In this document: in pieces, positions 1-38,191 of the stretch
How the letters are laid out: each line of letters starts with the position of its first letter
Position numbering within the stretch: the first letter of the stretch is position 1
Assembly (NCBI GenBank): GCA_029258925.1
Contig: JAPDJV010000046.1
Coordinates: 1 to 38,191, forward strand
Origin: Thermoproteota archaeon
Lineage (GTDB): Archaea; Thermoproteota; Thermoprotei_A; EX4484-217-1; JAPDJV01
Length of the DNA stretch: 38,191 nt
Direction: 5' to 3'
The notes under the pieces: model-generated
Seen by the model: only the letters and a program-made list of their open reading frames with translations
Told to the model about the DNA's origin: nothing
Database searches by the model: none
Position numbers and translations under genes: made by a program

Positions 1-1
1 C

Positions 2-160
2 CACAAGTTTGCCCTGAAAAACTTAGCTAGGGGAGAGCACGTAATAAAGTATGGTGAAATCATAGGTGTAGCCACGGAAGACATAAAGATAGGGGACTAC
101 GTCCACGTACACAACGTTGAAAGCCTGAGAGGGAGAGGAGACAAGCCTAAATCCCCGTAG
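2..160 (+). CDS. UxaA-type SAF-domain protein (altronate dehydratase small-subunit-like), 5' truncated by window edge
   Basis: An open frame enters at the window edge and ends at TAG 158-160, giving 52 residues. It begins HKFALKNLARGEHVIKYGE and continues IIGVATEDIKIGDYVHVHNVES, then a basic RGRGD tail. This is the SAF domain found as the small or N-terminal part of UxaA-family dehydratases (altronate or galactarate dehydratase, sulfolactate lyase SuyA). That family dehydrates sugar acids, with a larger catalytic subunit. No large subunit follows downstream, so it would have to lie upstream of the window or elsewhere. The exact substrate cannot be told from this piece. A short inverted repeat (192-198 with 208-214) follows the stop. 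Confidence 0.8.
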   Translation, partial: HKFALKNLARGEHVIKYGEIIGVATEDIKIGDYVHVHNVESLRGRGDKPKSP

Positions 161-351
161 AACACGAGCCACCCATCGAATTGAGAGAAAGATTAGTGAA
201 TTGCTCCCACTAATACCTCCATCCCCCAAGAGAGAAAGCCCGTGGAGTATTTGTCTAGGAAAGAGCAGAGTCCTGGCTTATTGAAAAACTAGCGTCTTGA
301 ATGGAGATAACAAGTTTTAATGCTAGTATAAGTGTTCTTGTTCCACTATGG

Positions 352-1239
352 TTAGGGGACTTTTTCTCTCGAGACTGTTAGGAGGATTGATGATAGTACT
401 AGGGCCATTAGGATGGCCTCCGATACATCAACTACTTGTCCTAGGATGAAGTATGCTAGTATGGATGCTCCAACGGGTTCCCCTAAAGCTATGGAAGTCA
501 CCACACTAGACTTCATATATTTTAAGAGGTAGTTCATTAAAGTGTGGCCGCATATCATGGGTAATAGTGCTAGCAGTACTAGGTAAAGGTAGGTTTTAGG
601 TGGATAGGAAACCAGGTCCACGCCTACAAGTAAGCTATATGATAGTAGGGTGAGTGATGCGAAACCGTAGGTTGGAAGAACGTACTCCATTAAACCAATT
701 CTCTTACGCAAATATCTGCCTATGGAGAAGTATCCTGAGGCAGCTAGTGCCCCACCCAGTGAAAAGAGAACACCGTAAACACTGTAGTTACCCAATACGC
801 TGGGATGCATGAAGAGCAGGATGCAAGTGAAACCAGTTAGCAAGCCCACTGCTTGCACTACATCTATTCTCTCGTGGAAAACTAATACATCTACTACTAG
901 GTTGAATAAGGGGTAAGAGACTACGACAGTGGTGCTGATAGATACTGGCACATGGAATAGGGACTCCATCCATAGTAGGAAGTGTACTCCTAGGAGGAAG
1001 CCTGAGAAAGCTGTGAGCAGCATGTTTCCACCTGAGATGAAACGTGTGAAACTCGTTTTCCCAGTCACATAATAAGCTGCGGCAAGTATGGTGAATGATA
1101 TTGTCAACCTCCAGAAAGCGCAGACAGGTGCACTGGCCCCGGACAATAAGACTAGGATTGAAGCAGAGGAAATGCTGAAGAGTATGATAAACATTGCGGC
1201 CCACAGCTTTAAACGTTTCCTGAAGCCAGTGCTCTTCAA
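352..1239 (-). CDS. EamA/DMT-family transporter, 10 TM
   Basis: A 295-residue, very hydrophobic protein with about ten membrane segments arranged as two EamA repeats of five. Conserved EamA features are visible: the ASAPVCAFWRL segment after TM1, the PVSISTTVVVSYPLF stretch in the first repeat, and SSVVTSIALGEPVGASILAYF in the second. The family exports or imports small metabolites in the cytoplasmic membrane (drug/metabolite transporter superfamily); the substrate cannot be predicted. The start is TTG at 1239-1237; the next Met is inside TM1 and would cut it. It is a lone gene, convergent with the SAF-domain gene on its left. Fairly sure of family, not of function. Confidence 0.85.
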   Translation of the reverse strand: MKSTGFRKRLKLWAAMFIILFSISSASILVLLSGASAPVCAFWRLTISFTILAAAYYVTGKTSFTRFISGGNMLLTAFSGFLLGVHFLLWMESLFHVPVSISTTVVVSYPLFNLVVDVLVFHERIDVVQAVGLLTGFTCILLFMHPSVLGNYSVYGVLFSLGGALAASGYFSIGRYLRKRIGLMEYVLPTYGFASLTLLSYSLLVGVDLVSYPPKTYLYLVLLALLPMICGHTLMNYLLKYMKSSVVTSIALGEPVGASILAYFILGQVVDVSEAILMALVLSSILLTVSREKVP

Positions 1240-1685
1240 TATTCAATCACTTGGAGAGCTTTAGTGGAAAGGGAAACTTTAAACATTACTTGTCATAGCA
1301 GCGAATGCCCATAAACGTCAACTCCTATTCAATCCCACATTCATAAAATGCATCCTAGAGTCATACACGTCCACAACCTCTCCAACAGGCCGCTGGTTTC
1401 AGGAAGTATGAGGTTACCACAATTTACACGCGTCCCAACAATATTCCTCTTGAAACATACTTAGAGGAGCCGGGGTAGAGGGGTTAGCGCTTCCGCTAAG
1501 AATAATCTTAGTTTCTTGTTTAACCGTGAAACATATATATTTGATTAAAGACTACATAATATAATTTAAAAATTGCATGCAGCGTTGGTAAAATTGAGTT
1601 ACCGTACGAAACCCGGGAAATTTTACCAACAATTCAAGGATGACCCGAAACAGCTAGGAGAATAGCTTTTCAACTGGGCCGTGAA
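1240..1685. other. 446-nt intergenic region with one strong inverted repeat and a possible gene remnant
   Basis: No gene is supported here. The stretch should contain the EamA promoter on its left side and the promoter of the 1686 operon on its right. A plus-strand open stretch at about 1359-1478 reads like protein (GFRKYEVTTIYTRPNN then IPLETYLEEPG, stop TAG 1476-1478) and may be the tail of a decayed gene, but I do not recognise it. The perfect 12-bp inverted repeat at 1584-1630 is listed separately. Confidence 0.4.
1584..1630. repeat. Perfect 12-bp inverted repeat with 23-nt loop
   Basis: The arms are gttggtaaaatt at 1584-1595 and aattttaccaac at 1619-1630. The spacer holds a small cgtacg palindrome. 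It sits about 55 nt upstream of the ATG at 1686. It could be an RNA hairpin in the 5' leader, a paired protein-binding site, or a remnant of a small mobile element. Confidence 0.6.
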
Positions 1686-2015
1686 ATGGAGCGGGAAAGG
1701 AAGGAGAAGCATAATATTCAAGGGGGAGATCTCGAGGCTGTAGCCGAACTCCTCAACGTTGCCATGAGGAACGTGCGGTCGGATCCCACTGCTAGGGTTA
1801 AAGGTAATAAGGTGGTCATGTGCAATAGGTCTTTCTGCGTTATCATGCGTGCTGCTCTAACCCTCAACATACCATGGGAGTGGCTGGACAAGAACTATGC
1901 TTGGCCTTGGCTCGAGGGATTAGTCTCGGTTATAAGACCTGATAATAAGCTTAGAGTTGAATCAGCGAGATGTAGAGGAGACCCTGTCTGCATACACGTA
2001 TTTGAAATAGGGTGA
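1686..2015 (+). CDS. Small V4R-like (4-vinyl reductase / hydrocarbon-binding fold) protein
   Basis: A 109-residue protein with no signal peptide or membrane segment. The C-terminus reads VESARCRGDPVCIHVFEIG, which matches the C-x(2)-GDP-x-C-x-F/H-E ending typical of V4R-type domains, where the cysteines can bind metal. The usual V4R domain is about 140-180 residues, so this copy is short at the N-terminus. V4R proteins act as small-molecule sensors or adaptors in archaea; no enzyme activity can be claimed here. It starts with ATG at 1686 and leads a run of three plus-strand genes of unknown function. Family call is moderate and based on the C-terminal motif only. Confidence 0.55.
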   Translation: MERERKEKHNIQGGDLEAVAELLNVAMRNVRSDPTARVKGNKVVMCNRSFCVIMRAALTLNIPWEWLDKNYAWPWLEGLVSVIRPDNKLRVESARCRGDPVCIHVFEIG

Positions 2016-2025
2016 GGTCAAGTAC

Positions 2026-2692
2026 GTGTCGAAACCGGAGACCCCCACTTTAAGAGTGGTTAGATTACAGGCTTTCAAATATGATGTAGAAGATAGAGAT
2101 GTTTTCTTCAATAAATATTGTTCGAATCATTAAAGAAAAGTATGGGAATGTCGTGGAGAAGGGTAACGTATTAGAGGTTTCCACAGATAAAAATCTATGT
2201 CAGTTTATATTGGAGGAGCTTGAAGGATTCCTCATGTTATCGCCAACAATCAACTATGACCACGGCCACGATCTGGAAAGCGTTCTAGATGATGACCTAA
2301 AGTTTTTCGATATGTCCAGTTCCATACAATCATCTCTATCGTCTACTCCTCTCTCAACATTCACCATATTCATACCTCTAGCCGGGAAAGAACAGCTGCT
2401 AACAGATTTAATTGAACAATATTCCAAACAATTATCGAAACCTAAAACAGGAGTAGGTATTGTCAGAGGATTTCTGCTATCAATTTTCGAGTCGAAGACC
2501 GGCAGAGAAGAATTATTTAATAAATACTATTTCCTCTCACCCCTCAACGTTCCAAGCAATGCCATCGAGAAGAGGCTGGATGAAATTCTGGGTGAAATCA
2601 AGTATCTAGTGGTCTATACAGCGGAGCTTTCAGAACTCTACGATAACTGTAAGAGGTTTTCTTCACACTCGAACCCGGGGGAATGGAGATAA
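2026..2692 (+). CDS. Unrecognised protein; 197-aa open frame from 2099, possible frameshifted 5' end from GTG 2026
   Basis: The uninterrupted frame runs from ATG 2099 to 2692 (197 residues, acidic, soluble, no recognised domain). Just upstream a different frame opens at GTG 2026, directly after an SD-like GGTGAGGTCA, and reads MSKPETPTLRVVRLQAFKY followed by DVEDRDVFF before it stops at 2131. The two frames join naturally near 2101-2108 (DVEDRDVF then SSINIVRIIKEKYG) if one base is changed in the tttt/tcttc stretch. The true gene may therefore start at 2026 and carry a single-base indel. It overlaps the next gene by 10 nt, so the two are probably translated together. Function unknown. Confidence 0.6.
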
Positions 2693-3237
2693 ATGAGCAA
2701 ACCGAGACCTTCCTCTGGGAGCTCCTGGAGCCTGAGCCAGTTAAGCTAGAGGCTCTGAGGTACTGGCTTGGCTACACTATGGAGAAGGAATCCATACTAT
2801 CAGCTCTGATTACATCAATGCGGAGAAACTACATGAAGGCGAAGTCTATTATTGCTGAAGTGGAGGAATGCTTCAAGAAGTTGAACGAGAAGAACTTTCA
2901 AGACTGCTCAGTGAACTCTGAGATAGAAATTAGAACGTACAATAAGGCGATTAGACCCTTCGAAGACTATATTATGAGAGGTGAAGCACTCAGAACGCGT
3001 TTGAGAATCGTCATGGAGGAGATCAGGACGTACCTGAGCCTCCAAGAGCAGAAGATCAGTATTGAAGAGCAGAAGGCTTCGAAGGAGCAACTGGTTAGAC
3101 TAGTCAACTTGCAGGAAATATTCCACAAGATCGAGATATTCATTGTAGCAGTATACATAATGGAGATGTTTAGAATAATATTCGAGGTGCTGGCTCATGA
3201 AATCGCTAACCTACTAGTAGCCTCTCCATACCAGTAG
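2683..3237 (+). CDS. Unrecognised coiled-coil protein with hydrophobic C-terminus
   Basis: A 184-residue protein, strongly helical and charged in the middle. Residues about 110-145 (IRTYLSLQEQKISIEEQKAS and following) look like a coiled coil. The last 35 residues are hydrophobic (IEIFIVAVYIMEMFRIIFEV) and may form a membrane-anchoring helix or an oligomer interface. The start ATG overlaps the end of the previous gene by 10 nt, so it is the third gene of the 1686 operon. I recognise no family. A membrane-tethered scaffold partner for the V4R-like protein is possible but is only inference. Confidence 0.7.
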   Translation: MEINEQTETFLWELLEPEPVKLEALRYWLGYTMEKESILSALITSMRRNYMKAKSIIAEVEECFKKLNEKNFQDCSVNSEIEIRTYNKAIRPFEDYIMRGEALRTRLRIVMEEIRTYLSLQEQKISIEEQKASKEQLVRLVNLQEIFHKIEIFIVAVYIMEMFRIIFEVLAHEIANLLVASPYQ

Positions 3238-3487
3238 CATTGTTCCTAGCTATATTGATCAGCTGCCTACTACACCGGAAACCATCAAATAAGGAGACAG
3301 CTAGCTCTTAAAGTAGTGTAAGATGAGCTTTTAAGTTCGGATAGATAGTTTATTGAAAATGAAGGACAGGGAATTTAAGTGATTGAAATGGAATTACTCG
3401 AAACATTCCCTACTAGTGAAGTAGGAGAGAGTGCTTTATCGACCAGGAGAAATTGTTTAATAGATATTAATTAAACTTATTGTGGAT

Positions 3488-3499
3488 AAATATTTATAT
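3488..3499 (+). promoter_or_regulatory. TATA-box-like element of vapBC
   Basis: The A/T-rich stretch aaatatttatat lies 36-47 nt upstream of the ATG at 3535, a reasonable distance for an archaeal TATA box with a short leader. No terminator-like T run separates it from vapB. Confidence 0.5.
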
Positions 3500-3534
3500 G
3501 CATGATTATGTACACAAGATTATGTGGATTAGAA

Positions 3535-3756
3535 ATGTCTACAACATTAAGTATTAGGATTAGAAGGGATTTGAAAGAGAAGATGAAGAAGATAAAAATT
3601 GATTGGAGAAGAGAAATAGAGAAGTTTATTGAGGAGAAAATCAAGGAGGTGGAGTTGAAGAAAATACTGAGCGAAATAGATAATGTTCTGAAGGAGATCC
3701 CGAAGTCTGAGAAACCAGCATGGTTAACTGTTAGAGAGTTCAGAGAGTCAAGGTAG
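3535..3756 (+). CDS. vapB: VapB-type antitoxin
   Basis: A 73-residue protein, MSTTLSIRIRRDLKEKMKKI at the N-terminus, which is the ribbon-helix-helix DNA-binding start (beta strand TLSIRI, then a basic helix). The rest is a charged helix ending in a WLTVREFRESR tail that would wrap around the toxin. The frame can be opened at ATG 3502, but that adds 11 residues (MIMYTRLCGLE) that do not belong to the RHH fold and overlap the TATA region, so ATG 3535 is preferred. The toxin gene starts 6 nt downstream of the stop. The pair should autoregulate its own promoter, as is usual for VapBC. Confidence 0.88.
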   Translation: MSTTLSIRIRRDLKEKMKKIKIDWRREIEKFIEEKIKEVELKKILSEIDNVLKEIPKSEKPAWLTVREFRESR

Positions 3757-3762
3757 TGTGAA

Positions 3763-4185
3763 TTGTACGTTGTTGACTCATCAATATTTTCAAGTATCAT
3801 TGTCAAAGACGAGTTCTACGATAGAGCATTGAACTTTCTAGTTGAAGCCAGAAGATCAGAGCTTGTAACACTGGACTTGGCAATAATTGAAACAGCAAAC
3901 ACTTTGTGGAAGCATGCGTGCATCTACAAAAGGATACCTGTAGAGAAATATAGGAAGCTGAAGCTGGCAGTAGAGAGCCTAGTGTCCAATAGCGTGTGGA
4001 GAGTATATGCTACGAGGGACTTAATAGTGGATGCTCTAAACAATGCTTTAAAGTACAGGATAACAGTGTACGATTCAGCATACATTACCCTAGCCTTAAA
4101 GAAGGGGTATAGAGTGGCCACGTTCGACAAGAAACTTGAAGAGAGACTGAGGGAACAGAATCTGGAAATCATTTATATGCCTTAA
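3763..4185 (+). CDS. vapC: VapC-type PIN-domain ribonuclease toxin
   Basis: A 140-residue PIN-domain protein. The acidic residues that bind Mg are in place: D5 in YVVDSSIF, a glutamate in IIETANTLWK, and two aspartates in TVYDSAYITLA and VATFDKKL. VapC toxins cut specific RNAs, often tRNA or rRNA, and are held in check by VapB. The start is TTG at 3763, 6 nt after the vapB stop; no ATG exists before D5. The catalytic set looks complete, so the toxin should be active. Confidence 0.9.
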   Translation: MYVVDSSIFSSIIVKDEFYDRALNFLVEARRSELVTLDLAIIETANTLWKHACIYKRIPVEKYRKLKLAVESLVSNSVWRVYATRDLIVDALNNALKYRITVYDSAYITLALKKGYRVATFDKKLEERLREQNLEIIYMP

Positions 4186-4440
4186 GAGAAGCATGAAAAA
4201 CACCTTTAAAGCTCAGAAGTTCTCACGTAACTCAAGAAAACCTACAGCGATCGGAAACACGTAATTTTACCCGTTACAGCACAATGCTCCAAAAACTCCC
4301 CAATAACATGAATATCTGATGTTAACATTGAGAGAGTAAGTTACATGAAAAACGGCATACTCTTCTCGACGGGCTTGCCAACAAGCTTAGAATTATTGGT
4401 TCTCCCGCGTATTACTAGTTGGTGCAACTTGCGTTCTAGT

Positions 4441-4851
4441 GAAATGTTTGAAGCAACATTGTATCCCTAAGGATAAAAATATTTGAATGATTTTAGCTGT
4501 GAAACCAGCGGGTTTCTACAGTTGAAGAGAGAGCTTGATGCTAAAAGTGGTGGCAAGCTAGACTTCCACGTCAAGAAGCTTGGAGACCTCGTTGCAACTA
4601 ATAGTGAAGGGAAATATGTTTTAACAGACAAGGAGCATGCTAGCACTTCAAGAATAGACGTTATTAGAAAGTATGGTCGGGAGAGGAGGGCATACTACAT
4701 TAACCTGGCTACATGTACAATTACAAATATCTTCTTGGCTTTAACAAACACTGCTTCATGGCCAACAATAATTCTCCCAACAGTGGCATGGATCTCGCTC
4801 TACAGCTACTAGTCGATAGTTAAAAGGAGTATCTCCAATCTCTATGAGTAA
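4441..4851 (+). pseudogene. Winged-helix (ArsR-like) DNA-binding/membrane protein, decayed by three stops
   Basis: A 109-residue open piece starts at TTG 4483 and reads SGFLQLKRELDAKSGGKLDF then HVKKLGDLVATNSEGKYVLTDK, the recognition helix and wing of an ArsR-type winged helix. It continues into two hydrophobic segments (INLATCTITNIFLALTNT; PTIILPTVAWISLYSY), as in archaeal winged-helix proteins with a C-terminal membrane hairpin. Reading upstream in the same frame gives EMFEATLYP, TAA 4468-4470, G, TAA 4474-4476, KYLNDF. This has the spacing expected for the first helix of the domain. Downstream of TAG 4810-4812 the frame goes on as SIVKRSISNLYE to TAA 4849-4851. Three nonsense codons in one reading frame point to a dead gene. 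Confidence 0.65.
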
Positions 4852-5172
4852 CATCAAATTCAATATTACACCGTTTACCCTCAAGTTCCTCTATTTCTAT
4901 AGTTAGCATGGAAGCCTGTCGGAGAACAAGTTGCTGGAACAACATGCGATTTAATAGTGAAATAAGTCTCCGAGCTTTCTAAAGTAAACTGTAGTGCTAA
5001 TAGAGCATATTAAAGTACTTCACTTACCACTTACTACTCCTTCAAGAACGAATGACCATAACAGACGAGATATTCAGACATTGCTTAATGCCTCCTAAGT
5101 GCTCCATGCTTAATCAAATATATTAATTAGCAATACATATTATCTGGATGGTCTAGTATTTCAGTAGAGAAT
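4852..5172. other. 321-nt intergenic region, leader of the MoxR operon
   Basis: No coding sequence is supported. The right part is very A/T rich (aatcaaatatattaattagc at about 5113-5132 and tacatattatc at about 5135-5145). It must carry the promoter of the six-gene operon that begins at ATG 5173. I cannot tell which of the A/T stretches is the true TATA box. Confidence 0.4.
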
Positions 5173-6324
5173 ATGAGGGTAAGGCTGAACACTATAAGGA
5201 TCAGTAAGTACATAGTAGCATTCCTGATCACCGTAATGGTACTGTTAGCTAACATTGTTTATGCTATACCACAACGTCAAGATCCGGAAATGCCTACTAC
5301 TGATAACGTAGTTATTGATGAGGGGGAGCTTCTTGAAGTTCTTAGAGAGCTTGACAATGAACTAAATGATCCAGTTATAGATTCCTATGTCTCTGCTATA
5401 GAGGGTGCTCTCGAATCCGGCGATTATGATGCAGCTAATGTTTCTTTAAACCAGTTAAGGGAATACATCAATGAAGAATACGTAGCTAGCGATGAGAGAT
5501 TTGATAAAAATATTACAAGAGCTCTAGCAATAGTATCTTCGACAGAGAATATTACCAGTCAGGGAGTTGAAATAAATGTATACGAGCTGTTAGAGGAATA
5601 CGCCGAACTAGTTAATGATGAGGAGCTGGAGAGCATCATTAGAGAGTTTAGGGAAAATCCGTCAGAACTAGATTCAGGCGAGTACTCGCTACTGCTAAAA
5701 ACTATAAACAAGCTTATTGGCAATGAAACATACAATACAGCACTTAGAGAACTCATCGAAGAACCTGAAGCGAACTTACTCTCGGAGATCACCGGATTTA
5801 AGCCAAAATTTTCACTGCCAAAACCAGTATTTGACAAACCACCGGTAGTACTACAAGCTAATATACCAGTCGTTCCAATACCTTCTTCACCACTACTGGT
5901 AATTTTGGAATTACCAGTAGATCTTAACATCTTGTCTATAGCTCTATTATCAATTATAGTCCTATACCTATTATTAAGGTATAAACCACAGATTCTAGGA
6001 TACATTGGTCCAGAAGCTAGGAGGGTTATTGCTAGAACTATTGTAGGGATAACAGATATTATTGAGCGTATAGAGGACCCCGTTATAGCTCTCTATGGAA
6101 AGACTTTAAGATACTTATCACTAGTCGGTTATAGAAAACGTTGTTCTGAGACACCTAGGGAGTTTCTTGGAAAATTGAGGGAGGAAGAGTATGGGAGTGT
6201 TCTCGAGAAGCTGACAATTGCTTATGAAGAGAGAGTTTACGGCTATAAGGATATTGATGAGGAGAGGATTAAGCACCTAGCGGAGCTTGTCGATGAAATG
6301 ATTAGTGGGAGAAAACATGGTTGA
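5173..6324 (+). CDS. Secreted/membrane protein with C-terminal DUF4129-like domain
   Basis: 383 residues. Residues 12-31 (YIVAFLITVMVLLANIVYAI) form a signal peptide or anchor. Residues about 35-245 are an acidic, helix-rich extracytoplasmic region. A second membrane helix lies at about 250-268 (ILSIALLSIIVLYLLL). The cytoplasmic tail (269-383) has the DUF4129 look: YRKRCSETPREFLGKLREEE, then a helix ending HLAELVDEMISGRKHG. DUF4129 proteins are regular partners of MoxR ATPases and DUF58 proteins. This is the first gene of the operon; its end overlaps the start of the next gene by 8 nt. The acidic outer domain is not recognised and may be what the system senses or builds. Confidence 0.75.
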   Translation: MRVRLNTIRISKYIVAFLITVMVLLANIVYAIPQRQDPEMPTTDNVVIDEGELLEVLRELDNELNDPVIDSYVSAIEGALESGDYDAANVSLNQLREYINEEYVASDERFDKNITRALAIVSSTENITSQGVEINVYELLEEYAELVNDEELESIIREFRENPSELDSGEYSLLLKTINKLIGNETYNTALRELIEEPEANLLSEITGFKPKFSLPKPVFDKPPVVLQANIPVVPIPSSPLLVILELPVDLNILSIALLSIIVLYLLLRYKPQILGYIGPEARRVIARTIVGITDIIERIEDPVIALYGKTLRYLSLVGYRKRCSETPREFLGKLREEEYGSVLEKLTIAYEERVYGYKDIDEERIKHLAELVDEMISGRKHG

Positions 6325-7891
6325 AGAATATACTCCGAGATTTGGATTGTTTCTAGTACTCCTCGCAGTAATTGGTATAATTGCTTGTTTCTATGTACCA
6401 ACCATGTCAATGAGCATAGCTTCTAAAATATATGCTAGAACTACGAGTCCCTGTAATTTGGATTGGATGGGTACATCTACTTTTAAGAGTTTACTAGAGG
6501 ATCTCGGCTATAAGGTTATTGTGGTAGATGAGTGGAGTGAACTCTACAAGTTGTTGAAGAAAGGCGGATTGCTAGTATTTATTGCACCAGATAAACCTAT
6601 ACCATACAGTGTCTCTAGAGAGATCTTTAAGCTTGTGGAGAGCGGCACGATAGATCTTCTAGTGGCAGATGAGAATATTACGTCGAATAATCTGATAAAT
6701 CTGTTCGGGCTCAATATAGCAGGTCATGCAGTGCTTGTTAGAGGTATAACGCCAGTTGGCGATGAGATAGTATCTCCTTTTCCAAGAGTAGTACTGTATT
6801 CCGACATACAGGATGTGGTGTATACTCTAGAAAACTATTATACATTGTCTTCTCCATACGGCGATATAGAGTTGAAGAGGTATTACCCTATAAGCTCGAC
6901 CAATGGAACATACGTGCTTAGACTAAACTGGATATCAAATATCGACTTTATATTACCATTTAATACTACTAGTATAGTTAGTGGACCACTAAGAATTGAT
7001 TACTATATAATCAGCTATACTAGGGGATTTATAGACTATAATGACGATGGCCTACTTGACGCCATGGAGCTGGATAGATATAGAGAGCTAGTCGTTGGTG
7101 TATGGGCTACAGTTAACAATTCTAGCAAGGTGATAGTATTGAGTGACAGTTTTATATTTACTAATCAAGCACTTCAAGGAAACAACTCTCTCTATAAAGA
7201 ATACGTTATTAATCTTATAGACTCGATTAATGTAAGGAATAGGACAATTATTATGTTTAATGGGTTATATAATTTGAAGGCACTGTCAATAGGAATACCT
7301 TACCATCCATCAATAATGCTGTATGTTTTAGCAGGGTTTCTGAAGATCTTAGATAATGTATTAACAAGTCTTGTTGAAAGTAATAACTTCTTTGCACTCA
7401 TACTTAGCATAGGATTTGTGAGCATGTTAACAATATTATTGGCACATATAACTAGTTATGGAAAATATCGTGAGGTAACATCAAGTATAGTTGATGAAGT
7501 AACAGTTATTAGCGAAACCGTCGTGAGAAGGAGTGTTATTGAGGGAAAATCTGTTAATCCGAGAAAAACTATCCAAGGTATATGGAGGATATTAAACTAT
7601 TCTACAGTAAAATTGCTGGGTTATAGTATAGAGGATGCGGCGACTAACAAGAACCTCTTAACAAGTCTTTCCAAAACAATAGGTGTTGATGAGAAGAAGC
7701 TAGGGAAAATCATACAATGGCTGTACAGTGTATACTTAAAATCAATTGGTAAGAAGAAGCTACCGCTGATACTGTCATGGAAAAGAGCTTTAAGGAAGTA
7801 CGTAGCAAGTAGTGAATATATACTGGAACATATGGGATACACACTAACTAGGGAAGCAGGGTATCGGGGAATTGAGTCAATCCTCCACTAA
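6317..7891 (+). CDS. DUF4350-like membrane protein of the MoxR operon
   Basis: 524 residues from ATG 6317, chosen because GGGAGA lies just upstream; a GTG at 6305 in the same frame would add four residues. An N-terminal membrane helix (FGLFLVLLAVIGIIACFYV) is followed by a GldG/DUF4350-type segment: MGTSTFKSLLEDLGYKVIVV, then GGLLVFIAPDKPI and a second sheet region with VIVLSDSFIFTNQAL. A second membrane helix lies at about 355-378 (FFALILSIGFVSMLTILLAH), and a cytoplasmic helical tail of about 140 residues follows. It overlaps the moxR start by 20 nt. DUF4350 proteins accompany MoxR/DUF58 modules; the fold resembles a ligand-binding or glutamine-amidotransferase-like sensor, with no catalytic residues obvious here. 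Confidence 0.75.
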   Translation: MVEEYTPRFGLFLVLLAVIGIIACFYVPTMSMSIASKIYARTTSPCNLDWMGTSTFKSLLEDLGYKVIVVDEWSELYKLLKKGGLLVFIAPDKPIPYSVSREIFKLVESGTIDLLVADENITSNNLINLFGLNIAGHAVLVRGITPVGDEIVSPFPRVVLYSDIQDVVYTLENYYTLSSPYGDIELKRYYPISSTNGTYVLRLNWISNIDFILPFNTTSIVSGPLRIDYYIISYTRGFIDYNDDGLLDAMELDRYRELVVGVWATVNNSSKVIVLSDSFIFTNQALQGNNSLYKEYVINLIDSINVRNRTIIMFNGLYNLKALSIGIPYHPSIMLYVLAGFLKILDNVLTSLVESNNFFALILSIGFVSMLTILLAHITSYGKYREVTSSIVDEVTVISETVVRRSVIEGKSVNPRKTIQGIWRILNYSTVKLLGYSIEDAATNKNLLTSLSKTIGVDEKKLGKIIQWLYSVYLKSIGKKKLPLILSWKRALRKYVASSEYILEHMGYTLTREAGYRGIESILH

Positions 7892-8846
7892 AATATACCC
7901 GGAGTACATAGCTAAGATAACAGGGAACATATTATCGGAGGCATCAAAGATTATAGTTGGTAAAAAGGATGTATTAAGGTATGTGATAATAGCGCTGTAT
8001 GCTGGAGGACATGTTTTACTGGAGGGAGTACCTGGAGTAGCTAAGACATTAATAGCTAAGACAATAGCGCGGACGTTCAACATGACATATTCTAGGATAC
8101 AGGCAACACCAGATCTGCTTCCAAGCGATATCGTTGGAACATTCATCTATGATCCTAAGACAAGCGACTTCAAGCCACGTAAAGGACCTATATTTGCCAA
8201 CATTGTGTTATTTGACGAGATTAATCGTGCTAGTCCACGTACACAATCAGCTCTACTAGAGGCTATGCAGGAGAGACAGGTTACTATAGAAGGTATCACA
8301 TTTAAACTTCCAGAGCCATTCATGGTTATAGCAACACAGAACCCTATCGAAATGGAGGGTACTTTTCCACTACCAGAAGCACAACTCGATAGGTTTCTAT
8401 TGAAGATAATTGTAGAACACCCCGATCATAATGAGAGCAAGGAGATTCTTAAGAGAATACATAGTATTGAGGAGTTCCGTGTAGAACCTGTTGCTGAGGC
8501 AACAGACATATTAACTATAAGATCTATGCTTCCAGCCGTAAAGGTTAGTGAAGAAGTTCTCGAGTACATAGTGAATATTGTTGAGGAGACACATAGGCAT
8601 CCAATGGTGCGCCTAGGCGGTTCACCACGTGCAACTATAGCATTATATCTATGTAGTAAAGCTAATGCACTAATTAGTGGTAGAGACTTTGTTATACCAG
8701 ATGATGTAAAGTTTGTAGCACATCCTATCCTACGGCACCGTATACTACTTAAACCTGAAGCAGAGCTTGAAGGTATCACCACTGATAAGGTTATCGATGA
8801 GATTTTAAACAAGGTTCCCGTACCAACACCGGGTGTTGAGGGTTAG
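7872..8846 (+). CDS. moxR: MoxR-family AAA+ ATPase
   Basis: 324 residues, the usual MoxR length. Walker A is GVPGVAKT (52-59), Walker B is IVLFDEINRA (111-120), sensor 1 is ATQNPIEMEGTFPLPEAQLD (154-173), and the arginine-finger region is QLDRF (171-175). The C-terminal lid carries GGSPRATIAL, as in the family. MoxR ATPases act as chaperone-like motors that load metals or assemble complexes together with VWA-domain proteins. It starts with TTG 7872 inside the end of the previous gene. The partner DUF58/VWA gene follows after 9 nt. All nucleotide-binding residues are present, so it should be active. Confidence 0.95.
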   Translation: MSQSSTKIYPEYIAKITGNILSEASKIIVGKKDVLRYVIIALYAGGHVLLEGVPGVAKTLIAKTIARTFNMTYSRIQATPDLLPSDIVGTFIYDPKTSDFKPRKGPIFANIVLFDEINRASPRTQSALLEAMQERQVTIEGITFKLPEPFMVIATQNPIEMEGTFPLPEAQLDRFLLKIIVEHPDHNESKEILKRIHSIEEFRVEPVAEATDILTIRSMLPAVKVSEEVLEYIVNIVEETHRHPMVRLGGSPRATIALYLCSKANALISGRDFVIPDDVKFVAHPILRHRILLKPEAELEGITTDKVIDEILNKVPVPTPGVEG

Positions 8847-8855
8847 ATCGTTACC

Positions 8856-10238
8856 TTGAAGCCCGATCTTAGTAATGTGGTCGGGAAGATAGCTACTTCT
8901 CACAGACTGCTTGCTCTACTCCTTGCCATATCATTAATTGTAGCCGTATCTCTTGTATACGAGTCTGTTATACCTGTTAACACATTTTACATAGTATCCA
9001 CCGCTATAGCGTACATTGTCTTCATGAGGCTTATGGTTGAGGCCGGTTCTAGGACAGCATATAAGCTGAGAGTCTATAGGGAGTACGAGGAGCCGCTTGT
9101 AGAGAATAAGCCCTTCCAGGTTAAAGTTAAAATATATAATCCAACAATAATTCCCCTAATCTATGTAGAGGCAAGCGATCTATATCCAAGCCTATTCAGA
9201 CTTGTTAAAGGGTTTAGTAAAGTAGTTGGCCTAATACCTTCTAAAGGATTTATTGAGATGAACTATGTTCTTAAACCATGTACTGGTAAACACTCATTCC
9301 GCGGCGTAGAAATCGTTATACGAGACCCCCTTGGATTATTTGCGTACAAGACAACCATGCCCGATAGTAGCTGCACTGTCAGGGTTTATCCAAAACCATA
9401 CCCTATACCACCACGTATCATGCGTAGATGGATGACAACAAGTCTTGGACTCACAAAATCAAAGCTTAGAGGTATAGGTACGGAGTTTATGATGTTACGT
9501 GAATACAGCTATGGAGACGACTACCGCTTTATAGATTGGAAAGCCTACGCTAGGCTAAGAAGGTTGTATGTAAAGGTTTTTGAGAGAGAAGCCAGTCTCA
9601 ACCTTGTTATAGTACTTGATGCGTCACCTGCAATGCTTTATGGTATAGTCGGTAAGACAATGCTTGAAGAAACTATCAGAGTTATATCGGGTCTTGTAGG
9701 ACACATAGTGTCTCGTGGAGACTGGGTTGGACTAGCTATTAGAGGTGAGAAACCAGTAATACTTTCCCAGGGTAGAGGCTACATACAGTACTATAGAATA
9801 CTTAATACGCTATCAGATATTACATGGTCTAGGGAATATCCTAGCTATACGATGGCTGAACTTCTTAAGAAGAGTCTGCTAGCATTATCAAAGAGGACTA
9901 AGGCCTTGTTCCTAATATTCATGTCACTTGATCCAACAGGTTACGAGGAGGGATTGCTTGATAGAGAGATTAACGAGTTAACAAGTATGATAAATAGGAT
10001 TATAGCATTAAATCATAGTGTTGTAATAGTTTCCCCACTACCAGGACTATATGAATTAGAGCTTCTGAGTGGTATCGAGGCTTGTGTATATCTTGCAACA
10101 ATCCTTAAAGGTATAGAGGCTACGCAAAAATATGCAAAAATGCTGCGTAGTAAAGGTGTTAATGTGATACAGGTTGGTCCTTCAAGTCTACTCCCCAGAC
10201 TTATAAGTTTTATAGAGAGGTACAGGGCTGTAATATGA
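8856..10238 (+). CDS. DUF58 / VWA-like protein, MoxR partner
   Basis: 460 residues with TTG start at 8856. Two N-terminal membrane helices (about 18-60) are followed by a CARDB-like beta domain with PFQVKVKIYNPTIIPLIYVE. Then comes the DUF58 hallmark GTEFMMLREYSYGDDYRFID and WKAYARLRRLYVK (about 205-238). The VWA-like part opens at about 250 with NLVIVLDASPAMLYG. The metal site would be DxSxS in a classic MIDAS; here it is DASPA, so the second serine is missing. This is the expected client-adaptor of the MoxR ATPase encoded just upstream. It overlaps the next gene by 4 nt, so translation is likely coupled. Confidence 0.9.
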   Translation: MKPDLSNVVGKIATSHRLLALLLAISLIVAVSLVYESVIPVNTFYIVSTAIAYIVFMRLMVEAGSRTAYKLRVYREYEEPLVENKPFQVKVKIYNPTIIPLIYVEASDLYPSLFRLVKGFSKVVGLIPSKGFIEMNYVLKPCTGKHSFRGVEIVIRDPLGLFAYKTTMPDSSCTVRVYPKPYPIPPRIMRRWMTTSLGLTKSKLRGIGTEFMMLREYSYGDDYRFIDWKAYARLRRLYVKVFEREASLNLVIVLDASPAMLYGIVGKTMLEETIRVISGLVGHIVSRGDWVGLAIRGEKPVILSQGRGYIQYYRILNTLSDITWSREYPSYTMAELLKKSLLALSKRTKALFLIFMSLDPTGYEEGLLDREINELTSMINRIIALNHSVVIVSPLPGLYELELLSGIEACVYLATILKGIEATQKYAKMLRSKGVNVIQVGPSSLLPRLISFIERYRAVI

Positions 10239-11476
10239 TTCTCGGAGCCAGAGATAGAATCCCGCTTAAATATAGGTTGGCTTACCTAGTGCTCTATACT
10301 TTATTAATAGTATATCCTCTCTATAGGATAGCTACTGGCATCATGTATTTACCTCTAATCTATAGCATAATCGTCATATTTGCATCGCTCCTTATCATAT
10401 TAGGTATGGTATATTCAAGTTCAGAACTAATAATATTGTATTATGTACTAACAGCCATCGTATTCAAGGTGTGTATGGTTAAGGAGCCCTCAGTTGAAGA
10501 ATTCATTATATACTCTTTAGTCATACTACATGGCGATATCATATCTAAGATGTTAGTCTATGGAGTAGGATATAGGAGAATTAGATCAAGCTTAAAAGGT
10601 GCGTTAATGACTGTATCAGTAATCTTCACAATACTTCTACTATACTTGGCAGTAGCGTATGTTACAACAGGTCTATTTATTGATCTCTCTGATAGAGTCG
10701 TTAAAGGGAACATATTGTCTGAAATAACATTTGGTAAGATACTAACAACTAGATTTGGGAACCTCGTCTTACTAATAATGATTATCCTCAGCGTACTCCA
10801 TGTACTCTCACGATATGTATCAGGTGTAATAAGCGATATACTATCACTAAATCCTGTCTATGCAATATACTATATAAGATCCAGTATTAAGAGTTCATGG
10901 GATCTCCTAAATAAAGGTGATACTTGGCATCAGAAACTTCTTTCTAGAACGATGACCACATTTATACTATTCTTTACATGGGTACTTGTATTACCCGTAT
11001 ACTTCATCATAGCAGATATAGTTCCCGCCCTATTGGGAGTACAATTATATATATTGTCATTTGCTACTTCAATAGTAATCTCTGCAATACTCTACACTAG
11101 TATAAGAAGGGGAATACTTCGCTTGCTAAGACAAAAAGCTTCTCTGGAACTACCTAGATTATCTCTAGAGAAGCCTTCTAGTATTCCATTACTCGCAGCT
11201 ATTGCACTACTTGTAGCATATGTAGTGTCTCTACTAATTTACTACAAGCACGATGCAGGTCTACTCTGTGATGTATTCATTAGATCCCTTGGTCTCGGAA
11301 AACCACACTATGATCAGTATCTAAATGGTGTCGTAGAAATTTTTGAAAGGACATATATTAATATATTAGATTCCATTATGGAATACATTAATAAATATGT
11401 AAGTTGTCTAGTGGAGGAGTTTGATTGGATGACCGGATTGATTAAATCATTAATAGAGTTGTTATGGGGTAGATAA
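10235..11476 (+). CDS. Polytopic membrane protein of the MoxR operon
   Basis: 413 residues with about eight or nine membrane segments: for example LAYLVLYTLLIVYPLYRIAT, LIYSIIVIFASLLIILGMVY, VSVIFTILLLYLAVAYV, LVLLIMIILSVLHVL and IPLLAAIALLVAYVVSLLIY. No known transporter signature is visible. The ATG overlaps the DUF58 stop by 4 nt (ATGA). The C-terminal 70 residues are soluble and contain two cysteines (LLCDVF and YVSCLVEEF). I do not recognise the family. Its place in the operon suggests it is the membrane platform or the substrate of the MoxR/DUF58 machine. Confidence 0.7.
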   Translation: MILGARDRIPLKYRLAYLVLYTLLIVYPLYRIATGIMYLPLIYSIIVIFASLLIILGMVYSSSELIILYYVLTAIVFKVCMVKEPSVEEFIIYSLVILHGDIISKMLVYGVGYRRIRSSLKGALMTVSVIFTILLLYLAVAYVTTGLFIDLSDRVVKGNILSEITFGKILTTRFGNLVLLIMIILSVLHVLSRYVSGVISDILSLNPVYAIYYIRSSIKSSWDLLNKGDTWHQKLLSRTMTTFILFFTWVLVLPVYFIIADIVPALLGVQLYILSFATSIVISAILYTSIRRGILRLLRQKASLELPRLSLEKPSSIPLLAAIALLVAYVVSLLIYYKHDAGLLCDVFIRSLGLGKPHYDQYLNGVVEIFERTYINILDSIMEYINKYVSCLVEEFDWMTGLIKSLIELLWGR

Positions 11477-11477
11477 G

Positions 11478-11732
11478 TTGGTTAAAGACTATGTGACCCC
11501 AATTGTAAGTATTGTACTGGTGTGTTTCAGTCTCTACATGTTCTATACTGGTATAGGGCTTATGATGCTTAGAGACGTTGCCCCTAGCTTGCTATCTATA
11601 CTTATAGGTTTTGTGACGCTTAGTGGTGGAATAACACTTCTACGTACATGGGCTATAGCCAGAGTTTACGAAGGCAGAGCTAAACATGAGAAGAGCGAAG
11701 AGGAGGTTGGGGAAAGTAAGGAGACTGGTTAG
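11478..11732 (+). CDS. Small two-helix membrane protein, last gene of the MoxR operon
   Basis: 84 residues from TTG 11478, one base after the previous stop. Two membrane helices: TPIVSIVLVCFSLYMFYTGI and PSLLSILIGFVTLSGGITLL. The tail is short and highly charged (KHEKSEEEVGESKETG). Family not recognised. The tight spacing makes it part of the operon. A 9-bp inverted repeat follows at 11755-11799. Confidence 0.65.
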   Translation: MVKDYVTPIVSIVLVCFSLYMFYTGIGLMMLRDVAPSLLSILIGFVTLSGGITLLRTWAIARVYEGRAKHEKSEEEVGESKETG

Positions 11733-11754
11733 AAACGCTCTTAATAATAGCTTC

Positions 11755-11799
11755 TCCCATGAGTGCTCTAACGCAGGGAGCCTATGAGATCTCATGGGA
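11755..11799. repeat. 9-bp inverted repeat after the MoxR operon
   Basis: The arms are tcccatgag (11755-11763) and ctcatggga (11791-11799) with a 27-nt loop. It lies 23 nt after the last stop of the operon. It may be a 3' hairpin that stabilises the mRNA, or a DNA-binding site. Archaeal termination itself normally uses T runs, which are weak here. Confidence 0.45.
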
Positions 11800-11937
11800 T
11801 ATTGTTAGACTATTATGATGCTAACAGAGCTCAACTTAATATAATAATGTAATATAGCATGATATGGACAGAACTGTAAGGGAGAACAATTGCTGAAATC
11901 ATAGCATACTCAGGTCTCATATAAACATGTAATGCTT

Positions 11938-12534
11938 CTAGTACTGGAAGAATATGTTAGTGAGGCCTTCACGGATCATTGATATAGCGTATGCTGCTAG
12001 TAGGATTGCCATTATTTTGCCTAGCACTATGCTACCATTCCTCCCTAGCAGGCTCAGTAGTTTCTCCCCGCTTTCAAGAAGAATCCATGCAATAACCGTG
12101 TTGACTGCTAGGCTTAGCAAAACTATGTAGAGGCCTAGAGAGTATTTGAGGTATATTACCACGGTTATCGCGCCGGGACCGGCTAGGAGGGGAGTTGCTA
12201 GGGGAACTATGGCCACATCCTCGACTCTAATCTCCTCCGCAACACTGTGGCCGAGTATACCTAGTACAGCATATATGAACAGCACTATGCCCCCTGCTAC
12301 ACGGAAATCATCCACTGTTACGCCTAGATACGATAGTATGACGTCGCCAAACAATATGAATACTAGGAGAATCATGCATGCAACAATAATACTCAGCCTA
12401 ATAGTCTTCCTCCTCCTAAGAGAATCCATGTGGCTAGTGAAGTAGTGGAATAGTGGGGCATTACCAATAGCATCTAAGACTACGAACAACATTAAGATAG
12501 CTTGCACGGCCTCGTTAAACCCTGTAGAGTACAC
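11938..12534 (-). CDS. MarC-family (UPF0056) integral membrane protein
   Basis: 198 residues, six membrane helices. Family marks are the N-terminal LMLFVVLDAIGNAPLFHYFT, the central LATPLLAGPGAITVVIYL (the conserved PLLAGPGAI motif) and the GHSVAEEIRVEDVAIVPLA loop. MarC proteins are inner-membrane proteins of unknown transport function; the older link to multiple antibiotic resistance was not upheld. It starts with GTG at 12534-12532 and stands alone, convergent with the MoxR operon. Confidence 0.92.
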   Translation of the reverse strand: MYSTGFNEAVQAILMLFVVLDAIGNAPLFHYFTSHMDSLRRRKTIRLSIIVACMILLVFILFGDVILSYLGVTVDDFRVAGGIVLFIYAVLGILGHSVAEEIRVEDVAIVPLATPLLAGPGAITVVIYLKYSLGLYIVLLSLAVNTVIAWILLESGEKLLSLLGRNGSIVLGKIMAILLAAYAISMIREGLTNIFFQY

Positions 12535-12815
12535 TTTTCTTAACCCACGTACAATTTTATGTTGGCACTGTATCAGCCACTAATATAATGTTTAGACTAG
12601 GACTTCAACAAGCGGTACAGGTCTTTAAGATTTTCGATAGTGGTCAATTACTGTGATAATGCTTACCATTTTCCTAAATGCTATCTTAGAGCGCTAATAA
12701 ATAATAGGCATTGCAACTACGGCTTTAAGGAGGCTGCTTGATTATAAATATGTCTCTTAGGATATAATTATCCTATACTGTTATTTAAGAAAATTATACT
12801 AGATTGGTTAGAGAA
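12535..12815. other. Intergenic region between divergent marC and the peroxiredoxin gene
   Basis: About 280 nt up to the TATA element, with no supported gene. It must hold promoters for both neighbours. The right end becomes strongly A/T rich (12760-12830). Confidence 0.35.
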
Positions 12816-12825
12816 ATTAATATAT
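12816..12825 (+). promoter_or_regulatory. TATA-box-like element of the peroxiredoxin gene
   Basis: attaatatat, about 35 nt upstream of ATG 12860, preceded by gagaa. The spacing suits an archaeal promoter with a leader of roughly 10 nt. Confidence 0.55.
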
Positions 12826-12859
12826 GTTAGTTAGGTTACCGAATATTTGGGGTTAAAAT

Positions 12860-13471
12860 ATGGTGCTTCAGCCTGAGAAAAAGGCCCCTGACTTCGAAAT
12901 AGAAGCATACGATGCTGCGACCGGAGAAATAGTTAAAGTAAAGCTGGACGACTTCAAAGGGAAGTAGCTAGTACTCTGCTTCTACCCAGCAGATTTCACT
13001 TTCGTCTGCTCCACGGAGCTTGCTGCAATGAGCACTATAGCCGATACTTTGAAGGAGATGAACGTGGAGGTTATAACAATAAGCACTGACACTGTGTTCG
13101 ACCATAAGGGGTGGGTTGAGCAAGAGCCTCTTCTCAAGGGTAGAGTCAAGTTCTTAATGGGTGCTGATCCAACGGGCAAGGTTTCTAGAGCTTACGGCGT
13201 GTACAGCGAGGAGCAGGGAGTAGCTTTCAGAGGGAGATTCATCATAGATCCCGACGGCATCCTACAGGCATACGAAGTTGTCAACTTGAGTATGGGGAGA
13301 AGCATGGACGAGTTGATCAGACAAATTAAAGCATTACAGTACATGCGTGAACACCCGGACGAGGTTACGCCAGCCCAGTGGGAGCCGGGCAAGCCGACAA
13401 TAAAGCCTAGCATAAAAATCGCGGGTAAAGTGGGAGACCAGATACCCAAAGGCAGCTACTCCTACTGGTAA
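12860..13471 (+). pseudogene. AhpC-type peroxiredoxin interrupted by an in-frame TAG at codon 36
   Basis: From ATG 12860 the frame reads MVLQPEKKAPDFEIEAYDAA and on to LDDFKGK, then TAG (12965-12967), then LVLCFYPADFTFVCSTELAA without any frame change to TAA 13469-13471. The full product would be 203 residues, normal for AhpC. The position of the TAG is a conserved Trp or aromatic in relatives, so TGG to TAG is the simplest explanation. The peroxidatic Cys is C50 (FTFVCSTE; most relatives have FVCPTE). The resolving Cys of 2-Cys AhpC (GEVCPAKW in E. coli) is Thr here (DEVTPAQW). The next ATG (13028) lies after C50, so it cannot rescue activity. Everything else is intact, so the mutation is recent, a sequencing error, or read through. 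Confidence 0.88.
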
Positions 13472-13745
13472 ACCATAAGCCAACCTCTCAATTTTTTCCC
13501 ACATAACCCTACCTAGCTCTCAATATTCTCACATACAGTGTTGTTGAGAGTGGACGCGTCTCGTAGAATTCTTTCTACATTAAGCCTTAAGTACCGTGTC
13601 CAATGTTTTCCGACACCTGATATGACTGGATTGAGGATTCTAGTTTTAATTGAGCAAGCGTTTTTACGGAGCATGTTAGGTCTAGGCTGTTTTGAAAATA
13701 TTTTTAACTCATTCCCGCAAAGTATTTTGAGTTAGGGTGATTTTA
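13472..13745. other. Intergenic region before the serine hydrolase gene
   Basis: 274 nt. A 65-codon frame on the plus strand (13538-13735) has no recognisable composition or ribosome site, so I do not call it a gene. The A/T-rich gaaaatatttttaact at about 13694-13709 is a candidate promoter for the next gene. Confidence 0.4.
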
Positions 13746-15110
13746 ATGGGTGTGGATTTGCGTGAGCTTGAGGGCTTCATTCTCGAGAAAATGAGCGAGA
13801 CTAGGATTCCTGGTCTAAGCATTGCCATCGTTAAAGGCGACGAAATAGTTTACGCGAGGGGCTTCGGCTTTAGAGACATTTCTTCAGGTCTCCCGGCAAC
13901 TCCTAGAACACTCTATGGCATAGGCTCCGTGACGAAGTCTTTCACGGCACTAGCTATCATGCAGCTTGTTGAAGAGGGCAAGATTAGCTTAGACGACCCT
14001 GTGGAGAAATATGTGCCGTTGAAGCTTAGGCCTTTCAATAAAACTGTTAAAATACATCATCTCCTAACACATTCATCTGGCATACCTGCACTCGCATATG
14101 CCGAGGCATTCATTAGGAGTGTTCTAGGCTTAGACCACTACTGGCTTCCAGTATCCACACCGGAAGACGTTATCACGTTTATGAGGAAAGGTGTGGAGTG
14201 GGCTGTCTCTAAGCCTGGAGAGAGATTCTTCTACTTAAACGAGGGCTACGTTCTCCTAGGCTGCATAATCTCTAAGGTCAGCGGGATGAAGTACGAGGAG
14301 TACGTTAAGAAGAAGATTCTAGAACCTCTCAGAATGCTCAGATCCTTCTTCTCGAAAGAAGATGTTGAAAGAGACTCTGATTGGGCAACACCATACATTA
14401 TTGACAAGGAGGGAAAACATGTTGAAAGCAGTTTCCCATACGGTGTTACATCCGATGGAGGACTCATAAGTAATGTTATCGACCTAGCAAACTACATAAA
14501 AATGTACATTAATAGGGGAGTATTTGACGGGGAAAGTATTGTAGGTAAGGAAATGCTGGAGTTGATGGAGAAACCACACATACGCCTACCATACCAGGTT
14601 TTCGGGGGAGAATCCTACGGCTACGGGTGGACTATTACCCCCAACTTCTACGGATGCAAGCTCGTGGGCCACGGAGGCTCGGTGCTAGTACACACAGCAT
14701 ACGTAGGCTACAGTCCTGAGAGGAAGATTGGCGTAGCATTATTAGCGAATGCAAGCGGGTACCCCTTGTCAAATATTGGAATGTATACTCTAGCACAGCT
14801 CATGGGAGTAGACCCAGGAAAAATCCCCTTCATTAAAAACGATAGGATACTGAGCAAACTTGAGGGAACATACGAGACATACATGGGCACGATGAAGGCT
14901 AGCGTTGAGAAGAAGGGAAGCTTCCTGTTCCTGAAGATAGAAGACAGGTACACCGAGCACATAGCACCACTAGTACCGGACAAAATAGAAGACAATGTTG
15001 CAATATTCTACACAATCTCCGATTGGAGAGAGTATGCTGTAGAGTTCAGAGTCAAAGACGATAAAGTGGAGTTGATATATGAGAGATATAAGCTGGTAAA
15101 GAAGTCGTAA
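13746..15110 (+). CDS. Beta-lactamase-fold serine hydrolase (class C / DD-peptidase-like family)
   Basis: 454 residues from ATG 13746, chosen because GGTGA lies 5 nt upstream; a GTG at 13737 would add three residues and overlap that site. The S-x-x-K nucleophile motif is GIGSVTKSFTALAIMQLVEE. The second motif Y-x-N is FYLNEGYVLLGCIISKVSG. The third motif region is KLVGHGGSVLVHTAYVGYSP. The fold covers residues 1-350; the last 100 residues form a C-terminal beta domain (LEGTYETYMGTMKASVEKKG). Archaeal members are esterases or peptidases of unknown substrate, since pseudomurein is absent in this lineage. No signal peptide, so it acts in the cytoplasm. It is a lone gene. Confidence 0.9.
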   Translation: MGVDLRELEGFILEKMSETRIPGLSIAIVKGDEIVYARGFGFRDISSGLPATPRTLYGIGSVTKSFTALAIMQLVEEGKISLDDPVEKYVPLKLRPFNKTVKIHHLLTHSSGIPALAYAEAFIRSVLGLDHYWLPVSTPEDVITFMRKGVEWAVSKPGERFFYLNEGYVLLGCIISKVSGMKYEEYVKKKILEPLRMLRSFFSKEDVERDSDWATPYIIDKEGKHVESSFPYGVTSDGGLISNVIDLANYIKMYINRGVFDGESIVGKEMLELMEKPHIRLPYQVFGGESYGYGWTITPNFYGCKLVGHGGSVLVHTAYVGYSPERKIGVALLANASGYPLSNIGMYTLAQLMGVDPGKIPFIKNDRILSKLEGTYETYMGTMKASVEKKGSFLFLKIEDRYTEHIAPLVPDKIEDNVAIFYTISDWREYAVEFRVKDDKVELIYERYKLVKKS

Positions 15111-15341
15111 AACCATCGATGAAGAAAAATAGTGAGAAAGACTCATGATACCAGCAACACTCACACCATACTCGAAGACTTCGAGACGTAGTTAAATACT
15201 CAATAATTTTATTCATTTTCATTAATGGATCAAAGTATTCCACTATATGTTAGACTGTATACCTGAAACCGTGTAGGTACTCTTAGAACCTGCTAGCTAC
15301 AATAATCTATTATGTATAGAGTTGTTGCAATTATTTCGATC

Positions 15342-16310
15342 TTAAATTCTTCCCGTATGCGGGTTACTCTCATTATATAAATGACATGTCACGTAGTGCT
15401 CGTCAGCTACTCTAATAAGTGGAGGTGTTTTTGTCTTGCATATGGGCATTCTTCTAGGGCATTTAGCGTAGAATGGACACGCATATGATGATCCCTCGAT
15501 AGGTGGCTGAGAGAGTAGGTCATCGCTCTCCAGCCTAGTTCTCTTGAATACTGTTGAGACGAATTGTTGTGTGTAGGGGTGTAGGGGTTCTTCTAGTATA
15601 TCATTGGTTCTTGCAGTTTCTATGATCATTCCCGAATACATTACTGCTACTCTATGGCTCATTATAGTGGCTATGTCTGGATCGTGTGTTACGAATAGTA
15701 GTGATAGGGAATGCTCCTCTTGTAGCTTCTTAAGAAGGTTTAGGATTAATGCTTGGGTTGAGGGGTCAAGCATTGACGTGGGTTCATCGCATATGATGAA
15801 CTTGGGTTTTAAGGATAGTGCGTGTGCAATAATAGCTCTCTGTAATTCGCCTCCGCTGACCTCGTAGGGATATCTGGATAAGTGTTCTTCCTTCAATCCT
15901 ACAAGGTCTGCTAGTTCTAGGACTCTCTCCTTCTCCTCAACTTTACCTCTTACAAGCTTGTGTATTCTAAGTGGTTCAGCCAAGCTATCGTAAAGTTTCC
16001 ATCGAGGGTCGAGAGCTGTCTCGGGGTGCTGAGGTATGTACGCCATTTTACGTCTAATACTGTCAAGCAGTTTCCTGTTAGCGCGGGTGATGTCGATGTT
16101 CTCAAATATTATGCTCCCACTAGTAGGCTTTATTAAACCTAGCAGTAGTTTACATAGAGTTGTCTTACCTGCACCGCTCTCTCCAACAACTCCTAAAACC
16201 TCGCCTTCACTAATGTAGATGTTCACGTTATCTACTGCCTTCACCACTTTCTTCCTTATGAAGCCGCTAGTGAAGTACTTAGTTAGATTTACTGTTCTCA
16301 CTAAGATCAT
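15342..16310 (-). CDS. Oligopeptide/nickel-type ABC transporter ATP-binding protein (DppF/OppF-like)
   Basis: 322 residues. Walker A GVVGESGAGKTTLCKLLLGL, Q-loop region YIPQHPETALDP, signature VSGGELQRAIIAHALSLKP, Walker B FIICDEPTSMLD and the switch His in LLFVTHD. The C-terminal oligo_HPY domain has cysteines in YACPFYAKCPRRMPICKTK and VTCHLY, typical of the Opp/Dpp/Nik group. ATG 16310 overlaps the end of the upstream ATPase gene by 4 nt. It is the last gene of the operon and pairs with the other ATPase to power the DppB/DppC pore. Confidence 0.93.
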   Translation of the reverse strand: MILVRTVNLTKYFTSGFIRKKVVKAVDNVNIYISEGEVLGVVGESGAGKTTLCKLLLGLIKPTSGSIIFENIDITRANRKLLDSIRRKMAYIPQHPETALDPRWKLYDSLAEPLRIHKLVRGKVEEKERVLELADLVGLKEEHLSRYPYEVSGGELQRAIIAHALSLKPKFIICDEPTSMLDPSTQALILNLLKKLQEEHSLSLLFVTHDPDIATIMSHRVAVMYSGMIIETARTNDILEEPLHPYTQQFVSTVFKRTRLESDDLLSQPPIEGSSYACPFYAKCPRRMPICKTKTPPLIRVADEHYVTCHLYNESNPHTGRI

Positions 16311-17269
16311 TGTTGATCACTTGCATACTTCCAACACTTCACATAGTTACCATCTACTTCCACTAAGGGAGGCTCCAGTCTTCTGCAAGTATCCATTATG
16401 TGGGGGCATCTGGGGTGAAACCTGCACCCCCTTGGAGGATTGATCATACTTGGCAGTTCGCCGGGTATAGGTTTAAAACCTCTATTCGGGAGGGATTCGA
16501 GAAGCATTTTCGAGTATGGATGTAAAGGTTTGGTGAAGAAGCGGGTTCTTGTGGAGATCTCAGCTATTTGGCCACAGTACATTACGGCGATCCTATCAGC
16601 CAGTTCTTCGATAAACGGTATGTCGTGGGTTATTAGTAGTATTGTTAGTTTGGGATTACTGTTTTTGATGTTCTTGAGTAGATTAAGTAGTTGCCTCTTC
16701 CTTACCACGTCAACACCTTTCGTGGGCTCGTCGACTATTAGAAGCCTCGGATTACCTGAAACTCCTATCGCGACCAGTACTCTTTGCTTCATGCCACCGC
16801 TAAGTTGATGAGGATACTCTCTCGCTCTGAGACGCGGAGGCTTAACTCCCAGCGACTCCAATAGTTTCTCTGAGAAGCTCCAGATGAGTTTCCTACTTAA
16901 CTTGCCGTGTTCCAGAGGTGTTTCAGCTATTTGAAATCCAACCTTGAGTACGGGGTTTAGGGATGCATCGGTATCTTGGGGTATCCAGGCTATCCCGGTG
17001 CCCCTGATCTCCCTAAACACGTTTTCACCGAGTTCGACCAGGTTTACGCCGTCGTAGATTATCGACCCCTCAACTATGGTGTTTGGGGGTAAGAGTCCTA
17101 AGATAGCTAAGCCCAATACGCTCTTTCCACTACCGCTCTCACCTACAATAGCTAAAACCTCACCTTCGTAGACGTCTAGCTCCACGTTATCGACGGCTTT
17201 AACTAGTCCTTCAGGCGTGTTGAAGTATACTCTTAGCCTTCTGATTCTCAAGAATTCCCCCAAGAACAC
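16307..17269 (-). CDS. Oligopeptide/nickel-type ABC transporter ATP-binding protein (DppD/OppD-like)
   Basis: 320 residues. Walker A IVGESGSGKSVLGLAILGLL, Q-loop AWIPQDTDASLNPVLKVG, signature LSGGMKQRVLVAIGVSGNP, Walker B LLIVDEPTKGVD, switch LLITHDIPF. The C-terminal oligo_HPY region has four cysteines (GCRFHPRCPHIMDTCRRLEP and KCWKY). The frame opens at GTG 17269; a TTG twelve codons in or less, after a GGGGGAATTC stretch (LRIRRLRVYF), is an alternative start. It follows the DUF364 gene after 9 nt. Confidence 0.93.
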   Translation of the reverse strand: MFLGEFLRIRRLRVYFNTPEGLVKAVDNVELDVYEGEVLAIVGESGSGKSVLGLAILGLLPPNTIVEGSIIYDGVNLVELGENVFREIRGTGIAWIPQDTDASLNPVLKVGFQIAETPLEHGKLSRKLIWSFSEKLLESLGVKPPRLRAREYPHQLSGGMKQRVLVAIGVSGNPRLLIVDEPTKGVDVVRKRQLLNLLKNIKNSNPKLTILLITHDIPFIEELADRIAVMYCGQIAEISTRTRFFTKPLHPYSKMLLESLPNRGFKPIPGELPSMINPPRGCRFHPRCPHIMDTCRRLEPPLVEVDGNYVKCWKYASDQQ

Positions 17270-17278
17270 TCCCTTGCC

Positions 17279-18061
17279 TCAGCTTTCAACCTTCAATGTG
17301 TAGGTTTTGCTCGTCTCCTCCCCAAATAATGCTTTATGCCAAGCTGTAATCTTCAGCAGCCTCCTAGCACGCTCTACATCCAATATTAAACTACTTTGAA
17401 CATAGTTTATCTTTAAACCCTTTAAGAGGAAGGGGTGTTGCTGGGCAGTGGGTCCTGCAAGAATGTTTACTCGAGAATTCGTGGCATAATCCAACACTAT
17501 GTCCAAGGTATCGTTTAGGAGAGCAGCCCCGGTTATCACTAGGGCTTCGGCTTCAGGTAGAATCCTGGGTTCTAGGCAGTCAGATAGAGCCTCGCCGTGT
17601 CTCCAGAGAATGCTTCTCTCAAATACCATAACCTTGAAACCTCTCTTCTTCAACTCGTCGACCAGAGGCTTCATATAGCCTATTATTCCAACCGTGGAGG
17701 CTCCTTCTTCCTCCAATATTTCAATAGTGTTCATCCCAGTGCTCAAGTCCTCTAACCTGTATCTGAGAACATATTGGGATACGGCGTTTATTGTTGCAAC
17801 ACCGAGAACTCTCTCAAACATGTGGATGCTCGTCGATAATTGGATGATCTCTTTCATGGAAGATTCCAGGACTCTGGGAGGATTCCACGCTTCGTAATCG
17901 CTGGCTTCCACGAGCGGCGTTAAAGCTACTCCCATAGCCTCGACCCCGTCACGGCCTCCCACTATAACGTATGTATATGGATATCCAACGCACATATCAA
18001 TTATTTTTAATTCATCTAGATTGAAGGCTAGAGCTCTCTCAACTATTTCATCTAATATCAT
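17279..18061 (-). CDS. DUF364 family protein (with DUF4213-like N-terminus), inside the ABC importer operon
   Basis: 260 residues. The N-terminal part (DMCVGYPYTYVIVGGRDGVE and GVALTP) fits the DUF4213 half, and the C-terminal part (GIIGYMKPLVDELKKRGFKV, LPEAEALVITGAALLNDTLD, NILAGPTAQQHPFLLKGLKI) is the DUF364 half with its Rossmann-like fold. The family is proposed to bind or chelate heavy metals, based on structures and context; no activity is proven. Its ATG overlaps the dppC stop by 4 nt, and dppD follows after 9 nt, so it is translated as part of the importer operon. This suggests the imported solute is a metal or metal chelate rather than a plain peptide. Confidence 0.85.
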   Translation of the reverse strand: MILDEIVERALAFNLDELKIIDMCVGYPYTYVIVGGRDGVEAMGVALTPLVEASDYEAWNPPRVLESSMKEIIQLSTSIHMFERVLGVATINAVSQYVLRYRLEDLSTGMNTIEILEEEGASTVGIIGYMKPLVDELKKRGFKVMVFERSILWRHGEALSDCLEPRILPEAEALVITGAALLNDTLDIVLDYATNSRVNILAGPTAQQHPFLLKGLKINYVQSSLILDVERARRLLKITAWHKALFGEETSKTYTLKVES

Positions 18062-18891
18062 ATGCGAACCCTCCTAAGCATGGGATTATATGTTTCCTCC
18101 AAGTCTATTGCAATAAGAGTCAATGCCAGAGTGAGGAGTGCCAACATTAATGCTGGGGGTAGAGTGGTCCATAACCACACGTTTGAGATGAAAGTATAAC
18201 TATTCCGAAACGCGTGGTACAACATTATACCCCAGCTAACCGTAGTTGGCTCCTCGAAACCCAAGAACCCTACTCCAGCCTCGGCTAGGACAGCATGTCT
18301 AGCTTCAAGAATAAACTGAACAGCTATCAACGAATACAAGTGTGGTACTACGTGTCTCAAAAGTATGTAGTGGTCTCTAGCTCCAATAACTTTCAGAATA
18401 CCGATGAAATTAGAACACTTCAACTGCCTCACCATAGGCCTCAAAACCCTGGCTGTAATAGACCAGCCGAAGAATGATAAGATGAGCACGACATTCCAGA
18501 TAGATGGTTTGACAATAGTGGATAAGACTATCAATAATGGTAGTCTGGGTACCACCATGAACAAGTCTATGATTCTAACGATGATGAGGTCTAGTCGATC
18601 GTAGTAGCATAATAGGGCTACAGCTAGCCCGGTGAAAGTTGAGATCAAGGCTGTTAGAAAGCCTACGATAAGAGAAGTTCTTACACCATACACTAAATGA
18701 GTGAAAACATCATGGCCTACATCATCTGTTCCAAGAATGTATTCATTGTTTGGTGGAGTAAACGGCTTACCCAAATAATCTAACCCGTAGGGTACTATTA
18801 GGGATGCGAGAACACCCATTAAAGTAAAAACTAATACTACTACCAGCCCAACCACACCTCTCTTACTCAGTTCTAGTCCTAGGATCCGCAA
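18058..18891 (-). CDS. Oligopeptide/nickel-type ABC transporter permease (DppC-like)
   Basis: 277 residues with six membrane helices. The first helix is followed by PPNNEYILGTDDVGHDVFTH, the LGTDxxGxD motif of DppC/OppC/NikC permeases, then LVYGVRTSLIVGFLTALIST. The EAA-type loop is in VIGARDHYILLRHVVPHLYS, where it contacts the ATPases. It starts with TTG 18891 and overlaps the end of dppB by 29 nt. It forms the pore with DppB. Confidence 0.93.
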   Translation of the reverse strand: MRILGLELSKRGVVGLVVVLVFTLMGVLASLIVPYGLDYLGKPFTPPNNEYILGTDDVGHDVFTHLVYGVRTSLIVGFLTALISTFTGLAVALLCYYDRLDLIIVRIIDLFMVVPRLPLLIVLSTIVKPSIWNVVLILSFFGWSITARVLRPMVRQLKCSNFIGILKVIGARDHYILLRHVVPHLYSLIAVQFILEARHAVLAEAGVGFLGFEEPTTVSWGIMLYHAFRNSYTFISNVWLWTTLPPALMLALLTLALTLIAIDLEETYNPMLRRVRI

Positions 18892-19820
18892 TTACCATCA
18901 CCAGGTCGGCTAACATGTTAGCAAATATTATAACAGACATTAGTATCAAGAGTATTGCATGGAGCAACGGGTAATCGTAGTTATCGTAGGCTATGGTGAG
19001 CAGAGTCATTATACCGGGATAGGTGAAAACGTATTCGACGAACATGGAGCTCGCGAAGGAGAAGCCTAGGAAAATAGATATTCTCGCGGAAATCGCTGGA
19101 AGCGCCACTCTAAACACGTGTCTGAACATTAATATTCTATCCTTCAACCCCTTGGCCTTCGCGAGCAATACGAATTCTTCTCCTATAACCTCTAAAACAG
19201 CGTTCCTAACAAAATAGTATATTCCACCTACCTCACATAACGCGAAGACTATTGATGGTAGTAGAGCACAGTAGAGGATTCCAGTAAGCGATTCCCTATA
19301 AGCATAGCCTGTCAGCGGGAACATTCTAAGCTTGTAAACGAATAGTAGTAGGAACATCATGGCCACGAAAAACGGGGGCATGGACTCCACGGTCACCATG
19401 ATAGATGTTAGGAAAGTGTCGAGTTTTGAAGATCTCTTCCAAGCAGACAACACGCCCAGGGGAAGCGATATTGCAAGCGTGATAGCGAACCCCATGAACA
19501 CTAGGATAAGAGACCTCATCAAATAAGGGAGAATAACTACTGTAACAGGCTGAGCATAATATATTGAGTGCCCTAGGTCTCCGCGCACGACTCCAGCCAA
19601 GTAGTCGATGAACTGTACGTGTAAGGGCTTATCTAAACCATAGTACGATAATAGTAGCGATTTAATCTCATCGTTCATGAGCGGTGCCACAGCCTCAGGG
19701 TTTTCACTTAAATAGTCTAAGGGGCTGCCTGGCATTATCCTTACCAATACAAAGTTTAATGTGAGCACTATGAAAAAAGAGTGTTAAATATTGGACAACT
19801 AAGTGTAATAGCTTCTTCAA
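18863..19820 (-). CDS. Oligopeptide/nickel-type ABC transporter permease (DppB-like), frameshifted near its start
   Basis: The open frame runs from GTG 19768 to 18863 (301 residues) and carries the family marks LVRIMPGSPLDYL, GLDKPLHVQFIDYLAGVVRG DLGHS (in two parts) and the loop LLAKAKGLKDRILMFRHVFR. It lacks the first half of TM1. The missing part is in another frame: TTG 19820, overlapping the stop of the binding-protein gene, reads KKLLHLVVQYLTLFF and joins IVLTLNFVLVRI if the six-T run (plus-strand A run 19773-19778) were five. The complete protein would be about 318 residues, normal for DppB. This is an indel in a homopolymer: sequencing error, mutation, or less likely a +1 frameshift in translation. 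Confidence 0.88.
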
Positions 19821-21586
19821 ATCTTACCCCTCGACCTCAAGTATATGAGTAATGCTCCCGCTGCGACTACCACTATAGCAATTATGGCTATGCCAACATA
19901 CATCATAGTTGGAGCCGCGTATCCCCCGGCAGCCGGCGTAGTCGGGGAAGTTGGAGAAGTTGCCTCAGCAACTGGCGTGGTCGGAGTTGTAGGGGTAGTT
20001 GTGGCTGGAGTTGTTGGGGTTGTCTCAGCAACTTCAATAAGAGCCAGCTTGTTCCACCACATTGGAACACCTCCTCCTATACCATTCCACGTCCAGAACC
20101 ATTCCACAGGTTTTTGGGAACTGTAGACGACGTATGTTTTCGGATGATACAATGTTAGTATTGGCAAGTCCTCAGCTATTATTTGCTGAAACTCGTACAC
20201 GTATTGCAGTCTCTCACTCTCATTCAGTGTCGAATAGAACGATTCCAGTAGGTTGTCGAGTTGCTCGTTGACATAGGTGTGTGCAGGCCAGTCTACGGGA
20301 GTCCATGGTCTAAGGATTCCTCCGTGCCCGCTAATAGCTATGTCGAATTCTCCTTGATCTAGAAGAGAGTCTGCAACCTTCCAGTCAACAACTTTAACCG
20401 AGAGGTCAACACCTATCTCGCTAAGCTGTGCCTCCACGAGCTCAGCTTCCCTCTCGTAGCGCTCCACACAGAGCAGTTCAAAACTTAGCTTGGTGCCGTT
20501 GGGAGCCTCCCTGACACCGTCACTATCCCTATCGATGAAGCCTAAACTGTCAAGAATACTTTCTGCCTCAGAAACATTATATGATAGTACTGGTAGGTTC
20601 GGATTATACCATTTTGAGTCAGGGTGTATTATTCCAAGGCTTGCAGGAATTCCTCCCCCGTGAAGCACGTTCTCCACTATCTCCTCCCTGTTAACAGCGC
20701 AGGCTAAAGCTCTTCTAACATTCTTATCAGATAACGGGTACCTCCTAGTATTGAATATTAGTTTAAGAACCCAGTAGCTAGGCCCCTCCACGACCTCTAA
20801 ACCCGTAGTGTTAATGAGCTCCCTCACAACATCAACTTCTTTACCGTAGAAAGACGAGGCATCCACGTCTCCTGTTTGGAGAGCTATTGCAGGATTGCTA
20901 ACACATTTAAGTACGAGTTCGTCAACTATGGGTTTGCCCAGAAAATACTCGTCGTTGGCTTCAAGAATGTAGTAGGCGCCTTTCTCGTACTCCTTGAATT
21001 TGAAGGGACCTGTACCCACGAAGGCCCCTGGCTCAGTATACTTCAACGGGTCAGTAACGTTCTCCCATATGTGTCTGGGAATAATCTCCAGTTGGACTAT
21101 GAGGTGGTCTAAAAAGTCTGCGTAAGGCTTCTTCAAGTATACGGCAACAGTGTAATTATCTACAACCTCCACTCTATCCACGTATTCAATGATCTCATCA
21201 GAGCCCCAGGGATAAGGATAGTTCTTCAAGTATTCGAATGTAAAACTAACATCGTCAGCTGTAAACGGGTGGCCATCATGCCATTTAACTCCTTCACGAA
21301 GCTTGAAAATCCACTTCAATCCACCATCCTCCACTCTCCACGACTCTGCTAGAAGAGGCACGTATCCATCATGATCCTTCCATACAAGCGTGTCCCAAAT
21401 AAATGACGTCAGGACATAGCTGGGTCCTCGATGATGGTGAAAAGGTATAGGTGTACCATAATCGCCGTAAGCAATGCTATAAGTGCTAGCATTAGTTGCA
21501 GTGGTGAATAGGGTTGTGGCGCCTAGCTGCAATACAATAATGACAGACAAAATTCCTACGGCAATCTTAATTATCGAGAACTTCAT
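19817..21586 (-). CDS. ABC transporter solute-binding protein, family 5 (DppA/OppA/NikA-like), membrane-anchored
   Basis: 589 residues. Residues 1-33 are a signal segment (IAVGILSVIIVLQLGATTLF). The family-5 fold follows: FIWDTLVWKDHDGYVPLLAE, LREGVKWHDGHPFTADDVSF, AFVGTGPFKFKEYEKGAYYI, NVRRALACAVNREEIVENVL. A Thr/Pro-rich linker (TTPTTPATTTPTTPTTPVAE and more) leads to a C-terminal anchor helix (TMMYVGIAIIAIVVVAAGAL). Anchoring by a C-terminal helix after a glycosylatable linker is usual for crenarchaeal binding proteins. Residues near the N-terminus read PIPFHHHRGPSY, with three consecutive His. It is the first gene of the operon; solute likely a peptide or metal chelate. Confidence 0.93.
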   Translation of the reverse strand: MKFSIIKIAVGILSVIIVLQLGATTLFTTATNASTYSIAYGDYGTPIPFHHHRGPSYVLTSFIWDTLVWKDHDGYVPLLAESWRVEDGGLKWIFKLREGVKWHDGHPFTADDVSFTFEYLKNYPYPWGSDEIIEYVDRVEVVDNYTVAVYLKKPYADFLDHLIVQLEIIPRHIWENVTDPLKYTEPGAFVGTGPFKFKEYEKGAYYILEANDEYFLGKPIVDELVLKCVSNPAIALQTGDVDASSFYGKEVDVVRELINTTGLEVVEGPSYWVLKLIFNTRRYPLSDKNVRRALACAVNREEIVENVLHGGGIPASLGIIHPDSKWYNPNLPVLSYNVSEAESILDSLGFIDRDSDGVREAPNGTKLSFELLCVERYEREAELVEAQLSEIGVDLSVKVVDWKVADSLLDQGEFDIAISGHGGILRPWTPVDWPAHTYVNEQLDNLLESFYSTLNESERLQYVYEFQQIIAEDLPILTLYHPKTYVVYSSQKPVEWFWTWNGIGGGVPMWWNKLALIEVAETTPTTPATTTPTTPTTPVAEATSPTSPTTPAAGGYAAPTMMYVGIAIIAIVVVAAGALLIYLRSRGKI

Positions 21587-21588
21587 AA

Positions 21589-21660
21589 AGTGTTACACCT
21601 AATTATAATACTTAACGACGGGTATTTTTAAGTGTTACTTACAGTCAATACCAGTGTTAC
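21589..21660 (-). promoter_or_regulatory. Promoter and three-copy operator-like repeat of the ABC importer operon
   Basis: On the plus strand the octamer agtgttac occurs at 21589-21596, 21631-21638 and 21653-21660. The middle copy is part of a perfect palindrome taagt-gtt-actta (21629-21641) that abuts the minus-strand TATA-like box ttaaaaatacc (21631-21621). The ATG is at 21586. Sites on both sides of and next to the TATA box suggest control by a dimeric repressor. Confidence 0.6.
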
Positions 21661-22028
21661 TATAATCAACAGTCCGCTACATCCGCCTTAGAGCAAGTAT
21701 AAACTCGGAACATTGTAAGCAGGCTACGCGGAAGAACATTTCCCACACTGTATTAAAGGATTTCAACATTTAATGTCCACGGAATCCCGTTTTCGTAAAT
21801 ATTTGAGAAAACCCTGCATTTTATCGAGGGTTAATAGTTTCGATGATTGTAGGGATCCTCGGGTTAGTAATCCATTTATGGATCTGCGATAACTGAATAT
21901 TCACACATACACTCCCACCATGAGAAGCGGCCTGCAGTAATACAGTTAAAGAATTCTTAAAACAAGGGTTTCAGAAGGCTTCATATAAAACTATGTTAAC
22001 TCAATAGATTATAAGCGTTCCCGTAAAA
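21661..22028. other. Intergenic region, 368 nt, nothing recognised
   Basis: Between the importer promoter and the end of a small membrane-protein gene. I see no open frame with protein-like composition, no RNA gene and no strong repeat. Confidence 0.35.
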
Positions 22029-22364
22029 CTATACTCCACGTGATCTTTCAGCTATATCAATTATCCCTATGATCAATAATACTATGAAAGCTAATTCCAC
22101 TATAAAGTCAAACACTGTTAACATGGAAATCATTGCAGACGCCTCGCTAATACGTCCAGTCTGCATATAGTTTAAAATTATTACATAGTTTAGAAAACTA
22201 TGAATACAAATCCATGTACCATATATTAGGAGGGAGATGCTGGCCAGTATTGAAATATTATTCCTTCTAAGAATGTACAATAGTATTAAACCTCCAACAA
22301 TGAAAAATAAGCCTGAAATAAAGCCTGGGATAATCATTGATATGTATGGAAGCTCATTCATCAA
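22029..22364 (-). CDS. Small membrane protein, unknown function
   Basis: 111 residues with three hydrophobic helices: MIIPGFISGLFFIVGGLILL, ISILASISLLIYGTWICIHS and VFDFIVELAFIVLLIIGIID. It starts at an ATG (22364). No family recognised. It lies alone between the importer promoter and a decayed gene. Confidence 0.6.
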   Translation of the reverse strand: MMNELPYISMIIPGFISGLFFIVGGLILLYILRRNNISILASISLLIYGTWICIHSFLNYVIILNYMQTGRISEASAMISMLTVFDFIVELAFIVLLIIGIIDIAERSRGV

Positions 22365-22472
22365 ACATCCCCTGACAGTGTCATAAATCCACGATCTCTT
22401 TGAACAACTCTTATTATAGTAAATATTTAAGCATGACGTTGAATTAAATTATTAAAAATGCTTCCAAAACAC

Positions 22473-23523
22473 TTAGCCTAGTCTTAAACAGTATTCTCCA
22501 AGAATTTTCATCATCACTTCTTGAATCCTCCTACTTGTAAAACGCGGTAGCTCTCTTAACGCCTTCTCTGTTAACACCTTTCCCCTAAGATATTTGGCTA
22601 TTAGCCTAACACAATCTACTCTCCCTGGACTAGAGAGTATTCAGTTAGCTGTGGTCCTCAAAGGCGTTAACAATATATTTGACCCATTATTCCAACATGT
22701 TTGAGAGATGTGGTTGATGATTGTTTATAACATTTAGATCCAGCATATCTCTATTTCTCCAATAACTAACTTTGATCTTCACATAGTTAGACGCATAGAT
22801 CTCGCAGCGGCTTTGAAAACACTGGATTCACTATACGATACCTTAACTACATGATATCTCCCCTGTAACAATTCGTCAATAGTAAACGGGCTCCTTATCA
22901 GCCATTATACCTATGTCCCTGAGAGCTATGGGAACGCCTGAAGATAGAGGCGGTACCACCTTCAAGAAGCCTCTGGATACCAAGATCTTCCAATAGTAAT
23001 GCTAGTAGAGTTTCAAGTAGAGTGTTGAAATGTGTCGTTGAACTCGTCAATCTTAAAGAAGAATTTATTTGAAGCTTAAAATTTACAAGCTCGAAGAGTG
23101 CTCGTGTAAAGTTGCTTAGAGATCCTAGACTTCCACATCCTTGAACCAAGATTCCCACTCTAATTCTACTAATGCTTTCTTAACTAGCTCCACAATGTAA
23201 AATTTATTCCCAAACAAGCATCTATAGTTCAGCATGGAGAGTATAATGTTTAACAGTGGCTTTATCTTTCTCCAAAATCCTCTCAACTATATCGTAGAGA
23301 GGTGCGTAGAGGTTGTATAGTGTTCTCTGAACAGTATTGCTGTAGCCAAAACATTCTCCTACAGCAAACCTCGGTATTCCATAATAACAGAATATCTTCT
23401 ACTACAAACCCTGTAGGTGAGTATTGCGCTTCTAATAATTCCCCCTGAAACCTCAATAACATCACAATTTAACCCACTGTAACATAGGGGATAATTCAAG
23501 TACTCCAGTAGCTCAACGTCCAT
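22473..23523 (-). pseudogene. Unidentified gene broken by many stops and frameshifts
   Basis: No single frame is long, but protein-like pieces follow each other in order on the minus strand when frames are switched. From ATG 23523: MDVELLEYLNYPLCYSGLNC with DVIEVSGGIIRSAILTYRVC; then IFCYYGIPRFAVGECFGYSN with TVQRTLYNLYAPLYDIVERI; then NYRCLFGNKFYIVELVKKAL; then VVPPLSSGVPIALRDIGIMA; then PFTIDELLQGRYHVVKVSYS; then IYASNYVKIKVSYWRNRDML; then RVDCVRLIAKYLRGKVLTEK with ALRELPRFTSRRIQEVMMKI, ending TAA 22475-22473. The sum is about 350 residues. I cannot name the family. The number of lesions (at least five) makes decay much more likely than sequencing error. Confidence 0.5.
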
Positions 23524-23759
23524 AATACCACTTTCCAACAAAATACATCGCATTACAATTTTTATGAGGCTTTTCGCAAGATAAATGTTTTAACCTGCAT
23601 ACCCAAATTTTAAGCCCTATGATCAGCGAAGCGATATTTAATGGATTAATGTAAACACCCCAGTATTTGGGGGTTCAAGGCAAAATGTATTCCTTTAAAA
23701 TCTCATGTAAACCTTAAAGTAAAAATATAGTTGTCTGATTATATTACTTGGGTAATTTT

Positions 23760-24104
23760 ATGAGAATTAGGAAGATCAATTCATCGGATGTGGACCGTAT
23801 AGTTAAACTGTTAGCTAAAAAATATCCTGGAGAAAAAATCGATGATATTAGAGAGCACACCGAGTGGCATATAAAGGGTTTTCCAGAATTTTGCCTAATA
23901 GCTGAGAAAGACGGCAAGCTTTTAGGCTTCATAATATGCCACCTACATGCAGACAGCCTTGAAATAGAAGAACTCTATGCAGTAAAGGGTAAGGAACATG
24001 TTTTCAAGCGGTTAATTCTCGAAGTATTAGGGAGAATACCTAAAGTGGACACTATAATAATGTGGCTTGATAATTTTAAAGAACTCATTGGACAGTTAAA
24101 ATAA
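23760..24104 (+). CDS. GNAT-like acetyltransferase, small
   Basis: 114 residues from ATG 23760, preceded by a GGGT; a TTG at 23748 would add four residues. The order IRKINSSDVDRIVKLLAKKY then FCLIAEKDGKLLGFIICHL matches the first helix and the beta4 strand of the GNAT fold, and LEIEELYAVKGKEHVFKRLI takes the place of the acetyl-CoA binding V-x-x-x-x-R/G-G loop. That loop is degenerate (KGKEHVFKRL rather than RGKGIGKAL). It may be a weak or inactive acetyltransferase. The TATA-like aaaaatatag lies at about 23721-23730. Function otherwise unknown. Confidence 0.6.
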   Translation: MRIRKINSSDVDRIVKLLAKKYPGEKIDDIREHTEWHIKGFPEFCLIAEKDGKLLGFIICHLHADSLEIEELYAVKGKEHVFKRLILEVLGRIPKVDTIIMWLDNFKELIGQLK

Positions 24105-24339
24105 AATCATTGGCTACTAATACACAGCATCCGCACCACTACTTCTATAAAACCTTGGAGATTTATTGGCAAGAATGTCAGCAGAGTTCCGAGGGCAATA
24201 TGTTATGTAATGAGCAAACTTAGAAGGATTTCGTGTTGGATTTCCTCGGTTACAATAATGTCGGTTTAAATGGCTCTATTGATAACGCCTCCCATATTAG
24301 ATAAATCTTTATTTCCAGAATATCTCGGACTCAAGGTGT

Positions 24340-25049
24340 TCATTGAGAATTGTATGGCTGATTCCATAACCATTTCTCTACAATTCTTACTGCCTTAATC
24401 AAATTATCTGCGTGGGCATCGGCTAAACCACACTTTCTATTACCTCCCCTAACTAATTGAACTGTTTTCATTTCAAACCTTCTGGTAAAACTACGTCGAC
24501 GTATTCTTCGTCACCTAAAACAACCACGTTACTTGGATTCAAGTTGAGTATTTTCAAGAGTTTTAAGTACATTTTCGGATTAGACTTATCGCACCCGGCT
24601 TCTGCACCAGTCATCACGAAGCCCACGTATTTCGAGGCTGCCTCCACTATAGATTTAAACTTGAATTCCGGAATCGTTGTAACTATGGCTGTTTTCAACT
24701 CTAACTCCTCCTTGACAAACCTCAACGCATCCATGGCTTCAGGATACATTTCATAAAAATCTCTCCTCTCGAAAACTTTAACCAACTCTATCAACGTGTC
24801 TTCATCAACCTCTATGTTTAGTCTAAGGCACACTTGTCTCAAGTACGAAGTATAGTTATCGAATTTTAGCTTAGGATAGTCGATCATGCCCACATAGCGT
24901 GTTGCAGCGCTCCAGGCCTGCGGTGAAACCTCGTACCCCCTACTCGCTAAAAAGTCTGCCACTTCTATAGGAGTCACGGGATTCACAACATATCCTATAG
25001 TTCCATGCAGGTCGAAAAACACTGCTCTAATCACGTAAAGCAGCCTCAT
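24340..25049 (-). CDS. HAD-superfamily hydrolase with C-terminal frameshift
   Basis: The open frame (25049 to 24468, 193 residues) has HAD motif I AVFFDLHGTIG, motif II in KTAIVTTIPEF, and a lysine plus motif IV in CDKSNPKMYLKLLKIL and VVVLGDEEYVDVV. The first motif is DLHGT instead of the usual DxDGT, so the second Asp is His. The frame ends early as VVLPEGLK. In the next frame the sequence goes on as RFEMKTVQLVRGGNRKCGLA then DAHADNLIKAVRIVEKWLWN, to TGA 24342-24340. This is the standard HAD ending, with about 236 residues in total. The lesion is a single missing base near 24478-24483. Confidence 0.82.
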
Positions 25050-25172
25050 TAATCATAGAATGACCGGATTCAATATTTTAAAATACGCTTCCCTAAGAAC
25101 ATAGGCCCTCTAGATTCTAATTGGAAGTAAATAAAAAGGTGTTGGAGGATAGCCCTATCCTAGACAATGCCC

Positions 25173-25645
25173 CTATTCTTGAAGTAGTAATTCTATGGCT
25201 TTTTCGACAGCAAACTTCACTCTCTCAGCACACGCGTAGTCGTGGACACTTCTCAAATACTCTCTCATACCTTCCTCCGTCTTCACATCTAAACCTGTGA
25301 GCTCTCTACACGTTACAGCGCCCCACCTGTTCTTGAAGGCTTCTATGAACTTGTCCACTCTGGACCACGTGGCTTTAGGGTTTTCCTCATTACTATTCCT
25401 ACCATACTTTATGCTTAAGGCTATTACAGCCCCTGATACGGCGCCTCAAGTAAGTCCATTTAAGGAGAATCCCGCACCTATACCTGTGGCAATCCTCGGT
25501 ATGAGATCCGACTTAATACCAAGATATTCGGCTAGAGTTAGAAGAACGCTTTCACAACAGTTGTATGACGTCCTTCGGGGAAGTTGGAGGGGCGCTCTCT
25601 GAAGTATCTCGCAGCCTTCTCCCGCATCTCCTCTACAGTCAACAT
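25173..25645 (-). pseudogene. C_GCAxxG_C_C redox protein, decayed (TGA at the GCAxxG cysteine plus frameshift)
   Basis: ATG 25645 opens MLTVEEMREKAARYFRER, then the frame drifts; a second frame carries YNCCESVLLTLAEYLGIKSD and LIPRIATGIGAGFSLNGLT, then TGA (25448-25446), then GAVSGAVIALSIKYGR, and the same frame runs on to VTCRELTGLDVKTEEGMREY and YACAERVKFAVEKAIELLLQ E. These are the C, (G)CAxxG, C and C positions of the family in order. TGA sits exactly where the GCAxxG cysteine belongs. Relatives in some bacteria use selenocysteine in this family, but the separate frameshift at about 25565-25600 argues for decay. The family is membrane-free, redox-active and of unknown function. Confidence 0.8.
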
Positions 25646-25646
25646 C

Positions 25647-25863
25647 TTACTTCTTCTCCGCTTCCAGCTTAGCTTTGAGCTCTGGTAGAGTGAAGGCGGT
25701 CAACAACCCAGTTTTCCAAGGGGATCTCGTGGATTACGACCCAGGTATAGTGCTGAGGCTACTTTGCCTCCTTGACTATTAAGTCGGTGATTTTCCTGCA
25801 TAGATCGGCCTTTTCTTCAGGAGTGAGAACTCCTTTACCTAAATATATTTCAATTAAAGGCAG
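25647..25863 (-). pseudogene. 4-oxalocrotonate-tautomerase-type small protein, decayed
   Basis: Reading from CTG 25863-25861: PLIEIYLGKGVLTPEEKADL then CRKITDLIVKEAK, TAG (25761-25759), PQHYTWVVIHEIPLENWVV, then a shift near 25695-25702 into AFTLPELKAKLEAEKK and TAA 25649-25647. Tautomerases use Pro1 after the removed Met, and the Pro follows the CTG directly, so the original ATG seems to have become CTG. There are three lesions in about 70 codons. The stop is one base away from the ATG of the C_GCAxxG_C_C gene, so the two once formed an operon. Confidence 0.78.
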
Positions 25864-26028
25864 ATCTATCACTTCCACTCATTAAATTTTTGAGGCGCAC
25901 ACTATATAATTATTTCCGTCTGTAAACTTAGTTCATGGTATAATATCTAGTTTCATCTTCTAGCAGCGTTGCGTTCTCAATACTTCTACAATGCCCTTCA
26001 CTTTAGGCTCTAAGACTTCGAGTCTCCC

Positions 26029-27903
26029 TTAACCCCAGATATCCCTAGCTGCGTCGTGTAATTCTAGCTCTACGAGTTTTTCACGCAATGGTATCCCGTC
26101 CGCTGACCATCCTCTCAGCTTGTAGTATTCTGGTAGCATTTTTCTTAAGTCTGGGACAAAGCCCTTAGCCCCTCCATCTGGCAACGGTTCTAAGAGTTTA
26201 CTGGGTAGAGTGTCGAATTTACTGGAGCCTGTACCACATCTCACATTAAACGCTCTCTTAAGATTGAATATTCTCTCACCTATTGTGAGAAGCTCTTCTA
26301 GACTAGTGTTCCAGCCTGTTGTAGCTGAGAGTCCTTCCACGATTAGCGAGGGACTTACACCTGCTAGTAGGAGGAATTTGCATAGTGCAAGGGCGTCGAA
26401 TAGCTCCGTGAAGTCCTGCATAACCTTAACAGCGTGCGCCTTATTCTCAATAGAGAACCTGTCCATGATCTCGGTGAAGCCTAGTTCAGGTATTCTTAGA
26501 CTTCTTTCTAGAACATAGGCAAACGCCGTGTGACATGCTCCCCTAGGCATTGTCGCGTATTGGAGAGCTAGGGAGGAAAATGCGCGTGGATCATGCATTG
26601 GCACCTCTAGGCCTCTAACGTGTACAGCCAAGTCTTCTGCACCAATTTTCTCCGCAGCCCTCTTAACCCCCTCAGCAAGTATGTCTCCAACCCCCTCTCT
26701 CCTCGCAATCATATCTATGAGAGTCAGCATGGTGTCCGGATCACCCCATCTAAGCTTTAAGCCGCCAGTATCTTCCTCGGTTATGTATCCTCTCTCGAAT
26801 GCTTCGATAGCGAAAGCAATCACGTTACCCGTTGATATAGTGTCTAGACCATAATTGTTGCAGAGATAATTCGCTTCAGCTATGGCCTCTAACGAGTCAA
26901 TTAGGCATAGAGATCCTAAGGCTGCTATTGTCTCGTATTCGGGGCCCTTACCATATAGCGGTGCATATGGGCCCTCTCCCACCTCTATGAGCCGGCTACA
27001 TGCAATTGGACATGTAAAGCAGGCTTTAACACCTTTAAGCATGGTTTTCGCCATGGTCTGACCGGAAATCCTTCTAGCTCCCTCAGGCCATGAACCCATA
27101 CTCCAGTACTTAACAGGTAGATCGCCTAATACCTCAACGACTTCAACTAGACCCGCAGTACCATACTTTCTCAAACCCTGTGCCCCGGGACTCTTCGATA
27201 CTATTTCAGAAACCTCTCTTGCAACTCTTAGAAGTCTCTCCGGATCTGCAACCTCTATGCTCCTCTCTCCCCGAACAGCTATGGCTTTAAGCCTCTTACT
27301 TCCCATGACAGCGCCAAGCCCGCATCTAGCAGCAGCTCTCCCACCATCACATATTAGACCTGCAAATCTAACGATATTCTCCCCCGCCGGGCCTATGGAT
27401 AGAACCTTTATCCTCCTATCTCCATGATCCCTCCTTATCATCTCCTCTACTTCCAGAGCACCCTTACCCCACAAATGATCCGCTTTAACAATGTTCACGT
27501 TTAAATCCTCGACATATATGTAAACGGGTTTCTCTGATCTCCCCGTTACAACAATGCCGTCTAGACCTGAAAACTTGAGTTCGGGACCCCAGAAACCACT
27601 TGCCCTAGCTTCACCCCAGCCATCTGTTAAAGGTGATTTACTGCAAACTGCGAATCTACCGCTAGTCGGGAAAATAGTGCCTGTCATGGGCCCCGTCATT
27701 ATGGCTATAATATTGTCCGGATCAAATGGATCAATGTTTGGGGGAACATTATCATATATTATTTTAGAGGCCAGCCCGCTGCCTCCAATAAACAAGCGGA
27801 GATCGCTGGGGGAGACGTCTCTCAGCTTAGCCTCGCTTCTCGACAAGTCAACGAAAGCTATTTTCCCCATATATCCTCCGAAAACATTTGAGAACGTTTT
27901 CAC
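26029..27903 (-). CDS. Aldehyde:ferredoxin oxidoreductase family tungsten enzyme
   Basis: 624 residues, the normal AOR length. The N-terminal domain opens FGGYMGKIAFVDLSRSEAKL. Pterin-binding signatures follow: GPMTGTIFPTSGRFAVCSKS, ARCGLGAVMGSKRLKAIAVR. The [4Fe-4S] ligands are in ACFTCPIACSR (about 292-299) with the fourth Cys in LALCKFLLLAG (about 507). AOR enzymes oxidise aldehydes to acids with ferredoxin, using a tungstopterin, in the cytoplasm. The start is GTG 27903; an ATG inside GYMGK, with GGAGGA just before it, would remove conserved residues. Substrate class within the family (AOR, FOR, GOR, WOR) cannot be fixed by eye. Confidence 0.95.
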   Translation of the reverse strand: MKTFSNVFGGYMGKIAFVDLSRSEAKLRDVSPSDLRLFIGGSGLASKIIYDNVPPNIDPFDPDNIIAIMTGPMTGTIFPTSGRFAVCSKSPLTDGWGEARASGFWGPELKFSGLDGIVVTGRSEKPVYIYVEDLNVNIVKADHLWGKGALEVEEMIRRDHGDRRIKVLSIGPAGENIVRFAGLICDGGRAAARCGLGAVMGSKRLKAIAVRGERSIEVADPERLLRVAREVSEIVSKSPGAQGLRKYGTAGLVEVVEVLGDLPVKYWSMGSWPEGARRISGQTMAKTMLKGVKACFTCPIACSRLIEVGEGPYAPLYGKGPEYETIAALGSLCLIDSLEAIAEANYLCNNYGLDTISTGNVIAFAIEAFERGYITEEDTGGLKLRWGDPDTMLTLIDMIARREGVGDILAEGVKRAAEKIGAEDLAVHVRGLEVPMHDPRAFSSLALQYATMPRGACHTAFAYVLERSLRIPELGFTEIMDRFSIENKAHAVKVMQDFTELFDALALCKFLLLAGVSPSLIVEGLSATTGWNTSLEELLTIGERIFNLKRAFNVRCGTGSSKFDTLPSKLLEPLPDGGAKGFVPDLRKMLPEYYKLRGWSADGIPLREKLVELELHDAARDIWG

Positions 27904-28053
27904 GGGACCTCCCCTCCATGTAGGGTATTGCAGAGTATTAAAGTTGACTGAATTATGTTTAGAAGTTAATGTAAGCTGTCGGTTTAGTACTTAAAGCCAT
28001 GGAACTCATGGAGTAGTGTTTTAATGGAATGGTTTGCTAGGGGGACAGGAGAT

Positions 28054-28995
28054 TCACATCTTGAGCTTGAAGAGCTCGACAGCATTAAGTCCCAGAATTC
28101 TCTCCTTCTCGTTTTCTTTGAGATGGGGGTTGTTGATTATTATATCTATTGAAGGCTTAACGTATTCGATGTAGTCTGAGCCGAAGAGAACTTTATCGAA
28201 GCCAACATTATTCCTTATGGCTTCAACAATCTTCTCCTCTCTCAATATGTAAGCAACAGCAGATATGTCGAACCAAACATTAGCATACTTTCTTCCAAGT
28301 TCGAGGGCCTCCTTAAACCATATCCCGGGGCACGTAGCACTATAGTAGCCGAAGTGGGCTATTATTACTTGGACATCGTAGTCTCGTAGCACTGGTTCCA
28401 GAAGCTTCGGGTTAGCGTCCTCCGAGAGCTCCGGGATCTCCCATGGACCGGGACATGTGCCTGTATGCATCATTATGATCTTCCCCTTCTTCTGGAAGTG
28501 CTCGCATACAATTCTATAGTTCTCGCTTTCAGCTGGATTGAAGAATTGTAGTTGAGGCCAGAACTTCGCTCCCGCAAGACTGAGCTCGTCGATCTCCCTA
28601 AGCTTATCCCTAACATATTCCTCGCTCTTACACAAGTTTATCGATCCCAACCCTAAGAACCTGCCAGGATGCTGCTTAACAATGTTCGCTAACTCCACGT
28701 TAGACACGGTTCTACTCAGTCTTTCACGCATCAACATGAAGAGCTCGAAAACGTGGAAGAAGTCGTCCATACCCATATGCACCAAGAAGTCGCTTCTCCT
28801 CAACTTCTCCACCATGGTATCCTTTACGTCGGGTCTATTCAAATCATTCGGATCAGTGTCTCGAGCAAGTAAGATGGAGAGCTTCACGTTATCCTCGTCC
28901 ATGACGTTGAGTATTTCATCTACTATGAGAACTCCTCTTCTCTTGGGATGTACGTGGACATCTACTATGAGGTAGCCTTTCTCGTTCTCATACAT
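28054..28995 (-). CDS. Amidohydrolase-family TIM-barrel protein (amidohydrolase_2 type)
   Basis: 313 residues from ATG 28995. Metal-site residues are recognisable: the HxH motif in LIVDVHVHPKRRG, the strand His in KKGKIIMMHTGTCPGPW, the His in VQVIIAHFGYYSA, and the Asp in KVLFGSDYIEYVKPS. This is the PF04909-type group, which includes decarboxylases and hydrolases acting on aromatic or dicarboxylic acids. It lies 150 nt upstream of the AOR gene on the same strand, so the two may work on the same substrate, but each could have its own promoter. Confidence 0.88.
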   Translation of the reverse strand: MYENEKGYLIVDVHVHPKRRGVLIVDEILNVMDEDNVKLSILLARDTDPNDLNRPDVKDTMVEKLRRSDFLVHMGMDDFFHVFELFMLMRERLSRTVSNVELANIVKQHPGRFLGLGSINLCKSEEYVRDKLREIDELSLAGAKFWPQLQFFNPAESENYRIVCEHFQKKGKIIMMHTGTCPGPWEIPELSEDANPKLLEPVLRDYDVQVIIAHFGYYSATCPGIWFKEALELGRKYANVWFDISAVAYILREEKIVEAIRNNVGFDKVLFGSDYIEYVKPSIDIIINNPHLKENEKERILGLNAVELFKLKM

Positions 28996-29286
28996 TGAAA
29001 CACCTGAAACATTATTGTAAAATGGATACTCACATTTATACTATATGGCGATCGCTAATGTTCCACTCGTTTACGTGTGTTTAAACAATGCCTCCAATAA
29101 TGCTTCAAACAATAATTGATAAGGCTTGACCGTGGATCACTACGGCTTTCCTAAATTGGAGGATCCAAATAATACTACTAGTTCTTGGAGAGGCTCGTGG
29201 TGTAGGAGGCTGGCGTGCTACAACTGGTATTAGAGGAGTGTAATCCATCCCCTAATAACATTACTTAAATACCGCTTCACGGCTAT
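28996..29286. other. Intergenic region between divergent genes, 291 nt
   Basis: Holds the promoters for the amidohydrolase (minus) and the next plus-strand gene. The stretch at about 29108-29240 reads partly like protein (DHYGFPKLEDPNNTTSSWRG) but is too short to support a gene. Confidence 0.35.
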
Positions 29287-29790
29287 TTGATTTCGGGTTT
29301 GGTGTTGCCGTTTACACCCTTCCATCTCGGCCCCGGGCTAGCCTTCGGCTTAGCGTTGAGAAGACGTCTCCATGCACCGACGTTTATTATAGCAAACCTG
29401 ATTGTAGATGTGGAACCATTCATAATATTATTGCTTAAACTCAGACTACCCCTACACTGGGTTCTACATTCACTGCTTGGCGCACTTAGCTTGGGGATTC
29501 TGCTCGCGTTTACAATGTATTCTTTAAGGAAGTATTTTACCGATTTTTTCAGGGTTTTGAGGTTAGAGTACAGCGATTTGAGTTTGAAAAACTATGTTCT
29601 CGCGGGAACCACTGGAACATTATTCCACGTTATCCTAGACTACCCACTATACAGCGATATCAAGCCATTCTATCCCCTAACATATAATCCACTGTACAAT
29701 CCAAATCTAACAATTCAAATATACATGTTCTGTTCCATAATGTTCATCCTCGGTTTAATAGAGTACATGATTTTATTGTTGAAACGTTAA
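29287..29790 (+). CDS. Membrane-bound metal-dependent hydrolase-like protein (YdjM/DUF457-type)
   Basis: The frame opens at TTG 29287 (167 residues); TTG 29305, giving LPFTPFHLGPGLAFGLAL after a GGTG, is a better start because the family begins with (M)PFTPFHLG. Conserved His and Asp residues are present: FTPFHLGPG, NLIVDVEPF, LHWVLHSLLGA and FHVILDYPLYSDIKPFYPLT. About five membrane helices. The group is annotated as membrane metal-dependent hydrolase with unknown substrate. It is a lone gene. Confidence 0.75.
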   Translation: MISGLVLPFTPFHLGPGLAFGLALRRRLHAPTFIIANLIVDVEPFIILLLKLRLPLHWVLHSLLGALSLGILLAFTMYSLRKYFTDFFRVLRLEYSDLSLKNYVLAGTTGTLFHVILDYPLYSDIKPFYPLTYNPLYNPNLTIQIYMFCSIMFILGLIEYMILLLKR

Positions 29791-30004
29791 ATCCTGTCAT
29801 TTAAAATTGCTTCCATATTGGTCAAGCCATTGACTTAATGTTTTGAAGTAATCAGTTTAAAGGAGTTATGAGGAGAGAATTAAAACAACGGTCTCTCCAA
29901 TTACTAAAGGCGTCTACTGGAATCATATTATATCTAAAGATCTATACTTATAAGGTCTAAAACGCTTAATTTAAGCACTCAAACCTATTGTTGAGGTGGT
30001 GAAC

Positions 30005-30253
30005 TTGGATATTGAAAGAAATTTCCCAGTTAGCGATTTCATGAAGGATAGGATTGTTGGTGGGATAACCATTTACAAGTCCACTAGGTCCTGGATGGCA
30101 CTATTGTTGACTAGGGATGGCAGGATACGCTTGTACAAGTGGGTTAAGAGGGGTGATACTTGGAAAGTTGATTTAGCGAGATTCGACATCACAGAAGTCT
30201 TGAATAAAATTGTTGAAGCAGCAAATACGTTAAGGGAATTGGAGTTGAAGTAG
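30005..30253 (+). CDS. Small conserved-looking archaeal protein, unknown function
   Basis: 82 residues from TTG 30005 (MDIERNFPVSDFMKDRIVGG), chosen because GAGGTGGTGA lies immediately upstream; GTG 29996 would place that ribosome site inside the gene. It has an N-terminal beta region (ITIYKSTRSWMALLLTRDGR) and a C-terminal helix (FDITEVLNKIVEAANTLREL). No motif recognised. A TATA-like acttataagg occurs at about 29946-29955. The DHH gene follows 50 nt downstream with its own TATA box. Confidence 0.65.
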   Translation: MDIERNFPVSDFMKDRIVGGITIYKSTRSWMALLLTRDGRIRLYKWVKRGDTWKVDLARFDITEVLNKIVEAANTLRELELK

Positions 30254-30266
30254 GCTCAGCAATACG

Positions 30267-30278
30267 ATATATTTATGC
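30267..30278 (+). promoter_or_regulatory. TATA-box-like element of the DHH gene
   Basis: gatatatttatg, 27-38 nt upstream of ATG 30306. This distance predicts a nearly leaderless transcript. Confidence 0.55.
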
Positions 30279-30305
30279 TTAGACTGAAGAGATATTAGAA
30301 GCCAC

Positions 30306-31364
30306 ATGGCCGGAAGTTCAAGTTGGGTTGAAATGCCGGGTTCGAAAAGAAGTCTCATAGAGTTGCTCGAGGAAACTGGTAGAGTTGCAGTGCTCTATCA
30401 TTGGGATAGTGATGGTATTTCCTCGGCTACAATAATAGTCGATTTCTTGAAGTCTAATGGATTAGAATACTCTCTTCACGTACCTAGAATAGGCTATTAT
30501 AGTTACGATGGTTTGCCCATAGATGAAATCAAGCATTCTAAAGCCGACGCTCTCATAATACTGGACTACGCGTTAAAACAGCATGTGCTGGATAAGCTTG
30601 AAGATAATCTGGGAATCCCCATAATAGTTGTGGATCACCATCATAACAGACTTAGAGAGCGCAGCACTTACTTCAATCCAGTGGCAATAGATCCTACTAG
30701 AAGATATCCGTCAACCACGTGGGTTCTTAAGGAGCTTCTAGAGCTACCCCTAAACCTACCAATTATAATAGGGGCTGCAGGAGACTGTATGGAGAAAATT
30801 GTGAGGCTCCCGCAGTGGGAGGACATAAAGAATTACTTGGCCGAGAAAAATTTGGACTGGAATACTATTATTAAAGCCTCAGAACTGCTCGACTCGAACT
30901 ACAAGATTGGAAGCCGTAGAGCTGTTGTGAGAGCTGTTGAAAAACTATTATCATACGACGACAGCCTTGAAATGGTTTTAGGAGACGAAGAGTGGAACAA
31001 GTATAGATTGATTGTTGAAGAAGAGTTGGATAGGCTCTTATCGAGTGAGCCAGCAAAGATAGTTGGCAACGTTCTTGTCTACAATTTTAAATCAAAATAT
31101 CATCTAGCTTCAATGGTAACTAGGAGGCTTTCACTCCTCCACGAAGATAAAGTCGTTGTAGTTGTCTTCGAGAACGAGGTGGAGGAATTGTGTCAAATCT
31201 ACGTTAGGTCCTGGATCCACAATTTAATAAGTCTAATAGATATGCTTGTTGAGGAAGGCTATAATGCTGGGGGTAAGAGGAGCGTTGCAGCACTAATCGT
31301 TGAATGCGATAAAATTGAAGATGCGTTAAGCAGTGTTGTAAGGCTTCTATCGGAAATAACTTGA
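30306..31364 (+). CDS. DHH-superfamily phosphoesterase (RecJ-like)
   Basis: 352 residues. DHH motifs in order: motif I AVLYHWDSDGISSA (D34, D36), motif II ALIILDYAL (D87), motif III IIVVDHHHN (D110-H111-H112), motif IV IIIGAAGDCMEK (D160). The C-terminal half (about 200-352) would form the DHHA1-type domain, with YNAGGKRSVAALIVEC near the end as the G-G-rich substrate loop. Archaeal DHH proteins include GAN/RecJ-like nucleases in the replisome and nanoRNases; this one is shorter than bacterial RecJ. The metal site is complete, so a Mn-dependent phosphoesterase acting on nucleic acid or nucleotide is expected. Confidence 0.9.
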   Translation: MAGSSSWVEMPGSKRSLIELLEETGRVAVLYHWDSDGISSATIIVDFLKSNGLEYSLHVPRIGYYSYDGLPIDEIKHSKADALIILDYALKQHVLDKLEDNLGIPIIVVDHHHNRLRERSTYFNPVAIDPTRRYPSTTWVLKELLELPLNLPIIIGAAGDCMEKIVRLPQWEDIKNYLAEKNLDWNTIIKASELLDSNYKIGSRRAVVRAVEKLLSYDDSLEMVLGDEEWNKYRLIVEEELDRLLSSEPAKIVGNVLVYNFKSKYHLASMVTRRLSLLHEDKVVVVVFENEVEELCQIYVRSWIHNLISLIDMLVEEGYNAGGKRSVAALIVECDKIEDALSSVVRLLSEIT

Positions 31365-31491
31365 AGTTTTAATAATGTAAACTAGGATCCCTTTACCCTA
31401 GCTACGTGGTTTTGGAAGAGGAGCACAGAGTTCTTAAACGAGGAGCTTGAACACTGTTTAAAGAGTGTTTTAAGCTGGAGGCTAGAACAAT

Positions 31492-31770
31492 CTATGAACT
31501 CCTCTTAATGACAATTGTCATGGAGGGCTTGCTTGATACTGTTACAGTTATCTGACTTATACTCCACTTCCCCCCTAACTCTTCCTCAAGTCGTCCCCGC
31601 ATACTCTCAGCTATACTCGTGAGGCCTGAAACACTTATGTTCAACAACTTGTTTCCGCCTCTTTCAATCCAGTGCCAAATCTTCTCCCCGATTCCCCGCT
31701 CCATTTCAGCTGAGACTTCCTCGTCTAAAGTTATTCTGAACTCCTCCTCAACACCTTCCTCCCGCAACAT
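31492..31770 (-). CDS. Small acidic archaeal protein, unknown function
   Basis: 92 residues from ATG 31770: an acidic N-terminus (LREEGVEEEFRITLDEEVSA), a helix, and a beta-rich end (WSISQITVTVSSKPSMTIVI). No motif recognised. The gene is followed by a convergent DHH gene. The composition is protein-like and no competing frame exists on the other strand. Confidence 0.6.
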   Translation of the reverse strand: MLREEGVEEEFRITLDEEVSAEMERGIGEKIWHWIERGGNKLLNISVSGLTSIAESMRGRLEEELGGKWSISQITVTVSSKPSMTIVIKRSS

Positions 31771-31954
31771 TTCTCCCTAATATCTCCATATTTCCGACAC
31801 TTATATTCCTTCCTTGACAATTTATTAAATGCCTGCTGAGAATAGCTTCTAAGCACGCATCCACATTCCCTCTAGAAGACAGCTTTTCTCAGTTAACTGA
31901 CAGTTTTTCGCCGTCACACAAATTATAACCAGAAGACTACCAGCTCTATGTAAA

Positions 31955-32656
31955 CTAGCGTTCTTGAGTCCAGCTATTGTTTTTGTACACGTATTTTACT
32001 GTAGGGTGTTCGAATAGTAGGTCTTCTAGTAGATAGTGTTTACCCAACATTTTTTCTTCTGCTAAAGCAAGGTACTCCCAGAGTTCCTCTAGGATCTCCA
32101 CGCTCTTCTCCACATCAGTCTCCTTAAGATTATAGTAGCCGTTTTCCTCTACGAAGTAGACTAGTTTTAGCTCTCCTAGTAGGGAGAAGACTTTTGCTTG
32201 GACTTCAACGTGTCCAAGCTTCTCTTCCTCTATGCTGAAGCTTTTAACTTCATAGTATACCTCATCGCATTTGAAGTCGGGCTGAGCGAAAACCCCTCTC
32301 ATAACGCCTTCTTTCTCCAAGAGTATTACGTGGGTTTTAGGTCTAAGCATTTCAGCATACCTGCTTTTAGCCCAGCAACAAATCATTCTCCAGAGTCTCC
32401 CAGCATATACTCTAAATTCTCTCCAATCCATTTCAACCTCCATGGACTTCAACTCCAAGCTGAAAACTGCCATAGCACACTTCATCGCTTCTCTTAAAAG
32501 AGGGCGGGATGTTTTCTGAGAGTAATAGTTGTATTGTGAAATTGCTGTGTCGATCGCTTTACCGAACGCCATGTCTACAAAGTTCTTAGGTGAAGGAGCC
32601 TCGTATTCTACGAACATGTACGTGGGTATAATGAATATCTTGCTCAAAGCATACAC
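31955..32656 (-). CDS. PD-(D/E)XK nuclease-like protein (Cas4/RecB-nuclease-like core, solo)
   Basis: 233 residues. The core FAQPDFKCDEVYYEVKSFSI gives D127, E136 and K138 of a PD-(D/E)XK site, followed by the Q-x-x-x-F/Y helix HVEVQAKVFSLLGELKLVYF (Q153). An upstream FGKAIDTAISQYN takes the place of the G-x-x-x-H helix of RecB-type nucleases, but with Asp for His. The four cysteines that hold the Cas4 Fe-S cluster are not arranged as in Cas4 (only KCAM, ICCW and KCDE). There are no cas genes nearby. It lies directly downstream of the IS607-type element on the same strand. Fold call moderate; function unknown. Confidence 0.6.
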   Translation of the reverse strand: MYALSKIFIIPTYMFVEYEAPSPKNFVDMAFGKAIDTAISQYNYYSQKTSRPLLREAMKCAMAVFSLELKSMEVEMDWREFRVYAGRLWRMICCWAKSRYAEMLRPKTHVILLEKEGVMRGVFAQPDFKCDEVYYEVKSFSIEEEKLGHVEVQAKVFSLLGELKLVYFVEENGYYNLKETDVEKSVEILEELWEYLALAEEKMLGKHYLLEDLLFEHPTVKYVYKNNSWTQER

Positions 32657-32699
32657 TCAACTCTCCCTTATACTCCACTACTCTAATAATGCTTCCGTT

Positions 32700-32905
32700 T
32701 GTCCCTAGAGGATCATCCCTTGTATTTTAGGGTTGATTAGGGTCGCCTCTGGGGACTTCCACCTCGCCCATAACCCTACCAAAAGGGTTATGGGATCATG
32801 GGTAGCGGTCGAGGCTAACGGGACGAGCCTCCCATCTACGGGGCTAGACCCCACGGGGCTTGGAGCAGTGCTCCCATCACCCCGTAGGGCTTTAAAGAGG
32901 AGGTT
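32700..32905 (-). ncRNA. Candidate TnpB-associated guide RNA (omega/reRNA) region
   Basis: TnpB nucleases use an RNA made from the element's right end, which overlaps the 3' part of tnpB. Here the last 65 or so codons after the RuvC motif are not conserved-looking, and the DNA contains a perfect 11-bp hairpin (cccataaccct 32767-32777, agggttatggg 32784-32794, 6-nt loop). Near the end the minus strand reads ggtggaagtccccagaggcg, of the kind seen at right ends of archaeal TnpB elements. The guide would start at 32699 and run leftwards. Confidence 0.45.
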
Positions 32906-34138
32906 CCAGCAAGCAACCACGTCACGGTGCCATAGTTCTCCACCTTTACTGCATCTCCCAGCCCTAGAGCCATTACCATAGTTTATCGGAGCACTATGAA
33001 TTGGACACAGCCTAGATGTATTCCTAGGGTCAATGTAGATTACTGGTGCACCATACTCGCTAGCCTTCTCCTCTATAGCCTTCTGAATCCCCTTGAAGCT
33101 AGCCTGGAAGATCATGTGGCGTAGCTGCTTATCCCTTACCCTCCTGATCATGTTATTGGCAGGCTTCTTACCGAACTTCTCAAGGATAATAACATGTTGT
33201 CTCTCATAGGCAGTTTTAACGATTATGTTGGCTATATTCCATCTAATATCCTGCTTCTTCTTCCTCTCCTTAAGCTTCCTAATAGCCTTCCTTTTAGCCC
33301 TTGACTTCACACCATATAGTTTATCGTATTTCTCTTGAACCCTCTTCCTGCGATAGCAGTATCCGAAAACGAGTTTCTCCATACTGGTCTCGAAAAGGAA
33401 GGAGATACCATCAAGTAACATAGCAACATTATTCTCGTTGACATCAACAGGTAAGTAGCCCTTGGGCTTGTACTCTTCAATCTCTTTAACAAAAGTTAAG
33501 TAGATTATGAGGCGTCTACTCCTTTTATCGAGCTTTACCTTAGCTTCAGTAGTTAGCTTCCATCCACGATTAACATATTTCCAGTACTGCTTGTGTGATT
33601 CGAACTCTACTGTTATCCATCCCTTATGGGTTGCTACCATGATAGAAGTTAGCCCATTAGTCTTCCATAGATCGTCGTCGAGCCAAATACTAACCCTTCT
33701 AACACGCGGCTTGGTAACACCATCTTTCATCTCGTATTCAACCTGCTGTCTTGCAATTCTATATGCTACTTTATAGAGGTGGCTTCTCTCTTCTCTACCC
33801 AGCTCTTTAATACGGCATCCGAGATAGTCCTGTAGTTCATCAAGTACCTCCTCAGCCAGTTCACATATTTTGCTCTTGTAGAAGCTCCTAACTCTAGTAG
33901 CAACATCTTGACATACCGTGTATGCACAGTGGCTCGGTAGATGAGGGTACATGCTTCTCAATTCTCTATATTTCTGTGCCTTCAGCTTGGTGAAGCTCCT
34001 TATAACGTTCCTAGAGGCATAGAGCACGAGTTGTTCGAGCATATTCCTATACATTCCCTCAAGTTCGACAAAGACTCTAAACAGCTTTCTCGGCATCTTC
34101 ACGCTCTTCACTATAACAGTCCTAGCTACTCTAGCCAT
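32705..34138 (-). CDS. tnpB: TnpB RNA-guided nuclease, IS607-associated
   Basis: 477 residues from ATG 34138 (MARVARTVIVKSVKMP); TTG 34147 would add three. RuvC motif I is LPVDVNENNVAML (D near 230), motif II is VIILEKFGKKPANN (E near 317), and motif III is HRDVVACWNLL (D near 404). The zinc ribbon between II and III is RLCPIHSAPINYGNG and RCSKGGELWH. A usual ribbon has C-x2-C/H and C-x2-C; here the last pair is C-S-K-G, so one Cys has become Gly (GGT from TGT). TnpB cuts DNA opposite a guide RNA and favours retention of the element. The catalytic residues are complete and the frame is open, unlike tnpA. Confidence 0.92.
   Translation of the reverse strand: MARVARTVIVKSVKMPRKLFRVFVELEGMYRNMLEQLVLYASRNVIRSFTKLKAQKYRELRSMYPHLPSHCAYTVCQDVATRVRSFYKSKICELAEEVLDELQDYLGCRIKELGREERSHLYKVAYRIARQQVEYEMKDGVTKPRVRRVSIWLDDDLWKTNGLTSIMVATHKGWITVEFESHKQYWKYVNRGWKLTTEAKVKLDKRSRRLIIYLTFVKEIEEYKPKGYLPVDVNENNVAMLLDGISFLFETSMEKLVFGYCYRRKRVQEKYDKLYGVKSRAKRKAIRKLKERKKKQDIRWNIANIIVKTAYERQHVIILEKFGKKPANNMIRRVRDKQLRHMIFQASFKGIQKAIEEKASEYGAPVIYIDPRNTSRLCPIHSAPINYGNGSRAGRCSKGGELWHRDVVACWNLLFKALRGDGSTAPSPVGSSPVDGRLVPLASTATHDPITLLVGLWARWKSPEATLINPKIQGMIL
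32767..32794. repeat. Perfect 11-bp hairpin inside the 3' end of tnpB
   Basis: Arms cccataaccct and agggttatggg with loop accaaa. It is the strongest hairpin in the element and probably part of the guide-RNA scaffold. It also codes for part of the TnpB tail. Confidence 0.75.
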
Positions 34139-34780
34139 TCCCTTCAACCTCTTTTAGGAGCTTCCTGAAGCCTTGAACAAGCTTTTTCTTCTTATGGCTC
34201 CTCACATCGTAGAGCTTGCCAGCAAAGCTAGTAACGATAGCTAGTAAATCCTCAACTAGCTCCTGGTATGTATCCTTGGTTCTTCACCGTAGACGATCTC
34301 CATCCTTTCACCATACTATTTGAAGAAGTACTCAAGATAACCAAACCCAAATCTCGTAAGCCTATCCTTATATGTTACAACAACCACGTCTACCTCTCTA
34401 CTAACTACGTAGTTGAATAACTTAAGTAATTCTCTACGATTAGCCTTAAGACCACTAGCAACATCACTAAGAACATCAACCACCCCATATCCTTTAGCAG
34501 AACAATACTGAACTAGATGCTCTATTTGTCTCTCAAGGTCTTTCTTCCGATCTGAGGAGCTAACACGAGCATATATGACTGCTCTTACTTCTCTTTTCGT
34601 CTCTGGTTTAAGACCTAGAATTCGCTTAACCTTAGAATATGGAACCCTTATTCTACCACTAGGAGTTCTTACAACACTTATCTTCCCCTCGGCAACCCAT
34701 CGCTTAAAAGTTCTGTAACTAACACCAATAATGTTGTAGAACCCCCTGGGTTTCAGTAGTCTTTCATTATGATTATTCAT
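34131..34780 (-). pseudogene. tnpA: IS607-type serine recombinase TnpA, broken by a stop and a frameshift
   Basis: ATG 34780 opens a MerR-like helix-turn-helix (YNIIGVSYRTFKRWVAEGKI, then TPSGRIRVPYSKVKRILG) followed by the resolvase core with catalytic Ser in AVIYARVSSSDRKKDLERQI and the VVVTYKDRLTRFGFGYLEYF helix. It stops at TAG 34318-34316. After the stop the frame goes on as YGERMEIVYGEEP, shifts near 34270-34282, and continues KDTYQELVEDLLAIVTSFAG then KLYDVRSHKKKKLVQGFRKL to TAG 34133-34131. The intact protein would be about 216 residues. The element therefore cannot move with its own enzyme. Confidence 0.88.
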
Positions 34781-34906
34781 CTGTCCCTAACCGACAATAG
34801 ACTTCCTTAAACGACCCTAATAACCCTAATATATGTTTCTTCCTCAGAATTAAAGTAATTAGGTGATCCTAAGCAGGGATTAGTGTTCGCAGAGTTGTAG
34901 AGCAAG

Positions 34907-35308
34907 CTATTCTTCTTGCTTGGGAAGTATTATTGATGTAGACGACCTCCTTAAACCCTTTCTCTTAAGCTCCCAAAACAATTCCTCTACCTCCCTAAAC
35001 CTTTCAGTAACGTACAGCGGTCTACCCTCCTCTAAAGCATCAACCACTAGGGGGTTTCCCTTCAACAACATTTCTTTAATCTCATCCAACGTATATGGAT
35101 GGGGTTCTATTGGGAGCGAGATTTCACTTAATATTTCAAGTATTCTACCTATTCTCTCCAAGTATGGTTCCTCAAATTCTCCTACAACAAGTATATCGTA
35201 GTCGCTCCACGGCCCCCAGTCCCCCCTAACCCTTGAGCCAAACAATATTATTGCGAAAATTCTCATCTTTTCAACGAGTTTCTCCACAACCTCCCCCAAC
35301 TCTTTCAC
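34907..35308 (-). CDS. MNT-type nucleotidyltransferase (antitoxin of a HEPN/MNT pair)
   Basis: 133 residues from GTG 35308. The catalytic pattern is FGSRVRGDWGPWSDYDILVV: GSRVRG (24-29) and D36, D38 in SDYD, as in minimal nucleotidyltransferases (MntA). In HEPN/MNT systems this enzyme can AMPylate and silence the HEPN toxin. It overlaps the HEPN gene by 38 nt, so the two are co-translated. The metal-binding residues are complete. Confidence 0.9.
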   Translation of the reverse strand: MKELGEVVEKLVEKMRIFAIILFGSRVRGDWGPWSDYDILVVGEFEEPYLERIGRILEILSEISLPIEPHPYTLDEIKEMLLKGNPLVVDALEEGRPLYVTERFREVEELFWELKRKGLRRSSTSIILPKQEE

Positions 35309-35699
35309 GAACCTCCTCCTCCACGAACCTGATTATCCTCTTAGATGCTTCTAGAGCTCTCAGCGACGTTTCTTCATCGTATGCTTCGTGAGGCGTACCA
35401 GATGGATGAGCATTGGGATATCTTGATGGTATGTAGTGTCTGTCTAGTTCTCTGGCTGAGGATAGGAGGATCTTGACGGGCTCTCTACTCGATGCCTTAA
35501 AGTATCTTTCAAGAAGCACGCGTACACTATGCCCCCATGCTGCCTCATTAATGCTGTACAAGAGTGCTTTAACAGCTTTCTCCGCCGCCTGATGCGCGTA
35601 GAAGCATGCCGCGTTATACCTCTTATTCCTATGCAATATTTCAGCTGTCTCCCTATCCCATTCTGCTTCCATAAGCCAGCGAGATGCCTCTCCCTTCAA
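35271..35699 (-). CDS. HEPN-domain protein (toxin of a HEPN/MNT pair)
   Basis: 142 residues from TTG 35699. Typical HEPN helices: ASRWLMEAEWDRETAEILHR, then YNAACFYAHQAAEKAVKALL, and the conserved SARELDRHYIPSRYPNAHPS region, which holds the R-x(4-6)-H-type and the AMPylation-prone tyrosines of this group. HEPN proteins of this kind are RNases or RNA-binding toxins. The gene is upstream of the MNT gene and overlaps it. Confidence 0.9.
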   Translation of the reverse strand: MKGEASRWLMEAEWDRETAEILHRNKRYNAACFYAHQAAEKAVKALLYSINEAAWGHSVRVLLERYFKASSREPVKILLSSARELDRHYIPSRYPNAHPSGTPHEAYDEETSLRALEASKRIIRFVEEEVRERVGGGCGETR

Positions 35700-35915
35700 C
35701 CCAAATTACCATGTACATGGTGAGAAGGGTTTTTAATATACTTAGCTATTCACTATATGCGGATTCCGAGTTTCAACGCTGTGGTTTGAAGTATGAGTTG
35801 AAATGCTTTCAGATCAATATTTTAAACGTCAAAATTGTTTGAGCAAATCTCCCCATATGGGAGGAGAAATATTATTATTGTACGAGAACATGTAAACCGT
35901 TAACTGGTGAAGTAA

Positions 35916-37157
35916 ATGACTAAGCTTGTAGCGGTTCCACTGGCTTCAAGAGTTCATGAAGAGCAGTTCTACTATAAGATGCTGGAGTTGTTTGGGAACT
36001 GGTTTAAGAGGGAGGGAGTGGAGGTTGTTGACGTCGTTGACAACGTTGATAGAGCGGTCGAGGTTGCCTCAAATATTGGAGGCAGTATTCCGATAATAGT
36101 GTTTCTTACGGGTGGTACTAGTAGGTTTGGCAGGATCATAATGAAGTCTTTGGAGGCTAGTAGAGGCATTGGGATAGCGCACGGTCTACACAATAGTCTC
36201 GCGTCTGCAATATCAGCTAGGGAGAAGCTGAAGCTTAAGGGAATAAGGCTTCCAATACTCCACTGCACCAAGCCCAGTATGTGCGGGGAAGTTGTCAGTA
36301 AAGCTGTTAGAGTGGCTAGAGCAGTCTTAAGTGTTAAAGGACTCAGAGTCGGACTAATAGGCTTCCCGGAGAAAAATAGAGAAGCATCGTTGTTTGAGGA
36401 AAAATTCAATCCAATTATTGTTCCAATACCACACGACTACGTGGTAGCGCGCACTGAAAGAATTCGAGACGTTGATGATGAGATGGAGAGTCTCGAAGAA
36501 TATGTTGTAACGGATGGTGCTGACTTGAAGGTGTTGAGTAGAATTCTGGGTTTAACTAAGGCTTTAAGGAGAATTGTTGAAGAGAGAAAACTTAATGCCA
36601 TTGCCATAGATTGCTTTCCCTTCATATTGAGATACGGCTACACACCATGCATAACAGTAGCCCTCTTATCCCAGTCCGGGATCACAGCAGCATGTGAAGC
36701 AGACTTGAGATCCCTTGCACTAATGACTATTTCAAGAGAGCTCACAGGCGAACCGGGATGGATAGCGAACATTTGCAGTGGTAGTAATAGAAGAATCGTA
36801 GTGGCACATTGCACGATAGTTCCATCAATGACTGTTGAAGGAAGACTTTTCGAACACTTTGAAACAGGTAAACCCTACGCTATAGCAGCTAGACTACCTA
36901 GGGGAACATATACTTTGACGGCTATAAGCCACAACTTAAAGAAGCTTGCAGCAGTTAAAGTAAGACTTGTTGAAAGCGGACACCTATACAACCACATGTG
37001 TAGAACTCAAGCAGTCCTCGCATTAGAGTTTGACGTTGAAAAGCTTGTTAGGAAGGCGATCTCAAACCACCACGTCCTAATACCAGGCGACGTAGTAGAG
37101 GAACTCAAATGCGTTTCAGATCTCCTAGATCTGGAATTCGAAGACTATAAACAATAG
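35916..37157 (+). CDS. L-fucose/L-arabinose isomerase-like protein
   Basis: 413 residues from ATG 35916. The N-terminal half is a Rossmann-like domain (VVDVVDNVDRAVEVASNIGG, then IPIIVFLTGGTSRFG). The C-terminal half shows the FucI/AraA family pattern: NAIAIDCFPF, GYTPCITVALLSQSGITAAC EADLRSLALMTIS (in two parts), and VVAHCTIVPSM. This group interconverts aldoses and ketoses with Mn, though many archaeal members are uncharacterised and shorter than true FucI (about 590 residues). It is a lone gene. A sugar role fits the UxaA-type fragment at the other end of the window only loosely. Confidence 0.85.
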   Translation: MTKLVAVPLASRVHEEQFYYKMLELFGNWFKREGVEVVDVVDNVDRAVEVASNIGGSIPIIVFLTGGTSRFGRIIMKSLEASRGIGIAHGLHNSLASAISAREKLKLKGIRLPILHCTKPSMCGEVVSKAVRVARAVLSVKGLRVGLIGFPEKNREASLFEEKFNPIIVPIPHDYVVARTERIRDVDDEMESLEEYVVTDGADLKVLSRILGLTKALRRIVEERKLNAIAIDCFPFILRYGYTPCITVALLSQSGITAACEADLRSLALMTISRELTGEPGWIANICSGSNRRIVVAHCTIVPSMTVEGRLFEHFETGKPYAIAARLPRGTYTLTAISHNLKKLAAVKVRLVESGHLYNHMCRTQAVLALEFDVEKLVRKAISNHHVLIPGDVVEELKCVSDLLDLEFEDYKQ

Positions 37158-37413
37158 TAGAATGAGCCTCCTAGGAGTCACGTGTGAAGCGCCTGTTCCT
37201 AAAGCCGTCTACTAGGAATCTTAGAACGCGGACTCACTGTATAACTCGCCTACTAAATAATTGCCATTGGGCCGCATGACCACATAAACTTCTATAGAAC
37301 CATTGTTCAAAGCAAATAGTTAAGAATATTTTAATGGTGTTTAGAAAAATTCGTTAAAATAGTTTCCACTTGAAAACTTCATGTGAAGAATATGTTACGA
37401 GGGATCCGAGTTT

Positions 37414-38037
37414 ATGGGACGCAAAATCTATTTACTTGGAATTGTTGGCTCAATGCGGAAGAATGGGAATACGAGTCTCCTTGTGGAGACGGTGTTGAAG
37501 TCCACTAGAGACATTTATCCTGATACGGGAACCGAGATAGTTTACATGTCTGAATTGAACATAGAGCCCTGCCACGTATGCTTCGATGAATGCTGTAGGG
37601 AGCCATATAAGTGCATTATAGAAGATGATCTTGAAGAGGTCTTCGAGAAAATGAAGAAGGCTGATGGAATAGTCATAGGGTCACCGCTATACTTCAAAAT
37701 ACCTTCAAGGCTCACAGCATTCATGGAACGCTTAGTCTGCCTATCATACTTCTACAAGAGAAGAGGATTCAAGGAGCCTTATCCATTGAACGATAAGCCT
37801 TGCGGTTTAATTGCTGTCTCAGGCAGTGACAACCCGTATCCGGTTTTAGAGACCCTCTTAGACTTTGTTCTACGCTTAAGAATGAAGCCTATCATCATGA
37901 AAAACTACCCCTATATTGGGGTAGCTGGCATAGGAGACGTGAGAAAAGACGAGAAATTGAAGCCCTTGGAGAATGCGAGGATTATGGGAAATCTGCTTGT
38001 GAACGAGATATTGAAGACCTTCAAGAATAATGGTTGA
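37414..38037 (+). CDS. Iron-sulfur flavoprotein / NADPH-dependent FMN reductase-like protein
   Basis: 207 residues from ATG 37414. The flavodoxin-like start is LLGIVGSMRKNGNTSLLVET (FMN phosphate loop), and the cysteine motif is NIEPCHVCFDECCREPYKCI (C53, C56, C60, C61, C67), as in Isf-type proteins that carry a [4Fe-4S] cluster. The FMN ring-binding segment is GIVIGSPLYFKIPSRLTAFM. It moves electrons between ferredoxin-like donors and acceptors in the cytoplasm. No neighbour tells the partner. Confidence 0.9.
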   Translation: MGRKIYLLGIVGSMRKNGNTSLLVETVLKSTRDIYPDTGTEIVYMSELNIEPCHVCFDECCREPYKCIIEDDLEEVFEKMKKADGIVIGSPLYFKIPSRLTAFMERLVCLSYFYKRRGFKEPYPLNDKPCGLIAVSGSDNPYPVLETLLDFVLRLRMKPIIMKNYPYIGVAGIGDVRKDEKLKPLENARIMGNLLVNEILKTFKNNG

Positions 38038-38191
38038 GGCAACCTAGAGCTGCTCATTAAAATGGGGGCAGAAATGTTAGATTATATCTTTCTGTATCAT
38101 AGTATGTCTTTCATGCCTTTGGAGAAGTTCGTAAGACCTATAAACTCCTAAGCTCTAAGAGTTTATTGGTGACCGCTGGGTTCCCGAGGGG
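38038..38191. other. Window edge, no gene seen
   Basis: 154 nt after the flavoprotein gene. No supported open frame or RNA gene is visible up to the edge. Confidence 0.4.

Follow-up and report, generated by a model that had tools for sequence, protein, structure and literature searches.

The window, the whole 38,191-nt stretch of DNA that was analysed, carries on its forward strand a reading frame for an AhpC-type peroxiredoxin (12860–13471, +; identified by reading of open frames and by profile matches) that is broken by one nonsense codon. The frame extends from the ATG at 12860 to the TAA at 13471 and comprises 204 codons with a single internal stop; with a residue at codon 36 the protein is 203 residues long. 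Codon 36 is an in-frame TAG (12965–12967, +), located 14 codons before the codon for the peroxidatic Cys50 (13007–13009, +). The peroxidatic motif P-x3-T/S-x2-C is present as PADFTFVC, with its Cys at codon 50, but lies beyond the stop. Cys40 (12977–12979, +), 10 residues N-terminal of the peroxidatic Cys, is kept in 81 of 93 aligned sequences. From established knowledge of peroxiredoxins, we take Arg124 in FRGRFIIDP (13229–13231, +) to be the probable active-site Arg. The C-terminal resolving Cys of typical 2-Cys enzymes is absent, and alignment places Thr170 (13367–13369, +) at the resolving-Cys position of 2-Cys AhpC (DEVTPAQW versus EVCPA-W).

There is no ATG, GTG or TTG from the TAG to Cys50. 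The next start is ATG 13028, past Cys50, and the longest downstream reading frame with its own start (13028–13471, +; 147 aa) does not include the peroxidatic Cys. Since the TAG interrupts 12860–13471 and no start rescues it, the region cannot be translated without a break through its catalytic Cys. The initial annotation, made from the sequence alone, had described a TAG 14 codons before the catalytic Cys of an otherwise intact peroxiredoxin and had stated that no internal start keeps this Cys; both statements are correct, the first in every detail.

When the stop is read as W, the product matches PF00578 (AhpC-TSA) with 126 bits against a gathering score of 26, as well as PF08534 (Redoxin) and PF10417 (1-cysPrx_C), and it aligns over nearly its whole length to a solved bacterial AhpC, 1we0 (E = 1.3e-49). 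In a search of the genome with PF00578 the frame scores 123.8 bits even with the stop present. The profile matches, the catalytic motif, the Arg in FRGRFIIDP and the C-terminal 1-cysPrx_C segment are features of the AhpC/Prx1 group (PF00578 plus PF10417), from which this peroxiredoxin differs in the break at codon 36 and, like its archaeal relatives, in the replacement of the resolving Cys by Thr. The frame is thus more than a chance one, as it has one stop and otherwise specifies an intact and strongly constrained protein.

The three closest relatives found are in archaeal metagenome-assembled genomes and are 86% (L032), 81% (L033) and 75% (L034) identical. All three genes are uninterrupted and have TGG where the lesion stands here, and the corresponding column of 92 aligned homologues contains W in 80, F in 10 and Y in 2. 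These patterns bear out the earlier suggestion of a TGG to TAG change at a conserved Trp, for which one G to A substitution would be the simplest path. In the comparison of the window with the relatives' sequences for conserved synteny, the peroxiredoxin itself was the sole match. The resolving-Cys column is Thr in L032–L034, Ala in two Caldisericales sequences (L035 and L036) and Cys in 72 of 93 aligned sequences. Judged from the alignment, the archaeal relatives and the two Caldisericales proteins, which are without the C-terminal resolving Cys and retain Cys40, probably constitute a 1-Cys-like AhpC clade.

A codon model was fitted to four genes, the interrupted peroxiredoxin and its three closest relatives. 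Based on this model, omega is 0.017 overall and, on the branch of the interrupted gene, 0.029 versus 0.015 elsewhere, which is not significantly faster; omega = 1 on this branch is rejected (2ΔlnL = 7.1). Synonymous sites are near saturation among the four genes, so these rate estimates are approximate. The best fit for a neutral tail on the branch is 0, with an upper bound of ~0.045 substitutions per site, and any loss of the peroxiredoxin is therefore recent. Outside codon 36, purifying selection on the gene is strong, and no second lesion accompanies the TAG. Three situations agree with the rates: the lesion may be so young that no further marks have gathered, it may not be real, or the gene may still be in use. 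An old pseudogene does not agree with them.

No frame in the assembly other than the interrupted one matches PF00578. The search for other intact peroxiredoxins that the initial annotation had proposed thus returned no further AhpC/TSA proteins in the genome. A superoxide reductase is present. As the single rubrerythrin-family match in the genome is a ferritin-like/VIT1 fusion and not a classical rubrerythrin, and as PF00210 ferritin was not found in the genome, H2O2 removal may be reduced. No peroxiredoxin match was obtained in any of three relatives from the same order, one of which is 99% complete. Given their lack of a match, the enzyme appears dispensable in this order-level group and its loss tolerable. 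The same relatives, together with the superoxide reductase, indicate that the earlier wording, in which the organism was losing its peroxide defence, was overstated.

On balance, we lean towards a very recent single nonsense substitution in the only AhpC-type peroxiredoxin gene, which has left a null allele. Under this explanation, a G to A change would have turned TGG into TAG in the archaeon's one gene of this type. Translation would halt after 35 residues and never reach the catalytic Cys. As Cys50 is not restored by any internal start, the allele would yield no active enzyme; we infer that the truncated product is inactive. The peroxiredoxin break would be one among several scattered single-nonsense genes of the genome. 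Of the points on which the explanation draws, the analysis shows the nonsense codon, the Trp codon that preceded it, the lack of further lesions, purifying selection in the past and the absence of TAG-specific recoding. Three considerations weigh against it: an error from base calling or strain mixture fits all of the facts equally well, strong constraint with a single lesion also fits a gene expressed by readthrough, and loss of the sole AhpC/TSA gene of a genome is costlier.

In-frame stops are common in prokaryotes and persist mostly for short evolutionary times (PMC7918605). The polymorphic or recent nonsense alleles reported in that survey resemble the present case: a constrained gene contains a single in-frame stop that its relatives do not have and that is evidently short-lived. 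The survey differs in that it covers bacteria and stops common to at least two genomes, whereas the peroxiredoxin stop was seen once. Short-lived in-frame stops are thus already well documented in prokaryotes, and the peroxiredoxin is a case of a known kind. Provided that the cells do carry this base, the sequence records the loss of the sole AhpC-type peroxidase from an anaerobic archaeal lineage with order-level relatives that yielded no peroxiredoxin match.

The strongest rival, which we regard as a serious possibility and still not the probable one, is that the TAG arose in the consensus sequence and not in the cells. The draft would have acquired the stop through a wrongly called base, through low coverage or through the merging of a base from a minority strain, and the gene would be intact in the living population. 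The assembly is a 56-contig draft, and in the sampled ~45% of the genome several unrelated metabolic genes with domains that otherwise look intact each have one isolated stop and nothing else. These genes encode EtfA (G000 C9:13640–14449; TGA), a glutamate synthase FMN-binding domain (C9:7936–9051; TAG), an ABC ATPase nearest to molybdate/tungstate transporters (C2:43141–44055, −; TGA), a class-V aminotransferase/cysteine desulfurase-like protein (C3:16800–18017, −; TGA) and a phosphomannomutase with the stop before domain IV (C4:773–2125, −; TAG). Counted by inspection under a uniform criterion, ~6 single-stop genes occur in 786 kb here and ~1 in the 690 kb sampled from three relatives, an excess that is suggestive but not significant. 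Most internal 'stops' in the comparison of the genome with relatives were antisense shadow frames and were set aside. Among genes covered by relatives there is only one candidate frameshift, in a transposase. Scarce frameshifts and a higher single-stop rate would both be compatible with occasional base errors in the consensus but do not prove them. The constraint on the peroxiredoxin, which seems intact up to the present, also agrees with an artefact.

There is, however, no direct sign of error at 12965–12967, and the other broken genes include transposon resolvases, which are plausibly real pseudogenes. One of them, an IS607 resolvase in the window (34316–34780, −), has a TAG at 34316–34318 and a frameshift just beyond; another (C1:114971–115522, −) is interrupted by TAA. 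A MazE-family antitoxin (C6:10520; TGA) is a probable further case. Where the parent residue can be worked out, it is Trp in the peroxiredoxin and the antitoxin and Gln in the two resolvases, and a G:C to A:T transition accounts for each of these stops. In the relative of EtfA the residue is Gln, from which TGA is not reached in a single step. We infer that the TAG base is real in cells; if it is an artefact, ~1% of the genes of the assembly have isolated false stops.

Two other features of the window were seen alongside these breaks. The window's resolvase belongs to an IS607/IS605-like element (32705–34780, −), in which it lies beside a TnpB-type reading frame (32705–34147) with a Cas12f1-like TNB domain. 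A TAG at 3754–3756 that might have been a second break rather separates two adjacent genes. These abut in the same frame (3502–4185, +) and by eye resemble a VapB/VapC antitoxin–toxin pair.

We consider it unlikely that the gene is still used through low basal readthrough of UAG by a near-cognate tRNA, which would give a reduced amount of full-length peroxiredoxin. Purifying selection without a second lesion is compatible with this, and it has been suggested that prokaryotes in general read through in-frame stops (PMC7918605). However, the stop is common to no relative and so carries no sign of conservation or selection. The RNA after the TAG is not unusually structured (z = −1.1), and a structured readthrough element 3′ of the stop was rejected on this basis.

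Stop use in the genome also counts against readthrough. In 786 kb of genome stretches (~45% of the genome), 403 long reading frames end in TAG (120), TAA (164) or TGA (119), and TAG is thus a common normal stop. Coding continues in the same frame after 49 stops (TAG 19, TAA 15, TGA 15); the TAG share, 19 of 49 versus 120 of 403, reflects mostly neighbouring genes. Where the next start is at least 8 codons away, TGA accounts for 7 cases, TAG for 4 and TAA for 3. Genome-wide recoding of TAG was rejected, since any excess in these stretches is at most mild and can largely be put down to adjacent genes or operons. We judge it very improbable that UAG readthrough, regulated or basal, keeps the peroxiredoxin functional without pyrrolysine machinery and that the peroxide defence of this anaerobe is deliberately low. 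A new decoding mechanism has no support.

Decoding of UAG as pyrrolysine or by a dedicated suppressor tRNA is the least credible explanation and can practically be set aside, even though UAG is the pyrrolysine codon and, according to one account (PMC9499178), is recoded in some archaea. The initial annotation had proposed a search for pylS and for a tRNA with a CUA anticodon, and neither was recovered. The best PylS profile match in the genome reaches 28.8 bits against a cut-off of 178, a sub-threshold class-II synthetase cross-match that also appears in nearly all control genomes, and the PylD biosynthesis gene has no match in the genome. Rfam identifies 43 tRNA matches; none of the 41 readable tRNA genes and two 3′ fragments (ARAGORN and inspection by eye) has a CUA anticodon, in a set that is incomplete, with several expected isoacceptors missing. 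The case resembles the pyrrolysine proteins of methanogenic and some other archaea in having an in-frame UAG in an archaeal gene, but differs from them in these respects, in its ancestral Trp and in the interruption of other genes by TGA and TAA. As gene breaks in the sampled ~45% of the genome use all three stops, nothing singles out TAG. TAG-specific recoding is lacking, and the peroxiredoxin stop is no evidence for a recoded genetic code.

Among related peroxiredoxins, an in-frame TGA falls exactly at the peroxidatic Cys position in Desulfurobacteriaceae/Thermovibrio and Thermodesulfobacteriales metagenome-assembled genomes (L040:5406–5981; L041 and L044:6001–6576; L047:6001–6573). Based on this placement, these are probable selenocysteine peroxiredoxins.

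The tRNA complement of the genome includes two tRNA-Arg(CCG)-like 3′ fragments (C10:38708–38774, −, and C10:40205–40277, −; L157 and L158). They extend from the anticodon arm to CCA, have a TATA-like box directly upstream and lie 1.3–2.8 kb from a complete tRNA-Arg(CCG); they may be either integration remnants or pieces of split tRNAs. At three other sites (C3:121673, −; C8:45098, +; C10:15719, −; L242, L245 and L246), the 5′ portion of a tRNA is present without a recognisable 3′ portion after it. At C10:15719 this portion continues into a recombinase-like reading frame, an arrangement that points to integrated elements or to split tRNAs at these sites.
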